Virus record (IMG/VR): IMGVR_UViG_3300037261_000012
Location: 30,884-94,883 of that record
DNA length: 64,000 bases
Reading direction: 5' to 3' (one strand)
Origin: a virus
Part shown: one piece after another, positions 1-64,000 of the stretch
How positions within the stretch are numbered: position 1 is the stretch's first letter
Layout of the letters: the number at the start of each line of letters is the position of its first letter
Position numbers and translations under genes: made by a program
Notes under the pieces: generated by a model
Told to the model about the DNA's origin: nothing
What the model saw: only the letters and a program-made list of their open reading frames with translations
Database searches by the model: none

Positions 1-192
1 TACGTTGGTGCAGGAGGGCATGATGCGGCGATATTTTTCGATTTCATGGACACAAGTAATTCTTATGGAAAGCAAGCTAAAGTTCTTCCAGGGGCTGCTA
101 CACCTGCTCCAGCCCCAAAACCTAATCCTGTTGCTGGGAACTTAGAAACTTGTCCTAAGTGCGGCCATACATTCATGGAAATACCTAAATAA
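1..192 (+). CDS. C-terminal part of an unknown protein (left edge)
   Basis: The reading frame is open from the first base to TAA at 190-192, giving the last 63 residues of a protein whose start lies outside the window. It has a proline/alanine-rich linker followed by a CPKCG half-knuckle near the end, as at the tail of a zinc ribbon. The stop overlaps the next start (TAATG), so the two genes are probably translated together. Function unknown. Confidence 0.7.
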   Translation, partial: YVGAGGHDAAIFFDFMDTSNSYGKQAKVLPGAATPAPAPKPNPVAGNLETCPKCGHTFMEIPK

Positions 193-407
193 TGGATTCA
201 GTGTACCTTGCTGGTAGGACGTTGAAGGTGCTCATGCATGATGCGTGGGTGCCAACTTTATGGACTCATCTGTGGAGTGGAGATCGTTTCCGCATGTATG
301 AGGGTGATAAGTTAATAGCCAGTGGGGTGGCAGAAAGCAATGCAACTGATTGCAAGCCAGCAGGAAATATGAGTTTCATAGCCACACTTGATAAGGTGCC
401 AATTTGA
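192..407 (+). CDS. Hypothetical protein, 71 aa
   Basis: Starts with the ATG of a TAATG overlap with the upstream gene and ends inside the start of the ParB-like gene, so it sits in a coupled operon. No family recognised. A variant of the window-wide hairpin repeat (GCAACTGATTGC) lies in its coding sequence at 342-353 and is read as NATDCK. Confidence 0.65.
   Translation: MDSVYLAGRTLKVLMHDAWVPTLWTHLWSGDRFRMYEGDKLIASGVAESNATDCKPAGNMSFIATLDKVPI
342..353 (+). repeat. Hairpin repeat variant (CTGA loop)
   Basis: GCAACTGATTGC: same GCAA/TTGC stem, different tetraloop. In frame in the 192 gene. Confidence 0.6.
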
Positions 408-865
408 ACATACTGATGAAAGACCCGCTGACGTTGATTCCTTTTCCAGCCAACAGCAAGGCACACACGGAAGAACAAATAACGGCGCTTGCTGAGACCA
501 TTAAGCACTTCAAGTTCGACCAGCCGGTAGTGGTGGATCAAAATCTCGTTATTATTAAGGGGCATGGGCGCACGCTTGCGGCGATAAAGCTTGGCATGAA
601 ATTCATCCCGGTGATAGTCAGCAACGTATCTGACGCGGAGGCCCGTCTTAATAGGGTCTTGGATAACCACCTGGTAAGCCAGGAGTACGATCCTCATAGC
701 TTGCGAGAAGACTTGCTGGATTTGAAATCTACCGGGCACTTGTCCTTGAGCCTGTTTGACGAGAAGATGATACCTGAGGTGTATACAGCGGTAAGTCGGG
801 TGGAAGCCACGTTATTCAGCTTGGTGACCAAACATAAGTGCTCCCAATGTACCTATAAATGGTGA
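404..865 (+). CDS. ParB/Srx-like domain protein
   Basis: A 153-aa protein whose first ~75 residues match the ParB-like nuclease (ParB/sulfiredoxin) fold: a stretch of the type NSKAHTEEQI, then a helix, PVVVD and the diagnostic GHGRTLAAIKLG loop. In phages such proteins bind or modify DNA or hydrolyse nucleotides; which applies here is not visible. TTG at 404 overlaps the previous stop and is well spaced from AAGGTG at about 393; ATG at 416 is the alternative. There is no helix-turn-helix of full-length chromosomal ParB, so a partition role is not implied. Confidence 0.7.
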   Translation: MNILMKDPLTLIPFPANSKAHTEEQITALAETIKHFKFDQPVVVDQNLVIIKGHGRTLAAIKLGMKFIPVIVSNVSDAEARLNRVLDNHLVSQEYDPHSLREDLLDLKSTGHLSLSLFDEKMIPEVYTAVSRVEATLFSLVTKHKCSQCTYKW

Positions 866-921
866 TTAAAATTCCTATTTGGGGAACATTTTCAGTTGAA
901 GGCTCGCGCAAGGATAGGATT

Positions 922-1722
922 ATGAGCACATTAATTTCGGTTGACACTGTGATCAGGAAGAACACTGGGTTTGACACCTGCCTGGGCATAAGTGAGTGCA
1001 ATCAATTGCAGGAACCAGAGTTGCTGGTGATCGAACCATTCTTCACTAACTTCAAGGCCGCCAACAACGATCAACTAGGGGCTATATTCAAGGTAGCTGC
1101 TGAATGTGCGGTTGCCGGAAAACCTATGCCGCGCACTATTGTTGTAAATATAAGCTACAGTAAGATAAATGCAGTAACTATCAAAGGATACCTGCTGGAT
1201 GTAGTGGAGCATTTTAAGGGTATGGGCTACAAGAACTTTACAAGCGTACATATCCCGTTTGAATCCTATGGCTGCCCGATGGTTGGTTCGGTGTTGAGCC
1301 TTATTTTTTGTAAAGATCGTATTGCATACCTGCCAGTGGCAAGGACTGTACTACCAGGAGCGGCCTTTGAAGGACTGCTTTATCACGCTATGGCAGGAAG
1401 AATGAGGGGGAGCGTCTATGCCGGAGCCGCCGACGTAAGCGGGTTCCTCAACAGTAACAGGTCATTCCTACCTGATCTAAGTGTCTGGGCAGAGGAGGGT
1501 TTGCGCGCCGAATATCGTAAGGACAACAGTAGTGTAAGTACTGTCTTTAAGGATGAGCATGTACATGAGCTATTTGGAGTAAGCTCGTACATGCACCCAC
1601 TTGATTTGCACTTGTGTACACCGCCGGTTATTCTTGCTACTTTTCTGAACAACTTAAAGCAATTGAATGACCTTACAGACACCATGAAAAAGGATGCTGC
1701 GGAAACAAATAGTCAAAAATAG
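922..1722 (+). CDS. Hypothetical protein, ~266 aa
   Basis: No family recognised. The frame is open from ATG 859, but that codon lacks a ribosome binding site; ATG 922 follows AGGATAGGATT and is preferred. The protein is mixed alpha/beta with no signal peptide or membrane segment. One exact hairpin repeat lies in the coding sequence at 998-1009. It is the last gene of the first operon: the next promoter begins just after its stop. Confidence 0.6.
   Translation: MSTLISVDTVIRKNTGFDTCLGISECNQLQEPELLVIEPFFTNFKAANNDQLGAIFKVAAECAVAGKPMPRTIVVNISYSKINAVTIKGYLLDVVEHFKGMGYKNFTSVHIPFESYGCPMVGSVLSLIFCKDRIAYLPVARTVLPGAAFEGLLYHAMAGRMRGSVYAGAADVSGFLNSNRSFLPDLSVWAEEGLRAEYRKDNSSVSTVFKDEHVHELFGVSSYMHPLDLHLCTPPVILATFLNNLKQLNDLTDTMKKDAAETNSQK
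998..1009 (+). repeat. Hairpin repeat copy 1
   Basis: GCAATCAATTGC, in frame in the 922 gene (read CNQLQ). Confidence 0.9.
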
Positions 1723-1734
1723 TTCAGAAAGTGC

Positions 1735-1763
1735 TTGACAGACTGGCCTGATTGTGGGAAACT
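1735..1763 (+). promoter_or_regulatory. Class 1 (early) promoter P1
   Basis: TTGACA at 1735-1740, 17-bp spacer ending ATTGTGG, -10 GAAACT at 1758-1763. It is preceded by the conserved upstream block AGTTCAGAAAGTGC. It drives the gene at 1794 and rules out any start at 1754. Confidence 0.85.
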
Positions 1764-1793
1764 TCAATCATACCGAACGCAATGGAGTGCGAG

Positions 1794-1928
1794 ATGAAAG
1801 CAGAATACGAAGATTACCTGCTGGAGATTCAAGGCCAAGAGCCTATGAGTTTTCAAGAGTATTGCCGCTGGGTGGTGATGTCAGTGGAATTCGAAATCCG
1901 ATCCAAACTTGCAAGGAGTGCAAAATGA
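1794..1928 (+). CDS. Small hypothetical protein, 44 aa
   Basis: First gene after promoter P1; ATG follows AATGGAGTG. The product is acidic at its N-terminus (MKAEYEDYLLEIQ) and probably helical. Its stop overlaps the next ATG (ATGA), and a second AAGGAGTG lies in its last codons to serve the next gene. Function unknown. Confidence 0.6.
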   Translation: MKAEYEDYLLEIQGQEPMSFQEYCRWVVMSVEFEIRSKLARSAK

Positions 1929-2197
1929 GCTTCAATGTTGTAATCCAGTTTAGCAAGCTAAGTCAGGAGGATAAAGAGACCTGCCGCGCAATGTTGGCTG
2001 GTGCCGTTCGTCACTACGCTGACACCCATTATGAAAAGGGTTGGGACATCGTGGTGGAGTGCTTTAGCGATCAGGACATCATCGCCGTAATCGGTGGTGC
2101 TCAGACAGTCAACGGTGCCCTTCGCAAGATGTACCAAGATCAGATCAAACCCCACAACGAAGCACGGCTCAGGCACGAAGCAGCCGCAGGAGTCTGA
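1925..2197 (+). CDS. Hypothetical protein, 90 aa
   Basis: The start is ATG 1925, overlapping the previous stop and preceded by AAGGAGTG; the longer frame from 1754 begins upstream of the promoter -10 and cannot be transcribed. Alpha/beta protein with no recognised family. Confidence 0.65.
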   Translation: MSFNVVIQFSKLSQEDKETCRAMLAGAVRHYADTHYEKGWDIVVECFSDQDIIAVIGGAQTVNGALRKMYQDQIKPHNEARLRHEAAAGV

Positions 2198-2198
2198 G

Positions 2199-2465
2199 AT
2201 GATCAACACTGAAAAGCCTCTGATGAACGCGGAATTCATACAAGCTGTTTCACACGCCATCCACTCCGTATGGGGAGACATTGCACAAGATGCTTGGGAG
2301 TTGGGTGAAATGAATAATGCTGGTGCATTGGAGTTGGTGTTAGATGCAGACAGGTTGCAAACTGGTGGGTACAAAGAAGCTGCTGACCTGCTGGAGGCAG
2401 CATACAAAGCCTGGACGTACAAGACAGTGGCCAGGTACCTCAACCGTCAAATCAAGCTGGTGTGA
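2199..2465 (+). CDS. Hypothetical protein, 88 aa
   Basis: Start ATG 2199 preceded by GCAGGAG at the end of the previous gene. Predominantly helical with acidic patches; no family recognised. The stop overlaps the next start. Confidence 0.65.
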   Translation: MINTEKPLMNAEFIQAVSHAIHSVWGDIAQDAWELGEMNNAGALELVLDADRLQTGGYKEAADLLEAAYKAWTYKTVARYLNRQIKLV

Positions 2466-2647
2466 TGAAACCTAAATTCTACTGGGTAAAGTTTGATGAT
2501 GAGCTTACCTGGGCGGTTAAAGATGAAGAAGATAGTGTTTATCCATACCAAGTCATAGGCAGTGATGAAATCTTTGCTGAGCAAGAGATTGAAGTTCTTG
2601 CTGGTCCATTCACAGAAGAAGAAATAGCTAATTTAGTGAAGAAATAG
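2465..2647 (+). CDS. Small acidic protein, 60 aa, with a broken paralogue in the window
   Basis: Starts with the ATG of GTGATGA. The protein (FYWVKF...ELTWAVKDEED...VIGSDE...EVLAGPF) is clearly paralogous to the frameshifted gene at 25737-25951, which shares YWV, FTW-AKD-ED, VIGSDE and EVLAGPF. That two copies exist argues for a real function, which is unknown. Confidence 0.7.
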   Translation: MKPKFYWVKFDDELTWAVKDEEDSVYPYQVIGSDEIFAEQEIEVLAGPFTEEEIANLVKK

Positions 2648-2680
2648 TGATAAATTTAGCAAATTTAGTGCTGCAAGTAC

Positions 2681-2709
2681 TTGACAGACTGTGCGTATTG
2701 TGGGATACT
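2681..2709 (+). promoter_or_regulatory. Class 1 promoter P2
   Basis: TTGACA, 17-bp spacer ending ATTGTGG, -10 GATACT at 2704-2709. The leader carries ACAAGGAGTGTCAAAATG. Confidence 0.85.
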
Positions 2710-2745
2710 CCAATCATACCGAATCACATGACAAGGAGTGTCAAA

Positions 2746-2910
2746 ATGTGCCAAACAACCAAAGCCCCGCTGAAGCCCTACATAGCTATAGTGTATGGGA
2801 CTGTCCGGGGCATCCCCTTCGTGCGGTACGCCAAGACCCTGCAATCAATTGCCAGGATCGAGCGTACCTGCCGGTCAGTTGAAATCTTTCCAATGAGAAA
2901 GGCGGCGTGA
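2746..2910 (+). CDS. Small basic protein, 54 aa
   Basis: ATG 2746 follows AAGGAGTGTCAAA downstream of P2; the longer frame from 2647 starts before the promoter. The product is basic and contains the in-frame hairpin repeat at 2841-2852, read LQSIAR. Function unknown. Confidence 0.65.
   Translation: MCQTTKAPLKPYIAIVYGTVRGIPFVRYAKTLQSIARIERTCRSVEIFPMRKAA
2841..2852 (+). repeat. Hairpin repeat copy 2
   Basis: GCAATCAATTGC inside the 2746 gene. Confidence 0.9.
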
Positions 2911-3176
2911 TGGCACTAAATACATTCAAGAGTTATGAAGATACCGCAGCGTCGGTGCGACTATATGGAGACAAGCAAGCTGGTGTTGCTCCAACCATTA
3001 AAATGCGTACGGGGTGGAGTAAAACTCTTGCTGTGATGACTGAGCAGGAGATGGCGGATTACCTGCGGTTGAAGAAAATCTGGTCAGTCAACGGAGCGAT
3101 CAAGCACTTCGAAAGCCAGGTGTCCCAACGGGCTGTCGGTAGTACCCCTGTCATTAAGCCATACAAGGTGGCGTAA
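2910..3176 (+). CDS. Hypothetical protein, 88 aa
   Basis: ATG of a TGATG overlap with the upstream gene (GTG 2907 is an alternative). Basic, soluble, no recognised domain. Coupled to the next gene by TAATG. Confidence 0.6.
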   Translation: MALNTFKSYEDTAASVRLYGDKQAGVAPTIKMRTGWSKTLAVMTEQEMADYLRLKKIWSVNGAIKHFESQVSQRAVGSTPVIKPYKVA

Positions 3177-3364
3177 TGGACAACATTCTGAAAGTAAAGC
3201 TAACTGCCATTGGAGCTAACCAATGGAATGCATATTGGGAAGCCAAGTACGCTGGTGGTGAGCCTCACTGGAATTCAGTAACAGAAGGGTATGAGGTGAC
3301 TGCCAAGGAAAGCGTGCTTCTCAAAATCCTGGACACTCTGCAAGAAACCACGGTGCAACTATGA
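3176..3364 (+). CDS. Hypothetical protein, 62 aa
   Basis: Begins at the ATG of TAATG and overlaps the next gene by 4 bases. Likely a small beta-rich protein; no recognised family. Confidence 0.6.
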   Translation: MDNILKVKLTAIGANQWNAYWEAKYAGGEPHWNSVTEGYEVTAKESVLLKILDTLQETTVQL

Positions 3365-3771
3365 AAGTAGGATTCACAGGGACACAGCATGGTATGACTG
3401 GAGAGCAGGCACTATTGTTGAATCAGTTGCTCCATCAGCTAAAGCCAACAGAATTCCATCATGGGTGTTGTGTAGGTGCTGATGAAGTAGCCAACAGGAT
3501 GGCCAACGCCTTTGACATACCTACCGTGGCTCATCCTCCGCTGAATGAGATCAAGATGGCCTTGAACTTGATTAACGTCACTACCCTGCCGCCGAAGGAA
3601 TACCTAGAGCGCAACATGGACATCGTTGATGCAACTGATTGCCTGATAGCCACACCCTGGACTACTCAAGAGGTACTGAGGTCAGGAACCTGGGCTACTG
3701 TCCGGTATGCCAGGCGCAAAGGCCGCACAATATACCTGTTATTTCCTCACGGTGAGGTACGAAAGGAGTAA
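3361..3771 (+). CDS. SLOG/DprA-like nucleotide-binding protein
   Basis: A 136-aa Rossmann-like protein: N-terminal GFTGTQHGMT, then HHGCCVGAD, HPP, a PPKEYLERN segment and a late RSGTWATVRYAR motif. This pattern is typical of the short phage and bacterial SLOG proteins related to DprA and YspA, which bind nucleotides or nucleic-acid-derived ligands. The ligand is not known. ATG 3361 overlaps the previous stop. A variant hairpin repeat (GCAACTGATTGC) is in frame at 3631-3642. Confidence 0.65.
   Translation: MKVGFTGTQHGMTGEQALLLNQLLHQLKPTEFHHGCCVGADEVANRMANAFDIPTVAHPPLNEIKMALNLINVTTLPPKEYLERNMDIVDATDCLIATPWTTQEVLRSGTWATVRYARRKGRTIYLLFPHGEVRKE
3631..3642 (+). repeat. Hairpin repeat variant (CTGA loop)
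   Basis: GCAACTGATTGC in the SLOG-like gene. Confidence 0.6.
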
Positions 3772-3773
3772 CC

Positions 3774-4316
3774 ATGGAAGCACCTGAGTTTGTAGAATTT
3801 GCAAAGATTGCACGCCTTAGTCGCTTATGTGTAGTGACTGAGAAAATTGATGGCACCAATGCGAGTATCTTCATCGGAGAGGACGGTGGATTCCTGACAG
3901 GTAGCCGCACGCGCTGGATCACGCCCGAGGACGACAACTTTGGCTTCTCAAGATGGGCACATGAACATAAAGAAGAACTGCTTACCCTTGGGCCTGGGCA
4001 CCATTTTGGTGAGTGGTGGGGGCAAGGAATACAGAGAAAGTATGATTTGAAAGAAAAAAGATGGAGTCTGTTTAACACTAGCAAGTGGACTGATCCTGCG
4101 GTTCGTCCGGCTTGTTGCCATGTTGCCCCTGTACTAGCCTCTGGGTTGTTCTCTGCTTTTGATTGGAACGACTTGTTGGAAGGATTAAAGATAAATGGGA
4201 GTCTTGCGGCTCCTGGTTTTATGAAGCCAGAGGGTATTGTTATCTGGCATGAACATGCTAGAACGTACTTCAAGAAGACTATTGAGAAAGATCAAGAGGG
4301 CAAATCATGGAAGTAA
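3774..4316 (+). CDS. RNA ligase (nucleotidyltransferase superfamily)
   Basis: 180 aa. Motif I is EKIDGTN with the predicted adenylated lysine at residue 24; then a motif III-like HFGEWWGQGI, motif IV PEGIVIW and a motif V-like FKKTIEKD near the C-terminus. These are the nucleotidyltransferase motifs of ATP-dependent ligases; the KxDGTN form and short length point to an RNA ligase, possibly repairing host-cleaved tRNAs, which would suit a phage with many tRNA genes. There is no separate OB-fold domain. The neighbouring SWIM gene overlaps its 3' end. Confidence 0.8.
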   Translation: MEAPEFVEFAKIARLSRLCVVTEKIDGTNASIFIGEDGGFLTGSRTRWITPEDDNFGFSRWAHEHKEELLTLGPGHHFGEWWGQGIQRKYDLKEKRWSLFNTSKWTDPAVRPACCHVAPVLASGLFSAFDWNDLLEGLKINGSLAAPGFMKPEGIVIWHEHARTYFKKTIEKDQEGKSWK

Positions 4317-4591
4317 ATAAACAAGGGCATATGATTGTCCTGGTGAATTCAGACAGTGGCGACAAACAGTATAGAGTGGACTTGACTGCCCAAAAATGTA
4401 GTTGCCCTGGGTGGATATTCAGTAAAAATTATCCGCGAAATTGCAAGCACCTTCGTAGACTGGGTTATAGTGATGAAGTGCTTCTTGAGCAACAAGAAGC
4501 CGCAGGTAAATACCCAAATCAAATAATCAACAAGCCGGAAGCCCAGCATTACACAAAGGAAGAACTGAAGGAGATTGCTGAAAAGCTATAA
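4307..4591 (+). CDS. SWIM zinc-finger protein 1
   Basis: 94 aa. Residues ~26-50 carry a SWIM finger: YRVDLTAQKCSCPGW followed by NCKHLRRLGY (CxCx(n)CxH). SWIM fingers bind nucleic acids or proteins. A paralogue lies at 8535-8753 with the same CxCPxWxFSK...CKHL core. It overlaps the end of the RNA ligase gene by ten bases. The C-terminus is an acidic and helical extension missing from the paralogue. Confidence 0.8.
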   Translation: MEVNKQGHMIVLVNSDSGDKQYRVDLTAQKCSCPGWIFSKNYPRNCKHLRRLGYSDEVLLEQQEAAGKYPNQIINKPEAQHYTKEELKEIAEKL

Positions 4592-4609
4592 GGAGGATTA
4601 TAATGGTGT

Positions 4610-4777
4610 ATGGACGAACTCCTACGCCAGTTAGATGTGAAAGCCAGGTTGTATGGAGACCTTAGCTTGGAGGCTCGCGCCGCCCTAAGAGTAAGAGAAT
4701 TAGAAAGCCAAGTAAGTAACCTTCTGGCCAGCAAGAACATGCGCAAGATAGACATGGCGGTTTTCAAACGTAAGTAA
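4610..4777 (+). CDS. Small helical protein, 55 aa
   Basis: Starts MDELLRQLDVKARLYG and is heptad-rich through most of its length (ARAALRVRELESQVSNLL), suggesting a coiled coil. AGGAGG at 4591-4596 lies 13 bases upstream; a competing ATG at 4603 opens only a 20-codon frame, so translation may be shared. No family recognised. Confidence 0.5.
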   Translation: MDELLRQLDVKARLYGDLSLEARAALRVRELESQVSNLLASKNMRKIDMAVFKRK

Positions 4778-4779
4778 CT

Positions 4780-4791
4780 GCAATCAATTGC
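4780..4791 (+). repeat. Hairpin repeat copy 3
   Basis: Between genes 4610 and 4807; extended arms CTGCAA...TTGCAG. Confidence 0.9.
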
Positions 4792-4806
4792 AGTCCAAGG
4801 AGTAAC

Positions 4807-4893
4807 ATGCAACGCATTGAGTTGATAGATATAGTGCTATACACGGATATAGCATTATGTATTCTTATCTTAATTTCTTCAATTATTCAATGA
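4807..4893 (+). CDS. Very small membrane protein, 28 aa
   Basis: ATG follows the GGAGTAAC leader just after a hairpin repeat. The C-terminal half (ALCILILISSII) is a single transmembrane segment. The stop overlaps the next start as ATGA, which supports real translation. Function unknown. Confidence 0.45.
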   Translation: MQRIELIDIVLYTDIALCILILISSIIQ

Positions 4894-5066
4894 TGCTGTA
4901 CTACCCTTGTATTACCCATGTGTTTACAGGCAAAATCCAGCAGAAGGTTGGTGAGGCCATGACTCTTGCGGAGGCAACTCTCTTTCTTGTGAAACATTAT
5001 CACTGTAAGTGGGTTAATTGTGAAGCTATTCCACAACCAGTAAATCATGAATATTTTCAGAAATAG
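4890..5066 (+). CDS. Hypothetical protein, 58 aa
   Basis: Start ATG 4890 overlaps the stop of the small membrane gene. The stop codon TAG is embedded in the conserved AAATAGTTCAGAAAGTGC block that precedes promoter P3. No recognised domain. Confidence 0.55.
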   Translation: MMLYYPCITHVFTGKIQQKVGEAMTLAEATLFLVKHYHCKWVNCEAIPQPVNHEYFQK

Positions 5067-5078
5067 TTCAGAAAGTGC

Positions 5079-5107
5079 TTGACAGACTGCGCCGATTGCG
5101 GTAAATT
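5079..5107 (+). promoter_or_regulatory. Class 1 promoter P3
   Basis: TTGACA, 17-bp spacer ending ATTGCGG, -10 TAAATT at 5102-5107, preceded by AATAGTTCAGAAAGTGC. The 15 bases from 5101 (GTAAATTGTAGTCAT) recur exactly at 8343-8357, downstream of the MazG gene. Confidence 0.87.
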
Positions 5108-5144
5108 GTAGTCATAGATCGCAAATACGACAAGGAGTGTCAAA

Positions 5145-5336
5145 ATGTGTGAGTATACCGAATATGCTGACAACGAAGTAAAGGAAATGCGGGAAGATGA
5201 CTTTACTGCCGATAGCTTCACCAACCAGGATGAGGTGGACTTTCTGCAAGGAAAGAAAGTCCAGGTAGACTGCCACCAGACCATGGAACCATCAGAGGAA
5301 TATGAAACTCTGATGAAAGATTTGGAGTTCGCATGA
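5145..5336 (+). CDS. Acidic hypothetical protein, 63 aa
   Basis: First gene after P3; ATG follows AAGGAGTGTCAAA. Strongly acidic (many Glu and Asp), as is common for phage host-takeover or DNA-mimic proteins, but no specific match is recognised. Overlaps the next gene by ATGA. Confidence 0.65.
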   Translation: MCEYTEYADNEVKEMREDDFTADSFTNQDEVDFLQGKKVQVDCHQTMEPSEEYETLMKDLEFA

Positions 5337-5536
5337 GCAAGCTCTCTGATCGTGCAGTTACTGCGATTGAGGCTGCCTTGGATCAATCCAAATACAGGTT
5401 CATACGGGAGGAAACAGCCGCTGTGGTGCTGGATGAGGCTACCGGAATCCATGTGGATTTCAACGAATTCCCAGGCATTATACAATCCTTGGGGTTCCGC
5501 TGCACGGATGGTTACGTGTGGGAAGACCCAGCATGA
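5333..5536 (+). CDS. Hypothetical protein, 67 aa
   Basis: Coupled by ATGA on both sides. Helical N-terminus (AVTAIEAALDQ). No recognised family. Confidence 0.6.
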   Translation: MSKLSDRAVTAIEAALDQSKYRFIREETAAVVLDEATGIHVDFNEFPGIIQSLGFRCTDGYVWEDPA

Positions 5537-5766
5537 GCTTCAGGGTGTGGGTGGTGTTCATGCCTGGTGTGCCCACCTTCAAAGGGGTAGGTTCGTGGAG
5601 GGTGATTTGCTGCCTTAAAGCCAAACCTGCAAGCCCTTACGCATGTGATGGAATACTGATAAGCTGTGGTGAACTGAGCTTTACTAGCAATAGTCCAGTA
5701 AAGCCAGGGCAGTGGTGCAACCCAGCCAAACTGGCCTTGGAATACCAAAGGACAAAACATGATTAG
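5533..5766 (+). CDS. Hypothetical protein, 77 aa
   Basis: ATG of an ATGA overlap with the previous gene. Beta-rich, cysteine-containing small protein; no family recognised. Confidence 0.5.
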   Translation: MSFRVWVVFMPGVPTFKGVGSWRVICCLKAKPASPYACDGILISCGELSFTSNSPVKPGQWCNPAKLALEYQRTKHD

Positions 5767-5872
5767 CTGGTGGCAACATCTGAGTTTCTCTCAAGCTGGA
5801 TCACTGTTGATAATCCTGATCTTGGTTATTCTTACCGCCAGGTATGGCTGGAAGAAGGGTGGGGATGATTAA
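5759..5872 (+). CDS. Small membrane protein, 37 aa
   Basis: MISWWQHLSFSQ precedes one hydrophobic segment (AGSLLIILILVILTA), followed by a short basic tail. Overlaps the previous gene by eight bases and the next by ATGATTAA. Single-pass membrane protein of unknown role. Confidence 0.5.
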   Translation: MISWWQHLSFSQAGSLLIILILVILTARYGWKKGGDD

Positions 5873-6044
5873 GCATCACGCAACTAGGGAACAAGTAGGC
5901 AACCTATTCATGGTGTTTGCCAAGCTCGTTGAAACGAAACATGAGGGGTATGCTTGTTCTTGTTGGAGTATGCCTGACTGGCTAATAACTATGTACTACA
6001 CAGCAAAGGAACCAGAATGGACAAGAATGACGAGCTGGCGCTGA
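5865..6044 (+). CDS. Hypothetical protein, 59 aa
   Basis: ATG 5865 lies just before the stop of the membrane gene, with GGTGGGG as a weak ribosome binding site. It overlaps the start of the next gene by 28 bases. Tryptophan-rich C-terminus. Unknown function. Confidence 0.45.
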   Translation: MIKHHATREQVGNLFMVFAKLVETKHEGYACSCWSMPDWLITMYYTAKEPEWTRMTSWR

Positions 6045-6841
6045 AGATTTACATTGAAATGAATTGCGACGGTACTATACCGTGGGAGCCAGATGGTGTT
6101 TATTGGTATCAAGAATTCGCCAGCCGCCTTCGCGCAGCGTGGCAGGGGGAGCCTCTGTTTGTTATCTTTGACGGGCCACCTAGCCATGAATCAGGACGTT
6201 TCATTGAAGTTGAAACGGAAGACGGTAAATCACGCAATGTTGGGCATTGGGAACTGTATCCGGGCCAGCCTGGATTATGGCGTCTTGGCCCACTCTACGC
6301 CGCCCCAACGGGCAACGAGTCCGCAACTCCGAAGGTGCCTGAACCCGCGAGGGAAGGGCCGGAGAGCTTCGCTCCGACGAATTCACCTTTGGATGCTGCG
6401 GCCACGCCGAGCCAGCCTGTTCTCGATAATCCTTGGCCGCTTGATATTGACGGTGAGCGATATACTCCTGCGCCCGAGACTGCGGCTACGGATGACTATG
6501 AAGATATTGCGAGGTTGATGGAACGCCGAAACTGCGCGATCTGGGCGAAGATGCTGCGCGAATTGGTATCTGTTCTTGCAGCAGCAGCCAAGGAGATAGC
6601 CGAACTCCGCGCCGCGACTCCTGCGGCAGCGAAACTGGAGGAGTGGTCTAGGCAAGTTCGCATCACAATTCGCGGCATTGATGGCCAAGCTGAAATGTTA
6701 GTTGGGCCGCCGCCGCTTTCAAACTGGAAAGCGGAAGAAATCGTTGTTGGGTACAAACTCAATACAGGGCTATGGCATCGGCTGCTTGGATTGCTCGCGT
6801 GCTGTCCGGTAAGCGAAGGTGCCGACACCTGGCGCATGTAA
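6017..6841 (+). CDS. Hypothetical protein, 274 aa, GC-rich, probably acquired
   Basis: The coding sequence is visibly richer in G and C than its neighbours and lacks the class 1 promoter and leader, suggesting recent acquisition. It has an N-terminal globular part (~1-95), an Ala/Pro/Glu-rich linker (~95-150), then a helical Ala-rich region and a C-terminal domain. The GHWELYPGQPGLWRLGPLY stretch resembles short motifs in phage Ea-type accessory proteins, but I cannot assign a family. A weak hairpin and a class 2 promoter follow it. Confidence 0.6.
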   Translation: MDKNDELALKIYIEMNCDGTIPWEPDGVYWYQEFASRLRAAWQGEPLFVIFDGPPSHESGRFIEVETEDGKSRNVGHWELYPGQPGLWRLGPLYAAPTGNESATPKVPEPAREGPESFAPTNSPLDAAATPSQPVLDNPWPLDIDGERYTPAPETAATDDYEDIARLMERRNCAIWAKMLRELVSVLAAAAKEIAELRAATPAAAKLEEWSRQVRITIRGIDGQAEMLVGPPPLSNWKAEEIVVGYKLNTGLWHRLLGLLACCPVSEGADTWRM

Positions 6842-6911
6842 AACGTTAACCACAACTTAAGCGCCATAAACGGCAACCATCACATGCGGATTAGGTTACG
6901 CCCTTAGGCTC

Positions 6912-6930
6912 TTATGGCCTTTTAATTTGT
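6912..6930 (+). terminator. Weak terminator-like hairpin
   Basis: Short AGGC/GCCT-type stem (AGGCTCTTATGGCCT, starting near 6906) followed by TTTTAATTT, downstream of the GC-rich gene. Four base pairs only, so weak. Confidence 0.3.
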
Positions 6931-6955
6931 ACGGTAGATTGTAGGAGAGTAATCT
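6927..6955 (+). promoter_or_regulatory. Class 2 promoter
   Basis: TTGTAC, then GGTAG at the start of a 17-bp spacer, -10 TAATCT at 6950-6955. Shares the GGTAG feature with the late promoters at 36688, 39359, 55462 and 62925. It drives the gene at 6978. Confidence 0.6.
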
Positions 6956-6977
6956 GTATTCTCACCTGGAGAATACC

Positions 6978-7166
6978 ATGGATGTCTTAATGCTTATATT
7001 TGCAATGAGTTTTTTTGGGGAATCAGCAATGATGGCCGTTCAGTTTCCAACCATGGAAAAGTGTGAAGCAGCCATAGGGGGAGTACTACAAGGGTTTGCT
7101 GATGACAACAATGCTAAACTTTTTCAAGCAGTATGTGTGAAACCAATTGCTGGGAAAGCAGCGTAA
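6978..7166 (+). CDS. Small protein, 62 aa, signal-like N-terminus
   Basis: ATG follows CTGGAGAATACC. The first ~20 residues (MDVLMLIFAMSFFGESAMMA) are hydrophobic and could be a signal peptide or membrane anchor. Two cysteines lie in the mature part. Possibly exported; function unknown. Confidence 0.55.
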   Translation: MDVLMLIFAMSFFGESAMMAVQFPTMEKCEAAIGGVLQGFADDNNAKLFQAVCVKPIAGKAA

Positions 7167-7237
7167 GCCCAGAGAAATGGTGGGTTGGTGTTAGGAAAGA
7201 ACATAATGAGTTCTGGAGTTTTATTTGCCGAAAGTCC

Positions 7238-7266
7238 TTGACAGACTCGCCAAATTGTGGGAAACT
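7238..7266 (+). promoter_or_regulatory. Class 1 promoter P4
   Basis: TTGACA, 17-bp spacer ending ATTGTGG, -10 GAAACT at 7261-7266. A hairpin repeat lies in the leader at 7269-7280, immediately at the predicted start of transcription. Confidence 0.85.
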
Positions 7267-7268
7267 TG

Positions 7269-7280
7269 GCAATCAATTGC
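7269..7280 (+). repeat. Hairpin repeat copy 4
   Basis: In the P4 leader, starting 3 bases after the -10. Confidence 0.9.
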
Positions 7281-7301
7281 AGTCAAGCAAAGGAGTGCAG
7301 T

Positions 7302-7504
7302 ATGTTGACATATGGACATCCAAACTCTAAGATCAGTTTACCTGCTTTGCCTGAGGTCAGGCTTGGTATTTCCCACTGACTACCAACAAGGTAGAGGCAG
7401 AGATTCATATACAAGAAACTGGGGAAGAAATCGCTGTAGGCTCTGGAGACACAGTAGCAGAAGCCATGGCCGAATGCTTGAAGATGTTGGAGCAGCCAGC
7501 GTGA
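7302..7504 (+). pseudogene. Small gene interrupted by a frameshift
   Basis: ATG 7302 has the standard AAGGAGTG leader but reaches TGA after 25 codons (7377-7379). In the -1 frame the sequence continues as a normal-looking acidic polypeptide (KVEAEIHIQETGEEIAVG...AMAECLKMLEQPA) to TGA 7502-7504, which overlaps the next GTG. One extra base in the ATTTCCC run near 7369-7374 would restore a ~67-aa protein. It is either a real mutation, a sequencing error or an unusual frameshift. Confidence 0.5.
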
Positions 7505-7734
7505 AACAGCTTGAAATCAGCGACCAACCTGATGGTTTCCTACACTCGGTGTACCATGTGGAGAATGAGGAGGAGGTGCAGTTGCTGATGAAGCAAGCAC
7601 GCTCCAATGGCCTTAGTGGGTTCCAGGTGTTTGACAAGATTGATATACCAGAAACTGATCCAGGTTGGCGCGAGACCCCAATATACCCGGCTTTGCTGGC
7701 TAAACACCGTGAAGAAGTACTGAGGAAACCATGA
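7501..7734 (+). CDS. Hypothetical protein, 77 aa
   Basis: GTG start in a GTGA overlap with the broken gene. The product (KQLEISDQPDGFLHSVYHVENEEE...) is soluble and mixed alpha/beta. The longer frame from 7312 includes an arginine-rich out-of-frame stretch and is rejected. Ends in ATGA with the next gene. Confidence 0.55.
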   Translation: MKQLEISDQPDGFLHSVYHVENEEEVQLLMKQARSNGLSGFQVFDKIDIPETDPGWRETPIYPALLAKHREEVLRKP

Positions 7735-7871
7735 GCATCACCATACCAGGGTCTGTTTATACAGGCCCGCACTCACCAGCAGAGACAGCCAGACCGTTGT
7801 CTCCCAAGCAACAAGATGGTGTCGTAGAGTACGAAAGTTGGTTAAATTTATTGCAAATAATGACGAAATAG
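7731..7871 (+). CDS. Small hypothetical protein, 46 aa
   Basis: ATG overlaps the preceding stop (ATGA). Proline-rich N-terminal half. Its stop TAG sits in the conserved AAATAGTTCAGAAAGTAC block of promoter P5. Unknown function. Confidence 0.5.
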   Translation: MSITIPGSVYTGPHSPAETARPLSPKQQDGVVEYESWLNLLQIMTK

Positions 7872-7883
7872 TTCAGAAAGTAC

Positions 7884-7912
7884 TTGACAAACTGCGCCGA
7901 TTGCGGTAAATT
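7884..7912 (+). promoter_or_regulatory. Class 1 promoter P5
   Basis: TTGACA, 17-bp spacer ending ATTGCGG, -10 TAAATT at 7907-7912. After GTAAATTG the usual leader is replaced by the MazG cassette; the lost leader sequence reappears after the cassette at 8343. Confidence 0.85.
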
Positions 7913-8350
7913 GGGGAATTACATACTTAACTCCCTCTGACCAAGAGGGACAACTGGAGAACAACGATGAGCAAGCAACTGACGTTCGATGAGTTTCGCG
8001 CTGCCAACGTGGCGCGCTGCCTCAAGTGGAATCCACAAGGGATTGAATCGTGGTCGCCGTCCGACTGGCTTACAGCCGTTACTGGCGAGCTTGGCGAACT
8101 GGCCTCGCTGTTGAAGATGCGCAACCGTGAACGAGACGGCCTTCCCGGTAACAAATTCAGCCCAACCGACAAGCAAGTAGCTGACGAGATAGCAGATGTG
8201 CTCACCTATCTCGACCTGCTGGCCGCTGCGCTGGGCGTTGACTTGGGTTTCGCTGCGGCACAGAAATTTAACGAGGTAAGTGAGCGTGTAGGGTTCCCCG
8301 ACCGCATCGAAATGGCGTGAGGGAGTTATGTATATAAGTCCCGTAAATTG
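7906..8350. mobile_element. Inserted MazG cassette flanked by 8-bp direct repeats
   Basis: GTAAATTG occurs at 7906-7913 and 8343-8350. The sequence following the right copy (GTAGTCAT) is what normally follows the -10 in promoter P3. Inside the repeats, ACATActtaACTCCCTC (7921-7937) faces GAGGGAGTTATGT (8319-8331). The layout resembles an insertion into a P3-like leader with an 8-bp duplication. There is no transposase, and recombination between repeated leaders is an alternative. Confidence 0.45.
7967..8320 (+). CDS. MazG-like nucleotide pyrophosphohydrolase
   Basis: 117 aa. The all-alpha NTP pyrophosphatase signature is clear: WSPSDWLTAVTGELGELASLLK (first acidic helix, residues ~29-50) and DEIADVLTYLDLLAAALG (second, ~73-90), which coordinate magnesium to hydrolyse (d)NTPs to NMP and pyrophosphate. 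Phage MazG proteins are thought to adjust nucleotide pools or alarmone signalling. The gene is more GC-rich than its neighbours, has its own CTGGAGAACAACG leader, and is flanked by GTAAATTG direct repeats and an imperfect inverted repeat, pointing to insertion as a cassette. Confidence 0.82.
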   Translation: MSKQLTFDEFRAANVARCLKWNPQGIESWSPSDWLTAVTGELGELASLLKMRNRERDGLPGNKFSPTDKQVADEIADVLTYLDLLAAALGVDLGFAAAQKFNEVSERVGFPDRIEMA

Positions 8351-8375
8351 TAGTCATAACGGAGAAACCAGGTGT

Positions 8376-8430
8376 ATTCGCCTACCAATTTAGGCATTAA
8401 CGGACTTAACGCCTAATTTGGTAGGCGAAT
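8376..8430 (+). repeat. Strong inverted repeat (20-bp arms, 15-nt loop)
   Basis: The arm at 8376-8395 (ATTCGCCTACCAATTTAGGC) is complementary to 8411-8430 with one mismatch. No T-run follows, so it is not a canonical intrinsic terminator. It lies between the MazG cassette and promoter P6 in a stretch without genes (8321-8534). Possible roles are terminator, RNA processing site, or a protein-binding or recombination site. Confidence 0.75.
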
Positions 8431-8455
8431 AATGATGAAATAGTTCAGAAAGTAC

Positions 8456-8484
8456 TTGACAGATTCACTGGATTGTGGGAAACT
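8456..8484 (+). promoter_or_regulatory. Class 1 promoter P6
   Basis: TTGACA, 17-bp spacer ending ATTGTGG, -10 GAAACT at 8479-8484, preceded by AATAGTTCAGAAAGTAC. Confidence 0.87.
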
Positions 8485-8534
8485 CTAGTCATAGGTTGAA
8501 GATCAGAAGTTAAACCCAGACAAGGAGTGTCAAA

Positions 8535-8753
8535 ATGGAAACCAGCAAAACCCTGAGCGCCCAAGTAGTTCTTCGTGGCAACAGCCTGTACACTATCGTC
8601 ACGATGCCCAGCACAAGCAACCTCGACAAGTCCTACCGCGTGGATGTAACTAATGGTCGTTGCGACTGCCCGGCCTGGAAATTCTCGAAGGGCCATACCA
8701 AGGTTTGCAAGCACCTGCAAGCACTGGGCTTCAAACAGCGCGTAGCAGCCTAA
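8535..8753 (+). CDS. SWIM zinc-finger protein 2
   Basis: 72 aa; ATG follows AAGGAGTGTCAAA after P6. The SWIM finger is YRVDVTNGRCDCPAW...VCKHLQALGF (CxCx(n)CxH), paralogous to the protein at 4307. The protein is almost nothing but the finger. Probably binds nucleic acid or a host protein; the partner is unknown. Confidence 0.8.
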   Translation: METSKTLSAQVVLRGNSLYTIVTMPSTSNLDKSYRVDVTNGRCDCPAWKFSKGHTKVCKHLQALGFKQRVAA

Positions 8754-8806
8754 GCCTGAGCCGGTGGGCGTCACCGACTTGACAGGGTGGAACAGACACC
8801 CTTAGG

Positions 8807-9340
8807 ATGGGAATGAGCACTAACAGAATATTGCGGGCCGCTACCTTTGCCGTGCAAGCACACGGAATCCAGGTACGTAAGTATACTGGTGAGCCGTATG
8901 TGCGGCATGTGTTCGAAGTAGCTGAAATAGTGGCTAGTGTAACTACCGATGAGGACACGATCATTGCCGCCATGCTGCATGACGTGCTGGAAGACACCAG
9001 TATGGAGCCATCGGATATATCATTGCGGTTCGGATTTATAGTACTTGATCTGGTGATGCAATTAACTGATTCCAAAGTAGAACCTGGGATCAATCGCGCT
9101 GCCAGGAAAGCCAATGATTGCTCTCGTTTGTCATTATCTAGTCCAGCAGCGGCTACGATCAAACTGGCCGACTTGATGAACAACACAGAAAGCATCGTCA
9201 AGTATGCTCCTAACTTTGCCAAGGTGTATTTGGCAGAGAAGATGCTGGCACTCACGGTGTTGAGTCATGGCCATGCTGGGCTGTATCATCTTGCCAAAGA
9301 ACAGGTCTTCAGTGCATTGGAAAAGCTGGGACCAAAGTGA
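8807..9340 (+). CDS. MESH1-like (p)ppGpp hydrolase, HD domain
   Basis: 177 aa. HD-domain motifs of the RelA/SpoT hydrolase family: YVRHVFEVAEIV (first His), AAMLHDVLEDT (HD), a LVMQLTDSK segment and KLADLMNN (late Asp-Asn). Length fits a small alarmone hydrolase without synthetase or regulatory domains. It would remove the 3'-pyrophosphate from (p)ppGpp or a related alarmone, blunting a stringent response or an alarmone-making defence toxin; this role is inferred. ATG 8807 or 8813 (preceded by AGGATGGG) could be the start. Confidence 0.75.
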   Translation: MGMSTNRILRAATFAVQAHGIQVRKYTGEPYVRHVFEVAEIVASVTTDEDTIIAAMLHDVLEDTSMEPSDISLRFGFIVLDLVMQLTDSKVEPGINRAARKANDCSRLSLSSPAAATIKLADLMNNTESIVKYAPNFAKVYLAEKMLALTVLSHGHAGLYHLAKEQVFSALEKLGPK

Positions 9341-9354
9341 GTTGGTTACTTCAC

Positions 9355-9495
9355 ATGAAAATCCTTAATCTGCCTCTTAGCGCCGGGCAGGTACTATACA
9401 ATTCAGACACGCTTGTTGTGGCTATGGTGTGGCAAGCCTGGGTGATTATTGCCATTGTGTTGGTGTGGGTTGTTATTATGTTGAGAACGAAATGA
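9355..9495 (+). CDS. Small membrane protein, 46 aa
   Basis: One long hydrophobic helix (WVIIAIVLVWVVIML) near the C-terminus ends in RTK. ATGA overlap with the next gene supports translation. Single-pass membrane protein, unknown role. Confidence 0.5.
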   Translation: MKILNLPLSAGQVLYNSDTLVVAMVWQAWVIIAIVLVWVVIMLRTK

Positions 9496-9734
9496 GTGGT
9501 GGTAGTTTTGATTATGCTTATCTGAAGACCAAGACTTTCGCAGATGAACTGGAAGCCAAGCTCCATATGACGGAGTATGAGTTCAGTGATGAAGTTCGGG
9601 CCAAGCTAAACTTAATATTGGATCAAACCAAAAAGACAGCTTTTATGATGAGGGAAGTAGAGTGGCTGTTCTCCGGCGACACAGGGGAAGACAGCTTCCT
9701 TGAAAGAATTGCAGAATACAAGAGGAAAGCATGA
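9492..9734 (+). CDS. Hypothetical protein, 80 aa
   Basis: Starts MSGGSFDYAY in the ATGA overlap; helical and acidic downstream (EVEWLFSGDTGEDSFLERIAEY). The MSGGSFDY start is common in a family of phage proteins of unknown function. Ends in ATGA with the next gene. Confidence 0.65.
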   Translation: MSGGSFDYAYLKTKTFADELEAKLHMTEYEFSDEVRAKLNLILDQTKKTAFMMREVEWLFSGDTGEDSFLERIAEYKRKA

Positions 9735-9898
9735 ATCTTGAAAACAAAGATTGCATATGCAAGGGTATAAGGTTCAAAACCTGTCCTGCATGTGGATTAC
9801 CACAGAACAGTTTCCATGATTTTCGTGACTACACCCCTCCGGTAACCGATGACCACTGGGTACATGGGAAAGAACAACCAGCTTGGAGTGGGAGATGA
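9731..9898 (+). CDS. Small zinc-binding-like protein, 55 aa
   Basis: Contains CICKG and CPACGLP, a likely four-cysteine zinc knuckle in its first 25 residues. ATGA overlaps on both sides place it in the 8807-10302 operon. Unknown function. Confidence 0.55.
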   Translation: MNLENKDCICKGIRFKTCPACGLPQNSFHDFRDYTPPVTDDHWVHGKEQPAWSGR

Positions 9899-10056
9899 CA
9901 ACGGTAACCTGGGATAAACCTATGTTGGAGAAATTCAAGAAGGTGTATGCCAAGGCTGTCAGGAGCGAAGCACAGGAGTTTTCTTTCCAAGGGCAAACAT
10001 ATTTAGTAGCCTATGCTAAGTATATGATTGAGTATTTGGAGGTAAGACTAAGATGA
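9895..10056 (+). CDS. Small hypothetical protein, 53 aa
   Basis: Coupled by ATGA at both ends. Basic amphipathic helices (MLEKFKKVYAKAVRSEA, YAKYMIEYLEVRL). No family recognised. Confidence 0.55.
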   Translation: MTTVTWDKPMLEKFKKVYAKAVRSEAQEFSFQGQTYLVAYAKYMIEYLEVRLR

Positions 10057-10302
10057 GTAGGAAAGAGGATTTAGGTCATCAATTTGATGACATGAAGTAT
10101 GGGTGGTTAAAAAGAACTCAAGGTGGGTGATATAGTCACTCGTAACATGGGTGGTGTTAAGATGCAATTGAAAGTTACTGGTATAGTTGGCCGAAGGATA
10201 ATTTGTGGGCCTTGGGAATTCAGTAGTAGAAATGGAGCCGAGCTTGATGACATGCTTGGCTGGGATGAACAACAAACAGGTTCTATGTTGATAGATAAAT
10301 GA
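10053..10302 (+). pseudogene. YodC-like small gene with a +1 frameshift
   Basis: From ATG 10053 the frame gives MSRKEDLGHQFDDMKYGWLK and then stops. Removing one A from the five-A run at 10109-10113 continues as ELKVGDIVTRNMGGVKM...CGPWEF...DMLGWDEQQ to TGA 10300-10302, a good ~82-aa protein. The KVGDIV-x3-GG-x2-M pattern resembles the YodC/DUF2158 type of small beta-barrel. Either a mutation or a sequencing error in the A-run. Confidence 0.5.
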
Positions 10303-10303
10303 C

Positions 10304-10332
10304 TTGACAGATCGGCCTGATTGTGGGAAACT
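10304..10332 (+). promoter_or_regulatory. Class 1 promoter P7
   Basis: TTGACA, 17-bp spacer ending ATTGTGG, -10 GAAACT at 10327-10332. The ~95-base leader carries a hairpin repeat (10348-10359) and an AGGAG/CTCCT stem at about 10374-10392. Confidence 0.85.
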
Positions 10333-10347
10333 CGGTTCTGATAGGCT

Positions 10348-10359
10348 GCAATCAATTGC
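10348..10359 (+). repeat. Hairpin repeat copy 5
   Basis: In the P7 leader. Confidence 0.9.
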
Positions 10360-10426
10360 AGAAATGTACTAAAGGAGAAGGCGGCCCTCCTAAATGGGTC
10401 GTCAAACAAGCAAGGAGTGTATCACC

Positions 10427-10528
10427 ATGGCAAAGTCCGTTAGCAAGAGCAAGAAAACTACCGTCAAGAAAGCTGTAAAGCGCACGACTATCAAAGCCGC
10501 GCCCCGCAAGGTCGCTCAACGCCAGTAA
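10427..10528 (+). CDS. Highly basic 33-aa peptide (histone-like)
   Basis: ATG follows AAGGAGTGTATCACC downstream of P7. The product is MAKSVSKSKKTTVKK followed by more Lys, Arg and Ala, resembling the Lys/Ala-rich tails of histone H1-like and SR-type DNA-binding proteins. Given a strong promoter of its own, it is probably abundant and binds DNA or RNA. Two hairpins follow its stop. Confidence 0.6.
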   Translation: MAKSVSKSKKTTVKKAVKRTTIKAAPRKVAQRQ

Positions 10529-10535
10529 CCTGGCC

Positions 10536-10579
10536 TGCCATCAACATGGCAAACGGGTGGCCGGAGTACCGTCGCCCGT
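10536..10579 (+). terminator. Tandem hairpins after the basic peptide gene
   Basis: TGCCAT-CAAC-ATGGCA (10536-10551) is a perfect 6-bp stem; ACGGG...CCCGT (10553-10579) with an internal CGG/CCG follows, then CCTTTCT. Plausibly attenuates transcription or stabilises the upstream mRNA; the T-run is poor. Confidence 0.4.
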
Positions 10580-10605
10580 CCTTTCTATAAGATCATGGAG
10601 GAATT

Positions 10606-11574
10606 GTGCGAGCATCAGCAATGAGGTTACATGGTGGGGTAACAGAGGAGCCATTAGTAACAGGAACCAAGCTGCCATACAAGTTGGGCATTGAACTAAC
10701 AATGCAGTCACCACTTGCTATTTGCAAGAATGTCCAGGATGAAGGTGATCGGGTAATTTATACTAGCTTGAGCAGAATACTCTCAACAGTAGCTGGACTA
10801 AAGAGAATCAAATCCTACGGGATAGACCGAGATGGTGGTTGTGTGGAAGCCAGTTCTCCTATTCTGACAACACATGAAGAAACCGAAAAGTGGTACAAGG
10901 GTATGTCAGGTCTGATGCTCCAATTGGGCATGACACCTCACCATGACAAGATGATCAGTGGTGGAGGCCATCTTCATGTGGGGCCACTGCCGTTAAAGAC
11001 TGCAATCAATTGCATACGGGACATGCAGAACCGCCCGTACCTGCTATGGATATTCAACGAACCTGACAATACACTTGCATCTGACTTATTTACAGGAGAC
11101 CTTGTTTCATTAAAGCCCTCACTGGTTAAAGCTGCTCAAAATGCTACTTTTGACCCAACGGTGTTTGGTGAACCTTCAATGGAAGGTAGGACAGCATTGA
11201 CCTTCTATGGCAACCCGAAGTATGTGAAACATGACTGGCTGCCTGATGATAAGAACCGGATGGCCAGGTGGCTAGGTGGTGGGGGTGGCCGGATGGAATT
11301 ACGCTTGTTCGAAGCCCCTATGAACTGGGAGGAGCAGAAAGCCCACCTAGATTTTACTTGGGCTTACATAAAGTACATCGAGACCACATACAAGACCGAA
11401 CATGCTGTGACCACCGTAAATAGTATGGTTGAGCAGCGGAAGTTCACGCTTGAAATTTGCCGGGCGGAATTCCTGAAGTTTCTTACTATATTGGGCTTGA
11501 AACCAGAGCCATACAAGCGTATGCTGGACGAGAATCTAACCACAAAACTTCAACGTCTGAAAGTGGTGCCATGA
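10606..11574 (+). CDS. Amidoligase-like protein
   Basis: 322 aa. GIELTMQ near residue 29, DGGCVEASSPIL (~75-90), GGGHLHVG (~118), N-P-YLLWIFNEPDN (~140) and R-ELRLFEAP (~225) follow the motif order of the putative amidoligase family related to glutamine synthetase/gamma-glutamylcysteine ligase (ATP-dependent amide bond formation). The substrate is unknown; in this family neighbours are sometimes peptide-modification genes, which are not obvious here. GTG 10606 follows GGAGGAATT; a hairpin repeat is in frame at 11002-11013. Confidence 0.5.
   Translation: MRASAMRLHGGVTEEPLVTGTKLPYKLGIELTMQSPLAICKNVQDEGDRVIYTSLSRILSTVAGLKRIKSYGIDRDGGCVEASSPILTTHEETEKWYKGMSGLMLQLGMTPHHDKMISGGGHLHVGPLPLKTAINCIRDMQNRPYLLWIFNEPDNTLASDLFTGDLVSLKPSLVKAAQNATFDPTVFGEPSMEGRTALTFYGNPKYVKHDWLPDDKNRMARWLGGGGGRMELRLFEAPMNWEEQKAHLDFTWAYIKYIETTYKTEHAVTTVNSMVEQRKFTLEICRAEFLKFLTILGLKPEPYKRMLDENLTTKLQRLKVVP
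11002..11013 (+). repeat. Hairpin repeat copy 6
   Basis: In frame in the amidoligase-like gene (AINC). Confidence 0.9.
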
Positions 11575-11819
11575 TCCTGGAAGAAGGGAAGAAGCACGTA
11601 GACCGGTTGATCAGCCAGAACAACACCGGTCTTCTTGCCTTGAAGAAGGCTACCAGATCGGGGGATAAGCTGGCCGCCATGGGTCTACGTTTAGCCTCAG
11701 ATAGAGGTAAGTCCTTGGTGGCCTTGCGTAAGATGTTGAATACCATGCCGGAGAAATTCAGCCTCCAGACAGGGGAGTTGATACAAACTCTAGCGGATAA
11801 ATCAAATGCAGCTAACTGA
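11571..11819 (+). CDS. Hypothetical protein, 82 aa
   Basis: ATG of the ATGA overlap with the amidoligase-like gene; the longer frame from 11457 is out of register with that gene and is rejected. Helical and basic. Overlaps the next gene by 14 bases, so all three are probably translated together. Confidence 0.6.
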   Translation: MILEEGKKHVDRLISQNNTGLLALKKATRSGDKLAAMGLRLASDRGKSLVALRKMLNTMPEKFSLQTGELIQTLADKSNAAN

Positions 11820-12081
11820 GGAAGAACGCAAGAAAGTCCTTTATTGGTTGTTTTCTTTAGAGAACAAACTTGCATTTGACGTTGCAGCAGAAGTTCCTGC
11901 GGAGGTACTGAACGCCATTCTAAAGGCTGGTGATTATCCACGCCCGTATGTCCTGCCATTTAAGGAAGGCATATATGACCGTGCCTTGGCTATGAAACTC
12001 ATACTCCTATGCAGGGAGAAGATTGGTAAAGCTACTGATCCAGTGAGTGCTAAGGTCATACCAATAAGGAAGAAAGCATGA
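11806..12081 (+). CDS. Hypothetical protein, 91 aa
   Basis: Helical protein (LTEEERKKVLYWLFSLENKLAFDVAAEVP...). No recognised domain. Coupled by ATGA to the next small gene. Confidence 0.6.
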   Translation: MQLTEEERKKVLYWLFSLENKLAFDVAAEVPAEVLNAILKAGDYPRPYVLPFKEGIYDRALAMKLILLCREKIGKATDPVSAKVIPIRKKA

Positions 12082-12170
12082 GCCTTGAACAAGCTATCTG
12101 GCTGTTTGCGGCTGGTGATGTTGGTACCAGTAGGTATCTTGCTATTATTGTTCAAGAAATAATCATCTAA
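12078..12170 (+). CDS. Very small protein, 30 aa
   Basis: ATGA overlap with the previous gene; hydrophobic C-terminal half. Last gene of the operon before promoter P8. Unknown. Confidence 0.4.
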   Translation: MSLEQAIWLFAAGDVGTSRYLAIIVQEIII

Positions 12171-12175
12171 AGAGC

Positions 12176-12204
12176 TTGACAGATCGCCAGAATTGGGTTA
12201 AAGT
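12176..12204 (+). promoter_or_regulatory. Class 1 promoter P8
   Basis: TTGACA, 17-bp spacer ending AATTGGGT, -10 TAAAGT at 12199-12204. A variant repeat GCAATCAAGTGC lies in the leader at 12208-12219. Confidence 0.82.
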
Positions 12205-12207
12205 CTT

Positions 12208-12219
12208 GCAATCAAGTGC
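12208..12219 (+). repeat. Hairpin repeat variant
   Basis: GCAATCAAGTGC in the P8 leader; one base differs and the stem is shortened. Confidence 0.55.
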
Positions 12220-12242
12220 AATAACAGACAAAGGAGTGTCAA

Positions 12243-12389
12243 ATGTACATCGTTGAATACCTGAGGCTAGGACGTTGGCCCACCATGATGGGCAAGAGAG
12301 TGTTCATCAGTTTGTGGGGCGCAAACAAACGAGCTAAGCGAGCATCCACCTTGTTTCGTGTAGTGACCATGGTGACTAAAATCTCCTAA
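12243..12389 (+). CDS. Small basic protein, 48 aa
   Basis: ATG follows AAGGAGTGTCAA after P8. Strongly basic (many Arg and Lys) with hydrophobic patches. Unknown. Confidence 0.55.
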   Translation: MYIVEYLRLGRWPTMMGKRVFISLWGANKRAKRASTLFRVVTMVTKIS

Positions 12390-12405
12390 GGTGCGATAAT
12401 GTTGG

Positions 12406-12633
12406 ATGAATACCAAAATCAGATGGTTAGGCACAATCCTGTACTTCATGGGAATGGGCCTTACCAGTTTCAATTTCTACCCTTACAACCTGTTCTTTAT
12501 GACCAGTGGGGCGTTCTTCTGGTGTAGAGCAGGTTGGCAAGTCAATGACCAGCCGTTGGTACTGGTAGAGGGTGTGGCCTTCACAATATATGGAGTAGGT
12601 TTGGCTATGGCCATATACAAATTCGTATTCTAA
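12406..12633 (+). CDS. Membrane protein, 75 aa, two to three helices
   Basis: Three hydrophobic stretches (WLGTILYFMGMGLTSF, LFFMTSGAFFWC, VEGVAFTIYGVGLAMAIYKF) indicate an integral membrane protein. No recognised family. Weak ribosome binding site (GTTGG). Confidence 0.6.
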   Translation: MNTKIRWLGTILYFMGMGLTSFNFYPYNLFFMTSGAFFWCRAGWQVNDQPLVLVEGVAFTIYGVGLAMAIYKFVF

Positions 12634-12644
12634 GGAGTAGCAGC

Positions 12645-12887
12645 ATGAAAATTCGTAAAACAGTACTGGCTGTGGTTATCTTGTCCAAGGGTGGGGAACA
12701 ACTGGAGTTTGATGACTTGGAAGAACTTGGCAGGATGATCAACGATGGGGAGGCTAGTGGGGAGCTTATTGGCAAGCACACGGAAGCCGACTCAGTGGTA
12801 ATAGAGAAGATCGAGCGCATCCAGCAAGAACTCACCAAGATCGGGGATGATGGCACGTTCTTTGGAGACCTTGACCTAGATGACTGA
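12645..12887 (+). CDS. Acidic hypothetical protein, 80 aa
   Basis: ATG follows AAGGAGTAGCAGC. Acidic and helical, with an Asp-rich C-terminus (FGDLDLDD). No family recognised. Overlaps the next gene by eight bases. Confidence 0.65.
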   Translation: MKIRKTVLAVVILSKGGEQLEFDDLEELGRMINDGEASGELIGKHTEADSVVIEKIERIQQELTKIGDDGTFFGDLDLDD

Positions 12888-13161
12888 GCAAATTGATTGG
12901 GGCAGCTTGCCTATGGTGATTGAAGTCACCTTACCAGGAATGTACTCCAATGAGAACCTTGCAGGCTGGTCGGCCTTGGCTATGAAACTTGAGAAAGAGG
13001 GCATACCCTGCGGGGTGGAGATGAGCACCCAGCCGTTGGTCATGGTGTTTTCTGAAAACCCCAAGGAGTACGCCACGGGAGTTGCTGTTTTCAAAGGGCA
13101 CTTGACCAAGACGTACAACATAAAGGCCGACAACACGACATTCACCTGGAGCAACAAGTGA
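12880..13161 (+). CDS. Hypothetical protein, 93 aa
   Basis: Start in the ATGA overlap region; alpha/beta soluble protein. Ends in GTGA with the RapZ-C-like gene. Confidence 0.6.
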   Translation: MTEQIDWGSLPMVIEVTLPGMYSNENLAGWSALAMKLEKEGIPCGVEMSTQPLVMVFSENPKEYATGVAVFKGHLTKTYNIKADNTTFTWSNK

Positions 13162-13472
13162 AAATATACCAGTTTGGATTTAATAATAGTGTGGGTAAGG
13201 TTCCTCCAGGGCTACCTACTTTGGATTGTAGAGTTATTCCAAACCCACACCACCTGCGGGATGCTGTTGCCAAACGCCTGGCAGTTAGGTCTAGCCCGTT
13301 CTTTACTCCTTTGGTAATGCAGGGGGTGGAAATGCTTGCCGCCAACAGTAAGATTGCTGTAGGATGTGCATATGGGCATGATCGTAGTGGGCAGGTGGCT
13401 CAGGCTATAATGATGGCCATGGCAGAAAAAGGAATTTACGTACAGATAGAGAAACTTTCAAAAGGAGCGTGA
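13158..13472 (+). CDS. RapZ C-terminal-domain-like protein
   Basis: 104 aa, GTG start overlapping the previous stop. DCRVIPNPHH and IAVGCAYGHDRSGQVAQAI match the order DxRxxxNPxx...GCxxGxHRS of the RapZ C-terminal domain, which in bacteria binds small RNAs and a sugar-phosphate ligand; GCAYGHDRS is also a CX5R loop. The RapZ ATPase half is missing. In a phage it could bind RNA or phosphorylated ligands; this is inference. Confidence 0.55.
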   Translation: MKIYQFGFNNSVGKVPPGLPTLDCRVIPNPHHLRDAVAKRLAVRSSPFFTPLVMQGVEMLAANSKIAVGCAYGHDRSGQVAQAIMMAMAEKGIYVQIEKLSKGA

Positions 13473-13475
13473 AGC

Positions 13476-13892
13476 ATGGTGGAGCCTTTATCATCAGCAC
13501 TCTTATGTATTTCTCTCAATGTTTATTTTGAGGCCAGGAATCAACCTGAGGAAGGCCAACTAGCAGTAGCTTACGTGACGTTGAATCGTTCTAAGAAGTC
13601 AGGAAAGTCAGTGTGTAATACTGTGGTAGAACCAAAGCAATTTAGCTGGGCAACAGGCCGTTTTTTGAAGGATAATGGCTTCTGGTTGCGCGCAGACTCT
13701 TTTCCAGTAGAATTAGATGCTTGGATAAAAGCCAGGAGAATCGCTAGGATGGCCATGGCAAGGCTATCGCCAGACCCTACCCACGGGGCTACCCACTACC
13801 ATGAACGACGGCTACATCCAGTTTGGGCGACCCGAATGCAGAAGGTAGTCATCATCGCCCAGCATGTATTCTACAAACCAAGGAGCGCCTGA
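13476..13892 (+). CDS. SleB-type cell-wall hydrolase (likely endolysin)
   Basis: 138 aa of the SleB/Hydrolase_2 family: LNVYFEARNQPEEGQLAVAYVTLNR with the likely catalytic Glu of YFEAR, then a CNTVVEPKQFSW segment and THGATHYHE. Such enzymes cleave peptidoglycan glycan strands. No signal peptide, so membrane passage needs a holin. It lies in the early half, far from the holin-like genes at 62-64 kb, which is unusual; it could instead be controlled separately or act at another stage. Confidence 0.8.
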   Translation: MVEPLSSALLCISLNVYFEARNQPEEGQLAVAYVTLNRSKKSGKSVCNTVVEPKQFSWATGRFLKDNGFWLRADSFPVELDAWIKARRIARMAMARLSPDPTHGATHYHERRLHPVWATRMQKVVIIAQHVFYKPRSA

Positions 13893-14131
13893 TGCCGCGT
13901 GAGATGTACAATCCAGAACTTGAGGAGTTCGTACAGGAGTACCCAGACTATGAGAAGGGTCTGCACGCTGATAATAGTACACGGCATACAACAGATAAAG
14001 CTCGATGTGAGCATATTACCTGTATATGGTGTTTCCCAAAGAGACTCATAAAGTGGTACTTGAAAGGTAGAATAGCACCATCTAAAATGAGGCATGTGCA
14101 GCCAAATCGTAATGCTGGACGACCTGCGTGA
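13892..14131 (+). CDS. Hypothetical protein, 79 aa
   Basis: ATG shares its A with the previous TGA (TGATG). Acidic N-terminus, then CEHITCIWCF (possible metal site) and a very basic C-terminus. Overlaps the next gene. Unknown. Confidence 0.55.
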   Translation: MPREMYNPELEEFVQEYPDYEKGLHADNSTRHTTDKARCEHITCIWCFPKRLIKWYLKGRIAPSKMRHVQPNRNAGRPA

Positions 14132-14315
14132 TTGGAAGGCCCGCAAGAAGTATGAATTAGAGTACTATAATAAAGAGCTAAATGCTCTCCTGATAAAGAT
14201 GGGATACTTGAAAGCTGAGATTAATCTAACCACAAGAATAATTCAAATGGTGGAGCAAGACAAGATAACTTGTATTAGACGACAACTGCAATCAATTGCA
14301 GTAGAGGCAAGCTAG
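14112..14315 (+). CDS. Coiled-coil protein, ~67 aa
   Basis: MLDDLRDWKARKKYELEYYNKELNALLIKM...: a long charged helix, probably a coiled coil. ATG 14094 in the same frame is an alternative; neither has a good ribosome binding site, and translation may be coupled to the upstream gene. A hairpin repeat is in frame at its 3' end, read LQSIAV. Confidence 0.5.
   Translation: MLDDLRDWKARKKYELEYYNKELNALLIKMGYLKAEINLTTRIIQMVEQDKITCIRRQLQSIAVEAS
14288..14299 (+). repeat. Hairpin repeat copy 7
   Basis: In frame at the 3' end of the 14112 gene (LQSIAV). Confidence 0.9.
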
Positions 14316-14357
14316 TGTTAATATCAAGCTTCATTCATAAATTCTCTGGAAACCCAC

Positions 14358-14921
14358 ATGCATTATTTCGATGGCCGTACAGGCAAAACACTCAAATTTG
14401 ATGATACAGTGCAGAAAGGAGGCCCAGGGAGTGGTGTGTATGAGCGTTCTCATGGGGCACGCGCTAACGCAGCAAAAGATTATCATGAGTGGAGAGGTCC
14501 ATCTGGTGCTAAAGATACTCCAGAGAACAGAAAAGACTTTTTAGCTCAATCACATGCCCAAGGACAGCACAAAGGAGTTTCCGCTGAACAATTAGGGCAT
14601 ACTCGCGCTTGGAGTGGAGAAGGGGCAAGCTCCCACGCCGATGCTGTAGCAAGCGCAACTGGGGGCAAAAAGGTCTCTGATGGAGACACACATTATGTGG
14701 AGTCTAGTCATTCGAATAGAGCCTCTGCTAATGCTGCTGGTGAGAAAGCAAAAGCTGAGCTAGCTAATAGTGGATACAAGGAGGGGAAAAGCTATAAGAT
14801 TAGTGATGGTGGAATGCATGTAACGGAATTCACTCACCCTAATGGCCATACAGCAGAAGTGGCAGTGTCTTCTGGAGGGGGTGGGCGTCATAGTGTAAAC
14901 ACTGTTGTAAAGAATAAATAA
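14358..14921 (+). CDS. Glycine/serine-rich protein with a GGPGSGVYERS motif
   Basis: 187 aa. QKGGPGSGVYERS at ~residues 19-31 is repeated in the protein at 15267 although the two are otherwise unlike. GGPGSG-type segments are familiar from phage head-associated proteins. The rest is Ala/Gly/Ser/His-rich and looks loosely folded. An attractive but unproven idea is a virion-packaged protein with a sorting or cleavage signal. It begins a three-gene group (14358, 14921, 15267). Confidence 0.6.
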   Translation: MHYFDGRTGKTLKFDDTVQKGGPGSGVYERSHGARANAAKDYHEWRGPSGAKDTPENRKDFLAQSHAQGQHKGVSAEQLGHTRAWSGEGASSHADAVASATGGKKVSDGDTHYVESSHSNRASANAAGEKAKAELANSGYKEGKSYKISDGGMHVTEFTHPNGHTAEVAVSSGGGGRHSVNTVVKNK

Positions 14922-15256
14922 TGTTGGAAGATGGTAAACTGTTGTCAAAGCGTAAGCGCCGGGCAACGCAGTCAACACCTATGGATATAGGAAGAATAAA
15001 CGATGAGCTTGCCTCCACTACCAAGACTGACATTAGGAACGTACTTGGTAAGTACAGTGTTCCTCATAGTCATGGTGATCATATTGCTTACCATGGTACT
15101 GAGACTGCTCTTGTTGGGCGTGTGGGTAGGGTTTACGACCCTTATGGGGAACACAAGACTAGCCCTAACGTGCCTGTTCATTTCTATCCTAGCTCTAACC
15201 ATATGTTTAGCCGGAGAGAAATTCTTCCAGTAGCACACCTCAGAAAATTAGTCTAA
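14921..15256 (+). CDS. Hypothetical protein, 111 aa
   Basis: Starts in a TAATG overlap. Basic N-terminus (LLSKRKRRATQS), then a globular part rich in His and Tyr. It lies between the two GGPGSG-motif genes and may belong with them. Function unknown. Confidence 0.6.
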   Translation: MLEDGKLLSKRKRRATQSTPMDIGRINDELASTTKTDIRNVLGKYSVPHSHGDHIAYHGTETALVGRVGRVYDPYGEHKTSPNVPVHFYPSSNHMFSRREILPVAHLRKLV

Positions 15257-15266
15257 AGGAGCGATC

Positions 15267-15701
15267 ATGATTGAAACTGGTATATTGATTAGCAAACGTG
15301 AATTTGCCTTGGCCCAGAAGGGTGGCCCTGGGTCGGGGGTATATGAGCGTAGTGGAACCAAGTCCTTGTCAGGTTTAGGAACCGCCAAGGATATTATTGA
15401 CAAGCATGGTAAAACAGGGGATGTTAAGGCATCACAAGGAACTGCTAATACTGAGAAACAAGCAGCCAAATTTAGTGGTTCTTTCCCTAAAGATAAATTT
15501 GATGCGGTGCATAAAGACTTTATGGCTGCTGGGTACTCGCATGTTCGTAGTGATCCTAAGTACTCTGCGGTGGACTACCATACGTATACAAAGGATCATG
15601 GGGATCACACCTCTAGTGTAATGTTATCTGATCTTCAGAATGGTCGCATGGGAGTTAGAGCCAATGCTTCTAATATTAGCCAGCGTATGGCGAAGGTTTG
15701 A
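15267..15701 (+). CDS. Second GGPGSGVYERS-motif protein, 144 aa
   Basis: ATG follows AAGGAGCGATC. QKGGPGSGVYERS occurs at residues ~17-29. The remainder is an alpha/beta domain (FPKDKFDAVHKDFMAAGYSHV...VDYHTYTKDHGDH) unrelated to the 14358 protein. The shared N-terminal motif suggests a common signal or processing site. Confidence 0.6.
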   Translation: MIETGILISKREFALAQKGGPGSGVYERSGTKSLSGLGTAKDIIDKHGKTGDVKASQGTANTEKQAAKFSGSFPKDKFDAVHKDFMAAGYSHVRSDPKYSAVDYHTYTKDHGDHTSSVMLSDLQNGRMGVRANASNISQRMAKV

Positions 15702-15721
15702 AATAAATAGTTCGGGTGGTC

Positions 15722-15750
15722 TTGACAGACTGCCCGAATTGCGGTAAAGT
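15722..15750 (+). promoter_or_regulatory. Class 1 promoter P9
   Basis: TTGACA, 17-bp spacer ending AATTGCGG, -10 TAAAGT at 15745-15750. It sets the ligase start at 15776. Confidence 0.85.
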
Positions 15751-15775
15751 CCAGTATCAGTCCAAGGAGTGGAAC

Positions 15776-16717
15776 ATGTTCAGTCCGACCCTAGCAATAA
15801 CAGCAAAGAATGAGGATGTACTTTATCCTTGTATTGCCAGCCCAAAGTTAGATGGTTTGCGCGGGTTAATTCATATTGAAGGGCTTCGCAGTAGGAGCAT
15901 GAAGCCCTTCACCAACGTAGCTACTGTTGACACCTTCAGCATTCCTGAGTTCCTGGGGTTTGATGGGGAACTGGTGGTGGGCAGCCCTACAGCCAAGGAT
16001 GTATTCATCAAGAGCACTAGTGGCCTCCGCACCACAATCAACAATCCTGGCGCAGTGTTCTACGTGTTTGATCTGCACAGCACGGAAGGCGCTTTCATAG
16101 ATAGGTGGAAAATTCTATCCCAGCGTGTGGAATCCTTGCCAGAACACTTGAAAAGCAGGGTAGTCTTGCTTGAACAGCGTTGGATAGAGAATCTTGAACA
16201 ATTACTGGCTTATGAAGACCAGTGCCTTGAACAAGGGTATGAAGGTCTGATCATTAGGAATCCACAAGCCAAGTACCTGAATGGTAGGTCTGGTCTGGGC
16301 AAGAATTGGGTGATGCTTAAATTAAAGAGATTCACCGATTCAGAAGCCGAACTGGTCGGAATGATCGAGCTAATGGTTAATGACAATGCGGCGCAAACAA
16401 ACGAGCTAGGTAATACCTTCCATTCCAGTCATAAAGAGGGATTGAAACCAGGTGGAATGATGGGGGCGCTGCTGCTGAGAGACCTGACAACTGGAGTAGA
16501 ATTCTCGGTTGGAACAGGGTTTGACCACAAAACTCGTAAAAAGTATTGGTCAGAAAGAGGCTACATACAGTACGATGGTGTGTTCGCTGGCCAGAAAGTG
16601 GTATACTACCAGCATCAGGAAGCCAAGATCATCAAGTACAAGTACTTCGCTATTGGGTATGATAAAGTACCTAGATTTCCAGTATATCTAGGTGAGCGTC
16701 TGCCGGTGGACTTATGA
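15776..16717 (+). CDS. ATP-dependent DNA ligase
   Basis: 313 aa. Motif I SPKLDGLRG carries the adenylated lysine (~residue 24); FDGELVVG (motif III), YEGLIIRNP (motif IV) and WVMLKLKRF (motif V) follow, then an OB-fold-like C-terminal domain. The size and motif spacing fit the compact T7-type phage DNA ligases that seal nicks in replication and repair. ATG 15776 follows AAGGAGTGGAAC; the longer frame from 15716 begins upstream of promoter P9 and is rejected. Confidence 0.88.
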   Translation: MFSPTLAITAKNEDVLYPCIASPKLDGLRGLIHIEGLRSRSMKPFTNVATVDTFSIPEFLGFDGELVVGSPTAKDVFIKSTSGLRTTINNPGAVFYVFDLHSTEGAFIDRWKILSQRVESLPEHLKSRVVLLEQRWIENLEQLLAYEDQCLEQGYEGLIIRNPQAKYLNGRSGLGKNWVMLKLKRFTDSEAELVGMIELMVNDNAAQTNELGNTFHSSHKEGLKPGGMMGALLLRDLTTGVEFSVGTGFDHKTRKKYWSERGYIQYDGVFAGQKVVYYQHQEAKIIKYKYFAIGYDKVPRFPVYLGERLPVDL

Positions 16718-16962
16718 AAATCCAAATTGGTGACAATGGGCCATGGAAGGAAGTGGATGTCATACGGGTGTGGCATGACCTTGAAAACCAAGAAGGTGAG
16801 AGGCTGATGTTGACCTTGGCTGATGACTTCGTGCAGGTAGACAAGTTCGGGCCAGGACACCTGCTTATTATCAGTGGAACAGTACCTACCTGTGATTTCC
16901 TAGACAAGGTAGAAGATGGTAGCTTCGACATTCATGAGGGCATGATCCCTATAAGCGGGTGA
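16714..16962 (+). CDS. Hypothetical protein, 82 aa
   Basis: Start in an ATGA overlap with the DNA ligase. Small beta-rich acidic protein (VDVIRVWHDLENQEGERLMLTLADDFVQV...). No family recognised. Confidence 0.65.
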   Translation: MKIQIGDNGPWKEVDVIRVWHDLENQEGERLMLTLADDFVQVDKFGPGHLLIISGTVPTCDFLDKVEDGSFDIHEGMIPISG

Positions 16963-16964
16963 CT

Positions 16965-16976
16965 GCAATCAATTGC
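16965..16976 (+). repeat. Hairpin repeat copy 8
   Basis: Directly upstream of the ATG of the 16978 metallopeptidase-like gene. Confidence 0.9.
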
Positions 16977-16977
16977 C

Positions 16978-17403
16978 ATGGCCAAGATAAGCACAAAAGC
17001 AAGGGTAGCTAGGGAGACCAGGTGGTTATATCGCGTGGAGTGGAAGATATTGAATCTCAACCGTGAAGCTGTGAAAGACAGAAAGATTGGTTATCTTAGA
17101 ACTTTAGCGCAAGAGGTGTGGGCTAACGAAGCTCCAGGTGGAAGGACAATGCCCACAATTTTGGCAAGTAAAGGCATTAAATATTCTAGGGGGTGGTACA
17201 GTTACTGTGAGGGCTTCACCAAGATTGTGCTATCAAGACGCCAGAGAAGTATCATGGTGTTGTTGCATGAGCTTACTCATGCTTTAGGGCCGTGCATACA
17301 TGGAAAGAGATTTGTTACCCTGTATTTCTATTTACTGCATAAATATGCAGGATATAATCGTTTTTTCTTGCAGCACTTGCAGGAGAATAGCCCAGCAAAA
17401 TAG
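16978..17403 (+). CDS. Zinc metallopeptidase-like protein (HExxHxxGxxxH)
   Basis: 141 aa. HELTHALGPCIHGKRF contains the extended zincin site HExxHxxGxxxH, with three zinc ligands and the catalytic Glu. A short phage metallohydrolase family carries this site; the substrate is unknown. The ATG lies immediately after a hairpin repeat (16965-16976), which occupies the position where a ribosome binding site is expected. Confidence 0.7.
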   Translation: MAKISTKARVARETRWLYRVEWKILNLNREAVKDRKIGYLRTLAQEVWANEAPGGRTMPTILASKGIKYSRGWYSYCEGFTKIVLSRRQRSIMVLLHELTHALGPCIHGKRFVTLYFYLLHKYAGYNRFFLQHLQENSPAK

Positions 17404-17415
17404 TTTCGAAAGTGC

Positions 17416-17444
17416 TTGACAGACTCTCGGAATTGTGGGAAAAT
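17416..17444 (+). promoter_or_regulatory. Class 1 promoter P10
   Basis: TTGACA, 17-bp spacer ending AATTGTGG, -10 GAAAAT at 17439-17444. Drives the PPDK-like gene from ATG 17476. Confidence 0.84.
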
Positions 17445-17475
17445 CCAGTATTGATAGTCCAATGGAGTGGAAAGC

Positions 17476-19452
17476 ATGTTCCTGACTAAAGACTCACAAG
17501 AGATTCAGAACCTTTCTGATGAAGACCTTCGCATACTCCTTGGTGGTAAAGGAGCAGGGCTGGTGCAAATGATTAATGCCGGTGTTAATGTTCCTCCCTT
17601 CGTAGTTTTACCTACTACTGTGTGGAAGGAGTACAGCAAAGCACCAAAAACAACTATGAAGGCTATATCTCAGGAGATTAACTCAATACTTACTAATTTC
17701 AAGAAGCAAATTGGGTATATCCCTTTAGTATCTATTAGGTCTGGTGCGCGTGTAAGCTGCCCCGGAATGTTAGACACGATCTTGAATGTTGGGCTTGATA
17801 TTACAACCCAGGACTTCTGGATGAGCAAGCTTGGCAAAGAGTGCTACGAGAACAGCCTGCACCGGTTGGTTACCATGTATGGTTCAGTGGTGAAAGGAAT
17901 CGACAGGAAGGAATTGGAGCAATGCACTCCTGCTGCTGCGTTCGAACTCTATCAGCGCCGGTCTGGTGAGGTGTTCCCATTCGTGAAGTACCAGATCATC
18001 GGAGCCATAGAAGCCGTGCTAAAAAGCTGGAACAACGAGCGCGCAAAGTATTACCGCAAGATGCACAATATTCCTGAAACATGGGGTACAGCCGTGGTAA
18101 TACAAGCCATGGTGTTCGGCAATCTTAATGATCAATCAGGTACGGGAGTTCTTTTTACACGCAATCCTGATAGTGGTGCCAATGCTATCACAGGGGAATT
18201 CTTGATAAACGCTCAAGGTGAGGACGTGGTTGCTGGGATCAGGACTCCGATGCCGTTGCACAAGCTGGCTGAGTGGAACAAGCTGGTGTCTGACGAACTT
18301 GCTTCAGTTGTGGAGAAACTGGAGAAATCCAAGCAGGATGTTCAAGACGTGGAATTTACGATCCAGGATGGCAAGCTGTTCATTCTGCAAACTAGGAATG
18401 CCAAGCGGAGTGCCAAAGCAGCCATCAGGATTGCCCTGGACATGGTGAAAGAGGGCTTGATTTCAGCAAATGTGGCCGTAGGTCGCGTGACTGCCAGAGA
18501 TATGGATTTGGTGCAAATGAATGTGATTAGCCCGAAATTCAAGAATGTACCTGCCTTTACTGGAATAGGAGCGTGCAGTGGAGTAGTTACTGGGGTGCCA
18601 GTGTTCAGCACGGCAGATGCGGTAGCCAGCAAGGTTCCGTGTATCCTCATTACCCAAGAAACCACGCCGGAAGACATCGCAGGAATGGATGCAGCGGTTG
18701 GAATACTGACTATGACCGGTGGAACAACCAGCCACGCTGCTGTTGTTGCGCGGGGGATGAACAAGCCATGTGTAGTGGGTTTGGGCGTTGGCCTTAGTGA
18801 ATTAGCCAATTATGCATGGGAGAAGGTTAGCATCTGCGGTGAGACAGGACGAGTGTGGTTCATGGAAGTTCCTGTTACTAATGGCAGCCAGAATGGAGAC
18901 CTTGCTGAGTTCAAGGCCATGGTGATTGCTGCCCTTGGAATCATTCCGGTGGTTACTGATCCTACCACTCAGTGCAAGGAAATGATGCTTGATTTGAGCA
19001 ATGAAACAAACATAGCCAGAGCACAATTGCTGGTGATGAAAGCGGCTGGTATGTGCGAGATGCTGTACGTGGACTTCCGCAAGGAGAACTTGCCGGAAGC
19101 CAGCCAGTCCTTCAACCGGATGTACGGGTCAACTACATTAGAGCAATCTATAGTGGATGCTGTCTGCAATCAATTGCAGTCCGTAGCCCCCTCTGGGTGG
19201 GAAGTCCACATCAAGGTAATGGTGAGCAATGGGATCAAAACAACCATGCCAATGATCGGAACTATGGACGACATCAAGAGTCTGATTCTTGCTAAAGGTA
19301 GTGTGGTGGTTGGCGGGGAAGACCTGGATGCGGCCACTAAGAAAGTGCTTGAGTGGAAAAAGGCTGAAGGGTTGGAGTTAATGTCAGTTGGAGGGTACAT
19401 GCCTGGAGTCAAATCTGTCCTCTCAATTGAGCAGGCAATGCAGATAGAGTAA
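17476..19452 (+). CDS. PPDK-like protein lacking the PEP/pyruvate barrel
   Basis: 658 aa. The ATP-grasp half is close to pyruvate phosphate dikinase: GGKGAGL, SIRSGARVSCPGMLDTILN, LHRLVTMYG, GTAVVIQAMVFGNLNDQSGTG and NAQGEDVVAGIRTP. The phosphohistidine domain follows with TGGTTSHAAVVARG (catalytic His about residue 420). Canonical PPDK is ~880 aa and ends in a PEP-binding TIM barrel; here residues ~480-658 do not resemble that barrel. It may pass phosphate from ATP through the His domain to another acceptor. It has its own promoter (P10); ATG 17476 follows ATGGAGTG, ruling out 17467. Confidence 0.8.
   Translation: MFLTKDSQEIQNLSDEDLRILLGGKGAGLVQMINAGVNVPPFVVLPTTVWKEYSKAPKTTMKAISQEINSILTNFKKQIGYIPLVSIRSGARVSCPGMLDTILNVGLDITTQDFWMSKLGKECYENSLHRLVTMYGSVVKGIDRKELEQCTPAAAFELYQRRSGEVFPFVKYQIIGAIEAVLKSWNNERAKYYRKMHNIPETWGTAVVIQAMVFGNLNDQSGTGVLFTRNPDSGANAITGEFLINAQGEDVVAGIRTPMPLHKLAEWNKLVSDELASVVEKLEKSKQDVQDVEFTIQDGKLFILQTRNAKRSAKAAIRIALDMVKEGLISANVAVGRVTARDMDLVQMNVISPKFKNVPAFTGIGACSGVVTGVPVFSTADAVASKVPCILITQETTPEDIAGMDAAVGILTMTGGTTSHAAVVARGMNKPCVVGLGVGLSELANYAWEKVSICGETGRVWFMEVPVTNGSQNGDLAEFKAMVIAALGIIPVVTDPTTQCKEMMLDLSNETNIARAQLLVMKAAGMCEMLYVDFRKENLPEASQSFNRMYGSTTLEQSIVDAVCNQLQSVAPSGWEVHIKVMVSNGIKTTMPMIGTMDDIKSLILAKGSVVVGGEDLDAATKKVLEWKKAEGLELMSVGGYMPGVKSVLSIEQAMQIE
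19166..19177 (+). repeat. Hairpin repeat copy 9
   Basis: In frame in the PPDK-like gene (CNQLQS). Confidence 0.9.
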
Positions 19453-19453
19453 G

Positions 19454-19482
19454 TTGTAGGTAGTTACATTTTCGAGTACAAT
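19454..19482 (+). promoter_or_regulatory. Class 2 promoter
   Basis: TTGTAG, 17-bp spacer beginning GTAG, -10 TACAAT at 19477-19482. The short leader contains GTAGGA-G-TCCTAC (about 19496-19508), a hairpin covering the ribosome binding site of the regulator gene. Confidence 0.6.
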
Positions 19483-19508
19483 TGGTAGGATAAAGTAGGA
19501 GTCCTACC

Positions 19509-19976
19509 TTGCGAACGGAGTGCCCGAAGTGTGCTAGTGAAAGTGCCCATTATATAAAGAGTGGGCCTGATTTGGTGCTTCGCTGTATGTGTGGGTATTA
19601 CAAAGTAGTCTTCACTATGTTGGGTACCATACAGACAGCTACTGTGGAGTCAGGTATAGATGTGAAGTTGCCGAAACCGAAGTCAAATCTACATAAGACT
19701 TTAATGGTGGTTTCAATACTGGATGAGCCTTCCAGTGCAGAGGCAACAGAAAGAATGCAGGATTTGGGAGTATATCGTAATGTGTCTGATGTGAGTTCCT
19801 ACCTTACGATATTACGCTCAAAAGGATTGGTTGAAACCGTGGTAGTCAGACGCGGGATGCTTGGAGGCTCCACTTGGAGATTGACGGCAGCCTCATTGAA
19901 GTTGCTGAACATAGAGTGTGCAAGGAGTGAAAATGGCGCTTACACAAGACAAGCTGAGAGAGCTAACCAAGTATGA
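19509..19976 (+). CDS. Zinc-ribbon winged-helix regulator
   Basis: 155 aa, TTG start with AGGAG about seven bases upstream. An N-terminal ribbon CPKC...CMCG (~5-28) is followed by a winged-helix-like domain (~60-140: SDVSSYLTILRSKGLVETV...STWRLT). Probably a DNA-binding regulator. It has a class 2 promoter whose leader hairpin could occlude its own ribosome binding site, suggesting translational control. Target genes are unknown. Confidence 0.6.
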   Translation: MRTECPKCASESAHYIKSGPDLVLRCMCGYYKVVFTMLGTIQTATVESGIDVKLPKPKSNLHKTLMVVSILDEPSSAEATERMQDLGVYRNVSDVSSYLTILRSKGLVETVVVRRGMLGGSTWRLTAASLKLLNIECARSENGAYTRQAERANQV

Positions 19977-20007
19977 CCTAGTAGGGGTTTATCATCGCTC
20001 TTACTAA
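19933..20007 (+). pseudogene. Remnant of an HNH endonuclease gene start
   Basis: ATG 19933 follows AAGGAGTGAAA and encodes MALTQDKLRELTKYD, the usual N-terminus of HNH-AP2 phage endonucleases, but stops after 24 codons. The sequence then resumes in another frame as a second, related N-terminus (ALTKERLKELITYDPITG). This looks like recombination between two HNH genes. Confidence 0.5.
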
Positions 20008-20497
20008 AGAAAGACTTAAAGAACTAATAACATATGATCCCATAACTGGGGTTATGACTTGGCTTGTTTCACCTAGAGCAAATGTAAAAGTAGGAGACAT
20101 TGCTGGTTCTGTAGATGGCAACGGCAGGCTTATGATTATGATTGATCAAGTAAGTTATTATGCGAGCCGATTAATTTGGTTGTATATGGTAGGGCAGTGG
20201 CCTGTAGGTGATGTTGATCACAAAGATAGAAAACCATTAAATAATAAGTGGGATAATCTTCGGGATGTCCCACATGCAATCAATTGCCAGAATCGATCAT
20301 TAGCGGTAACCAACAAATCAGGACAGACAGGGGTGTATTGGAACGCTCTTGAAAAGAAGTGGAAAGTACAGATTAAAGCCAATAAAGTGAAAAGAAACCT
20401 TGGAACCTTTTCTGAGTTTGAGGGTGCTGTTGCGGCTAGGCTTGCTGCTGAAGCTAAGTATTTTCAACCTGTTTATGGAGAATATCTTGGCTCTTAG
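19994..20497 (+). CDS. HNH-AP2 homing endonuclease (start codon altered)
   Basis: The family N-terminus ALTKERLKELITYDP begins right after ATC at 19994, where ATG would be expected; the first real ATG in frame is 20054. The HNH core is DVDHKDRKPLNNKWDNLR (H-N-H), and the C-terminal AP2 DNA-binding domain is GQTGVYWNALEKKWKVQI...RNLGTF. Such enzymes cut DNA and spread their own genes. It may be partly inactive because of the lost start. A hairpin repeat is in frame at 20276-20287. Confidence 0.75.
   Translation: MALTKERLKELITYDPITGVMTWLVSPRANVKVGDIAGSVDGNGRLMIMIDQVSYYASRLIWLYMVGQWPVGDVDHKDRKPLNNKWDNLRDVPHAINCQNRSLAVTNKSGQTGVYWNALEKKWKVQIKANKVKRNLGTFSEFEGAVAARLAAEAKYFQPVYGEYLGS
20276..20287 (+). 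repeat. Hairpin repeat copy 10
   Basis: In frame in the HNH endonuclease gene (AINCQN). Confidence 0.9.
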
Positions 20498-20753
20498 CAT
20501 AGGAGTTACGAGAGGCAGTAGGATTAGAGTTGGCCAGTCCATGGTCAAGGTAGAGGAGATCGTTCAGGATGTGGCGGTCACTCTATCAGTGGATGGCGGC
20601 AAGAAATTCATGATCACGGACTCCGAGCGCACGCAGATTATCCCTGAGGTGTTCGTCCAGCTTGGACTGAATCACCGCAGTAGTGGAACAAACAGTAGTC
20701 GCCTTGCGTTTGAAGCCCCCTTTTCTATAAAAATAAACAGAATAAGACAATAA
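20475..20753 (+). CDS. Small beta-rich protein, possibly CsrA-like
   Basis: 92 aa from ATG 20475, overlapping the HNH gene. RGSRIRVGQSMVKVEEIVQDVAVTLSVDGG is reminiscent of the RxGexIxIG...V.V start of CsrA-type RNA-binding proteins, but it is longer and the key GxxxxxxR region is unclear. Could also be an unrelated beta-barrel. Confidence 0.4.
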   Translation: MENILALSIGVTRGSRIRVGQSMVKVEEIVQDVAVTLSVDGGKKFMITDSERTQIIPEVFVQLGLNHRSSGTNSSRLAFEAPFSIKINRIRQ

Positions 20754-20890
20754 TGGACGCACGTTTCTACAGTTTGGAGTTCTGCGTTATCCTGGCTTGT
20801 ATCCTTCCTGACGACCCGTTAATTGTGGTAGGGACAGGTGAAGAACTTGGAATTATCATGGATAACATCGCGCAGGATGACAACCTATGA
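20753..20890 (+). CDS. Small acidic protein, 45 aa
   Basis: TAATG start overlap and ATGA end overlap. Hydrophobic, acidic short protein. Unknown. Confidence 0.45.
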   Translation: MDARFYSLEFCVILACILPDDPLIVVGTGEELGIIMDNIAQDDNL

Positions 20891-21180
20891 ACATCGGGCC
20901 AAGAGTCCTGGAGGTGATGCAGCACTATGGCATCAGCAAGGACGAGCTTGAGCAGATGGTGCAGAGAGCAGCTATTACCAGTCAGGAAGGTGGCAACAGG
21001 AAATTCCATACCTGGATATTCAACGTCCATGATGGTGCTGTGGTAAGCATGAGACCAGTTGAAAAGACCGTGGTAGGAAAGGACAAAGGTAATGGAGTCC
21101 AGCACGAAGACTGCGATAAATGTGATGGATTCGGGTGTAAAGATTGCGGGTGGTGGGGACACATAATTAGGTACATTTAG
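20887..21180 (+). CDS. Zinc-binding protein with CxxCxGxGCxxC
   Basis: 97 aa. The C-terminus CDKCDGFGCKDCGWWG resembles the zinc-binding half-repeats of DnaJ. The N-terminus is helical (VLEVMQHYGISKDELEQMVQRAA). Possible nucleic-acid or protein binder; role unknown. Confidence 0.6.
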   Translation: MNIGPRVLEVMQHYGISKDELEQMVQRAAITSQEGGNRKFHTWIFNVHDGAVVSMRPVEKTVVGKDKGNGVQHEDCDKCDGFGCKDCGWWGHIIRYI

Positions 21181-21183
21181 GGC

Positions 21184-21212
21184 TTGACAGATCACCAGAC
21201 TTGTGGGAAAAT
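21184..21212 (+). promoter_or_regulatory. Class 1 promoter P11
   Basis: TTGACA, 17-bp spacer ending CTTGTGG, -10 GAAAAT at 21207-21212. Drives the basic peptide gene and probably the RNA island beyond. Confidence 0.84.
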
Positions 21213-21250
21213 CACCCTAGATGACCAATGGAGTGTGTGTAAGTAACCGT

Positions 21251-21262
21251 GCAATCAATTGC
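21251..21262 (+). repeat. Hairpin repeat copy 11
   Basis: In the P11 leader. Confidence 0.9.
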
Positions 21263-21287
21263 AGTAATTACCAAGGAGTGGTATAAC

Positions 21288-21443
21288 GTGAGCTATAAGA
21301 GCACGCAGGACAAAGAGAAACTGGAATACCCATGGACTGCCCGCCAGAAGCGTGACAAGATCGGGCGTGGAGCTAAGAAGCGTGATAAAAAGATGCAGAA
21401 AGTAAAGATTAAGAAGGGCCAGGCTAAGACCAAGCCCAAGTAA
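21288..21443 (+). CDS. Lysine-rich basic protein, 51 aa
   Basis: GTG 21288 follows AAGGAGTGGTATAAC. About two-fifths of the residues are Lys or Arg (KRDKIGRGAKKRDKKMQK). Likely binds nucleic acid. The longer frame from 21249 begins inside a hairpin repeat and is less likely. It lies directly before the tRNA cluster. Confidence 0.6.
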   Translation: MSYKSTQDKEKLEYPWTARQKRDKIGRGAKKRDKKMQKVKIKKGQAKTKPK

Positions 21444-21496
21444 AGAACTTGCAAAACGCCACGCGAAAAGGGTGGCAAAGAAAGCAAAGTAATTAT

Positions 21497-21573
21497 AGCG
21501 GGATAGCGCAGCATGGTAGAGCGCCAGGCTCATAACCTGGAGGTCGATGGTTCGAATCCATCTCCCGCTACCA
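21497..21573 (+). tRNA. tRNA-Met(CAT)
   Basis: Acceptor AGCGGGA/TCCCGCT, anticodon CAT in loop CTCATAA, T-loop TTCGAAT, encoded CCA. It could be tRNA-Ile2 if the C is modified to lysidine. Confidence 0.9.
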
Positions 21574-21580
21574 GATTTAT

Positions 21581-21658
21581 AGTAAGATGGCAGAGTGGCC
21601 AAATGCAACGGACTGCAAATCCGTAAAGTCGTCGGTTCGAATCCGACTCTTACTTCCA
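21581..21658 (+). tRNA. tRNA-Cys(GCA)
   Basis: Acceptor AGTAAGA/TCTTACT, anticodon GCA in loop CTGCAAA, T-loop TTCGAAT, encoded CCA. Confidence 0.9.
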
Positions 21659-21666
21659 AGATATTG

Positions 21667-22065
21667 TTGTAAGCCTTCTTATTTCGTCGTTCGAAGGCTG
21701 GAGTTGCTGAGATAGGTGTGCAAGAAGGCGGTTTGACTCCGCCCAGGTCCACCAGATGTGCATTGATTGGCTGAAGGGTTACCCAACAAGTCCAAAGGGA
21801 GATTAGTAAGCCTGTGTACACAGGACGAACATCCTAGAGGTCAGGTAAGCATGGCAAGGTCAATGTACATCTGATGGGCCTGTCCCGATTTCGATTGTGC
21901 ATCGACGGCAGTGAGGACAACACGACAAGGGCGTATCCCGATCACCAATACCCGCCAACGATAGCGAGTATTTTCCGGCACTGCGTCTCGCGGCGTAAGA
22001 CGGACGGGGTTCCCAGAACCTTGTAACCAAAGATGGGTGGTGATGCCTCGAAAGAGGACATCATC
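21667..22065 (+). ncRNA. ssrA: Circularly permuted (two-piece) tmRNA gene
   Basis: The 3' acceptor piece comes first: T-arm GGCGG-TTTGACT-CCGCC (21727-21743), acceptor strand CAGGTCC (21744-21750), A, CCA ending at 21754. After an intervening segment (21755-21875) the 5' strand GGGCCTG (21876-21882) pairs with CAGGTCC, including the G3-U70 wobble that marks alanine tRNAs and tmRNAs. The tag reading frame is 21954-21998: ANDSEYFPALRLAA then TAA, a typical tmRNA tag (AND start, LAA end). The precise outer ends (21667, 22065) are estimates. It would rescue stalled ribosomes, tagging products for proteolysis. Confidence 0.92.
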
Positions 22066-22166
22066 AGAAGTACAAATATAGGCTCACACCGGTAATGCGG
22101 GATTCAAAGCCCACCACTGGTGCCACCCTGAAGCCTTTAGTAAGGTTGCTTTGTATTTCTGATGAT

Positions 22167-22258
22167 GGAAAGTTGACCGAGTGGTAAGGTAGCGGTTTGC
22201 TAAACCGTAGTCGGCACATAATATGGCCGCACACGTTCGATCCGTGTACTTTCCGCCA
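22167..22258 (+). tRNA. tRNA-Ser(GCT)
   Basis: Acceptor GGAAAGT/ACTTTCC, anticodon GCT, long variable arm typical of serine tRNAs, T-loop TTCGATC, encoded CCA. Confidence 0.9.
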
Positions 22259-22435
22259 AGTATTATGTTGGTAGGTAGTAGATGATATGGGTGGTAGTGC
22301 CAAGTTGCCCTTACGATAAGCTACTGGTAGTCCAGCAAACCCGGTGCCTATGTGGGTGCCGGGAACATAAGATAAGGAAAGTGTAGCTCAATTTTTAATG
22401 GAGTGAATCAATATTCTAAATTTGGAAAGAAATAT
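22259..22435 (+). other. Gap in the tRNA cluster without a recognisable gene
   Basis: 177 bases between the two serine tRNAs. It contains a CCCGG...CCGGG hairpin near 22339-22362 and a GTAGCTCAATTTTTAATGGAG segment near 22384 that resembles a D-arm of a decayed tRNA. No complete RNA gene can be supported. Confidence 0.4.
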
Positions 22436-22520
22436 GGAGGATAGCGTCAGAGGGGACAAACAGACTTGAAATCTGTCGCCATCCGAAAGGTTGAGAGTTC
22501 GACTCTTTTATCCTCCACCA
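22436..22520 (+). tRNA. tRNA-Ser(TGA)
   Basis: Acceptor GGAGGAT/ATCCTCC, anticodon TGA in loop CTTGAAA, variable arm CGCCATCCGAAAGGTTG, T-loop TTCGACT, encoded CCA. Confidence 0.9.
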
Positions 22521-22528
22521 TGAACGAT

Positions 22529-22604
22529 GGTGACTGCAATGTGCTGGAGCGCAGGTTGGGCTGTGAACCCGACAGTTTGGGTTCAATTCCCAACAGCCAC
22601 CCCA
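22529..22604 (+). tRNA. tRNA-His(GTG)
   Basis: G-1 opposite C73 as required for histidine tRNAs, acceptor GTGACTG/CAGCCAC with one mismatch, anticodon GTG in loop CTGTGAA, T-loop TTCAATT, encoded CCA. Confidence 0.87.
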
Positions 22605-22611
22605 GGAACAC

Positions 22612-22686
22612 GGCTCTGTAGCTGAGACATGATTAGCGCGACTTTGAAAAGGTCGAGAGATTGGACGGTACCAATCGGAGCCACCA
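22612..22686 (+). tRNA. tRNA-Phe(GAA) with abnormal T-arm
   Basis: Acceptor GGCTCTG/CGGAGCC, anticodon GAA in loop TTGAAAA, encoded CCA. The T-arm reads ATTGG-ACGGTA-CCAAT, a six-base loop without the TTCRA motif. Confidence 0.8.
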
Positions 22687-22694
22687 AGTATTAA

Positions 22695-22765
22695 GCGGGT
22701 GTCATTGTGGAATGTAATGGCCTTCCAAGCCAGGAAAGTAGGTTCGACACCTATCACCCGCTCCA
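22695..22765 (+). tRNA. tRNA-Gly(TCC)
   Basis: Acceptor GCGGGTG/CACCCGC, anticodon TCC in loop CTTCCAA, T-loop TTCGACA, encoded CCA. Confidence 0.88.
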
Positions 22766-22784
22766 GTATTAGCAGTAGAATTAC

Positions 22785-22858
22785 GGGTTGGTAGCTCAAT
22801 GGTAGAGCATCGGTCTCCAAAACCGAGGACTGAGGATCGTAACCTTACCGGCCTGCCA
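22785..22858 (+). tRNA. tRNA-Trp(CCA) with ATCGTAA T-loop
   Basis: Acceptor GGGTTGG/CCGGCCT with G-U pairs, anticodon CCA in loop CTCCAAA, encoded CCA. The T-loop is ATCGTAA instead of TTCRANN, exchanging the usual T54-A58 pair for A54-T58. Confidence 0.82.
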
Positions 22859-22865
22859 AGTATTA

Positions 22866-22940
22866 CTGGGTGTAGCGCAGCCTGGTCAGCGTTTCCGGCC
22901 TGGAACCGGAAGGTCGTTGGTTCGAATCCAACCACCCAGA
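22866..22940 (+). tRNA. tRNA-Pro(TGG), CCA end not encoded
   Basis: Acceptor CTGGGTG/CACCCAG, anticodon TGG in loop CCTGGAA, T-loop TTCGAAT. Unlike the others in the cluster, CAC follows the discriminator base, so CCA must be added by the host enzyme. Confidence 0.88.
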
Positions 22941-23062
22941 CACGACCGAAATCAGACTCTCAATGGAGAAGTCGATGAAGAAGCAATTGCAGTTAGGCAT
23001 GAGAAGTATTTGCGTAATGGTAACTAAACAGCATTTTGTGATGTTCAACGCACGGAGGAAGT

Positions 23063-23473
23063 ATGAAAAGTACAGCAGTAGCAGAGTGGTCTTTCCCTAC
23101 TGAGGTGAACCACCCTAAGAAAATAGCCGCAGCAATGGAGGCTGCGGTCAAGCATAGCCAAAAAATAGAGAGGAAGTATCTGGAGGAAGGGTGGGCAAAA
23201 GCTCATGGTCTTCAGTATGTCCATCTGCGTGGATATGATATTTTTGGTAAACTGTGCTCAAATGGTGGATTGACCATAGCTTATGTAAAGCCCAAGCACG
23301 ATTACCAGAATGTGGTACTTATTTCCACCGGCTTGTGCAATCCAATTGACTCGTTCTACAAGGAAGATGGGCGTTTCTATGCCGCCAGGGAATTTGCATC
23401 TGGACATTACATAAAGGTGCGTGTTCCTGGTGGTTACGGGGTGGCAGAATATCTGATGCTCATGTTCGATTGA
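23063..23473 (+). CDS. Hypothetical protein, 136 aa, inside the tRNA cluster
   Basis: ATG follows CGGAGGAAGT. Mixed alpha/beta soluble protein with an aromatic-rich centre (YVHLRGYDIFGKL). No family recognised. It is the only protein gene between tRNAs, which suggests separate acquisition. Confidence 0.65.
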   Translation: MKSTAVAEWSFPTEVNHPKKIAAAMEAAVKHSQKIERKYLEEGWAKAHGLQYVHLRGYDIFGKLCSNGGLTIAYVKPKHDYQNVVLISTGLCNPIDSFYKEDGRFYAAREFASGHYIKVRVPGGYGVAEYLMLMFD

Positions 23474-23564
23474 TGGTCGAACAGTCGGTGAATCTGATTC
23501 ATTTACTGGAACTCCATTTGGAACCTGCCGATTATAAGCGTTTCCCCGGCCGGTCGCGGCACCA

Positions 23565-23641
23565 AGGCAGTGTAGCTCAGTTGGTAGAGCAAGAGCCTTC
23601 TAAGCTCTGTGTCGAAGGTTCGATTCCTTCACTGGCTACCA
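23565..23641 (+). tRNA. tRNA-Arg(TCT)
   Basis: Anticodon TCT in loop CTTCTAA, D-arm GCTC...GAGC, T-loop TTCGATT, encoded CCA. The acceptor AGGCAGT/ACTGGCT has one G-G mismatch, so function could be impaired. Confidence 0.8.
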
Positions 23642-23649
23642 GATTAAAT

Positions 23650-23724
23650 GGGCCGGTAACTCACTGGTGAGAGTTTCGTCCTCATAAGGCGAGAGGGGTG
23701 GATCGTAACCACCACGGCCCACCA
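23650..23724 (+). tRNA. tRNA with CAT anticodon (Met or Ile2), ATCGTAA T-loop
   Basis: Acceptor GGGCCGG/ACGGCCC (last pair mismatched), anticodon CAT in loop CTCATAA, encoded CCA. The T-arm GGTGG-ATCGTAA-CCACC has the same swapped T-loop as tRNA-Trp. One of the two CAT tRNAs in the window is likely an isoleucine tRNA for AUA. Confidence 0.8.
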
Positions 23725-23746
23725 AGGTAAATAGTGAAGAAAGTGC

Positions 23747-23775
23747 TTGACAGATCGGGTGAATTGTGGGAAACT
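23747..23775 (+). promoter_or_regulatory. Class 1 promoter P12
   Basis: TTGACA, 17-bp spacer ending AATTGTGG, -10 GAAACT at 23770-23775. Leader carries a hairpin repeat (23788-23799). Confidence 0.86.
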
Positions 23776-23787
23776 CCTCTATGAAGT

Positions 23788-23799
23788 GCAATCAATTGC
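23788..23799 (+). repeat. Hairpin repeat copy 12
   Basis: In the P12 leader. Confidence 0.9.
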
Positions 23800-23822
23800 A
23801 GTGCTAACCAAAGGAGTGGAAG

Positions 23823-23921
23823 ATGAAGATTGTGTTTGGTAATATCCCGCCGAGAACAAAACTTCTAAGATTAACTGAGGTTGGTGAAGTTGTTATGCGT
23901 ACAGGGGTTGGATGCACATAA
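23823..23921 (+). CDS. Small protein, 32 aa
   Basis: ATG follows AAGGAGTGGAAG after P12, so it is the first translated frame of the transcript. MKIVFGNIPPRTKLLRLTEVG... No family; may be a leader peptide or a truncated gene. Confidence 0.45.
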   Translation: MKIVFGNIPPRTKLLRLTEVGEVVMRTGVGCT

Positions 23922-23960
23922 TCTAAATCTTTTAGTATTGGATGTCAAGGAGACATCATA

Positions 23961-24131
23961 ATGCGGGCAGTAGCATGTGATGTTACACGAAAAGCCATTG
24001 AAAGAACTCGCAGTGAACCATGGCGAGATACCTACGTTGTTAATCTTAAGACCGGCAGCGCCTGGTTTGCTGATGGCAACGAACAAGTCATTCCGATGAA
24101 AGCAGTCCTGGGCGTGGAGAAAGACCAGTGA
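23961..24131 (+). CDS. Hypothetical protein, 56 aa
   Basis: ATG follows AAGGAGACATCATA. Small soluble protein (MRAVACDVTRKAIERTRSEPWRD...). GTGA overlap with the phosphatase-like gene implies coupling. Unknown. Confidence 0.55.
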   Translation: MRAVACDVTRKAIERTRSEPWRDTYVVNLKTGSAWFADGNEQVIPMKAVLGVEKDQ

Positions 24132-24628
24132 AAGTAGGACTAGGTACACTAAAAATGCCTCTTTGGTTTGGGCGCTATGCTGTCGTTACTGGTGGCCCGT
24201 ACTACGACTGCCCGCGCTATATGTTTGGCGTGAAGATGGCGGAAGAAATACGTGCGCCCAATCAAGTGAGTGTGCCTACTAGGGACTTTGGTGTGCCGAA
24301 GACCTCTGCCCTTGACAATGGAGTAAAGTTGACCGTGCAAGCGGTATTGTCGGGGCAGCAGGTCTACGTTGGCTGCATGGGGGGTAAAGGAAGAACTGGA
24401 TTGTTCTTAGCTGTGTTGGCCAAAGCTTTTGGGGTAAAGAACCCAGTTGAATATGTCAGAAAGCATTACTATGAACACGCGGTGGAAACCAAAGAACAGT
24501 ATGCTTTCGTCACCCACTATCAAGTGCCACGCCAGGTGCTTCTGAGTATCAGCCTGAGCAAGTGCCTGTCGTTCATGCGCCCAAAGAACATAACTTCCAC
24601 TATCAATCACAATGATGATTGGAAATAG
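24128..24628 (+). CDS. CX5R dual-specificity-phosphatase-like protein 1
   Basis: 166 aa, GTG start in a GTGA overlap. VYVGCMGGKGRTGLFLAVLAKAFG holds the CX5R P-loop of tyrosine and dual-specificity phosphatases (nucleophilic Cys, Arg, then TG), followed by a helix and the YVRKHYYEHAVET segment. It is paralogous to the protein at 25948, which shares the P-loop and YVRK-YxxHAVE. The substrate could be phosphoprotein, phosphorylated RNA or a nucleotide. Confidence 0.72.
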   Translation: MKVGLGTLKMPLWFGRYAVVTGGPYYDCPRYMFGVKMAEEIRAPNQVSVPTRDFGVPKTSALDNGVKLTVQAVLSGQQVYVGCMGGKGRTGLFLAVLAKAFGVKNPVEYVRKHYYEHAVETKEQYAFVTHYQVPRQVLLSISLSKCLSFMRPKNITSTINHNDDWK

Positions 24629-24640
24629 TTGCGAAAGTGC

Positions 24641-24669
24641 TTGACAGACGGGCCTGATTGTGGGAAACT
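24641..24669 (+). promoter_or_regulatory. Class 1 promoter P13
   Basis: TTGACA, 17-bp spacer ending ATTGTGG, -10 GAAACT at 24664-24669, preceded by AAATAGTTGCGAAAGTGC. Confidence 0.86.
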
Positions 24670-24702
24670 GTCTTATGGTTATTTCAATACAATGGAGTGT
24701 TA

Positions 24703-25740
24703 GTGAAATACCTTCCTAAGAATACTAGGGCGTACTTCCAGGCAGCACCGCAATATGCGTTGCATAACCTCGCTGAAGTGCCCTGTTCTACCTTAGCGTT
24801 AGCTACCAGGAAATACCGTGGTGACACTAAAACAAAACCATCACCATTGCCTGATTGTGAGGCTGTGAATTTCTATGCCCTCAATCATTGCGCTGCCTTG
24901 GTAAGGAAGATGTTCACGATGAATGAGGTTCTCCCATCTTGGGCAGAAAACGTGATGACCAACTACCAGATAGAACTGGTAGAGCAAGCAGAGCGACTTA
25001 CCCATTACATCATTTGTGTAATAGTGCGGGAGGCTCGTCATTGGCACTCACCATCAATTAGTCTTTCAAAAGCCGTGGCCACCAAATTTGGCCAGCCGGT
25101 GTTGGACTTCCTGAACTTGAATCGCTCATCTACTGAGACTGCGTCGGTCAATAATTATATGAACAATCCCCCTGATACCACGCTGATAAAGCTGGTGGGG
25201 GGGTTGGCCCACATTTATGACTTTGGACAATGGAGTGGTGGGTATGGTGGTAAAGCATGGGGCATGATAGCCAAGACTCTACTTTCAGTGTTGGAGGGCA
25301 AAACAACTATAGAAATGATGGTGGACACTGCCTACACCTTGGCGCACAACAATGGCCCGATGTTCAACAAAGGGATGTTGTACCAGAATTACAATGGTAA
25401 GTACTTTATCATGATACTGGATGTTCAGCGTAGTGGCCAAATACCTGAATTGATGCTGGAGAAAGGTGAGGTTGGCTTCGAGTACAATCCTTCAGTGGTG
25501 AATGTGATCAAGGAAGTGAAAGCTGCTGTGCCTGGAGCATTTGGAACTTACGTTGACTGGTTCAAAGTCACAGCCCTTGGTGCCGTTGGACATTATGGCC
25601 CGCAGCAAGCTAATCAACAGAAAAAGCATCCGAAGGAAGTTGAATTCCCCAAGTTCCTTGGCCAGAAAGCCAAGAACATCGGAGAATGGGATGTATTCCC
25701 TGGTCAGTCCGTGCAGGTCTTCGAAAGGGTGAAAGCATGA
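24703..25740 (+). CDS. Hypothetical protein, 345 aa
   Basis: GTG 24703 follows AATGGAGTGTTA; the frame from 24658 starts inside the promoter and is rejected. Soluble protein with helical N-terminal and glycine-rich central segments (LAHIYDFGQWSGGYGGKAWGMIAKTLLSVLEG). No motif recognised. It is first in a transcript with the broken small gene at 25737 and a phosphatase-like gene. Confidence 0.62.
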   Translation: MKYLPKNTRAYFQAAPQYALHNLAEVPCSTLALATRKYRGDTKTKPSPLPDCEAVNFYALNHCAALVRKMFTMNEVLPSWAENVMTNYQIELVEQAERLTHYIICVIVREARHWHSPSISLSKAVATKFGQPVLDFLNLNRSSTETASVNNYMNNPPDTTLIKLVGGLAHIYDFGQWSGGYGGKAWGMIAKTLLSVLEGKTTIEMMVDTAYTLAHNNGPMFNKGMLYQNYNGKYFIMILDVQRSGQIPELMLEKGEVGFEYNPSVVNVIKEVKAAVPGAFGTYVDWFKVTALGAVGHYGPQQANQQKKHPKEVEFPKFLGQKAKNIGEWDVFPGQSVQVFERVKA

Positions 25741-25951
25741 ACACTCAATTTATTGGGTTAGGATCAGAGGCGGAGATGGTGAGTTTACGTGGTCTGCCAA
25801 AGATCAAGAGGATGTGTACTTCCCATTTTCAGTTATTGGTAGTGACGAGTGTTTCGAGGAGGGGGTTAATGATGACCAACTTGAAGTGTTGGCCGGGCCT
25901 TTCAATGAAACTCAAATTTTTGCAATGTTGCCTGAGGGTGGAATGTCATGA
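25737..25951 (+). pseudogene. Frameshifted paralogue of the 2465 gene
   Basis: ATG 25737 reads MNTQF and then leaves frame. Adding one T to the TTT run at 25749-25751 gives MNTQFYWVRIRGGDGEFTW followed by SAKDQED, VIGSDE and EVLAGPF, ending at TGA 25949-25951, which overlaps the next ATG. The restored ~71-aa protein aligns along its length with the 60-aa protein at 2465. One base is therefore missing, by mutation or sequencing error. Confidence 0.65.
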
Positions 25952-26733
25952 GCAAGAAGCAGTATGAATTGAGTCAGGAAGACCAGTTCTTCCATGACAT
26001 GTTTATGAAGGAAAAGGCCGATAAAGGACGACCAGACGACCTTAGCCCTACAAATTGGACTGCCCAGGATAAGAAATGCGCGCATTCACATCCGGCACTG
26101 AAGATAGTCGTTGGGGACAAAACCTACGAAATATACGGTGGTGCCTGCGGAAGTCCGATACACAAATGCGACATCTATATAGGGCTGGACAGATACAGTA
26201 TGGAGTACCATACCAAGCAGTACCCATGGCAGGACAAGGAAGTTACTACGGAAATAGACATACTATATCCTATTACTGATATGTCTCCGCCAAGTGATTC
26301 GGCGAATTTCAAGCTGATGGTAGCCTGGATTTGCAATCAATTGCAGTCTGAAAAGAAAATCCACATCGGTTGTATAGGTGGGCATGGAAGAACTGGTACA
26401 GTGTTGGCGGCGGTGGTAGCCAATATGATGGGTGGAGAAGGAGCCATCCAGTATGTACGGAAGAACTACTGCGATCATGCAGTGGAGTCGGCTAGTCAAG
26501 TGAGTTTCCTGATGAAGCACTTCGGGTGCTCCAAGGCAGTTGGGTACAAAGAGCACGGTGGCCTTGGATTCGTGAAAGATTGGGGTTCGGCCATGAAGGG
26601 CAGCCAGTGGGTGTCCCAACCTCATCAAAAGGAAGGCCAAACCCAAATCTATAAAAGCAGCAAAGCAAAGACCAGTTTTTCTGGGGCCAAGAGGTCGTTC
26701 TCAAACGTAACCAGCCTGCGATCAATTTGGTAA
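25948..26733 (+). CDS. CX5R dual-specificity-phosphatase-like protein 2
   Basis: 261 aa. HIGCIGGHGRTGTVLAAVVANMMGG is the CX5R P-loop, followed by YVRKNYCDHAVES as in the paralogue at 24128. An N-terminal ~110-residue part contains clustered Cys and His (KKCAHSHPALK, GGACGSPIHKCDIYIG) that may bind metal. The C-terminus is basic and low-complexity. A hairpin repeat is in frame at 26333-26344, read CNQLQS. Confidence 0.7.
   Translation: MSKKQYELSQEDQFFHDMFMKEKADKGRPDDLSPTNWTAQDKKCAHSHPALKIVVGDKTYEIYGGACGSPIHKCDIYIGLDRYSMEYHTKQYPWQDKEVTTEIDILYPITDMSPPSDSANFKLMVAWICNQLQSEKKIHIGCIGGHGRTGTVLAAVVANMMGGEGAIQYVRKNYCDHAVESASQVSFLMKHFGCSKAVGYKEHGGLGFVKDWGSAMKGSQWVSQPHQKEGQTQIYKSSKAKTSFSGAKRSFSNVTSLRSIW
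26333..26344 (+). repeat. Hairpin repeat copy 13
   Basis: In frame in the 25948 gene (CNQLQS). Confidence 0.9.
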
Positions 26734-26750
26734 AATAGATGCGAAAGTGC

Positions 26751-26779
26751 TTGACAGATCTCCGGAATTGCGGTAAATT
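26751..26779 (+). promoter_or_regulatory. Class 1 promoter P14
   Basis: TTGACA, 17-bp spacer ending AATTGCGG, -10 TAAATT at 26774-26779. The last class 1 promoter in the window; later units use class 2. Confidence 0.86.
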
Positions 26780-26811
26780 GACTTATGAGTTCAAACGTCA
26801 ATGGAGTGACT

Positions 26812-27657
26812 ATGCCAATGAGTATCACCATGTTGGGTAAAGACGAATTCTTTCACAAAGTATTATCCCCAGAAGGTTTCATGATGTATGGGCATCTTCT
26901 GGCTGATGGAGTAAAGTTCACAACTGAACTCTACACAATCAAGGCCGAGAAGGGAGTAAAAGGCTGGCAGGTTAATCTGCCGGTAGTGGTTACTACCTTG
27001 TTAAAAACTACCGCTTCTGCTCAATCTGAGTTGGCTTGCAACATGGTCAACGAGTTTGTGAGCAAGCTGTACCAGGTGGTGTTGCCGGAAGTCACCAAGC
27101 CTCAAGAGCCTACTATTCATGAGGCCCCTATTAAGACAGCAGCAGAATTCTTTGAAAAAGCTGAAGATATTAAGAAAGAGGCTTCAGAAATAGAAGTGAG
27201 CTTGGGAGAGTTGCTGAAGAAAAAGCTGGCTGACGCTAAGACTGTGGCCCCAATACCTGATCCTGTGCCAGTGCCTCCAAAAGCCAAGATTCTTTCAGAT
27301 GGGAAAATTAAAGCTGGAGTGATCCCTCTGTGTGATGCTGAAGTTGTAGGCCAGAAAGTGCGCGGCACTAGCAATGGGAGTGTGTACATCGCCGTGGCGG
27401 TTAATCCCCGTGTGAAGCTGGCCGCCAGAGTCAAAGGATCATCCATCAGCCTCCGTGTGGAATGTAAGGATGGAGTTACTGAAAAAGAAATGGATGCAAT
27501 CAAGGGTCTGTTGCAGTGGCATGGGAACTATGGTTCTACTCACTTCGAAGCCGGTAACATACCGGTACAACGGGTGCTAGGTGCCGCAATCTACGGCATG
27601 GGTGTTCAATTTGATGATGTGATCAAAGCAGGGGAGGCACTTCAGAGTGGAATTTAA
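26812..27657 (+). CDS. Hypothetical protein, 281 aa
   Basis: ATG 26812 follows AATGGAGTGACT; ATG 26785 is too close to the -10 of P14 to be on the transcript. N-terminal ~95 residues and C-terminal ~110 residues look globular, joined by a charged and Pro-rich linker (PIPDPVPVPPKAK). No family recognised. Heads the operon leading to the DNA polymerase. Confidence 0.62.
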   Translation: MPMSITMLGKDEFFHKVLSPEGFMMYGHLLADGVKFTTELYTIKAEKGVKGWQVNLPVVVTTLLKTTASAQSELACNMVNEFVSKLYQVVLPEVTKPQEPTIHEAPIKTAAEFFEKAEDIKKEASEIEVSLGELLKKKLADAKTVAPIPDPVPVPPKAKILSDGKIKAGVIPLCDAEVVGQKVRGTSNGSVYIAVAVNPRVKLAARVKGSSISLRVECKDGVTEKEMDAIKGLLQWHGNYGSTHFEAGNIPVQRVLGAAIYGMGVQFDDVIKAGEALQSGI

Positions 27658-27667
27658 GGAGGTAAAG

Positions 27668-27814
27668 GTGGGGTGCTTATTCTATGACCCCATCTCCCAG
27701 GAGACCTTCAAGAAGGTCAATAAAAAAGAAGCTGTAATGGTTTCTGGTGAAGGTGATGGAGTAACAGGTGATGAGTTTGAGCCTGATGAACAGGTATTAA
27801 TCAATGGACGCTAA
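27668..27814 (+). CDS. Small acidic protein, 48 aa
   Basis: GTG start with a good GGAGG at 27658-27662. VGCLFYDPISQETFKKVNKKEA then an acidic tail. Overlaps the next gene by 11 bases. Unknown. Confidence 0.5.
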   Translation: MGCLFYDPISQETFKKVNKKEAVMVSGEGDGVTGDEFEPDEQVLINGR

Positions 27815-28046
27815 CTCCAAGGAGGGGCAACTGCTTACTATGACCCTGGCTGAAGCCAAGATAGGCAAGGAAGTAAAAATTGGTATGCAGAGTTTCGCAC
27901 CAAGGCTTTCACCAGAGAGGTGTCAAGCCATACTCACTAGTATCAGTGATAGACTGTGGTGTTTCACTATCTACTGGTTCTCCTTGAGAGTGGCTGAAGT
28001 GAGTATCGAGCGCCGCAAAAACGAATATATCTTTGAGGAACTATAG
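27804..28046 (+). CDS. Hypothetical protein, 80 aa
   Basis: ATG follows the end of the preceding gene. Alpha/beta protein with no recognised domain. Directly abuts the next ATG. Confidence 0.55.
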   Translation: MDANSKEGQLLTMTLAEAKIGKEVKIGMQSFAPRLSPERCQAILTSISDRLWCFTIYWFSLRVAEVSIERRKNEYIFEEL

Positions 28047-28253
28047 ATGAATTTCAATGTGTTTGTTGCTATAGCTGTGGTAGCTGATAGTAAAGAGGCC
28101 GCAGAGAATATTGTTGCTTGTATGCTTTCCAAAGAAATTGGCACTGTGATTATAGGTCATACTACTGAAGACATAGAGGAGTTCGATTCAGTGCAATCAA
28201 TTGCAGTAAACCAACGACCATGGCAGGATGCAGTTCGTAGAGGGGAGTACTAA
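28047..28253 (+). CDS. Hypothetical protein, 68 aa
   Basis: Begins immediately after the previous stop. Acidic, small alpha/beta protein. A hairpin repeat is in frame at 28193-28204 (VQSIAV). TAATG coupling to the next gene. Confidence 0.6.
   Translation: MNFNVFVAIAVVADSKEAAENIVACMLSKEIGTVIIGHTTEDIEEFDSVQSIAVNQRPWQDAVRRGEY
28193..28204 (+). repeat. Hairpin repeat copy 14
   Basis: In frame in the 28047 gene (VQSIAV). Confidence 0.9.
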
Positions 28254-28681
28254 TGCCCACTCAATTACTTTACCTAGCCGCTGACACCTTAGGTATGCCC
28301 CTGCATGAGGTGGAAGATCATCTCATTCGCGGGGCCAGAACACATGAACTAAAGCTGGGGTTTTGGAAAATTCATGTGGATACTCTGGCCTGCTCAGATG
28401 AATTGAATACCCAAGAGGTGGGCATGGTGTGCCGCCTGAAGGGTGATGTCTGGATGTATCTGATAGTTCATGCTGATGGTACAGCAGCAGGACACCTGTT
28501 CGACGGTGGCACTTTGCAATTGAAATCAAAGGATGTAGCCAAGTTCGGCATGGGTTCTATCAAGGCTACCTTGAAAAAGATCAAGCCTCTGACTAAGGCA
28601 GTGTTATCATACAACCCTGCCCCAGGAAAAGAGAAATGGGAGGAGTGTGATGTCCCTGGTAATTTGGAGTACCAAGCCTGA
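28253..28681 (+). CDS. Hypothetical protein, 142 aa, upstream of DNA polymerase
   Basis: Starts in a TAATG overlap and overlaps the polymerase gene by ~30 bases, implying translational coupling. N-terminal helix (AADTLGMPLHEVEDHLIRGA), then beta-rich. No recognised family. Confidence 0.62.
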   Translation: MPTQLLYLAADTLGMPLHEVEDHLIRGARTHELKLGFWKIHVDTLACSDELNTQEVGMVCRLKGDVWMYLIVHADGTAAGHLFDGGTLQLKSKDVAKFGMGSIKATLKKIKPLTKAVLSYNPAPGKEKWEECDVPGNLEYQA

Positions 28682-31061
28682 GGCTTATGTCCGGGCTGCT
28701 TTTGCTGTAGTTTTACATGAGTTCCCTGATTTACCAGTAGTTGTTGTTTCTGATGTCACTGTCTTGCCTAAAATCCCTGGCATGACTACCTTGTTTGCGC
28801 TTGGCCAAGAACCTATTGCCATGCTCGCCAGCAACCTGGTAATACCAAAGAATAGAACAGCCACTAGCCTACGTGGAGTCCCGCACCTCATGACCATACC
28901 TTTTGTAGGTAAGGTCAATGCCCTTGTATCCTATGATCCAGGTGTGCAGGATATGGATTATGGTAGGTATATCCAGCTTCAATGTGATCTCACATCAGCT
29001 ATAAGGTTGGAGACTACCGGAAGCCTATCCCCCGTGTATGGTAACTACGAGTACGTCCCTGACTTACACAGTTTCAGAGGAATGATAGAGGCTGTCTGGG
29101 AAGAATTCCCACTTCGCATGGTTGATGTGGCCCTTGATCTGGAGACTGTAGGGCTAGACCCGTGGCTCTTACCAAAAGATAAACACCCAGGAGCATACAT
29201 TGTTTCCATCCAAGTATCAGCAGAGGAAGGCACTGCACAGGTTGTGTATTTTAACAATGCTAAGGAAGAACAAAACTGGTTCATGACATTGGAGTTTGTT
29301 GAAGACCTTATTTGGATACTCACTAATACAAAGATACGTCTGCGCGGGGCTAACCTAAAATATGATCTGACCTGGTTGTGGGTACGGGCTATGGTGGAGT
29401 GTACGAACTTCGTGTTCGATACGACTTTGGTTGGGTCACTTCTTGATGAAAATCGTAGCAATGCATTGGATGTTCATTGTAAATTATATGCCGCTCCACT
29501 TGGAGGATACTCAGATTTAGTGGATAAGACGGTAGATAAGGCCCGTATGGATTTAGTACCAAGAGATAAACTTCTGCCATATGCAGCAGGAGATGCTGAT
29601 GCCACGTTAAGAGTGGCTAGGCAGATGAAAGGCCAGCTACTGAAAGACAAGCAGCTAACATCTTTTTATGTGAACATCTTACATCCGGCAGCAAGAGCTT
29701 TTGAAATAGTTGAACGTGGTGGGTGTTGTGTTGACCCCAAGGCTTTTGCTGAGCTAGAAGTTGACTTGGACAAAGAAATAGCTGGTCTGGTATGGAAAGC
29801 TCGTAATATTCTTGGTGGAAGAATCTGGGCTAAGCACGCAGACGAGGATAAGAATGGTGGCATGAACTTAACCAAGGCCAGTATGCTGTGTGATTTCATG
29901 TTCAGCCCAATGGGACTCAACCTAAAGCCACTAGAATTAACAGCAGGAGGTAAGGATGGAACTGGGCCAAAGCTACCAAGCACAGCCATAGATCATCTAC
30001 TTCAGTTTAAGGATGTTCCTGAGGCAAGTGAATTTATCGCGCTGCTTGGAGACTATAGTAGTGCAAGCAAAACACTCAGCACGTTTGTCCGTGGCTTTCA
30101 GAAGCATATACGATCAGACGGGAGGCTGCACCCTACCTATTGGTTCTTCGCAGGTAACAAAGATGAGGGTGACGGAGGAACTAATAGTGGTCGGCTCAGT
30201 GCCCGTGATCCTGCCTGGCAAACCCTTCCGAAACACACAAAATGGGCTAAAAGATTGAGGTATTGTTACATCGCACCTTCTGGTCATGTGGTAGTTGAGC
30301 GTGATTACAATCAAGGGGAGTTACGAGTTCATGCCTGCATAGCACATGAGCCAAACATGATCAAAGCATACAAGATGGGTATGGATTTACACGCCCTCAC
30401 TAGTGGAGAATTCAGTGGGTACAATTATGAAGCCATGATGGAACTGAAGAAAACCAACAAGGCACTATTTGATGCCATTAGGCAGTTGGGAAAGGCTGGT
30501 AACTTCGGACTCCTGTATGGCATGTCGGCAGGTGGCTTCTTCGTATATGCTGTTGAGAACTATGGGGTTAAAGATTTCACGATGGATAAGTCAGTCACAT
30601 TCTGTGATGGCTTCTTCCAACGCTACCCAGGTCTGATAACATACAATGAAGCAACTAAGTTGCACGCTCACAAATATGGGTATGTTCGTTCACCATTAGG
30701 AAGAATCAGGCATCTGCCACTAATTAACAGTCCTAACAAGCAGATACAGAGCCAGGCTGAGCGTCAAAGCATAAATGCTCCAACGCAGGGATGTTTATCT
30801 GATTTATTGCTATGGACTATATCAGAGGAGAATCATAATGGAATAAGTGCAGAAGCACCTTGTTTTGGAGCGTGCCACGATGCAGCCTATTCCTATGTGC
30901 TTGAAGACAAGGTAGCACTATGGGTGCCTAAAGCATTAGGGGTTATGGAGAACCTACCATTCAATAAGGTAGGTTGGGAGCCTGAATTGAAATTCCTTGC
31001 AGACGCTAAATTTGGCCCGAATATGGGGAGTTTAACCGAGTGGAAAGGTGCTCACTCTTGA
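28650..31061 (+). CDS. Family A DNA polymerase with 3'-5' exonuclease
   Basis: 803 aa. The exonuclease motif I is DLETVGLDPW (Asp163, Glu165). Polymerase motif A is ERDYNQGELR (Asp552), motif B RQLGKAGNFGLLYG (Lys615), motif C CHDAAY (Asp744). The catalytic aspartates are present, but motif C has Ala where VHDE-type enzymes have Glu. There is no 5'-3' exonuclease domain, as usual for phage replicative family A enzymes. ATG 28650 follows GGGAGGAG. Last gene before the late region. Confidence 0.88.
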   Translation: MSLVIWSTKPEAYVRAAFAVVLHEFPDLPVVVVSDVTVLPKIPGMTTLFALGQEPIAMLASNLVIPKNRTATSLRGVPHLMTIPFVGKVNALVSYDPGVQDMDYGRYIQLQCDLTSAIRLETTGSLSPVYGNYEYVPDLHSFRGMIEAVWEEFPLRMVDVALDLETVGLDPWLLPKDKHPGAYIVSIQVSAEEGTAQVVYFNNAKEEQNWFMTLEFVEDLIWILTNTKIRLRGANLKYDLTWLWVRAMVECTNFVFDTTLVGSLLDENRSNALDVHCKLYAAPLGGYSDLVDKTVDKARMDLVPRDKLLPYAAGDADATLRVARQMKGQLLKDKQLTSFYVNILHPAARAFEIVERGGCCVDPKAFAELEVDLDKEIAGLVWKARNILGGRIWAKHADEDKNGGMNLTKASMLCDFMFSPMGLNLKPLELTAGGKDGTGPKLPSTAIDHLLQFKDVPEASEFIALLGDYSSASKTLSTFVRGFQKHIRSDGRLHPTYWFFAGNKDEGDGGTNSGRLSARDPAWQTLPKHTKWAKRLRYCYIAPSGHVVVERDYNQGELRVHACIAHEPNMIKAYKMGMDLHALTSGEFSGYNYEAMMELKKTNKALFDAIRQLGKAGNFGLLYGMSAGGFFVYAVENYGVKDFTMDKSVTFCDGFFQRYPGLITYNEATKLHAHKYGYVRSPLGRIRHLPLINSPNKQIQSQAERQSINAPTQGCLSDLLLWTISEENHNGISAEAPCFGACHDAAYSYVLEDKVALWVPKALGVMENLPFNKVGWEPELKFLADAKFGPNMGSLTEWKGAHS

Positions 31062-31063
31062 TT

Positions 31064-31075
31064 GCAATCAATTGC
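31064..31075 (+). repeat. Hairpin repeat copy 15
   Basis: Between the polymerase gene and the late promoter. Confidence 0.9.
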
Positions 31076-31084
31076 AGTCATAAT

Positions 31085-31113
31085 TTGGCTAGGAGAATAA
31101 TTTCTGATACACT
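31085..31113 (+). promoter_or_regulatory. Class 2 (late) promoter upstream of portal
   Basis: TTGGCT, 17-bp spacer, -10 TACACT at 31108-31113. Preceded by a hairpin repeat at 31064-31075. First promoter of the structural region. Confidence 0.6.
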
Positions 31114-31139
31114 GTGAGGAATACCACAGGAGAAACAGT

Positions 31140-33260
31140 ATGTCATTAAGCATAATCACTAGTCCTAAGGCAAAATCCTCTCCAGTCAAACCAACCAAAT
31201 CCACTGTTTCCTATGTACAGAAGACTATAGGTAACGATACTTGGCTGGTGATGGCTCAATCAGCTATTGAGTTGGAAGATGAGTTTGCCAACCTGTATTA
31301 CACAACGCAGAATCAGTCAAACATCTTTATCCAACCTCCGTTTGAGCCTAAAGCCCTCAAGAATCTAGTAAATACTAATAATGTCCTTGGCCAATGCGTG
31401 GAAGCCATGGAGGTAAACATTGATGGAACAGGTTATGACTTCGTTCCTATTGAGGAAAAGAAGCAATCGCTGTTAAAGCCACCAAAGAAGCCAATAACCC
31501 AACTTCCTCCCCCTCCTGGCCCACCTAAAGGTGTAGTTCCTCCAGGTCTAGCAGCCTTCCAAAAGAACAAGGGGGTTGCAGAAAAGCCACAACCACAGGA
31601 AAAGCCTCTTACTGAGGTTGTACCTGGTACTCCTGTACCTGTTAAACCAACACCTGAAGAAGTTCAAGCTCAAGCAGACCATCAGAAGTTGGTGGATGGA
31701 CAGGCAGCAGAAGTATCAGACGCTGCTCAACAGCAATATGACGAAGATTTAGCCATATACAATGAAGAAAAAGCAAAAGAAGAAGCAGCAAATGCAGAAA
31801 AGGAGATAGCTAAGGCGTTCTTCAATGAACCATGTCCAGGAAAAACATTTATTGGTATTAGACGGCAGTTACGTAGGGATATGGAGTCCATTGGATATGC
31901 CTTTCTGGAAGTTCTAAGAAATGTGGCTGGTGATGTCGTTGGAGTGCGTAATATAGATACGTTCAACACCCGTATGGTGAAGTTGGATTCTCCTATATTG
32001 GTGGATCGTGATGTAGTGCGTCAAGGAAAGCCAGTTACCTTGAAAATATGGGAAAGGCAGAGAAGGTTTGCCCAGCGTGTGGCCTTGAAAGAGCTTGTTT
32101 ATTACCGGGAGTTCGGTACGGCCAGAGAAGTAGATAGGAAGACTGGGAAATGGGAAATACTGGATCAAGGGGAGCAGAACAATGTGGTGAAGCCGGAAGA
32201 TCGTGGTACTGAATTGATTATGTTTGGGATACACCCGGACGTAACTACTTCCTACTTCTTACCGCGTTGGATTAACCAGATGCCTTCCGTTGTTGGAAGT
32301 AGAAAAGCGGAAGAAGCTAACCTTGAATTCTTGGATGCTGGTGGTATGCCACCGTCGATTATCTTTGTTCAAGGGGGTACTCTTGGTAAGGATGCGGCAG
32401 ATCAACTACGGATGTATCTTTCTGGACAGAATAAGAACAAACACCGTGCTGTGGTGGTAGATGCACATTCAAGTGGTGGTAATTTGGATACGACTGCTGG
32501 GACAGTAAAAGTAACGGTAGAGCGTTTTGGGGCGGAACGAGCACAGGACGCGATGTTCATGAAGTATGATGATAGTACAGAAACGCATGTGGTGATGGGC
32601 TTCAGACTGCCATTTATGTTCCTTGGGAAGGAAAAAGCCTTAAATTTCGCCACAGCTCAAGTAAGCTACATGATTGCTGAGCAGCAAGTGTTTGGGCCTG
32701 AGAGACTTGATTTCGATGCCACAATCAATCGCACTATAATGAAAGAACTTGATATGAAGGTTGTCAAGTTTGAAAGCAAACCTGCGGTTATGGTTAATGC
32801 TGACAATCAGATTAAGGCTCTAACACTAGCCAAGGGTATTACTACCAATAAATCTCTGGTAGATGAGATAAATTCCCTGAATGGAAGTCATCTTGAGGCA
32901 ACAGAGGGCACTATTGCTCCAGCAGCCCCTGTTGGAGGTAAGTCACCAATACCAAAGAATAACCCCTTCCAGTCATCTGATTCTGGTGGGGCACCTGCTG
33001 ATTCCGCAGGGGATGGAAGCTATACTGGAAATGACAAAACCTCAAGTGAGTTGGTTACATTAGCCCAGGATTATGCGGCTATGCGCGGCCTCACCAAGAA
33101 ACGTGAGATGAGTCCTGATGAGAAAGTCAGAATCTCCACTGAGGTTGATGGCCTAAGCAGAGGAAGCCAAAGACTATTCAATACCCTGATAGCTGCTTAT
33201 ATGTATGGCCAGACAAGCCCGGACTTAGTGACCTTGGCTAGACACTCACACCTGCACTAA
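31140..33260 (+). CDS. Portal protein (PBSX-like)
   Basis: 706 aa. The N-terminal part (IFIQPPFEPKALKNLVNTNNVLGQCVEAMEVNIDGTGY) and the central MESIGYAFLEVLRN...VRNIDTFNTRMVKL and ALNFATAQVSYMIAEQQVFGPE match PBSX/XkdE-type portals, which form the dodecameric DNA channel at one capsid vertex. An unusual proline-rich and coiled-coil insert lies at ~105-225 (PPPPGPPKGVVPPG, then Gln/Glu/Ala repeats). ATG follows CAGGAGAAACAGT. Minor head protein and protease genes follow in canonical order. Confidence 0.87.
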   Translation: MSLSIITSPKAKSSPVKPTKSTVSYVQKTIGNDTWLVMAQSAIELEDEFANLYYTTQNQSNIFIQPPFEPKALKNLVNTNNVLGQCVEAMEVNIDGTGYDFVPIEEKKQSLLKPPKKPITQLPPPPGPPKGVVPPGLAAFQKNKGVAEKPQPQEKPLTEVVPGTPVPVKPTPEEVQAQADHQKLVDGQAAEVSDAAQQQYDEDLAIYNEEKAKEEAANAEKEIAKAFFNEPCPGKTFIGIRRQLRRDMESIGYAFLEVLRNVAGDVVGVRNIDTFNTRMVKLDSPILVDRDVVRQGKPVTLKIWERQRRFAQRVALKELVYYREFGTAREVDRKTGKWEILDQGEQNNVVKPEDRGTELIMFGIHPDVTTSYFLPRWINQMPSVVGSRKAEEANLEFLDAGGMPPSIIFVQGGTLGKDAADQLRMYLSGQNKNKHRAVVVDAHSSGGNLDTTAGTVKVTVERFGAERAQDAMFMKYDDSTETHVVMGFRLPFMFLGKEKALNFATAQVSYMIAEQQVFGPERLDFDATINRTIMKELDMKVVKFESKPAVMVNADNQIKALTLAKGITTNKSLVDEINSLNGSHLEATEGTIAPAAPVGGKSPIPKNNPFQSSDSGGAPADSAGDGSYTGNDKTSSELVTLAQDYAAMRGLTKKREMSPDEKVRISTEVDGLSRGSQRLFNTLIAAYMYGQTSPDLVTLARHSHLH

Positions 33261-35876
33261 GTGGACGTTCGTACTTTCCTGACTGTAGAAGCCAGTCTAA
33301 CGCACAGGCTGTTACGGGAATGGCATGCCATATCAAAACCTATATACAGCAAGATAGAGAAGGCTATAGAAGCAGAGGACTGGCATAAGGCAACACAGTT
33401 GGTGCATGGTCTGGACTTCACGGACATGGCCAATGCCAATAAGGGTTATATAGAGGGAATGCTGATGTCTTGTGCGGTGTATGGCGCGCACATGGCCAGT
33501 AAGAAAGGACCGTCATTCAATTCCAAACAGCACTGGGATAAGCATAAAGGGCAGTTCAATAATGCGGTTAATATGTTTATGCAGACCCTGGAGTTCAGAG
33601 GAAGTGCTCAAGTACAGGCACAGGCACTGCAATCAATTGCACTGGCAGAGAACGCAGCCAAACACAAGAAGCTACTTTCAGTACAGAAAGTAGGGGAACA
33701 CTCACTGTATGTGTGCCGACCGTTGCTGAATGCCTTGGAGTTTGGGTCTGAAATATACGAACCAATAGACACCGAGAAAGATAAGATTGAAAAGGGTGCT
33801 CCATATGGGAATATGAATTGGAAAGGAGGGTTGGGTCACACGCATACCAATAATGAAGTGCGGGCATCCGTTCAGAAATTAACTCTGCAAGGGATAGACA
33901 TATCTGAAGGCCAGATGTACGGCTACAAAGGTGTCGGATTGGAGGAAGATACTCCAATATCAAAGGCGGCAAGAAGCGCCACGGTATTACTGGCTGATAC
34001 CGTTGATGGTCTGCCGAAGACAGTGCAGAAAGCTATTGATGAAATTCACCCAACTTTTGCGTTAATAGATAGAAATGAAAGTAATAGTAATGGTGCGGCT
34101 TGGATTAATGACCAGACCTTTACTATAAATCTCCAGCATTTTGCTGATGGGTTGGAGGGGAAACCTCCAATGGAACAGCGGGTTCTGGATAAAATCAAGA
34201 ATGGGGACAACTTCAGTCTTTCTCAGGAAAGATGGGCTGGCTTCAAAGGTGACGGTATGCAAGAACGAACATTAGCTGCCACTAAAGATACTATAATCCA
34301 TGAATTAGGGCATCTTTTAACAAGTGAAGCCTCAATTTTGAGGGCGGAACAAGTGACAGGGCATATGCTGGAGTCTGAGGTGGCGAAGACCATATGCCCG
34401 CAAGCTAATAAGAACGTGCGGGAATTCCTGGCCGAATCATTCTTGAAATTCCATAGGGGGGATTATGTTAAGGGTAGCTTCTCATCAAAACCTGGATTAA
34501 CCAAGGAGTGGGAAGCTATGGTGGAGAATATGCCTGTACATAAGATGAAAGACCCATATGGTGAGGTAACCAGTAAAGTAGATGATGCAGAGGAAGCAAC
34601 ACCTGGGCCTGCATACAGATCAAAAGAATGGTTCAATCCTCCAACAGAATATGAGGACAAGCCAGATGCTAAGAAGGCTGATAGGTTCGTGCAACCCTTA
34701 ACCAGTTTCTCTGGTGATTTTGGACTAGCTGCTGAAGGAGGAGATGCCTTATTAGGAATGGCCAGTAGTCTGCACAGCAGTCGTCTGAGTACCTGGGGAT
34801 TCACCGCTGAAGCCGAAGCCCGTGGAATAGCCAGATACAGACTTACCGCTGTTCTTGACAATCGGACTAGCCCGTTCTGCCGTGATATAGCGGACGGGCG
34901 TGAATTTGAAGTGGAGATGGCTAGAAGTAAGATCGTGGAAGCACTTTCCGCTGATGACCCCCAAGATTTAAGGGAGATACAACCATGGCCAGAGCAAGGT
35001 GCTGAAGCAATAGCCAATTATAAGGAGATGGATGACGCTGCCCTTGAGCAGTTAGGATTTGGTATACCGCCATTCCACCCTTGGTGCAGAACAATGTGTA
35101 CCCTTCTTCCTGGAGATGGGGGAGAGGAAATAAGTACTGGGCCAACTGAGGTGGATAACCCGGTGATTCCGCGTGGAGAAACCTCACCAGAAGACATGGC
35201 TTCTGCTGGTCAGGACATGACAGAAGAAGAATTGCAACAGTGGAATGACCAGATTGACTCCGATCCCAAAGCAGCTTTGGCAGCCATGATGGGGGTTGAG
35301 TTAAAGGACGTGCTTTCAAGCAATATTACTGTTGAGACTGACGGTACTTTTGGTTTCTCTGGAGAAATTGAGGTGGGAGGAGCAGTGGTAGATGTTGAGA
35401 GCGCAATTGATCCAGTTACAGGAAAGATATTCCTAGATAGGTTAGATATACCAGAAGGAGATGTTGCGGCCCAAGCACAATATGTGTCTGATCTACTTGG
35501 TGGTATGGTTGATCAAGGTATGTCCATAGCTTCTAACGCTATAGTACTTGATTCTGGAAAAGCAGGGTATGACTATGCCAAGATGGGATTTACCCCACAA
35601 GCAAGTGAGTGGCAAGCATTACGACTACAATTAACTGATGATTTGGAGACAGGAGCACTAAAACCTGTGTTTGAATCATTAAGGGATGATGAGAAATCTG
35701 TTGTATTGGGCATCCTAAAAAGTGAGGATGAACTTGGAGCAGTCGCCTTGGCTGATCTGCCTATGGAATATGAGGGCAAACCAATAGGTGAAATACTCCT
35801 TGAGAAAGCAGAGGGGTCGTTCTATCTTGATCTTACCAATCCAGAGTTGGTTGATCGCGCAAAGCAATACCTATGA
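33261..35876 (+). CDS. Minor head protein (Mu F/SPP1 gp7-like) with embedded zincin
   Basis: 871 aa, GTG start. The head-morphogenesis domain includes RYRLTAVLDNRTSPFCRDIADGREF and FHPWCRT (~525-620), typical of phage minor head proteins that contact the portal. Ahead of it, ~190-430 holds a second domain with TIIHELGHLLTSE, a zinc metallopeptidase HExxH (His347, Glu348, His351). The C-terminal ~200 residues are separate and acidic. Such fusions often carry injected effectors; this one may cleave a host or virion protein. A hairpin repeat is in frame at 33629. Confidence 0.78.
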   Translation: MDVRTFLTVEASLTHRLLREWHAISKPIYSKIEKAIEAEDWHKATQLVHGLDFTDMANANKGYIEGMLMSCAVYGAHMASKKGPSFNSKQHWDKHKGQFNNAVNMFMQTLEFRGSAQVQAQALQSIALAENAAKHKKLLSVQKVGEHSLYVCRPLLNALEFGSEIYEPIDTEKDKIEKGAPYGNMNWKGGLGHTHTNNEVRASVQKLTLQGIDISEGQMYGYKGVGLEEDTPISKAARSATVLLADTVDGLPKTVQKAIDEIHPTFALIDRNESNSNGAAWINDQTFTINLQHFADGLEGKPPMEQRVLDKIKNGDNFSLSQERWAGFKGDGMQERTLAATKDTIIHELGHLLTSEASILRAEQVTGHMLESEVAKTICPQANKNVREFLAESFLKFHRGDYVKGSFSSKPGLTKEWEAMVENMPVHKMKDPYGEVTSKVDDAEEATPGPAYRSKEWFNPPTEYEDKPDAKKADRFVQPLTSFSGDFGLAAEGGDALLGMASSLHSSRLSTWGFTAEAEARGIARYRLTAVLDNRTSPFCRDIADGREFEVEMARSKIVEALSADDPQDLREIQPWPEQGAEAIANYKEMDDAALEQLGFGIPPFHPWCRTMCTLLPGDGGEEISTGPTEVDNPVIPRGETSPEDMASAGQDMTEEELQQWNDQIDSDPKAALAAMMGVELKDVLSSNITVETDGTFGFSGEIEVGGAVVDVESAIDPVTGKIFLDRLDIPEGDVAAQAQYVSDLLGGMVDQGMSIASNAIVLDSGKAGYDYAKMGFTPQASEWQALRLQLTDDLETGALKPVFESLRDDEKSVVLGILKSEDELGAVALADLPMEYEGKPIGEILLEKAEGSFYLDLTNPELVDRAKQYL
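33629..33640 (+). repeat. Hairpin repeat copy 16
   Basis: In frame in the minor head gene (LQSIAL). Confidence 0.9.
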
Positions 35877-36043
35877 GACCAATAAAAGTCATCGGGAATC
35901 CACACATGACCAAGGCACTTTTGCAGTTGGTTGCAGGGAAAGCCGTTGACCACAAAATCACGTTGAAACCTAGCTACGATTTCCTGATCAAGCTGGGCAT
36001 GACTAAAGAGAAGGCTGCAAAAGCTTTGGGGCTGCATCGGTAG
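35873..36043 (+). CDS. Small basic protein, 56 aa
   Basis: ATGA overlap with the minor head gene. MRPIKVIGNPHMTKALLQLVAGKAVDHK..., basic, ending KEKAAKALGLHR, a helix-turn-helix-like tail. Unknown function; conserved position in the head operon suggests an assembly role. Confidence 0.55.
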   Translation: MRPIKVIGNPHMTKALLQLVAGKAVDHKITLKPSYDFLIKLGMTKEKAAKALGLHR

Positions 36044-36072
36044 TACATCCTGTAGTAACATAGGCCATCACT

Positions 36073-36084
36073 GCAATCAATTGC
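36073..36084 (+). repeat. Hairpin repeat copy 17
   Basis: Between the 35873 gene and the XkdF-like gene. Confidence 0.9.
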
Positions 36085-36097
36085 AGTTGGAGGAAAC

Positions 36098-36685
36098 ATG
36101 GCCTTAGTAATTAAGTCAGACACACCAGAACTCCACTTAGTATTCGGAGAAGTGTATAGCCCTGATCGTCCAGATTCACAAGGTGAGTTCATGCGGGCAG
36201 ATGAAATCCGCAAGATGGCGCATGACTTTTCCCGCCGCCTGATGCAAAAAAGTATCGACAATATGCATGACAACAAGGTTGATGAAGACCTTAATCACTG
36301 CATAGTTGAGACCTTCATTGCCCGCAAGGGAGACCCGGATTTCATTGAAGGCTCTTGGGTAATAGGTATGCATATTCCAGATGAAGGAACCTGGGAAAAG
36401 ATAAAGAAAGGTGAAATCAATGGCTTCAGTATGGAAGCTATGGTTGTGCGCCATGATTTCACGGGGGAAGCAGATGTGCCTGAATCCATTACTGGGGTGA
36501 CTAGCAAATCAGAAGACCACACCCATACGTTCAATGTTAAGTATGACAAGATGGGTATATTCCAAGGCGGACAAACAAGCGTGGATCAAGGTCATAGCCA
36601 TGAAATAGTGGCAGGAACACACACTGAAATTGCAAATGCCCATAGCCACAGATTCTCCTCAGTTGATAGTTTAAGCGTCCTTTAG
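36098..36685 (+). CDS. XkdF-like prohead protease
   Basis: 195 aa. LHLVFGEVYSPDRPDSQGEFMRADEIRKMAHDFSRR, NMHDNKVDE and GSWVIGMHIPDEGTWEKIKKGEINGFSMEAM match the XkdF (Peptidase_S78-like) putative serine protease family, with His in NMHDN and Ser in GFSMEA as likely catalytic residues. It lies between the minor head and scaffold/capsid genes as expected for a maturation protease. The C-terminus is His-rich (DHTHTF, GHSHEI, AHSHRF). Preceded by a hairpin repeat. Confidence 0.8.
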   Translation: MALVIKSDTPELHLVFGEVYSPDRPDSQGEFMRADEIRKMAHDFSRRLMQKSIDNMHDNKVDEDLNHCIVETFIARKGDPDFIEGSWVIGMHIPDEGTWEKIKKGEINGFSMEAMVVRHDFTGEADVPESITGVTSKSEDHTHTFNVKYDKMGIFQGGQTSVDQGHSHEIVAGTHTEIANAHSHRFSSVDSLSVL

Positions 36686-36687
36686 CA

Positions 36688-36716
36688 TTGTTAGGTAGAG
36701 GGTGATAGCGTACACT
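36688..36716 (+). promoter_or_regulatory. Class 2 promoter upstream of scaffold and capsid
   Basis: TTGTTA, GGTAG at the start of a 17-bp spacer, -10 TACACT at 36711-36716. It shows that translation starts at 36741, not 36702. Confidence 0.62.
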
Positions 36717-36740
36717 TGGTTCTACAGATTGAGGTCAATA

Positions 36741-37787
36741 ATGGCTAGAACCAAGGTAAAGCTGAAAGAGCTTCGAGATGCCGAGATTCGGTTCGTTTCA
36801 CTCGTTGATCGGGCGGCTAGCCGCATTCCATTTAGAGTGGTAAAACGAGATCAGGAGTCAGACATGATTGACCTTACAAAGCCGGGGCTGGTAATGCGAG
36901 TCCTGAAATCCGCAGGAATTGTGAAAACAGGGGAAACTAACATGGACAACGCACAGAAAGCCGGAGCAGGGGTTATCAGCATCGAATCTCTAATGAGTAA
37001 AGCACCTAGTGGTTACAAAGGAGGGGATGATGCGTGGAACATGCTTTCCACTGCCGACAAGATGGCGTGGACGCAAGCCTGGTGGAACGGCTCAAGCAAC
37101 ATTCCAAAAGTAGCTGCCGATCCGGCTGCTGCTGTTCCAGCCGTCGCCACCCTAACAAAGCCTGCATCTGTTGATCAAGCTGCCTGGGATGCGATGACTC
37201 CAGCACAACAAGCTACCGCTGTGGAAGATGCCGCAGATGGGGGTGCTGATGACGCTACTGAAGTGGCAAAAGCAGAACTTACCATCAAAGTTCCTATGTC
37301 CGATGCGGAGAAAGCGCACTTCAAGGATAAATGTGCAGCTAAAGACAAACTGGACTTCATAAAGGGCGATTCTGCTGCGCGGGCCAAAATGATGGGCGGG
37401 TCTGATACAGCAGCCAAAGAAGAAGCAGAAAAGGCACTTGCAGCCAAAACTGAGGCTGATGCCTTGAAAGCTACACTGACTGCCATCAGCACAACTCTGG
37501 AAGCTCTGACCAAGAGCACTCAAGAGAACGGCACTCAATTGCAGGCGCTGGCTACCAAGGTGGAAACTTCTAATACCGAAACTGCCAAGCGTATTGACGA
37601 AATCGCTCGGAAGTCTGATACTGCACTGACTGCGGTAAATTCCGTCGTAACTGGTGGGAAACCCGCAGGTGACGATCCTGCTGGTAAAGAGGTGGCGGTG
37701 AAAGAAGACACCGACCCACGTACAGGTAGTTTCGACACCGCGTACATCCGAATTGCTCAGAAGCGTGAGAAACGGACGGCAAGGTAG
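36741..37787 (+). CDS. Scaffold-like protein
   Basis: 348 aa from ATG 36741, preceded by GAGGTCAATA. N-terminal EIRFVSLVDRAASRIPFRVVKRD resembles the start of PBSX-type scaffold/capsid-associated proteins. Then come Ala/Pro-rich and long coiled-coil segments (~225-310: KEEAEKALAAKTEADALKATLTAISTTLEALTK), typical of scaffolds. Its place between protease and capsid genes fits, and the XkdF-like protease may remove it. Confidence 0.6.
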   Translation: MARTKVKLKELRDAEIRFVSLVDRAASRIPFRVVKRDQESDMIDLTKPGLVMRVLKSAGIVKTGETNMDNAQKAGAGVISIESLMSKAPSGYKGGDDAWNMLSTADKMAWTQAWWNGSSNIPKVAADPAAAVPAVATLTKPASVDQAAWDAMTPAQQATAVEDAADGGADDATEVAKAELTIKVPMSDAEKAHFKDKCAAKDKLDFIKGDSAARAKMMGGSDTAAKEEAEKALAAKTEADALKATLTAISTTLEALTKSTQENGTQLQALATKVETSNTETAKRIDEIARKSDTALTAVNSVVTGGKPAGDDPAGKEVAVKEDTDPRTGSFDTAYIRIAQKREKRTAR

Positions 37788-37825
37788 TAAGTAAAGCAAT
37801 CCCCTTAATTTAACTGGAGAAAGAA

Positions 37826-38812
37826 ATGGACAACAAAGAAATCATTGCCAAGGCGGATATTGCTCTTGCTGACCTTGCAACTGCTGGTAGGCTCAATCCT
37901 GAGCAAACAGACCAGTTCATTCGTACACTGATTGACCAACCGACGATCCTGACGGTTTGCCGCACAGTAGCGATGAACAGCTACCAAATGAAAATCAACA
38001 AGCTGGGATTTGGTTCACGGATTCTTCGTCCGGGTGCTAACAAGCAAGGGGTGTCAACCAATTCCAACCAGTCAGATGGTACAGGTGAAGGACAAGCCAT
38101 GCCAGCTTCACAACGTACCAAGCCTGATCTGGGTCAGGTTGTGCTGACTACATCTGAAGTGATTGCTGAAATCCGCATCCCTTACGATGTTATCGAAGAC
38201 AACGTGGAGCGCGGTAATGTGTCAGGTGCTCTGCAAACAGGAGCAGGTGGAATTCACCAAACCCTGGTTGATCTGATCGCTGAAAGAGCGGCGCTTGACC
38301 TGGAAGAACTAGCCATCAATGGTGACTCAGCCTCGTCAGATACATACCTGGCCCTGAATGATGGTTACCTGAAACTAGCGACAGCGAACGTCGTGAACGT
38401 AGGTGGGGCATTCGACAAGAATGCAGGAAAAGCTGCGTTGAAGACCATGCCTACCCGTTATCTGCGTAATCGTTCGGCTCTCCAGCACTTTGTGTCGGTG
38501 GATAATGAAACTGAAATCCGCGACCAGTATGGCGCACGCCAAACTGCTCTGGGTGACCAACAAATACAAGGTGTTCTGCCAGTGTATCTGTTCGGCTCCA
38601 AGGTCGCTCCGGTTGCTCTGATGCCTGGTGACAAAGGTCTGTTGTGTGATCCAATGAACCTGATCTTTGGTGTTCAGCGGAACATACAAATTGAGTATAC
38701 GAAGGACATCAGTGCTCGCGTGTTTATCGTTGTTTTAACAGCGAGAGTTGCGTTTTCGATTGAAGAAATCAACGCGATGGTGAAATATTCGGGTCTCACC
38801 GGAAGTCGTTAA
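37826..38812 (+). CDS. Major capsid protein (HK97 fold, XkdG-like)
   Basis: 328 aa; ATG follows CTGGAGAAAGAA. N-terminal helix, then a loop rich in Gly and Asn (GSRILRPGANKQGVSTNSNQ), LGQVVLTTSEVIAEIRIPYDVIEDN, LVDLIAERAALDLEELAINGD, and a C-terminal SARVFIVVLTARVAFSIEEINAMVKYSGL, as in HK97-fold capsids of the PBSX/XkdG type. It is followed by a strong terminator, consistent with high-level expression. Confidence 0.85.
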   Translation: MDNKEIIAKADIALADLATAGRLNPEQTDQFIRTLIDQPTILTVCRTVAMNSYQMKINKLGFGSRILRPGANKQGVSTNSNQSDGTGEGQAMPASQRTKPDLGQVVLTTSEVIAEIRIPYDVIEDNVERGNVSGALQTGAGGIHQTLVDLIAERAALDLEELAINGDSASSDTYLALNDGYLKLATANVVNVGGAFDKNAGKAALKTMPTRYLRNRSALQHFVSVDNETEIRDQYGARQTALGDQQIQGVLPVYLFGSKVAPVALMPGDKGLLCDPMNLIFGVQRNIQIEYTKDISARVFIVVLTARVAFSIEEINAMVKYSGLTGSR

Positions 38813-38831
38813 GAACTGACGTAAGATCAGT

Positions 38832-38862
38832 AAAGAAGGGGCCTTCGGGCCTCTTTCTTTTT
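38832..38862 (+). terminator. Intrinsic terminator after the major capsid gene
   Basis: AAAGAAGGGGCC-TTCG-GGCCTCTTTC followed by TTTTT: a GC-rich stem with UUCG tetraloop and T-run. The clearest terminator in the window. Confidence 0.9.
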
Positions 38863-38877
38863 GTGGGTCTGAACACT

Positions 38878-38889
38878 GCAATCAATTGC
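38878..38889 (+). repeat. Hairpin repeat copy 18
   Basis: Just downstream of the capsid terminator. Confidence 0.9.
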
Positions 38890-38891
38890 AG

Positions 38892-38920
38892 TTGATTTCT
38901 CCCACAGCGAGGTGTACCAT
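38892..38920 (+). promoter_or_regulatory. Possible class 2 promoter
   Basis: TTGATT, 17-bp spacer, -10 TACCAT. No GGTAG, so a weak match. It lies just after a hairpin repeat and the terminator. Confidence 0.4.
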
Positions 38921-38956
38921 GCGTAGGTAGTTCACATTAACCTGAGGAGTGAAACC

Positions 38957-39355
38957 ATGGTAGTCACCGTTGAAAAACCAGCTATAGCTCCAGTACAAGA
39001 ATATATCATTCTGGAACTGGCATATTACAAGCGTTACACCAGGGGAGTTACCGGAACACCTTATGAAGCGGATAAGGCTTATAGGTTCAAAGCCGAACAG
39101 GCAGCCATCCTGCTGGAAGAAGTCGAAGAACCATCAGGTCGTCCAATATGGCGTAGGTATAAACCAAAAACTAACCCACAACGTATAAAAGTACCAGAGG
39201 GACATAAGCAGACTATGGATGCTGCCAGTGATATTATTAAGCCTTTGGAATCCCCTGATACTGCTATTACTAAAGGAATTCAAATTGGTAGCGATGATGA
39301 AATCAAGGAAATACTTGGTTCTGCTGAGGAAGGTGTAGCAATAGACGTAGCTTAA
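38957..39355 (+). CDS. Hypothetical head-module protein, 132 aa
   Basis: ATG follows CTGAGGAGTGAAACC. N-terminal VEKPAIAPVQEYIILELAYYKRYTRG, then acidic segments. Its place between the capsid and decoration-like genes suggests a head-associated or scaffold role, but no family is recognised. Confidence 0.6.
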   Translation: MVVTVEKPAIAPVQEYIILELAYYKRYTRGVTGTPYEADKAYRFKAEQAAILLEEVEEPSGRPIWRRYKPKTNPQRIKVPEGHKQTMDAASDIIKPLESPDTAITKGIQIGSDDEIKEILGSAEEGVAIDVA

Positions 39356-39358
39356 TAA

Positions 39359-39387
39359 TTGCTCGGTAGTGGGTCAGGCAGTACACT
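39359..39387 (+). promoter_or_regulatory. Class 2 promoter
   Basis: TTGCTC, GGTAG at the start of a 17-bp spacer, -10 TACACT at 39382-39387. Upstream of the decoration-like gene. Confidence 0.62.
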
Positions 39388-39444
39388 GAGGCACTGCTCA
39401 GTTAAGGGTAGCAGATTTAACTTTTAATCACCTGGAGAAATATC

Positions 39445-40665
39445 ATGACTATGGAATCCCTGAACGGCCTCGGCAATGGTGGGGCACACCTTAATACCCG
39501 TCTTCCTCGTATTCTGGCTGAACTACAAGGGCTGCAAGTAAGCCTGGTGGCTGGTGCAAGCACTGGTGCAGCAATGGTGGATGCCAAAGGCCCTCTGTTT
39601 GGGGTTGACACCGTGCTCGCGGCTTGGAAACAACAACCAGATGGTTTTGGTGCATTTTCCGATGAAACAGCAACACACCTGATCATTGACACCTTCCCTT
39701 CTGGGACAATGGCTGTTGGCGCATCAATTGCTGATGCGAATTCATGTGTGATCAATGGCAAGACCTACACTGCCAAGACTGTAACCCCAACACAGACAGA
39801 CCGTGGACTGGTAGCTCTACAGTTCTACACCGGCCTGCAAACTGGTGAAGCAGCCAATGGTGCGGTACTGACCAAAGCGCAATTGCTTGCAGCGAGCATG
39901 TCCAATGCCGATGCCGACACTGTACTGACTTTAGCTAACAAGGAAGAATACATCGCTGCCTGGTCACTAGCCAATGCAATCAATGCTGCTGACAGCAACG
40001 TGACGGCGAGTGCTACTCTGACCTCCGGCACGGTAACTATTCGTGGTAAGGTGGAAGAAGCCACTTTGGTAGCTGGTGGTGGTGGAATGACCAGTGGAAC
40101 AAACCTTACCCGTGGTGCGGCCACCATTACTGGTGGTGCTGTTGGAGTACCAAAAGGTACGATTACTGCGGCGGTGTCAGTTGCAGGTAACACCATCGTA
40201 GTTGGTGGGACTACCTACACGGCGGTTGCTCCTACCACTGTGTCTCCTGGGCTTGGTAAGTATGCAGCCCTTGCAGCCGCAGACATCACAGTTGGTTCTC
40301 CATGTAACGCACGCGCCCGCCTGATGGAAACCGGCCTGCTGATGGGTGCCGCTGATGCTATCATCTCTGTTGCTGATGCTGCTCACGCCAACAACGCTAC
40401 TGCCTACCTGATCGCCTACGCAATCAACGCCGACGAAAGTGCGGCAGTGACTGCTTCAGCAGCGGCTGCTGTGGTTACACTGGTGCAGAAAGATACTGGT
40501 GCGGCAGCGGCGGTTCTTACCTCAAGTGATGGCGCAACACTGGCTGTTTCTGGTGGTGGGACACTGACAGCGGCAGCAAGAGGTTGGAAGAACAGCGCCA
40601 GTGAAGCATCACACTTTATGACGGTTTTCTGGTTCCGTAAATCTCGCGCACTGGGACAGTGGTAA
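39445..40665 (+). CDS. Capsid decoration-like protein, 406 aa
   Basis: ATG follows CTGGAGAAATATC; the leader is 57 bases from the promoter. Ala/Thr/Gly-rich beta protein (GALLM, TAVAPTTVSPG, ITVGSPC...). An Ala-Asn-Ala rich region repeats about every 100 residues. The place next to the capsid and the late promoter suggest an abundant decoration or head-fibre protein; no signature is recognised. Confidence 0.5.
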   Translation: MTMESLNGLGNGGAHLNTRLPRILAELQGLQVSLVAGASTGAAMVDAKGPLFGVDTVLAAWKQQPDGFGAFSDETATHLIIDTFPSGTMAVGASIADANSCVINGKTYTAKTVTPTQTDRGLVALQFYTGLQTGEAANGAVLTKAQLLAASMSNADADTVLTLANKEEYIAAWSLANAINAADSNVTASATLTSGTVTIRGKVEEATLVAGGGGMTSGTNLTRGAATITGGAVGVPKGTITAAVSVAGNTIVVGGTTYTAVAPTTVSPGLGKYAALAAADITVGSPCNARARLMETGLLMGAADAIISVADAAHANNATAYLIAYAINADESAAVTASAAAAVVTLVQKDTGAAAAVLTSSDGATLAVSGGGTLTAAARGWKNSASEASHFMTVFWFRKSRALGQW

Positions 40666-40676
40666 GCAGGTAGGAA

Positions 40677-41285
40677 ATGGCTGGGACTAACCTTATTGTG
40701 GGGGTGGAGGCTGTACGTGAACGTATGAGCCTCCAGAACCTGGATGAAATCAATTCAATCATCAGTTCCGGCCTGACTTCCGCGCAGGTCTTTTTTGAGT
40801 CTATTCTAGGTTCACCATTTAGTGTAGTAACCTCCCAGACGGATGTGTTTTTGATTGACCCCACTATGTTTTCAGCTTATGGTGGGGTTTTTCGTTTGCG
40901 CCTGAAACGCATGTTTATATTGCCTGGAAGCATCACCGTATATTATGCAAATACCATGCAAGGGGCGTTACTAGCTGAGGCTCAGGTAGTACCAGCTACT
41001 GATTACGTGGTTGATTATGAAAGAGGGATCATCTATCTGAATGAGTCCTATGAAAAGAATTATGTGCGAGTTGGGTTCTCAGCGGGATTTGGTGTAGATA
41101 ACCCGGCCCCTGAGTGGTTGGTGGAGGCAGTGTTGACCTACATGCCTGCGGTGGTGATAAACCAAGCTGGTAGTAATTCAGATCAAAAACAAGCGATTAC
41201 CTCCTTAGATATTAAGAAGATGGCAGCATCCATGGTGGATGGTAAGAACAGGATCAACTATCCACAGTTCAGACCAGTATTCTAA
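40677..41285 (+). CDS. Head-tail connector protein
   Basis: 202 aa; ATG 40677 follows AGGTAGGAA. VEAVRERMSLQNLDEINSIISSGLTSAQVFFESILGS is a helical start and APEWLVEAVLTYMPAVVINQ a helical end of the type seen in gp6-like head completion proteins. Gene order (capsid, connector, Mu G-like, terminator) supports this. Confidence 0.6.
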   Translation: MAGTNLIVGVEAVRERMSLQNLDEINSIISSGLTSAQVFFESILGSPFSVVTSQTDVFLIDPTMFSAYGGVFRLRLKRMFILPGSITVYYANTMQGALLAEAQVVPATDYVVDYERGIIYLNESYEKNYVRVGFSAGFGVDNPAPEWLVEAVLTYMPAVVINQAGSNSDQKQAITSLDIKKMAASMVDGKNRINYPQFRPVF

Positions 41286-41716
41286 TGATATCCTTATCAG
41301 TTGACGCCTCGCAGTTTGCGGCTGTAACAGCAGTTCTGGAAAAGCATAAACAAATACCGGTAGAGCACATTCTAGATGAGGCAGGTGCGGCTCTATTGAA
41401 TAGAAATAGAGAGAGGTTCCTAGCAAAGAAAAATCCAGACAATGTGCCGTGGATTCCTTCTGATGCCGGTATGTTGAGGGAAATGGCGGGTGGGCCTGGA
41501 ACGTTGTTTGACACAGGGAAGTTGTTTGACAGCATACAACTGCACTCAGATGGGCCTAATGATAGGTCTATTAGTAGTGCGGTAGATTATGATAAGTATC
41601 TAGTTAGCTCACCTAAACCAGACAAGAGATGGCCATTCCTTGGGTTCAATGATAATGATTCTATGATATTCAAAGACATTGTGGTAAGACGTGTCAACGA
41701 GGCACTTCAGGACTAG
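41285..41716 (+). CDS. Virion morphogenesis protein (Mu gpG-like)
   Basis: 143 aa, TAATG overlap. MISLSVDASQFAAVTAVLEKHKQ, W-PSD, GPGTLFDTGKLFDSI and a C-terminal RWPFLGFNDND match the Mu G/phage_tail_S group, which closes or links head and tail. Overlaps neighbours, so translated with the tail terminator gene. Confidence 0.7.
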   Translation: MISLSVDASQFAAVTAVLEKHKQIPVEHILDEAGAALLNRNRERFLAKKNPDNVPWIPSDAGMLREMAGGPGTLFDTGKLFDSIQLHSDGPNDRSISSAVDYDKYLVSSPKPDKRWPFLGFNDNDSMIFKDIVVRRVNEALQD

Positions 41717-41717
41717 A

Positions 41718-42161
41718 ATGGAACTCCTAGAAGCATCAGTTATTCAGTTAAAAACTATCCCTTCTATGGCTATAAGGGTGGCTCGCATTATGGAGCTTGA
41801 GGAAGCCTATAATTCAAAGGTTCCACCGGCTCCTTATGCTTATGTTTTGCTACTAGCCGAGACTCCAACCAAGAATGAGACTATCACTATAGTAGAGCAA
41901 AGAGTTTCGGTAGCATTAGGTGTGGTACTATGTATCAACAATAAGGTGACCCCCTTGGGGATAAAGAGCTTTGCTGAACAAAGTGACCTTCAAACAATCA
42001 GGGGGTTGATTAGAGCCAAGTTGTTGGGGTGGGCACCTGCTGATGCAGGCATGTATTATGGACCATTTGAGTTCGGAGGGGGTAGGCTGGTTCAAGTAAA
42101 AAATGATAAGCTGTGGTGGCAGGATCAGTACACCACAGAGTGTTTTGTCAGAAGCGTATAA
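41718..42161 (+). CDS. Tail terminator-like protein, 147 aa
   Basis: ATG 41718 comes right after the previous stop; the frame from 41691 overlaps the upstream gene. Alpha/beta protein of the size and gene position of Gp37/tail terminator proteins that cap the tail tube and join it to the head. Motifs are weak. Confidence 0.55.
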   Translation: MELLEASVIQLKTIPSMAIRVARIMELEEAYNSKVPPAPYAYVLLLAETPTKNETITIVEQRVSVALGVVLCINNKVTPLGIKSFAEQSDLQTIRGLIRAKLLGWAPADAGMYYGPFEFGGGRLVQVKNDKLWWQDQYTTECFVRSV

Positions 42162-42165
42162 GACT

Positions 42166-42177
42166 GCAATCAATTGC
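42166..42177 (+). repeat. Hairpin repeat copy 19
   Basis: Between the tail terminator gene and the 42193 gene. Confidence 0.9.
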
Positions 42178-42192
42178 AAAGTTGGGGGTAAC

Positions 42193-42435
42193 ATGGCAAG
42201 AGCTAAGATGGATTGGAGAGGGCATGGTGGGTACTATGCCAAGAACCCAGCAGGGGATTTGATGCCCACAGATGCTGATGGGGAGTTTCTTCCTGTGGAC
42301 GCAGATGGGTATTTACTATCTCCAAACCCAACCCATTCACAATCTGGGCCAACACCTCCACTTTCTAGTTTTATTCCAATGGATGAGCCTGTTGTGGTTG
42401 CCTCTGCCATCAAACCTTTGGAAACTGAGGAGTAA
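42193..42435 (+). CDS. Small hypothetical protein, 80 aa
   Basis: ATG follows TTGGGGGTAAC just downstream of a hairpin repeat. Basic N-terminus (MARAKMDWRGHGGYYAKN), then acidic and Pro/Ser-rich. Lies directly before the tail tube genes; function unknown. Confidence 0.55.
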   Translation: MARAKMDWRGHGGYYAKNPAGDLMPTDADGEFLPVDADGYLLSPNPTHSQSGPTPPLSSFIPMDEPVVVASAIKPLETEE

Positions 42436-42438
42436 GTC

Positions 42439-43377
42439 ATGGCCCTTTATACCAGAAAGACAGCACTGTTTGCTAAGATTGAGTCGGTAAGTGGTACACC
42501 AGAAACTCTGGTGGCGGCCAATACCTTGGTAATTCGAAATGTGACACTGACACCGTTGGATGCCACTATGGTTGATCGCTCTTTAATGCGTAACTACATG
42601 GGGAACTCCCCCCAGATAGCTGTTGATCAGAAAGTATCCTTGGATTTCGAAATTGAAATAGCTGGTGCTGGTGGTGCGGCAAACGCCATTCCAAAGTTTG
42701 GCCCTCTGTTGCTGGCTTGTGGTATGGTAGGAGCCGATCTTACTACTTCTTACGCTTACACGGTTATCAATTCAGGATTTCAAACCCTGTCTCTTGAAAC
42801 ATTCATAGACGGGGTTAAGCACGCAATGTACGGGGCTATGGGTGATGTGACTTGGGATTTTACCGTAAAACAAATCCCGGTTATGAAATTCAAGTTCCTG
42901 GGCAGGTATACAACACCCTCTGATGCTTCTGCTTATACCTACACCCCAACAGGTTGGACAGCCCCCCTTGGAGTGAACAACACTAATACGCCTACTTTTT
43001 CCCTGCATACTATTGCGCAATCTTCTGCGGCAGTGCAGGCACTTTCAATTTCTCTTGGGAACCAATTGGATTTTGAGTCCCTGATTGGAAATGAATTTGT
43101 GCAGATTGTGGACAGAAAAGCAAGTGGCAGTGTTACACTTTTGGCACATGCGGTTGCCACCAAAAACTGGTTCACCACGGCGCTGGCCATGACACAAGAT
43201 GCCTTGAACTTCGTTCATGGTACTGCTACTGGGAACAAGGTGCAGGTAGCTGCCCCAAATGCTCAAATCCTCAAACCAACATATGGGGATATGAATGGGT
43301 TGAGAACACTTCAGATGGGGTTGCAGTTTATCCCAACTTCTTCAACTGTGGGTGAACTTACGTTCAGCACCCTGTAA
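42439..43377 (+). CDS. Tail tube protein 1
   Basis: 312 aa. MALYTRKTALFAKIESVSGTPETL, then LDATMVDRSLMRNYMGNSPQIAV and DFEIEIAGAGG, then VKQIPVMKFKFLGRYT: beta-sandwich tube protein of the lambda V/HK97 gp6 type. The protein encoded next (43396) is a paralogue along its length (KTVLLAKIEATKGT, VDRALMRNYLGASPQVVVGQ, DFEIEIAGAG, VKQIPVMKFKFLGLY). Confidence 0.75.
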   Translation: MALYTRKTALFAKIESVSGTPETLVAANTLVIRNVTLTPLDATMVDRSLMRNYMGNSPQIAVDQKVSLDFEIEIAGAGGAANAIPKFGPLLLACGMVGADLTTSYAYTVINSGFQTLSLETFIDGVKHAMYGAMGDVTWDFTVKQIPVMKFKFLGRYTTPSDASAYTYTPTGWTAPLGVNNTNTPTFSLHTIAQSSAAVQALSISLGNQLDFESLIGNEFVQIVDRKASGSVTLLAHAVATKNWFTTALAMTQDALNFVHGTATGNKVQVAAPNAQILKPTYGDMNGLRTLQMGLQFIPTSSTVGELTFSTL

Positions 43378-43395
43378 TTTTTCGAGGAGATTGTC

Positions 43396-44355
43396 ATGTC
43401 ACTGTTCACTCGTAAGACCGTCCTTCTGGCTAAGATCGAAGCCACCAAGGGTACCGATTCTGCTCCAGGGGTAAGCACGGACGCGATGCTGATTCGCAAT
43501 GCAACTCTTACACCGCTGGAAATAGATGAGGTGGATCGTGCCTTGATGAGAAACTATCTTGGAGCATCACCCCAGGTAGTTGTTGGTCAGCATGTGGGTT
43601 TAGATTTTGAGATTGAAATTGCCGGGGCTGGTACTTCAGCAGTTACCGCACCCGCGTTTGCTCCACTATTGGCATCTTGCGGGTTTACTAGTGCAATAAA
43701 TGGTGCAACCAGTTGGCGCTTTACGCCCTCAAGCACATTCGACAATTCTAATGAATCATGCACTATGTGGGTGTACATAGACAGCGTGTTGCACAAGATT
43801 AAAGGTGCAATGGGTTCAGTGAGTTTCGATTTCACTGTCAAGCAAATTCCAGTGATGAAGTTCAAATTCCTGGGTCTTTACGCGGCGGCCTCTATATCGG
43901 ATGCTTCTCCAAGCGCCTTGACGCTGACATCATGGCAGACCCCGCTTGGTGTGAATAACATCAATACCAGTGGATTCACCTTACACGGTATCTCAGCCGT
44001 GCTTCAGTCTCTGACTATTGATATGGGTAATCAACTTACATATGAGTCTCTGGTTGGAACTGGTGGTGAGTTCGTGCAACAGACAGACCGTAAGATGGTT
44101 GGCAGCGTTACGATCCTTGCTAACACCTTCGCTACCAAGGATTGGTGGTCTGCGGCACTGGCTGCTACTCTTGGGTCTCTAGGGCTACTACATGGCACTG
44201 TAGGCTTCAATAAGTTTCAGATCACTTCTACCAGTACAGTGCAGTTGATGAAGCCAACATATGGTGACTTAAATGGAATGCGTACCGTGCAGATGGGGTT
44301 GCAATTCGTGCCTACATCAGCAGGTAACGATGAGATATTGATCGACACGTTATAA
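43396..44355 (+). CDS. Tail tube protein 2 (tandem paralogue)
   Basis: 319 aa; ATG follows GAGGAGATTGTC. Shares with the 42439 protein VDRALMRNYLGASPQ, LDFEIEIAGAG, VKQIPVMKFKFLG, LGVNN and a C-terminal PTYGDLNGMRTVQMGLQFVPTS. A tandem duplication followed by divergence. Either both build the tube or one is a tube-associated or decoration protein. Confidence 0.75.
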   Translation: MSLFTRKTVLLAKIEATKGTDSAPGVSTDAMLIRNATLTPLEIDEVDRALMRNYLGASPQVVVGQHVGLDFEIEIAGAGTSAVTAPAFAPLLASCGFTSAINGATSWRFTPSSTFDNSNESCTMWVYIDSVLHKIKGAMGSVSFDFTVKQIPVMKFKFLGLYAAASISDASPSALTLTSWQTPLGVNNINTSGFTLHGISAVLQSLTIDMGNQLTYESLVGTGGEFVQQTDRKMVGSVTILANTFATKDWWSAALAATLGSLGLLHGTVGFNKFQITSTSTVQLMKPTYGDLNGMRTVQMGLQFVPTSAGNDEILIDTL

Positions 44356-44376
44356 GGAGTTTGTATGGAGGGGCTG

Positions 44377-44388
44377 GCAATCAATTGC
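44377..44388 (+). repeat. Hairpin repeat copy 20
   Basis: Between the second tail tube gene and the chaperone gene. Confidence 0.9.
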
Positions 44389-44428
44389 AGCCCTTGTTTC
44401 TTAACGGAGTAATAAGGAGTAGCAAAAT

Positions 44429-44767
44429 ATGTTCAAGATGCAAAAGCAAGACACATTCAAATGGCCCTGCATTATCAACGTTCCAAAAGACGGTGGTGGA
44501 TTTTCATCCCATGAAATGTCGGCGGAGTTCAAGCTGTTAGAGCAGAGCAAGATAGACGTTCTGTTGGAGCAGTTCAAGACCGCTGACAAAGACCTTCTCC
44601 AGACCTTGCTGGTAGGTTGGACTGGTGTATGCGATGAGGAAGGTAATCCAATGCCTTTCACTGATACCTCCAGGGATGCGTTCATCGACTACCCTTATGT
44701 CCGCACGGCGCTTCTGAAAGGATATTTCGAAGCCACAAGCGGGAACAAGGTGAAGAAGGGAAACTAA
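44429..44767 (+). CDS. Tail assembly chaperone, short form
   Basis: 112 aa. FKWPCIINVPKDGGGFSSHEMSAEFKLLEQSKIDVLLEQFK is of the lambda gpG type. Ends at TAA 44765-44767 just after the slippery sequence G GGA AAC (44758-44764). Helps load the tape measure protein. Preceded by a leader with two AAGGAGT-like sites. Confidence 0.8.
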   Translation: MFKMQKQDTFKWPCIINVPKDGGGFSSHEMSAEFKLLEQSKIDVLLEQFKTADKDLLQTLLVGWTGVCDEEGNPMPFTDTSRDAFIDYPYVRTALLKGYFEATSGNKVKKGN

Positions 44768-45126
44768 CCGACGCCGCTATACACTGGGCGGCAGGTGGTA
44801 AAGTAGCTGATGGGCCTGATGAGACTGAAGCAGCTTTTGCTGCAATGGGTATCACTATAGTTGGTGAAATCCCATTGTCTCCAGAAGAAGAAGATTTTTG
44901 TGTTTGGCCTGAAAACTGGGAAACATTCATCATGTTCATAAGACTAGGAACCCAGTGGAACGTGGCAGGAATGGGAGGAATTTCAGGATTAAATTACCCA
45001 GGAGTATGGACGCTACTGGACAGGTACTTACATAAGAATACAATAGAGGAGCGTCTGGAGATGTTCGAAGACTTACAGGCCATGGAGAGGGCAGCCCTCA
45101 AAGTACTGAACAAAAAGGCAGCGTAA
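44429..45126 (+). CDS. Tail assembly chaperone, -1 frameshift long form
   Basis: A -1 slip on G GGA AAC (44758-44764, X XXY YYZ in the right register) joins the short form to the -1 frame, which is open from 44764 to TGA/TAA 45126 without a stop. The product is ~232 aa and its second part (AAFAAMGITIVGEIPLSPEEEDFCVWPENW...) would otherwise begin only at ATG 44845. This is the gpG-T arrangement of tailed phages. Confidence 0.85.
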
Positions 45127-48100
45127 TGAGCCAGGATAATGTAACAATCGCAATGCGGTTTACCGTGGATGGTAAAGAGCTTACCGCTGCGGTTTCCCTA
45201 GCTAAAGATGAGCTTGATAAGCTCACTGATGCCGCAAAGCGTTCTGCCGATGCGGCTGACAAACACTCTGAGTCTAACAAGGGGTTAATTGAATCCCTTG
45301 GCTTGACCAAAAAAGCTGTGTTGGAACTGGCTGAGGCGTTTGGTGCATTCAAAGTCCTTGAATACGTCAAAGAAGCCGCTCAATTAGCCGCATCCTACGA
45401 ATCTTTGGGCATTGCTATGAAGATAGTCGGCAACAATGCTGGTTACACCGGCGCTCAGATGAATGAGTTTGCCGAAAAACTCTCTAATCTAGGAATGACT
45501 GGGGAAGCTGCCAGAAACGCCCTGATGAAGATGGCCCAGGCTCAAATGGATTTGACTAAGGCTACTGAGCTTGGAAGAATGGCGATGGATGCCTCAATCG
45601 TCAGTGGTAAGTCTGTAGAAGAATCTTTGCAGATAATGATTCGTAGCGTAAATACCGGCATGTCCATGGCTAGGTCTGGTATGGGTATCACTGTAGACTA
45701 TACTAAAGCCTTGAAGGAGTATGCTACAGCCCACGGAATGGTTGCCGGGCAATTGCTTAAATCAGAACAATCAGAAGCCAGGCTGCAAGCCCTGCTGAAG
45801 CAAGGCCCGACTATTGCGGGGGCATATGCGGCTGGAGTGAATACCTATACCGTCCAAATGAGATTGGCTGGTGTATATGCTGAAGAAACTAAGTTAGCCA
45901 TTGGAGGATTATTTACTGAGGCTATGACCTTAGCAGCGATGGCTTATACTGGGCACCTTAAAGAAACTAATGAAGAAATGCGGAATTTAGCTGCTAATAA
46001 GGAGCTTGTTAATTGGGCTAATGATATAACTGAAGCGTTTGTGAGTGTAGCAGATTTCTTGATTCTCACTACTAGAACCATGATAGCCCTGTGGGCTTCA
46101 GCTAAGGTTGTATGGGCAGACATAAAGAATGCCGCTGCTAATATGACCCCAGAAAAGCCTACAGGGGTTCTTGGGATTGTTACAGCAACTCTTGGTCATG
46201 CTGTTGGTATGGATGGTAATGATGGGTCTGCTGCTCAGAAAGCTAGGAATGAGGCTAATGAAGCTGCTAATAATAAATGGAAAACTCTAGCTGAGAGTAG
46301 CTTAACTCCAATGGCTGACGCCTTGGCTTCAAGAAGGGCTGCTAAAGCTGCTAATGATTATCGTGATCCTTTGACAGGTACAACCGCAGCCGAAGATGAT
46401 GAGCAGGCTAAAATAAAAGCGTCTAAATTGAGAAACGATGCCGAGGTACGAGCACGAGACTCAAAAATGAGTACTGATGCCGCCTATGCAGAAGCCAAGG
46501 CTAGTGTTGCAAGTAGGTACGCCTTGTTGGAGGAGGGGGTAAAAAAGGAACAAAACGAGGAGGATTATTATCATAAGTTAGGAATAACTAATGATGAGGA
46601 GTACTATGCAGAAAAAGATAGCTTGGCTATTGATGCTTTGCAGCTAAAGAAAGAAAAGCTTCAAGAAGACCTAGCTTTAGTAAATAGTGCTTCCAACCCG
46701 CAAAGTGGTGCAGCTAAAGCGGCAGAAACAGCTAAGATTTCAGGATCAATTGCTGTAGCTCAAGGGGCTATTGACGACGCTTATGATAAACAAGCGGAAG
46801 ACAAGATTATTCGCCAAAGAACGGCTATAGATGCTCTGGTAAAATCATATGAAGATGCCACAAAGGCTGCTGGGGCTGAATTAGAAACTATGAAGTTGAG
46901 TAATGAGGAAATAGGAAAAGGCCCGGAAGAACTGGCTATCCTTAAAGCGGCTAGAGACGCTGAGACCAGTTCAAGGCTGCAATCAAGTGCAGCGGCTATC
47001 CGTGCGTCCGCAGCAGAAATGTCTGGCAAGCCAGGTATGGAATGGGCAGTAAAACAATATAGTGCTATAGCTGATGCTATGGATTTAGAATCTGCTGCTC
47101 TTAATGCCAACATTGAAATGAAGTTGAAAGGGGATAATCTAACTAAAGATCAGGAAATAAAGGTTGCTCAACAAGCTTTGGAAGAAATTGGATTGACCAC
47201 TGAGGGATTGAGACTCCTTAAATTGCGCCGAGACCAGGAAACACTCTCCAAGCTGGAAAGCCAAAAAGCTACTATCATGGGGAGACCTCATACTGATGAG
47301 GAGATTGCTCAGATAGATTTGCTTATCTCTAAAACAAAGCAATTACAGGATGTAACCCAGCAAACTACGACAGCCAAACAATGGAATGACTGGTGGAAAG
47401 GAATAACTGATAGTGTGGAACAAGGATTGACCACTTCTCTTATGAATGGTTTTGCAGCAGGTAAAGGGTTTGGTCAGAGCTTTATTGACTCTCTGAAAAC
47501 ACTATTCAAAACCACTGTACTGAAAGTGCTAGTACAAGGAGTTATGGGTACTATCACAGGAACTGGTATGAGTCTAGCTGCTATGGCTGCTGGCTCAGGT
47601 GGAGTGGCAGGTGCTGGGAGTGAAGTTGGTGGTTTGTTTAACATGGCAAGCGCCGCAAATTCTGTAAGTGGTTGGTTTGGGGGGCCTAGTGTAGGAAGTA
47701 TGGCTAGTAGTGGTGTTGCTGGTGTTGCTTCTACAATTATCCCAGGGACAGTACCTATGGTTGCTGCTGGGGCAACGGAGATAGGGGCTGGTGCTATTGC
47801 TGCTGGGGCTGGTGATGCTGCCGTTGCTGGTGGCGCTGGTATGGCCGTTGGTGACATGGCTATGGCTGCAGTACCTTATGTTGGACTGGCTCTTGCTGCT
47901 GCATATGCATTAGGATTGTTTGGTAGTAGTCCCAGAACAGCTAGTGTTATTGGTACTGGGCTTGCTGGGACAATTAGGCAAACAGGTTCTACTGCTAGTA
48001 TCGCAACAGCTATGGGCACCGCCCCTGATGATCGTTGGGGTGGGTCAGTATTGTCTCCAGCCAACGATGCTCAAATGGCTATTGTAAATAACAGTGTAAC

Positions 48101-50405
48101 CGCCTTGTTTGACAACATGACTAAGGCTGCGACCAAAGCTGGTTTTGCGGTAAGTGGGTTGGATCAGATTGCAGTGGACTTTACTTTCTCTACCAAGAAT
48201 GGGGATCAAGTGGTGGCGGATTTGGTGGCAGGTCTTGCTCTTACTTCTGATCAGATTGCATTGAAGGTAATACCAAACCTTAAAAATTTCCAATTAAACG
48301 GTGAGACTCTGACACAAACATTCCAGCGTCTTACTACCGATGTTTCTGCCGTGAAGGTGGTGTTCGATTTGCTGGGTAAGCAGATGCCTACTACCACTGA
48401 CCAGATTATTGGTGTAACTGAAGCCTTGGCTGCTTTGTTTGGTAGTTCCGCCAACATGCAATCGGCGGTGCAGACTTACTACACCGCAATGTACTCCAAG
48501 GAAGAACAAGCGGCTAAGCAAGCGTCTGATGTCGCTTCGGCCTTTGCATTGATGGGAAAAGAGGTACCAAAGTCTAAGGAAGCATTCATTGCCTTGGTGA
48601 ATAGTGTTGATCTGACCACGGATGCTGGTCGCGCCTTGTTTGGGTCATTGATGGTGGTAGCCCCAGAATTTGCGGCAGTTTCTGATGCGGCAGTTGCAGC
48701 AGGAACCTCCTTGGGAACCTTGGCTGACCAGATGACTGCATCAAATAAAGCCGCTGTGGCTGCAATAGATGCTGAATTAACTGTGGCTGGTAAAGCAAGT
48801 TCGGCAGCTAATACCACAGGAGCAGCTTACCAAAAATTAGCTGATACCTTGAGCAATGCAATAAAAGGAATAAGCCAAGGCGCTTTGTCCCCTGATAGCA
48901 TCTCTACCCAATACGATACTGCAAAAGCATTATTTTCTTCCACTTCTACTTTGGCTAACAGTGGGGATCAGACAGCAATAGCTGCGTTGCCACAAATGTC
49001 TACTGACTTGCTGAATCTCAGTAGGCAAATGTTTGCCTCGGGGGAGCAGTACAACACTGACTGGTTGATGGTTAATGATGAACTTAAAGCAGCCAATGTG
49101 GTTGCTCTTGCCGCTGTGGATTGGAACCAAAGGCAAGCCACCACACTTGATTTGCATACGACCATCCTGACGGCTATGAAAGAGGAGTTGTTGAAGCCAA
49201 ACCCTGATACCGCAATACTACAAGATTACACCACGCAGGATGAGGCCGTGCAGCAGGTGATGAAGGGGGCGGTAGTTGGAACTGCTGCCTCAATTGATTT
49301 GTTGAAATTGCAAGGAATCAAAGCGCAATTCGATCTTACATCGTTGGTGTCTTATATTTCTGATGTATCTGGTCTTCCTGATGACCTTCGTGCATTGATG
49401 AAAGCGGGGACTAAGGATTATGCAATGGTACTGAAGGCAGCCCTTGATGATGCAAGTCTGTCTGACAATGCCAAGAACTTGTTGATCACAGGTTCTGGGG
49501 CATATACAGCTACCATAATGGCTATACTGTCAGGGGATGGTAGCGCAATAGATAAAGCAACTGCATTCAGTAAATTGGCAGGCTTAACAAGTGTCTTCAC
49601 AGGGAAGGTGGTTGTTACAGGGGCCGATAGTGCAGATACTCTGCAAGCAATGAACGACCTTAAATCGTTTACCAAGGACTTTACTTTTGTTATAAGCGCC
49701 GACCTCTCTCCTTACGATCAATTAAAGGAGGATTTTGCTTGGGCTACTGCCCATTCCACTGTTACGCAGTACATCGACGTGGTGACTAGGTACACCACTG
49801 AGGGCCTGCAAGAGGTTATAGACGCTGCTACGCGTGTCGCGGCTGTTTCTGCCGCCGCTGTCGCTGCTGCCATTACCATTGGTTCTGCTCCTAAGGCAAC
49901 AGATATAGTGACAGCAAATACTGTACCTACCCGGTTTAGTTGGGCTGATTATGCTTCCGCCCAAGCTATGTATGAGGGTTCTCCTGACAATTTAGCGGCG
50001 TTTCAAACTTTCCAAGATTTTTGGGATTATTTTACGCAGATAAGCCACTCACCATTACCAAACCATGCTATGGGTGGTATCGCCAGCGGTTGGTCAATAG
50101 TTGGAGAACAAGGCCCAGAACTTGCCAACTTCTCTAACCCTGCTCGAATTTATACAGCCGATCAGACCAGTAGCATGCTCCATGGGGGAGGTGGAATGAC
50201 AGCCGAGCAGGCTAGGGTGTTATTGCAATCAATTGCAGAGACAAATAAGTTGTTGGAAAAAGTAAGCCAGTCTTCCAGCCAGGACGTTCGGGAGCAAACT
50301 GCGGTACTAGCTAGGGTTCAAGTTGAATCTGTTGGCAAGCTTACGCAGACCCAAAAAGATATCGCTGCTCGTAAAGAGGCTCAAGCTAAAGCAGTATTCA
50401 GATGA
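45126..50405 (+). CDS. Tape measure protein
   Basis: 1759 aa, TAATG start. Long alpha-helical and coiled-coil protein; hydrophobic Gly/Ala-rich segments at ~810-1010 (SLAAMAAGSGGVAGAG, AVPYVGLALAAAYALGLFG); C-terminal MGGIASGWSIVGEQGPELANF as in other tape measures. At ~0.15 nm per residue it predicts a tail near 260 nm. A variant repeat GCAATCAAGTGC is in frame at 46979 and an exact one at 50225. Confidence 0.9.
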   Translation: MSQDNVTIAMRFTVDGKELTAAVSLAKDELDKLTDAAKRSADAADKHSESNKGLIESLGLTKKAVLELAEAFGAFKVLEYVKEAAQLAASYESLGIAMKIVGNNAGYTGAQMNEFAEKLSNLGMTGEAARNALMKMAQAQMDLTKATELGRMAMDASIVSGKSVEESLQIMIRSVNTGMSMARSGMGITVDYTKALKEYATAHGMVAGQLLKSEQSEARLQALLKQGPTIAGAYAAGVNTYTVQMRLAGVYAEETKLAIGGLFTEAMTLAAMAYTGHLKETNEEMRNLAANKELVNWANDITEAFVSVADFLILTTRTMIALWASAKVVWADIKNAAANMTPEKPTGVLGIVTATLGHAVGMDGNDGSAAQKARNEANEAANNKWKTLAESSLTPMADALASRRAAKAANDYRDPLTGTTAAEDDEQAKIKASKLRNDAEVRARDSKMSTDAAYAEAKASVASRYALLEEGVKKEQNEEDYYHKLGITNDEEYYAEKDSLAIDALQLKKEKLQEDLALVNSASNPQSGAAKAAETAKISGSIAVAQGAIDDAYDKQAEDKIIRQRTAIDALVKSYEDATKAAGAELETMKLSNEEIGKGPEELAILKAARDAETSSRLQSSAAAIRASAAEMSGKPGMEWAVKQYSAIADAMDLESAALNANIEMKLKGDNLTKDQEIKVAQQALEEIGLTTEGLRLLKLRRDQETLSKLESQKATIMGRPHTDEEIAQIDLLISKTKQLQDVTQQTTTAKQWNDWWKGITDSVEQGLTTSLMNGFAAGKGFGQSFIDSLKTLFKTTVLKVLVQGVMGTITGTGMSLAAMAAGSGGVAGAGSEVGGLFNMASAANSVSGWFGGPSVGSMASSGVAGVASTIIPGTVPMVAAGATEIGAGAIAAGAGDAAVAGGAGMAVGDMAMAAVPYVGLALAAAYALGLFGSSPRTASVIGTGLAGTIRQTGSTASIATAMGTAPDDRWGGSVLSPANDAQMAIVNNSVTALFDNMTKAATKAGFAVSGLDQIAVDFTFSTKNGDQVVADLVAGLALTSDQIALKVIPNLKNFQLNGETLTQTFQRLTTDVSAVKVVFDLLGKQMPTTTDQIIGVTEALAALFGSSANMQSAVQTYYTAMYSKEEQAAKQASDVASAFALMGKEVPKSKEAFIALVNSVDLTTDAGRALFGSLMVVAPEFAAVSDAAVAAGTSLGTLADQMTASNKAAVAAIDAELTVAGKASSAANTTGAAYQKLADTLSNAIKGISQGALSPDSISTQYDTAKALFSSTSTLANSGDQTAIAALPQMSTDLLNLSRQMFASGEQYNTDWLMVNDELKAANVVALAAVDWNQRQATTLDLHTTILTAMKEELLKPNPDTAILQDYTTQDEAVQQVMKGAVVGTAASIDLLKLQGIKAQFDLTSLVSYISDVSGLPDDLRALMKAGTKDYAMVLKAALDDASLSDNAKNLLITGSGAYTATIMAILSGDGSAIDKATAFSKLAGLTSVFTGKVVVTGADSADTLQAMNDLKSFTKDFTFVISADLSPYDQLKEDFAWATAHSTVTQYIDVVTRYTTEGLQEVIDAATRVAAVSAAAVAAAITIGSAPKATDIVTANTVPTRFSWADYASAQAMYEGSPDNLAAFQTFQDFWDYFTQISHSPLPNHAMGGIASGWSIVGEQGPELANFSNPARIYTADQTSSMLHGGGGMTAEQARVLLQSIAETNKLLEKVSQSSSQDVREQTAVLARVQVESVGKLTQTQKDIAARKEAQAKAVFR
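46979..46990 (+). repeat. Hairpin repeat variant
   Basis: GCAATCAAGTGC with CTGCA/TGCAG outer arms, in the tape measure gene. Confidence 0.55.
50225..50236 (+). repeat. Hairpin repeat copy 21
   Basis: In frame near the 3' end of the tape measure gene (LQSIAE). Confidence 0.9.
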
Positions 50406-51958
50406 GTCTGTCTACCAACTTCAAAACGTGGTTAGCCAGTGATGACGTGGGTCTTCGCTGCTTGCTTGTTGATGTAGGGGTGCTGATTGGTGGGCATGGA
50501 GGGTCTGAGACTACTCGTTACCTGTCTGATGTAGGGTATGCTACCGCTGCTGGAGACACCCCAGCAAATACTCCCTACCAGTCATGTGTTTCTGGGAGTG
50601 GGGTGCAATTTTCCCGTAGACTTGATATTGAAGGCTCTGGTGGCAGCATCTCCTATGGAGACATAGAGATATACAATGAGGATGGCTCTCTTGATAGCTG
50701 GATCAATGATATTTGGGCTGGAAGGGTTATAAATGTGTATCTAGGGGATGCTGGAGATGCCACAAGAGGTATAGCCAAATGGCCTAAAACGCAGTTTGAG
50801 CTTATTTTCAGTGGTACTGTAGATGACATAGTGCCAAAGTCTAGAACACTGCTAAGCCTGACTGTGAGGGATATTTTTGGGCCTTTGAACTCGGCAATTT
50901 CTACTTCTACTGTTCTAAGCGCCTTTGGAGGGACTCCTCCACAACCAGATCAATTACTCCCAATTTGTCTTGGGGAGTGCTTTAATGTGACGCCCATGCT
51001 GGTAAGCACAACCGGAAAAGGAACTTATTCAGTCCACCTCAAAACCACGATCCAAAGCGTGGCAGAGACTGTTGCAGGCGTTCCTGTCACAGAGGTACGG
51101 GATAATGGGGTGAGGGTTGCCTCAACCCCCGATGCATCCACCGCTACGTTCGCCCTTACAAATCAACTTTATGGCACATTAACTTGCGATGTGCAGGGAG
51201 CTAAGATTGCTGGTGATTGGCGCAATGATGTTGGAGGCTTGGTGGAGTGGATCGCCACTTTGCTTGGGGACGGGCAATTTATTACCAGCGGGCAGATTGA
51301 TGCCACAGCCCTGACTGCGTTTCGTGCTGCTTGCCCACAGGCTGTTGGGCTTTACACTGATGGTCGAGCGAATAGATTACAGACAATGCAGCAACTTGCG
51401 GCTAGTGTTGGTGCCACCTTAACGACTACTTATGATGGAAAGCTTATCCTAGTCAGGGTTGATCTTTCTGGTGGATCAGTTGGGACTATCACCACAAGAG
51501 ACATGGTAAGTGGAACTTTCGGCCCTGTTAGCCGTACTGTAGTTAATGGGGCAATAAGCCTGAATTCAGGTAGGAATTGGACTCCACAAACCACCCTTGC
51601 TGCCCAGCTTACAGCGGCGCAATTGCCAATATTTGAGAATGCGGTGGTGCTCAATTCTGTGTCAGATAGTGCTGTATTGGTAGATTGGAAGCAAGTTTCT
51701 ACACCTGTACCAGTAGATACCTTATTGGTAATCACGTCGGAAGCGGTGACAGAGGCAAATCGCTTGCTGGCCCTGTGGAAGGTGCCCCATACAATTTATG
51801 GGTTCGACGGGTTTGCCAGCTTGTTTAAGTATGAAATAGGTAATATCGTTACCTTGGTGTTTCCAAGATTCGGACTATCTGGTGGTGTTACTGGCCAGAT
51901 AGTGGGTGTGACACATGACTGGGTAAAGAGAGTAGTACACCTTGAGGTGATGGTCTAA
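50402..51958 (+). CDS. Tail tip/hub-like protein, 518 aa
   Basis: ATGA overlap with the tape measure gene. N-terminal VGLRCLLVDVGVLIGGHGG...TRYLSDVGYAT and IEIYNEDGSLDSWINDIWAGRVINVYLG resemble phage proteins downstream of the tape measure that form the distal tail or hub. Beta-rich, ending VTGQIVGVTHDWVKRVVHLEVMV. Exact role uncertain. Confidence 0.55.
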   Translation: MSLSTNFKTWLASDDVGLRCLLVDVGVLIGGHGGSETTRYLSDVGYATAAGDTPANTPYQSCVSGSGVQFSRRLDIEGSGGSISYGDIEIYNEDGSLDSWINDIWAGRVINVYLGDAGDATRGIAKWPKTQFELIFSGTVDDIVPKSRTLLSLTVRDIFGPLNSAISTSTVLSAFGGTPPQPDQLLPICLGECFNVTPMLVSTTGKGTYSVHLKTTIQSVAETVAGVPVTEVRDNGVRVASTPDASTATFALTNQLYGTLTCDVQGAKIAGDWRNDVGGLVEWIATLLGDGQFITSGQIDATALTAFRAACPQAVGLYTDGRANRLQTMQQLAASVGATLTTTYDGKLILVRVDLSGGSVGTITTRDMVSGTFGPVSRTVVNGAISLNSGRNWTPQTTLAAQLTAAQLPIFENAVVLNSVSDSAVLVDWKQVSTPVPVDTLLVITSEAVTEANRLLALWKVPHTIYGFDGFASLFKYEIGNIVTLVFPRFGLSGGVTGQIVGVTHDWVKRVVHLEVMV

Positions 51959-53862
51959 TGACTACAATTGTCTCCACTCGCATTGTTGCTTTGCAGGCCA
52001 TTGGTGATGCTAATCGGTTGCAAGCAGATAGTGCTGTCCTGCTAATAGACCAGAAAGCTTCTTGGATAGCATTGAATGCAGCTATTCTTGCAGAGCAAAG
52101 CGGAATTGACGCGCAGGCCGATGCCTTTGCGGTGTCAAGAGTTGCATATGACGCTTCAATTACTGCTCTCACGGCATACCTGGCTACGCTTACAACCCCG
52201 GTTGCGTGGAATGTCCTGACTGATAGAACCACTATCGTCCTGGCAACTTTTAAGGATGCGTTCAATCTTGTGGCTTTGGACAAGCAGGCGTTGCTGAATT
52301 CAATCTATGCGGCGGCACAGGCTTTAGCTGTTGCTGCCTCTGCCAGTGCGGCATTGAAGCTCGCTAAAGCCGGTGGTGACACTTTGACAGGTGTACAGGA
52401 TATTGACACCACATCCTATGCTGCTGGGATACGAGTAGGCACAGGTCTAACGTGGAACACCAGTACAGGGGCGGTTACAGGTGGCTCTGGGGTTGTAACC
52501 ACTAAAAGAGGAATCGTAGGAGTTAATGCAGGTACTGTGAATTTCGTCCTGAGTGCAGCGGACGGAAGTATCACTGCATTACTAGGAACTATTGGTGGTT
52601 GGACAATTGGCTCAACCTCCTTGAGCGCCTCTGCTGGGTATGTGGGGTTTGATTCCACTGTGACAGGTGGAAATGATCTTCGTATATGGGCAGGTAGTGC
52701 CACACCTGCTTCTGCACCATTTCGCGTGTATGAGGATGGAAGCATATACGCTGGTTCTGGTACGTTCGCAGGTGATATAAACACTTCTGGGAAAGTAATA
52801 GGAACTGGTGGGTATAATGCAGGAGGGGGTACTTCATCAATTAGTGGCATTCCTGTTAGCACAAACGTAAATGGTGTAACTGGAGTGGCATCTGGTACCG
52901 GCGTTGGAGTATCAGGGTTGGGTTCTGGATTAGGGTCTGGGGTATTAGCGACTAATACTGGAGTTGGTGCTGGAATTCTTGGGATTAATTCAGGCAGTGG
53001 TTATGGTGCTTATTTTCAAGGAAACACTGTTTCTTCCGCAGTATATATTTATGGTAATACGGGCCAATATGCTTTAGAGCTTGGAGGCACCGGCACTGCG
53101 TCCATGCCCGGCGTCGTCACCGGAGGCATGTTCAACGGCCCCATCGGCGGGGCGGGTGCTACACCAGCGGCGATCAGCGGGACGACAGGGACGTTCACCG
53201 GCGCAGTTAAAACTTCAGAATCTGGTGGGGCAGGTTGGGGTGGTTCAGCACACGCTTCTGGTTTTAGGACTGCTTGGAGTTCTGGCTATGGAGCGAGCTT
53301 CGAGGCTTGGGATGGTGATGCCCCGAAGTGGGGTATTTATAACTGGAATGCAAACACCCCATCAGTTGTAATGCAGGGGCAATATAACAATACTGATGTC
53401 ACCTTTACCAGTGCAGTCACCATGCCCGCGCAGCCCGCCTTCCTCGCTTACAACAGCGCCAACATTACCACCAGCACAGGCAGTACCGGGCCGTATAAGC
53501 TGATTTGCAACGCGGAGGTATTCGATCAGGCAGGAAGCCACAACACGAGCACCGGGGAATTTGTTGCGGGCGTAACTGGACGCTACAGATTCTCTTTCAC
53601 CATCCACGCCTACAACATGAGTGGAGCGACGTTTGCTGATGTGTGGCTGTATACAGACAATAGAAACGTGCATTTAGATGAAACTATCACGGTTGCCGAC
53701 GAGCAAATTTTCAACGGTTCAACCTTGGTGGACATGGATGCTAATGACGTTGCGTACATAAATTTCAAGGTGCTTGGGCTGGCTAACAATACCACCCTCG
53801 TCATAGTTGGGAATGTCACTGGTAACCCTGAAACTAGCTGGTCAGGAGAACTCGTATGTTGA
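51958..53862 (+). CDS. Tail fibre with C1q-like C-terminal domain
   Basis: 634 aa, TAATG start. N-terminal ~100 residues are helical (ALNAAILAEQSGIDAQAD); the middle is Gly/Thr/Ser-rich repetitive beta structure; a GC-rich segment (from ~53090) marks a mosaic junction. The C-terminal ~140 residues (PAFLAYNSAN...GRYRFSFTIHAYN...VDMDANDVAYINFKV) follow the C1q/TNF-like jelly-roll pattern, a likely receptor-binding tip. Confidence 0.65.
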   Translation: MTTIVSTRIVALQAIGDANRLQADSAVLLIDQKASWIALNAAILAEQSGIDAQADAFAVSRVAYDASITALTAYLATLTTPVAWNVLTDRTTIVLATFKDAFNLVALDKQALLNSIYAAAQALAVAASASAALKLAKAGGDTLTGVQDIDTTSYAAGIRVGTGLTWNTSTGAVTGGSGVVTTKRGIVGVNAGTVNFVLSAADGSITALLGTIGGWTIGSTSLSASAGYVGFDSTVTGGNDLRIWAGSATPASAPFRVYEDGSIYAGSGTFAGDINTSGKVIGTGGYNAGGGTSSISGIPVSTNVNGVTGVASGTGVGVSGLGSGLGSGVLATNTGVGAGILGINSGSGYGAYFQGNTVSSAVYIYGNTGQYALELGGTGTASMPGVVTGGMFNGPIGGAGATPAAISGTTGTFTGAVKTSESGGAGWGGSAHASGFRTAWSSGYGASFEAWDGDAPKWGIYNWNANTPSVVMQGQYNNTDVTFTSAVTMPAQPAFLAYNSANITTSTGSTGPYKLICNAEVFDQAGSHNTSTGEFVAGVTGRYRFSFTIHAYNMSGATFADVWLYTDNRNVHLDETITVADEQIFNGSTLVDMDANDVAYINFKVLGLANNTTLVIVGNVTGNPETSWSGELVC

Positions 53863-54164
53863 CTGAGCAAGATAAAGCGGTGCTGGCACATCTTGTCGAA
53901 AATTCGGATGCGTGGATTGCGCGGGCATTGGCGGACTCGCGCTTTGGCCCGGAAACGGTGCTCGCCAAATGTCGCCGCGATGTTCACGTCATAGCGTATA
54001 ATGTAGCAAAGGACGCCAAGGACTACAAGCCACGCGGCCCCGTGCCGAGTGATGAAACGTGCAAGGCGGTGGCGGACGCATTTGCCACCGCCGAGCAAGT
54101 GAAGCAGGACGCAGCAGCAGCAAAGGCAGCACAGCAGGATCGAATCAACAATCTTTTCACTTAA
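53856..54164 (+). CDS. Hypothetical protein, 102 aa, GC-rich
   Basis: ATG overlaps the end of the fibre gene. Helical protein (EQDKAVLAHLVENSDAWIARALADSRFG...) encoded in markedly GC-rich sequence, suggesting exchange with another phage. Possibly a fibre chaperone or structural accessory; not recognised. Confidence 0.5.
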   Translation: MLTEQDKAVLAHLVENSDAWIARALADSRFGPETVLAKCRRDVHVIAYNVAKDAKDYKPRGPVPSDETCKAVADAFATAEQVKQDAAAAKAAQQDRINNLFT

Positions 54165-54179
54165 CCGAAGGAGCAAACC

Positions 54180-54440
54180 ATGAACGGACAAGACGGCAGG
54201 ATCAACATCGACGTTTCAAACTATCTTGACCTGAAAGCGAAGGGCGCAGCCCGCGTGATCAAGGTGGACGGCGTGTGTCACTACGCCACCAAGCGGTTCG
54301 ACTCAACCACAGGCGCGGCACAGTCAATGCTGGTGCCGATGAACCGTGATCAAGTTGTGGCGGCGCGGTTGCAGCAGCAAGGCACCCTCGATGCACTTGA
54401 CGCAGTGCTGGCCGACATTGACGCGGCTAAAGAAGTTTAA
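54180..54440 (+). CDS. Hypothetical protein, 86 aa
   Basis: ATG follows GAAGGAGCAAACC. Small alpha/beta protein in GC-rich sequence; forms a pair with the 53856 gene. Unknown. Confidence 0.55.
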   Translation: MNGQDGRINIDVSNYLDLKAKGAARVIKVDGVCHYATKRFDSTTGAAQSMLVPMNRDQVVAARLQQQGTLDALDAVLADIDAAKEV

Positions 54441-54481
54441 CTAATAGGTTTAACGAAAGATGTTCAACTAGGAGATTGATT

Positions 54482-54670
54482 ATGAGCAAATTTATGAGTT
54501 GGTTCAGAACAGTGATTCTTCGTAGACCTACAGTTGTTGATAAGCCAGCACCTGTAATGGAGATGACGGCAAAGGATGCTCCTTATCTGACGCCTACTTT
54601 AACGCCTAATCCGGCGGGCTTTCCGATTTTTGATACCCCGCCAAATCCAGGTGAGAACAAAAAGCCATGA
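54482..54670 (+). CDS. Small protein, 62 aa, amphipathic N-terminus
   Basis: ATG 54482 after AGGAGATTGATT. N-terminal KFMSWFRTVILRR is basic-amphipathic, followed by a Pro-rich tail. Could be membrane-associated. ATGA overlap with the next gene. Confidence 0.45.
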   Translation: MSKFMSWFRTVILRRPTVVDKPAPVMEMTAKDAPYLTPTLTPNPAGFPIFDTPPNPGENKKP

Positions 54671-55452
54671 CAGCCAATGTCCGCTTCGTTTGGGGTAACC
54701 GTGGGGACACAACATCGTCTCTTACGGCTACGTCCTCGGCAGGAGGACTTGTTCCTGCGAATTTGCAGCTAGATGCCCATGCTTCTGTGTGGCGCTCCAC
54801 AACTCTGGCTGCTCAGACATTGACGTTCCAATGGGCAGCGGCACAGACAGTGGACAGCATTTGTTTTGATCGTTCTAATCTTAGCTCTGCTGCAACTATA
54901 CGATGTCGTGGATACACAAACACAGGTAGTAGCGGACTGGTATTTGATCAGACTGTCTCCCCTGATACTGGCCTAACCATAGGTAATGTTACGGTGCAGA
55001 ACTGGATACCAGCCTCTTATGCAATCAAAGAATTGCAGGTTCTAATTACAGATGCTGCTAACTCTGCTGGATATTTGGAAATAAGCAGGGCTTGTGTTGG
55101 GCTGCGCATAGAACCAGTGTGGACTGCATCCAAAGCAGGGTTTTCTGTCGGGTGGTTGGAGCAATCAAAACCTGTACGAGCAGAGTCGTTGGACTTGCGC
55201 ATCGAACCACGGGGAAGAATTCGCCAATTGAAGATGAATTTGAATTGGTTAGAAGAAGCTTCACGAGATGCCATCATAAGTATGGTGGAAAATGGGTTGG
55301 GCAAAGGTGTGTGGGTGTCCGTTATGCCAGATGTGGCCACTGCTTCCACCAGGCAGCTTTATTCATTTTGGGGGGCTTTAGTGGCTGACGTACTTTATGG
55401 CTACCCATCCCCCAACAATTGGTCTGCTCCTATGGTGTTTGAGGAAAAGTAG
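54667..55452 (+). CDS. Tail protein, 261 aa, beta-sandwich-like
   Basis: NVRFVWGNRGDTTSSLTATSS start, then alternating beta segments (TLAAQTLTFQWAAAQTVDSICFDRSNLS) of a galactose-binding-like fold that is common in phage tail appendages; C-terminal WLEQSKPVRAESLDLRIEPRGRIR. Position supports a tail-tip role; ligand unknown. Confidence 0.5.
   Translation: MTANVRFVWGNRGDTTSSLTATSSAGGLVPANLQLDAHASVWRSTTLAAQTLTFQWAAAQTVDSICFDRSNLSSAATIRCRGYTNTGSSGLVFDQTVSPDTGLTIGNVTVQNWIPASYAIKELQVLITDAANSAGYLEISRACVGLRIEPVWTASKAGFSVGWLEQSKPVRAESLDLRIEPRGRIRQLKMNLNWLEEASRDAIISMVENGLGKGVWVSVMPDVATASTRQLYSFWGALVADVLYGYPSPNNWSAPMVFEEK
55021..55036 (+). repeat. Hairpin repeat variant with enlarged loop
   Basis: GCAAT-CAAAGA-ATTGC, same arms with a longer loop, in the 54667 gene. 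Confidence 0.45.
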
Positions 55453-55461
55453 ATAAAATAC

Positions 55462-55490
55462 TTGTATGGTAGTACAGGTAAATGTAATAT
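55462..55490 (+). promoter_or_regulatory. Class 2 promoter
   Basis: TTGTAT, GGTAG at the start of a 17-bp spacer, -10 TAATAT at 55485-55490. Lies between tail genes, upstream of a hairpin repeat. Confidence 0.6.
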
Positions 55491-55498
55491 CATGGTGT

Positions 55499-55510
55499 GC
55501 AATCAATTGC
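55499..55510 (+). repeat. Hairpin repeat copy 22
   Basis: In the leader after the class 2 promoter at 55462. Confidence 0.9.
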
Positions 55511-55540
55511 AGCCAACCTTTTTTTGGAGTGAGGGTACCT

Positions 55541-56137
55541 ATGAACAATATTGGAAAACACAGTGAAGCAGCTAACGGAAATTCCGTTTCTGATGTAGCT
55601 GTTGCAACACGGGCGGGTATTTCTGAACTGATAAAGGCTGGTGGCCATTATGATGTGGTATGTCGTGATAAGGATGGCAACATCAAGTGGGAAGACAAGG
55701 TTGAGAACCTTGTTACCACCCTTGGAGCCAACCTGCTGCTGGATACCCTGCTTGCGGGAAGTGCCTACAGTGTGACTGGGCCTTACATGGGTCTGATCAA
55801 CACCAATGCATCGGCTGCGGCAATCGCTGATACGATGGCATCCCACGCAGGGTGGTTGGAGGTGGGCGCAACCAATGACCCTCACTACACATCTCCGCGC
55901 AAGACAATCAGCTTCTCGGCGGCTGCTGCAAAAGCCAAAGCAAGCACTGGAACGTACACGTTTGCTATTACCAGCGCAGGTACGGTTGGTGGGTGTTTCC
56001 TGGTGTTGAACACTGGTGCGGTGTCCACCATCGACAATACTTCTGGCACGCTGTATTCGGCGGGGGCATTTACTGGAGGAAGCAAGGTCGTTGCCAACTT
56101 GGACAGCTTGACAGTCACCTATACTGCTAGCGCATAG
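55541..56137 (+). CDS. Tail-associated hypothetical protein, 198 aa
   Basis: ATG 55541 follows TTGGAGTGAGGGTACCT; the frame from 55466 runs through the promoter and is rejected. A Gly/Ser/Ala-rich beta protein (LTTLGANLLLDTLLAGSAYSVTG...), typical of phage fibre-tip accessory proteins. Possibly the receptor-binding adhesin partner. Confidence 0.5.
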   Translation: MNNIGKHSEAANGNSVSDVAVATRAGISELIKAGGHYDVVCRDKDGNIKWEDKVENLVTTLGANLLLDTLLAGSAYSVTGPYMGLINTNASAAAIADTMASHAGWLEVGATNDPHYTSPRKTISFSAAAAKAKASTGTYTFAITSAGTVGGCFLVLNTGAVSTIDNTSGTLYSAGAFTGGSKVVANLDSLTVTYTASA

Positions 56138-56158
56138 AGGTACTGTTATTGCTTGAGT

Positions 56159-56170
56159 GCAATCAATTGC
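56159..56170 (+). repeat. Hairpin repeat copy 23
   Basis: Upstream of the 56190 gene. Confidence 0.9.
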
Positions 56171-56189
56171 AATTGAAAGGAGAATCACC

Positions 56190-56375
56190 ATGGCAACGAA
56201 GTTTAAGAACGGGGATGCAGTTAAGCAAGTGATACCTGCTCCTATTGAAGGAAAGGTAGCCTCTTTTAGATTTGATGAAAATGCGGGTGAAATTTCCTAC
56301 ATCGTGGAATGGACTGATGCAGAGGGGGTGGTGCATCAACGGTCATTCACGGACGATCAAATCGAAGCAGTGTAA
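56190..56375 (+). CDS. Small protein, 61 aa
   Basis: ATG follows AAAGGAGAATCACC right after a hairpin repeat. KFKNGDAVKQVIPAPIEGKVASFRFDENAGEISYIVEWTD looks like a small SH3-like beta-barrel. Role unknown. Confidence 0.55.
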   Translation: MATKFKNGDAVKQVIPAPIEGKVASFRFDENAGEISYIVEWTDAEGVVHQRSFTDDQIEAV

Positions 56376-56395
56376 TTTATCTTTAGGGGTAGGTA

Positions 56396-57163
56396 ATGTT
56401 CACTCGCCCCGATAAAGGCGTAGGCCAGAACGATATCCAGAGCATTCTGTTCAGTAGCGATCTGGATGTCTTGCTTGCTGGTATTGGTGGGATTGACTGT
56501 GTAGTTTCTGGCTGCGTTCCGACTGCGCAGGGTTCGCCCGATATGACCGTGGCGATTGCCGCTGGCAGTGTGCGCTCGAACGGGATCACACGCGCTTATG
56601 CAGGCGGCAACGCCACCATAGGTGCGGCGGATGCCACCAACCCACGCATTGACTTCGTGGTGATTGTCGCTGCTGGTACGCTTGCTACCCGTGCGGGAAC
56701 TGCTGCCGCCGCACCAAAGCCACCCACACGTACCGCTAACGATGTTGTGTTGGCGGCGGTGTTTGTCCCCGCGAACGACACCACGATTTCGACGGATCAG
56801 ATCACGGACATGCGCGTGATGCAGCCCTATCATGACGGCGTGGCAAAGGCTTGGTGTTCGGTTAGCGGGGATGGGGCTACGCTGCGCTCACCGTCCTACA
56901 ACATCGCCAGCAAGACTGATACCGGTACTGGCGATCTTGCCATCACCCTGACCACATCTTTCAGTTCGGCGTTGTGGGTTGCGCTGTCAACAATAGAGAG
57001 AGCAAGTTCAACGCTTACTGTGGCAAATGACCGAAAGACTTCGATCAAGGAGTCTACTCGCGCCGCTGGTTCTGTCTCTCTGCGTTGCCTTGACAGCACG
57101 GCGACGACGAACCTGGTGAAAGACCCGAACGAATATAACTTTGTGGGATTTGGACAACAATGA
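56396..57163 (+). CDS. Tail-tip protein, 255 aa, GC-rich
   Basis: ATG follows AGGGGTAGGTA. MFTRPDKGVGQNDIQSILFSSDLDVLLAGIGG, then VVIVAAGTLATRAGTAAAAPKPP and a C-terminal beta domain. Such N-termini occur in phage tail-fibre-base proteins. Codon use is GC-rich, unlike the flanking repeat-bearing sequence, so probably an exchanged module. Confidence 0.5.
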   Translation: MFTRPDKGVGQNDIQSILFSSDLDVLLAGIGGIDCVVSGCVPTAQGSPDMTVAIAAGSVRSNGITRAYAGGNATIGAADATNPRIDFVVIVAAGTLATRAGTAAAAPKPPTRTANDVVLAAVFVPANDTTISTDQITDMRVMQPYHDGVAKAWCSVSGDGATLRSPSYNIASKTDTGTGDLAITLTTSFSSALWVALSTIERASSTLTVANDRKTSIKESTRAAGSVSLRCLDSTATTNLVKDPNEYNFVGFGQQ

Positions 57164-57693
57164 CCTGTCCTGCTGGATACGAGGAAATCTGCGTCTCGCT
57201 CATCTTTGCCGACGACACCGTTGGGCAGATGTGGGTGTTCACGCGGCAGCCGTTGTCCGCTCTTCCGCTGACGGCGCTTAATTCTGGCTGGACGATTGAT
57301 GGCGGTTCCTGGGTGCGTGAGGCCACCGAGGACGTGATCCAGAAGGACATCATCGACAGGACGGTATTCAATCCTCCTGTGAAAAGCTGGAAGATCGTGC
57401 CCGAGGAGTATTTCTCAAAGGAACGTGAGTACCGCGCCGCGTTGCGCGACTCAGGCAAGGCGCACGAGGTGCACATGCCTGTTGCGCGGGAGCTTCACCG
57501 CGACAAACTGCGTGAGGCGCGAGCGTTAGCGATGCCCGCGCTCGATGTCGAATACATCCGTGCGGACGAGGCTGGTGATGTGGCTGCGAAGGCAGACATC
57601 GCAAAGCGAAAGCAGGTGCTGCGCGACATCACGAAACATCCAGCAATCGAAGCCGCACAGTCGGTGGAGGCATTACAAGCGATAACGCTGTGA
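57160..57693 (+). CDS. Tail fibre assembly-like protein, 177 aa
   Basis: ATGA overlap. RDKLREARALAMPALDVEYIRADEAGD is the kind of C-terminal motif found in tail fibre assembly (Tfa-like) proteins and related phage tail proteins, where a helix ends in LDxExxRA. The N-terminus is beta-rich. It precedes the repeat-rich fibre gene, consistent with a chaperone. Confidence 0.5.
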   Translation: MTCPAGYEEICVSLIFADDTVGQMWVFTRQPLSALPLTALNSGWTIDGGSWVREATEDVIQKDIIDRTVFNPPVKSWKIVPEEYFSKEREYRAALRDSGKAHEVHMPVARELHRDKLREARALAMPALDVEYIRADEAGDVAAKADIAKRKQVLRDITKHPAIEAAQSVEALQAITL

Positions 57694-57746
57694 GCAACTC
57701 GGCTGACGAAATTGCTATGGAACACGCGGTAGCGGAGACGGTCTAG

Positions 57747-60302
57747 ATGACAGTCGCATTCGACCAGGTAAGCGGCCAGAACTACACAACTGGTGATACG
57801 ACGCATACTTGGACCCACACGCCGGTAGGGACGCCGACCGCAGTGGTTGTCAGCGGTGCGTTGGATCTTAACAGCACAGTAATTACCCCGACTCTTGTTA
57901 GCTACGGGGGCGCAAACATCACGGCGTCAATGGTGGTAACGGCCGCTGATGCGTTTGGTGGAAAGTCATGGATGTGCTCGCTGGCGAATCCCGCATCTGG
58001 CGCGCAAAGTGTGGTCGTCGCCTTCGGCGAGACAGGGCATATCTGCACCGTTGGCGTAGTCACAGTGACGGGTTCAGATACCTCTACTGTTTTTCGCGCA
58101 ACACCAGCAACGGCTACAGGTAACAGCACTACTCCGACAATCGCGGTGGCAAGCGCGACTGGCGATCTGGTTATTGATACGTGCGGCAACATCAATGATC
58201 TTGCGCTCACATCAAATCAGACGGGACGATGGACGCGGGTAAGCGGTAGTGAGCAGAGTTCTACTGCTGCCGGCGCGGCAAGCGTCACGATGTCTTACTC
58301 GATGTCGAGTAATCCGTGGTCAATCGTTGCAGGTTCAATCAAGGCGGCGCCTGTTGTCCCAACAATCAACACGCAGCCGACCGACCAGACGGCGGCAGGC
58401 GGGGCAACAGCAACATTCACCTATGCCGCCACCGCGAGCGGCGGTTCGCTCACAGCGCAGGTTAAAAAGAATCTCGGCCAGGGAGCCGGTTGGGTCAACG
58501 CGGGCGGTGCGGATACATCGACGACGACCTATACCACCGGCACGCTGAGCAGGGCTACGGACGCGGGCACGCTTTACCGCGTTGACTTCACCGATAGCAA
58601 CGGCTCAATTTCAAGCAACGTCGTCTTGCTGCAAGTCACCGCGATCCCGACCTCATATTCACTCCCTGGATTTTTAATTGGGTCATCCACTGCTTTTGTT
58701 GGTGATGGTGTGGTTGGTGGTAGTGGAAATAACAATTATAATGTTGGGGTTTCAGAAGCAGTTACGGCTGATGTTTCAGATACTTCAGTGTGGGCTTTGA
58801 ATCTTGCAATTACTGAGGCAGCGACTGGGGCGGCGTCTGATACGACTGCTCTCGCCACGTCATCAGCTATTTCTGAAGCTGCATCGGCTGCTGATTCTCC
58901 TGTTGGGTTCGCTGCATGGCCAGTTGCAATATCTGAACCTGTGTCAGCCGCAACTTCTGACACTACTGCTTTGGCAACCAGTAGCACAATTAGTGAGCCT
59001 GCCTTGGCAGGTGTTTCAGATACCACGGCATTAGCCAGTTCTGTTTCAATTACTGAAGCTGCTTCGGGGTCAACTTCAGATACCACAGCGTTAGCCACAT
59101 CAAGTGATACTACTGAAGTGGCAACAGTGGCAGAAACAATAGTTGGTTATGTTGAGTGGCCAGTTGATATTTCTGAGCCTGCAAGCGGAAGCGATTCTTC
59201 TACAGTAACGGCTCAAGATATTGCTGATATTTCTGAGCCTGCCAGTGCAGCGGAGTCTGAAGTTGGGACGGTTGCTTTTTCAAACTCAATCAGTGAGCCA
59301 ATATCAGCGGTAGATACCTCCGTAGGTTTTGCCGGATGGCCCGTGTCTATTGTTGAACCAGCTACATCCTCGGATAGCCCAGGGGTGACGTTCCAAGCCA
59401 TGGGTGGGGTGGAAGAACCATCTTCGGCTGCGGATTCCTCAGACAGGCTCCTAGACACTCCTGCTACTGTTACAGAATCATCTACGGCAGATGCTTCCCA
59501 AGAGGGCACATTGCCATCAGAATCTGGTGTAATTGAGGAATCTTCCGCTGCGGATAGTGTTGGAAGTTCTATGGTGGTGGTGGTAACAATTTCAGAGGGT
59601 GTATCTGCAAGCGAAAATGAGACTGTATCCGCAGTATTTTTTGGAGAGACCTATGAACCCAGCATTGTAGATGCAAGTCAGGTTTCTACAGTATCACTGC
59701 AATCAATTGCATGGGAAGTGGCAACGGCAGATGACACGTCGGCTAACATTGCCTTTTTCTTGAGCACAGTTAGTGAAGGGTCTAATGCTCAAGGTAGTCA
59801 GGAGGGGGTGTTTGCAGCCACAGGTAGTGTAATTGATTCAGTAACTGCTGCGGATTCGATACAAGCTACGATGGTTGCTGTAGTAGCAATAATAGAAACT
59901 GTAAGTGCAGGAGAAGATGTTACTGTTTTTGAGTCTTTCAGTGTTTCTGTGGAGGAACTACTTTCGTGCCTAGATGCAACTGATTGCACTGTAGCTTACA
60001 CTGCAAGGATTACTGAAGGTGTTGTGGTTGGGGAAGCTGTTGCTTTTAATAAAGAGTTGAGTGTTAGTATTGTGGAAAGCCTTCCAAGAGGTTTAAGGAC
60101 ATTCCAAGATTATTGGAGACCAATTGTATCTGATCCTAAATTCAAAGTTGCTGTAGGAGATCAGGACTTTGTAGTGGTAGTAACGGACAAGACCCTAATT
60201 ACTAAGTTGAAGGGCGAGGCACAGTATGCTATACTACCGGTCAATAGATTGACGGCCAAAATCGACACAAATGGCCTATTTATTGCTGAGGATAAATCAT
60301 GA
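57747..60302 (+). CDS. Repeat-rich adhesin-like fibre, 851 aa
   Basis: An N-terminal beta domain (~1-200) and an Ig-like domain (~205-300: PTINTQPTDQTAAGGATATFTYAA...VDFTDSNGSISSN) precede ~25 imperfect repeats of about 18-36 residues with consensus (I)SEPASAADSxxTxAxxxS (~315-750). The repeats are acidic and extended. The C-terminus (~770-851) is a compact tail domain. The N-terminal part is GC-rich and the repeat part less so, a module boundary near 58660. Likely a host-binding fibre. Confidence 0.6.
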   Translation: MTVAFDQVSGQNYTTGDTTHTWTHTPVGTPTAVVVSGALDLNSTVITPTLVSYGGANITASMVVTAADAFGGKSWMCSLANPASGAQSVVVAFGETGHICTVGVVTVTGSDTSTVFRATPATATGNSTTPTIAVASATGDLVIDTCGNINDLALTSNQTGRWTRVSGSEQSSTAAGAASVTMSYSMSSNPWSIVAGSIKAAPVVPTINTQPTDQTAAGGATATFTYAATASGGSLTAQVKKNLGQGAGWVNAGGADTSTTTYTTGTLSRATDAGTLYRVDFTDSNGSISSNVVLLQVTAIPTSYSLPGFLIGSSTAFVGDGVVGGSGNNNYNVGVSEAVTADVSDTSVWALNLAITEAATGAASDTTALATSSAISEAASAADSPVGFAAWPVAISEPVSAATSDTTALATSSTISEPALAGVSDTTALASSVSITEAASGSTSDTTALATSSDTTEVATVAETIVGYVEWPVDISEPASGSDSSTVTAQDIADISEPASAAESEVGTVAFSNSISEPISAVDTSVGFAGWPVSIVEPATSSDSPGVTFQAMGGVEEPSSAADSSDRLLDTPATVTESSTADASQEGTLPSESGVIEESSAADSVGSSMVVVVTISEGVSASENETVSAVFFGETYEPSIVDASQVSTVSLQSIAWEVATADDTSANIAFFLSTVSEGSNAQGSQEGVFAATGSVIDSVTAADSIQATMVAVVAIIETVSAGEDVTVFESFSVSVEELLSCLDATDCTVAYTARITEGVVVGEAVAFNKELSVSIVESLPRGLRTFQDYWRPIVSDPKFKVAVGDQDFVVVVTDKTLITKLKGEAQYAILPVNRLTAKIDTNGLFIAEDKS
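59699..59710 (+). repeat. Hairpin repeat copy 24
   Basis: In frame in the repeat-rich fibre gene (LQSIAW). Confidence 0.9.
59976..59987 (+). repeat. Hairpin repeat variant (CTGA loop)
   Basis: GCAACTGATTGC in the repeat-rich fibre gene. Confidence 0.6.
60207..60235 (+). promoter_or_regulatory. Possible class 2 promoter inside a gene end
   Basis: TTGAAG, 17-bp spacer, -10 TATACT at 60230-60235; no GGTAG. It lies in the 3' end of the fibre gene, upstream of 60299. Confidence 0.4.
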
Positions 60303-60604
60303 TCACATCAAGATTCACGCCAGTTGACCCGTCAGAAGTGCGGGTATTAACATTTGACTTCACTGATGGTCTTGCGGAAGGAGAAACCGTATTCTCTGCT
60401 GATGTTGAAATTACGGTTGAACAAGGGGTTGATACCTTAGCAAGCACAAGGTTCGGAAACCCAGACATCCAAACACCATTGGTACTGATAGTTGTGTCTG
60501 GTCAAATTGACGGGGTAGATTATCACGTTAAGACCATTGCTACCACCACCAACTCAAATAAGATTTTGGTTCTAGCCAAGATATTGCCAGTAAGGGCAAA
60601 GTAA
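60299..60604 (+). CDS. Hypothetical protein, 101 aa
   Basis: ATGA overlap with the fibre gene. Beta-rich soluble protein (FTPVDPSEVRVLTFDFTDGLAEGETVFSADVEITV...VDYHVKTIATTTN) matching the immunoglobulin-like small phage tail proteins in outline. Role unknown. Confidence 0.5.
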   Translation: MITSRFTPVDPSEVRVLTFDFTDGLAEGETVFSADVEITVEQGVDTLASTRFGNPDIQTPLVLIVVSGQIDGVDYHVKTIATTTNSNKILVLAKILPVRAK

Positions 60605-60608
60605 CTCT

Positions 60609-60620
60609 GCAATCAATTGC
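60609..60620 (+). repeat. Hairpin repeat copy 25
   Basis: Between the 60299 gene and the metallophosphoesterase gene. Confidence 0.9.
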
Positions 60621-60635
60621 AGTAATGGAGGTTGT

Positions 60636-62249
60636 GTGGAACCAAAGCACCCTGAATTATCCTGCCCAAAATGTGGTTCTTCTGTCGTAAAAAATGGAGG
60701 CCAGCATGAAAGGGGAAGTTTAACAGGGTTACAAAAATGGAAATGCTCAACTAATACCCCTAGAGACAGGGTATATTGTTGGAATGGAATCCAGCCAATA
60801 GGTATTGAAAAATATAGGTCTAGAGGTATAAGTCAAGATAAGTCAAAGGAGTTAAAGCAGTTAGTCTTAGAAAAAGGGAATACTAGGTTTGTGATAACCT
60901 CAGCCCAAAATGCAACACCAGTAAATAAACCTTTTTTTGCCAGCCTACTAAAGTATTGCAGCTTGAACAAAGCTCAGTTAATAGTAATACCTTACAGGTA
61001 TAAAAATCCTACCAGTGTATGGAGTAAAAAAGCTAAGGAGGATGATTGGTGGGCATTGGAGCTTACACCATACCTGCTTGAGCACAGGGTAAAGATTAAC
61101 AGCAACTTGATCCTGCTGGCTGACATTAAGACCCAACCTACGGCCACTAATCCCCTAGATGGGTTTGAGACACTTACTGGAGGGGTATGTGCAATAATAG
61201 GGCACCCAAAGCTAGAACTCCTTACAGTGGCGGCCCCGGCCAATAAGATGGCTAAAATACTTACAACAACTGGTGCTGTTACCGTTAAGAACTACATCCC
61301 AAGCAAAGCAGGGAAAAAGGGTGAATTCCACCACACTTTTGCTGCTTTAGTGGTGGAGGTTAAAGGAAACAAGTTCCATCTCCGGCAATTGATTGCACTC
61401 AATGATGGTAGCTTCATAGACTTAGAGTATGAATATAGGGGTAGTAAAAGAACTAAGGTAGAACTTCCAGGCATGGTATTAGGGGACATTCATGAGGAAT
61501 TTATTGATCCTAATGTAGTCAAGGCAACCTTTACTAATCCTGACAGTATGATCAAAGTGCTCAAGCCTAAGTTCGTTGTATGGCATGATGTGTATGACTG
61601 CTATGCAAGAAATCACCATGAAAAAGACGATGTATTCATCAACTTGGTGAAGCACAGGACTGGTCTAGGTAATGTGGAGAAGTCGCTAGATAAGACCCTT
61701 GCCTTCATTGATGCAGTTACTTCTAAAGGGCAGACTAATATATTTGTACCCTCAAACCATCCTAATGAGCACCTGGCTAGATGGGTTAAAGAAACTGATC
61801 CAAGGCATGACCTGGAGAATTGTGTATTTTGGGCAGAGACATTCGTGGCAATGGCTGCCAGCGCCAAGATGACCGATAGTGGAGCGCAGACAGTTGACCC
61901 ATTTTACTACTGGGCAGCGAAGAAATTGAAGACTGCCAAGCAGTCTATATTCCTTAACCCAGATCAAGGGTTTTTAATTAAGGGTATAGAGGTTGGATTC
62001 CATGGTCACCAAGGAGCAGATGGTGCGAGAGGCAGTAGATTAGGTTTTGGTAAGGTAGGGGTTAGAACGGTTATAGGCCACAGCCACAGCCCAGGAATTA
62101 GGGATGGTGTTTATCAAGTTGGTACGAGTAGCAGATTAAGACTAAGTTATAACCACGGCCCTAGTTCTTGGATGCACACCCACGCTTTAATCTATAAAAA
62201 TGGAAAGAGGACATTAGTATTTATTGTTGGGGAGGAGTGGAAAGCATGA
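60636..62249 (+). CDS. Zinc-ribbon metallophosphoesterase-like protein
   Basis: 537 aa, GTG start after TGGAGGTTGT. An N-terminal ribbon CPKCGSSVV...KCSTNT...YCWNG (~10-50), a central domain, then motifs of the calcineurin-like metallophosphatase fold: GDIHEEF, WHDVYD, PSNHPNEHLAR and GHSHSPG (~285-500). Metal-binding Asp, Asn and His residues are in place. It may act on nucleic acid or phosphorylated ligands, like T5 A1-type phage proteins, which is inference. Confidence 0.65.
   Translation: MEPKHPELSCPKCGSSVVKNGGQHERGSLTGLQKWKCSTNTPRDRVYCWNGIQPIGIEKYRSRGISQDKSKELKQLVLEKGNTRFVITSAQNATPVNKPFFASLLKYCSLNKAQLIVIPYRYKNPTSVWSKKAKEDDWWALELTPYLLEHRVKINSNLILLADIKTQPTATNPLDGFETLTGGVCAIIGHPKLELLTVAAPANKMAKILTTTGAVTVKNYIPSKAGKKGEFHHTFAALVVEVKGNKFHLRQLIALNDGSFIDLEYEYRGSKRTKVELPGMVLGDIHEEFIDPNVVKATFTNPDSMIKVLKPKFVVWHDVYDCYARNHHEKDDVFINLVKHRTGLGNVEKSLDKTLAFIDAVTSKGQTNIFVPSNHPNEHLARWVKETDPRHDLENCVFWAETFVAMAASAKMTDSGAQTVDPFYYWAAKKLKTAKQSIFLNPDQGFLIKGIEVGFHGHQGADGARGSRLGFGKVGVRTVIGHSHSPGIRDGVYQVGTSSRLRLSYNHGPSSWMHTHALIYKNGKRTLVFIVGEEWKA
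61385..61396 (-). repeat. Hairpin repeat, only copy in reverse orientation
   Basis: GCAATTGATTGC on the plus strand, inside the metallophosphoesterase gene. Its RNA loop would be UUGA. Confidence 0.85.
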
Positions 62250-62503
62250 ACCCAATGGAACAGACAAAGATGGGGAGCTTTATTGAGGCATGGGTGAATG
62301 TGTTTATAGGCTTCTGGATAAATTTTACTGCCAATTTGATTATCCTGCCAATGTTTGGCTTCACTTCCCTTACAGCCAAAGTGAACTTCGTTATAGGGCT
62401 TTTGTACACAGTGATCAGTGTGGTAAGATCATACTGTATTCGTAGGTGGTTCAATCAGCATCTTCGTAGGATTGCCGAGAGAATAGCACGTAAATTCAAC
62501 TAA
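62246..62503 (+). CDS. Two-helix membrane protein (DUF7220-like)
   Basis: 85 aa from the ATG of ATGA. GSFIEAWVNVFIGFWINFTANLIILPMFGF and LTAKVNFVIGLLYTVISVVRSYCIRRWFN, two transmembrane segments with a basic C-terminal tail, match the phage DUF7220-type proteins. A holin or accessory lysis role is possible but unproven. Confidence 0.62.
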   Translation: MNPMEQTKMGSFIEAWVNVFIGFWINFTANLIILPMFGFTSLTAKVNFVIGLLYTVISVVRSYCIRRWFNQHLRRIAERIARKFN

Positions 62504-62512
62504 GGAGTAGAC

Positions 62513-62890
62513 ATGGATGTATTGAAAGACTCAGGAGAACGTCGGCAGTTCGAGACAGGTGCAGTTCGGGATAGAGGTGCCTTAAAAGGCAGGCCAGACC
62601 TACGACCAATCCATGCACTCCATGCCCTTGATGTACACATGGAGAAAGGCAGCCTCAAATATTCAGCCCGCAACTGGGAATTGGGTATGCCTCTTTCTGA
62701 GTATTATAACAGTGCGACCCGCCATCAAGAGAAGATGCTTGCAGGGTACACGGATGAACCACATAGGGACTCTTGGTTGTGGAATGTTTGTTGTTTCATA
62801 GAAACCCAAGAACGAATAAAAATGGGCTTATTACCAGCAGAATTAAATGATATGCCTACTACGTTTGCTGGCCTGACACCACCGTTCTAG
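62513..62890 (+). CDS. dATP/dGTP diphosphohydrolase-like protein (DUF5664)
   Basis: 125 aa. DSGERRQFETGAVRDRGALKGRPDL, HALDVHMEKGSLKYSARNWELGMPLSEYYNSATRHQEKMLAG and DSWLWNVCCFIETQERI match the DUF5664/dATP-dGTP diphosphohydrolase group. The wider family contains enzymes of purine nucleotide metabolism in phages with modified genomes; no PurZ or DatZ is visible here, so only a dNTP-trimming role is suggested. ATG follows AAGGAGTAGAC. Confidence 0.65.
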   Translation: MDVLKDSGERRQFETGAVRDRGALKGRPDLRPIHALHALDVHMEKGSLKYSARNWELGMPLSEYYNSATRHQEKMLAGYTDEPHRDSWLWNVCCFIETQERIKMGLLPAELNDMPTTFAGLTPPF

Positions 62891-62924
62891 ATCAGCCATA
62901 GGAGCCAGTCTCCTCCCTGTCGGT

Positions 62925-62953
62925 GCACTAGGTAGCATTGGCGGTGTTATACT
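62925..62953 (+). promoter_or_regulatory. Class 2 promoter upstream of the cyclase gene
   Basis: -35-like GCACTA (poor), GGTAG, 17-bp spacer, -10 TATACT at 62948-62953. The GGTAG and spacing match the late promoters. An AGGAG/CTCCT hairpin lies just upstream (about 62900-62914). Confidence 0.5.
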
Positions 62954-62986
62954 TATCCCTGAAATTCCAATAATTTAGGAATACCA

Positions 62987-63850
62987 GTGAGCACTGAAGA
63001 ACGGGCTATAGTCTTCGTTGATGTGGTTGGTTCAACTGCTTTGAAGGTAGAGCAGGGGGATTCAACGGGGGCGGCAGAGGTTGCCAATAAGCTTAATAAA
63101 ATAGAGGCTGCTTTAGTTAAAGCAGACCCTACTGCTAAAAGGCATGGCCCTTCTGAGGGTGATTCTTTCCTGCTGATTGGATCAAACACTTTAGCCTTGT
63201 TCAAGGCTGCTGTAAATTTTCAAGCCTTGGAGATGGTGTGGAATTCAAGTATGTCTGTTCGTATCTCAGTAGGCCGTGGGGCCTTTGAGGCAATGCCTGA
63301 TGGTAATTTTCAGAGTTTGAGAGGGTCAAGTATAGATATGGCTAGAAGGATTCTGGAGTACTGTAATCCGTTTGGTGTGGTAATTACAGAGTATGTGCGT
63401 GAAATAGTACGTTCAGCAGGTCTTGGTGGCAGTTTAACTAGGTGTGAGGAGGAGTTGAAGGGTTTCGGCTTGGAGGTCTTTTATACTACAGGTAAAGAAG
63501 ATCGAAAAGAAGGCGTCCTTATGAATAGACGTTTGACTGACATGCAAGTAGTATCTCTTACTTCCAGAGTTGATGAGATGGACTCAAAACTTGGTAAGCA
63601 CATGAAGGAAGAAGAAAATTACAAGAGACTGTTTTTAACAGACTTGACCTTAATTAAGAATAACACGGCTGGAATAGTAGAAGCCTGGGAAGCTATTTCA
63701 GGAGGATTAAAAATACTAAAGTTCATGGCTTATTTGGGGAGATTAGTAGCTTATATGGCTACTGGTTTTGCAGCCGTGTGGGCTTTTACACATATTAGTG
63801 AAATTTCATGGGCTACCTTGTGGCATCTACTAGGGGTGGCTAAAGAATGA
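62987..63850 (+). CDS. Class III nucleotidyl cyclase fused to a holin-like membrane domain
   Basis: 287 aa, GTG start after AGGAATACCA. Residues ~7-160 form a class III cyclase domain: IVFVDVVGSTAL with metal Asp12, GPSEGDSFLLIG with metal Asp59, and RGSSIDMARRI, where the transition-state Asn of cyclases is Asp but the following Arg is kept. A coiled segment (~183-225) leads to a C-terminal region (~235-280: ILKFMAYLGRLVAYMATGFAAVWAFTHI) with a membrane helix, resembling XhlA/holin-type tails. Class III cyclases of the Pycsar type make cCMP or cUMP; substrate here is unknown. It sits between dNTP and holin-like genes. Confidence 0.72.
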   Translation: MSTEERAIVFVDVVGSTALKVEQGDSTGAAEVANKLNKIEAALVKADPTAKRHGPSEGDSFLLIGSNTLALFKAAVNFQALEMVWNSSMSVRISVGRGAFEAMPDGNFQSLRGSSIDMARRILEYCNPFGVVITEYVREIVRSAGLGGSLTRCEEELKGFGLEVFYTTGKEDRKEGVLMNRRLTDMQVVSLTSRVDEMDSKLGKHMKEEENYKRLFLTDLTLIKNNTAGIVEAWEAISGGLKILKFMAYLGRLVAYMATGFAAVWAFTHISEISWATLWHLLGVAKE

Positions 63851-64000
63851 AACTAATTGATGAGTGGAGACTCCAGCTAAACAAGCTATGGAGTGTCCGC
63901 ATAACAATCTTTCTTACGCTGCTGGCGGGGTCTGATCAGATTCTTGGGCTTTTTCAACTGTATATTCCACCTGTGGTTTATTCCTTGCTGGGTATAGCTA
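63847..64000 (+). CDS. Holin-like membrane protein, N-terminal part (right edge)
   Basis: ATGA overlap with the cyclase gene, so translated together with it. MKLIDEWRLQLNKLWSVRITIFLTLLAG...LQLYIPPVVYSLLGIA has two hydrophobic segments and resembles phage DUF7940-type holin-like proteins. Incomplete at the window end. Confidence 0.6.
   Translation, partial: MKLIDEWRLQLNKLWSVRITIFLTLLAGSDQILGLFQLYIPPVVYSLLGIA

What the first reader, a model, noticed from the sequence alone, without database searches (positions are those of the whole stretch)
21667..22065. Phage-encoded circularly permuted tmRNA with tag ANDSEYFPALRLAA
The CCA-bearing acceptor piece (ending 21754) lies upstream of the coding piece (starting 21876). 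Their acceptor strands CAGGTCC and GGGCCTG pair with the alanine-specific G3-U70 wobble, and a 14-codon tag beginning AND and ending LAA follows. Permuted two-piece tmRNAs are known from a few bacterial lineages; one inside a phage RNA island would supply the phage with its own ribosome rescue and proteolysis tag, possibly one that host ClpXP/adaptors treat differently.
Basis: partly seen in the sequence, partly recalled or inferred. Interest (0 to 1): 0.9.

Follow-up and report, generated by a model that had tools for sequence, protein, structure and literature searches.

The report
Phage-encoded permuted two-piece tmRNA
An uncultured tailed phage carries, in its tRNA gene cluster, its own swapped-order (two-piece) version of tmRNA, the bacterial RNA that frees stuck ribosomes and tags their unfinished proteins for destruction; it is a real but divergent member of a kind already present in several cultured phages.

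Summary
Window 21659-22066 holds a permuted, betaproteobacterial-type tmRNA gene: RF04321 matches at 59.8 bits (cut-off 47, E 4e-9), RF01850 (beta_tmRNA) end to end at E 1.3e-18 but below its own cut-off (64.7 of 84); ARAGORN misses it. The acceptor piece ends in CCA at 21754; the coding piece starts at 21876 and carries tag ANDSEYFPALRLAA. Acceptor stem with G3-U70, T arm, P2 and a 3' hairpin form in an unconstrained two-piece fold. Against 46 other permuted tmRNA cores the pairing covaries strongly (0.493 versus 0.133 in shuffles). The window alone carries a double change, G19-C56 to A19-U56, in the tertiary elbow pair: good evidence of selection. It lies between tRNA genes in a 94.9-kb record related to Delepquintavirus. 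No SmpB gene is found, so it would borrow the host's.

It is not a new kind. Cultured Stenotrophomonas, Pseudomonas, Xanthomonas, Acinetobacter and Alcaligenes phages carry the same type, and two-piece phage tmRNAs are published. The 46 related phage records examined lack it. Specific here: strong divergence, swapped elbow pair, 121-nt structured spacer, -LRLAA tag. Expression and function are untested.

The parts
21659..21754 (+). Acceptor (tRNA-like 3') piece of the two-piece tmRNA, ending in ACCA; 5' end probably made by 3' processing of the tRNA-Cys that ends at 21658
   Evidence: RF01850 match from 21644, RF04321 from 21702; two-piece fold; exact 5' end inferred
21665..21670 (+). TGTTGT, pairs with 21917-21922 (ACAACA) or 21922-21927 (ACGACA) of the coding piece
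   Evidence: fold; same TGTTGTAA motif in other phage permuted tmRNAs
21672..21699 (+). Hairpin AGCCTTC/GAAGGCT, counterpart of the CCTTC/GAAGG hairpin of other phage permuted tmRNAs
   Evidence: fold; sequences
21716..21723 (+). P2 helix, 3' strand (GTGTGCAA), pairs with 21895-21902
21727..21743 (+). T arm, loop UUUGACU with U at position 56 in place of C
21744..21750 (+). Acceptor stem, 3' strand CAGGTCC, with U70 of the alanine G3-U70 pair
21755..21875 (+). Spacer between the pieces (121 nt), expected to be cut out; GATGTGCATTGA/TCAATGTACATC helix extends the acceptor stem; ends in TGAT before GGG
   Evidence: fold z -4.28, pair probabilities 1.0
21876..22066 (+). Coding piece: acceptor 5' strand 21876-21882, D-loop with A19, P2 5' strand 21895-21902, tag frame, CCTTGTAACCAAAG box 22019-22032, 3' hairpin 22038-22066
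   Evidence: RF01850 match to 22066
21954..21998 (+). Tag reading frame ANDSEYFPALRLAA plus TAA stop
   Evidence: alignment to the tag region of RF01850 and RF04321
21497..23724 (+). tRNA cluster in which the tmRNA lies (Met, Cys, [tmRNA], Ser, Ser, His, Phe-like, Gly, Trp, Pro, Arg, Met), with an open reading frame at 23063-23473
   Evidence: ARAGORN and Rfam

Best explanation
This is a phage-borne ssrA gene of the permuted, betaproteobacterial type. The transcript, probably shared with the neighbouring tRNAs, is cut by host tRNA-processing enzymes (RNase P at the GGG start of the coding piece, 3'-end nucleases after the CCA) so that the 121-nt spacer is lost and two RNAs remain, held by the acceptor stem, P2 and the TGTTGT helix. 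Host alanyl-tRNA synthetase charges it through G3-U70; host SmpB brings it to stalled ribosomes; translation switches to the internal frame and adds (A)ANDSEYFPALRLAA, which host ClpXP should degrade. During infection this would keep ribosomes cycling when mRNAs are cut or degraded and would clear unfinished proteins. Shown here: gene anatomy, family match, covariation, absence of a detectable SmpB in the record. Inferred: expression, processing, charging, function and benefit.
For: RF04321 above its cut-off; RF01850 end-to-end at E 1.3e-18. Unconstrained two-piece fold recovers acceptor stem, T arm, 9-bp P2, hairpin and TGTTGT helix. Across 47 distinct permuted tmRNA cores, P2 is 97.6% paired with double changes at all 7 pairs; covariation 0.493 versus 0.133 in shuffles, 0 of 500 reaching it, and 0.06-0.10 when slid. 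The tertiary 19-56 pair is C-G in all 46 others and U-A here, a double change that keeps pairing. Intact 14-codon frame with AND start and LAA end. Same kind of gene beside tRNA genes in cultured Menderavirus phages. [quoted passage not shown]
Against: No RNA or protein data for this phage. RF01850 score is below that family's curated cut-off (64.7 of 84). None of 46 records of related phages has a permuted tmRNA above the cut-off, and 19 of them tested have no one-piece tmRNA above the cut-off either, so conservation among close kin could not be shown. Pseudoknots were not tested.
Confidence: 0.85

Rival explanations
1. A decaying or inert tmRNA copy picked up with the tRNA cluster: structure recognisable but not charged, processed or used.
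For: Most divergent of the set: 59.8 bits against 69.7-162.8 for the phage or viral-contig RF04321 matches compared; T-loop C56 and D-loop G19 both changed; absent from related phages.
Against: Every tRNA-like helix is intact, several through compensatory changes including the 19-56 swap; tag frame open with correct start and end; 3' box CCTTGTAACCAAAG kept. A decaying gene should lose pairs, not swap them.
Confidence: 0.1
2. A decoy: the tRNA-like part sequesters host SmpB or blocks host tmRNA rather than tagging proteins, as proposed for the tag-less tmRNA of mycobacteriophage DS6A.
For: No SmpB found in the record; a DS6A-type tRNA-like domain is reported to inhibit tmRNA (PMC4131195; PMC11915505).
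Against: DS6A lacks the coding part; here the tag frame and the 3' box are conserved, which a decoy does not need.
Confidence: 0.1
3. Chance assembly of a T-arm-like and a D-loop-like piece among tRNA genes.
For: Tag-like short frames are common by chance; a dense tRNA cluster supplies T arms; the RF01850 score is below its curated cut-off.
Against: E 1.3e-18 over 331 positions; 7 of 7 acceptor pairs with G3-U70, P2, tag, 3' box and 3' hairpin all in order.
Confidence: 0.01

Closest known systems
Betaproteobacterial permuted (two-piece) tmRNA, Rfam RF01850, e.g. Azonexus, Thauera (L137-L181)
   Same: Gene order, acceptor stem with G3-U70, T arm, P2, tag starting AND, CCTTGTNACCAAAG box and 3' hairpin
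   Different: About 50-56% identity to the Rhodocyclales-type sequences in a rough alignment; their spacers are 23-42 nt against 121; their tags are 10 aa ending FA[ILVM]AA; window has A19-U56 and encodes CCA, most of them read ACCC or ACCT
Permuted tmRNAs of Stenotrophomonas Menderavirus phages (Marzo MZ326868, Bhz51 OR797040, Mendera)
   Same: Beta-type permuted tmRNA beside phage tRNA genes; annotated as tmRNA/ssrA in Marzo and Bhz51
   Different: Tag ANDDSYTVRIAA; spacer about 57 nt; T4-like myophages; G19-C56 retained
Permuted tmRNA of Pseudomonas phage SM1 (Samunavirus, KU245542) and Xanthomonas phage XacN1 (AP018399)
   Same: Long spacers of 112 and 114 nt; SM1 tag ANDTSFDVRLAA also ends RLAA
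   Different: Not annotated in their records; G19-C56 retained; acceptor stems GGGGCTG and GGGCGTG; scores 118.6 and 123.2 bits against 59.8
IMG/VR contig L225 permuted tmRNA
   Same: Identical acceptor stem GGGCCTG/CAGGTCC and tag ANDAFYEDLRLAA ending LRLAA (tag read by eye)
   Different: 30-nt spacer, G19-C56 retained, about 55% identity
Two-piece tmRNA of marine phage Melnitz and relatives
   Same: Phage-borne permuted tmRNA (PMC9004378)
   Different: Alphaproteobacterial type, linked to a glutamine riboswitch

Membership tests
Permuted tmRNA (Rfam RF04321) | Covariance model score at or above the curated cut-off of 47 bits | tested here: met
   59.8 bits, positions 1-213 of 213
Permuted tmRNA (Rfam RF04321) | CCA-bearing acceptor piece encoded upstream of the coding piece, with pairing acceptor strands and G3-U70 | tested here: met
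   7 of 7 pairs
Permuted tmRNA (Rfam RF04321) | Internal tag reading frame with stop, ending in a ClpXP-type C-terminus | tested here: met
   ANDSEYFPALRLAA then TAA
Permuted tmRNA (Rfam RF04321) | Transcript cut into two RNAs that stay paired | not testable with these tools
   Needs RNA from infected cells; fold of the two pieces is consistent
Beta_tmRNA (Rfam RF01850) | Score at or above the curated cut-off of 84 bits | tested here: not met
   64.7 bits, though full length with E 1.3e-18; hence 'beta-type', a divergent relative, rather than a filed member
Beta_tmRNA (Rfam RF01850) | Best match among the overlapping models of its clan | tested here: met
   RF01850 is the one kept among overlapping matches of the clan; no standard tmRNA RF00023 match in the record at E 0.001
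Functional trans-translation system | SmpB encoded with the RNA | tested here: not met
   No PF01668 match in the 94.9-kb record; phage tmRNAs can be expected to use host SmpB, and the record may be incomplete
Functional trans-translation system | Alanine charging and tagging of nascent chains | not testable with these tools
   Needs biochemistry; only G3-U70 and the tag frame can be seen in the sequence

The most novel reading that the evidence does not exclude
Beta-type permuted tmRNA is a mobile gene carried by phages across hosts whose own tmRNA is one-piece, and the window's version is a phage-adapted form (swapped elbow pair A19-U56, long structured spacer, -LRLAA tag) that works beside, and differently from, the host tmRNA. 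In Stenotrophomonas all 31 genomes tested have a one-piece tmRNA and 4 of 61 also carry a permuted one.
Probability: 0.3. Interest if true: 0.55.

Novelty: new member of a known kind. Interest (0 to 1): 0.35.

Why it matters
It adds a highly divergent phage tmRNA that a standard annotator (ARAGORN) overlooks, with a double change in an otherwise invariant tertiary pair that acts as a natural mutant test of tmRNA architecture. With the cultured phages found here that carry the same type (Stenotrophomonas, Pseudomonas, Xanthomonas, Acinetobacter, Alcaligenes), it makes the question of why phages bring their own tmRNA directly testable, including in hosts that already have a one-piece copy.

Tried and rejected
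Exact-pattern scans of IMG/VR built on the window's own coding-piece start found nothing, as did one for U56 T-loops; one for A19 D-loops returned two contigs that are not tmRNAs. blastn of the window tmRNA against 50,697 phage records: no match even at E 10. Weak RF04321 hits in two related phages (L095, L096; 23.6 and 21.3 bits) were read and are ordinary tRNA genes. A first genome pattern was off by one base and found nothing; the corrected one gave 45 loci. A first two-piece fold started two bases late and is superseded. Rfam RF04321 starts the acceptor piece at 21702 using a second GTTG; I prefer the TGTTGT at 21665-21670, which matches where other phage tmRNAs begin, because it gives six pairs (its pairing probability in the fold is split between two partners). 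Inferring a betaproteobacterial host from the tmRNA type was rejected, since phages of gammaproteobacteria carry the same type. Prophage origin of the extra Stenotrophomonas copies was looked for in L163 and L176; neighbours are ordinary or unassigned genes, so this stays open.

Full report
OBSERVATION. The acceptor strand CAGGTCC is at 21744-21750, followed by ACCA to 21754; GGGCCTG starts the coding piece at 21876; the tag frame is 21954-21998. Rfam's merged permuted tmRNA model RF04321 scores 59.8 bits (cut-off 47, E 4.4e-9 over 64 kb). With permissive filters the betaproteobacterial model RF01850 matches end to end, 21644-22066, with 64.7 bits and E 1.3e-18, but below its own cut-off of 84. 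ARAGORN finds nine tRNAs but not this gene.

STRUCTURE. Folding the two mature pieces together without constraint gives the acceptor stem, the T arm, a nine-pair P2, a six-pair continuation, an AGCCTTC/GAAGGCT hairpin, a TGTTGT helix and the terminal hairpin of the coding piece. The 121-nt spacer forms a long helix continuing the acceptor stem and, with the acceptor strands, folds 4.3 sd better than shuffles. The same arrangement, ending in TGAT just before GGG, is seen in several other phage permuted tmRNAs. Pseudoknots were not tested.

COMPARISON. I gathered 45 bacterial loci and 35 plus 10 viral contigs, all of which read as permuted tmRNAs on inspection, then cultured phages found by blastn with two of the viral ones. 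Sixteen of these loci were checked with Rfam: all carry RF04321 above the cut-off, and all but L220 also RF01850 above its own. Forty-seven distinct tRNA-like cores, window included, align without gaps. Pairing is 99.1%, and the covariation score is 0.493 against 0.133 in shuffles and 0.06-0.10 when slid. Acceptor and T-stem pairing were required when sequences were extracted, so the informative parts are P2 (97.6% paired, double changes at all seven pairs) and the tertiary pair 19-56: C-G in 46 and U-A only in the window. Scans made without fixing these bases found no other case. Some viral and the bacterial patterns did fix C56 and G19, so 'unique' applies only to what was searched.

TAG. 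ANDSEYFPALRLAA, preceded by the charged alanine, gives AANDSEY...LAA. In E. coli, AANDENY binds SspB and the ALAA end engages ClpX (PMC8512704); the window keeps A, A, N, D and Y of the first and LAA of the second, with R in place of the A before LAA. Rhodocyclales-type bacterial tags here are 10 aa and end FA[ILVM]AA; RLAA or RIAA endings occur in phage or viral-contig tmRNAs: SM1 ANDTSFDVRLAA, Marzo ANDDSYTVRIAA, L225 ANDAFYEDLRLAA, L186 ANDAFYGEDRLAA. That ClpXP would degrade the tagged protein is inference.

CONTEXT. The record is a 94,883-bp IMG/VR virus with DNA polymerase A, portal, capsid and DNA-transfer genes. The capsid protein is up to 75% identical to metagenomic phages and 62-63% to Stenotrophomonas Delepquintavirus. 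None of 46 related records has RF04321 above the cut-off, and none of the 19 tested has RF00023 above it. Delepquintaviruses carry a smaller tRNA cluster without tmRNA. The record has no SmpB. Near-identical records may be hidden by the tools, and the record may be incomplete.

KNOWN KIND. Two-piece phage tmRNAs are published: 53 of 133 distinct phage tmRNA genes were called two-piece, mostly aquatic (PMC9004378). Menderavirus phages carry annotated beta-type copies among their tRNA genes; DLP6, SM1, XacN1, BUCT628 and QDWS595 carry unannotated ones. Huge phages encode tmRNA and SmpB (PMC7162821). Phage Wildcat's tmRNA is its most highly expressed lytic gene (PMC7474061). All 31 sampled Stenotrophomonas genomes have a one-piece tmRNA and 4 of 61, two of them chosen because they were already known to carry it, also have a permuted one, so the permuted form appears to move between genomes.

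VERDICT. A genuine, probably functional, strongly divergent phage permuted tmRNA: a new member of a known kind. Expression, processing and benefit to the phage remain to be shown.

Noticed in passing
window 22785-22858, 23650-23724, 22612-22686: tRNA-Trp and the second tRNA-Met have T loops ATCGTAA (A54/U58 in place of T54/A58), and a tRNA-Phe-like gene (GAA anticodon, missed by ARAGORN and by Rfam at its cut-off) has loop ACGGTA; unusual elbows in several tRNAs of one cluster.
   Followed up: no
L188, L195, L201, L205, L210, L219, L223: Several viral-contig permuted tmRNAs encode unusually long tags of about 24-28 residues (e.g. ANADTFDFTAMSFTGNTVSGKSKVALAA, AKASTFKYMQVPASVALAAIDGEFALAA) against 10 in betaproteobacteria.
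   Followed up: partly
L163, L176 (Stenotrophomonas), L238-L241: Four of 61 Stenotrophomonas genomes carry a second, permuted beta-type tmRNA besides the native one-piece gene; the two read have long tags (ANADYYDQDEEVILRVA, ANADYYDQNEQKELLAA).
   Followed up: partly
L187, L190, L198: Permuted tmRNA candidates in viral contigs in which no clear tag frame was found by a simple search.
   Followed up: no
window 22067-22166 and 22259-22435: Stretches of the tRNA cluster without any assigned gene or RNA family; may hold degenerate or unusual tRNAs.
   Followed up: no
window 17467-19452: 661-aa protein with pyruvate phosphate dikinase-type ATP-binding and PEP-utilising domains in a phage.
   Followed up: no
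window 24128-24628 and 25948-26733: Two proteins with DSP-PTPase phosphatase domains close to the tRNA cluster.
   Followed up: no
L232 (Pseudomonas phage SM1), L233 (XacN1), L234 (BUCT628), L235 (QDWS595), L231 (DLP6): Permuted tmRNAs above Rfam cut-off that are not annotated in the GenBank records of these cultured phages.
   Followed up: yes
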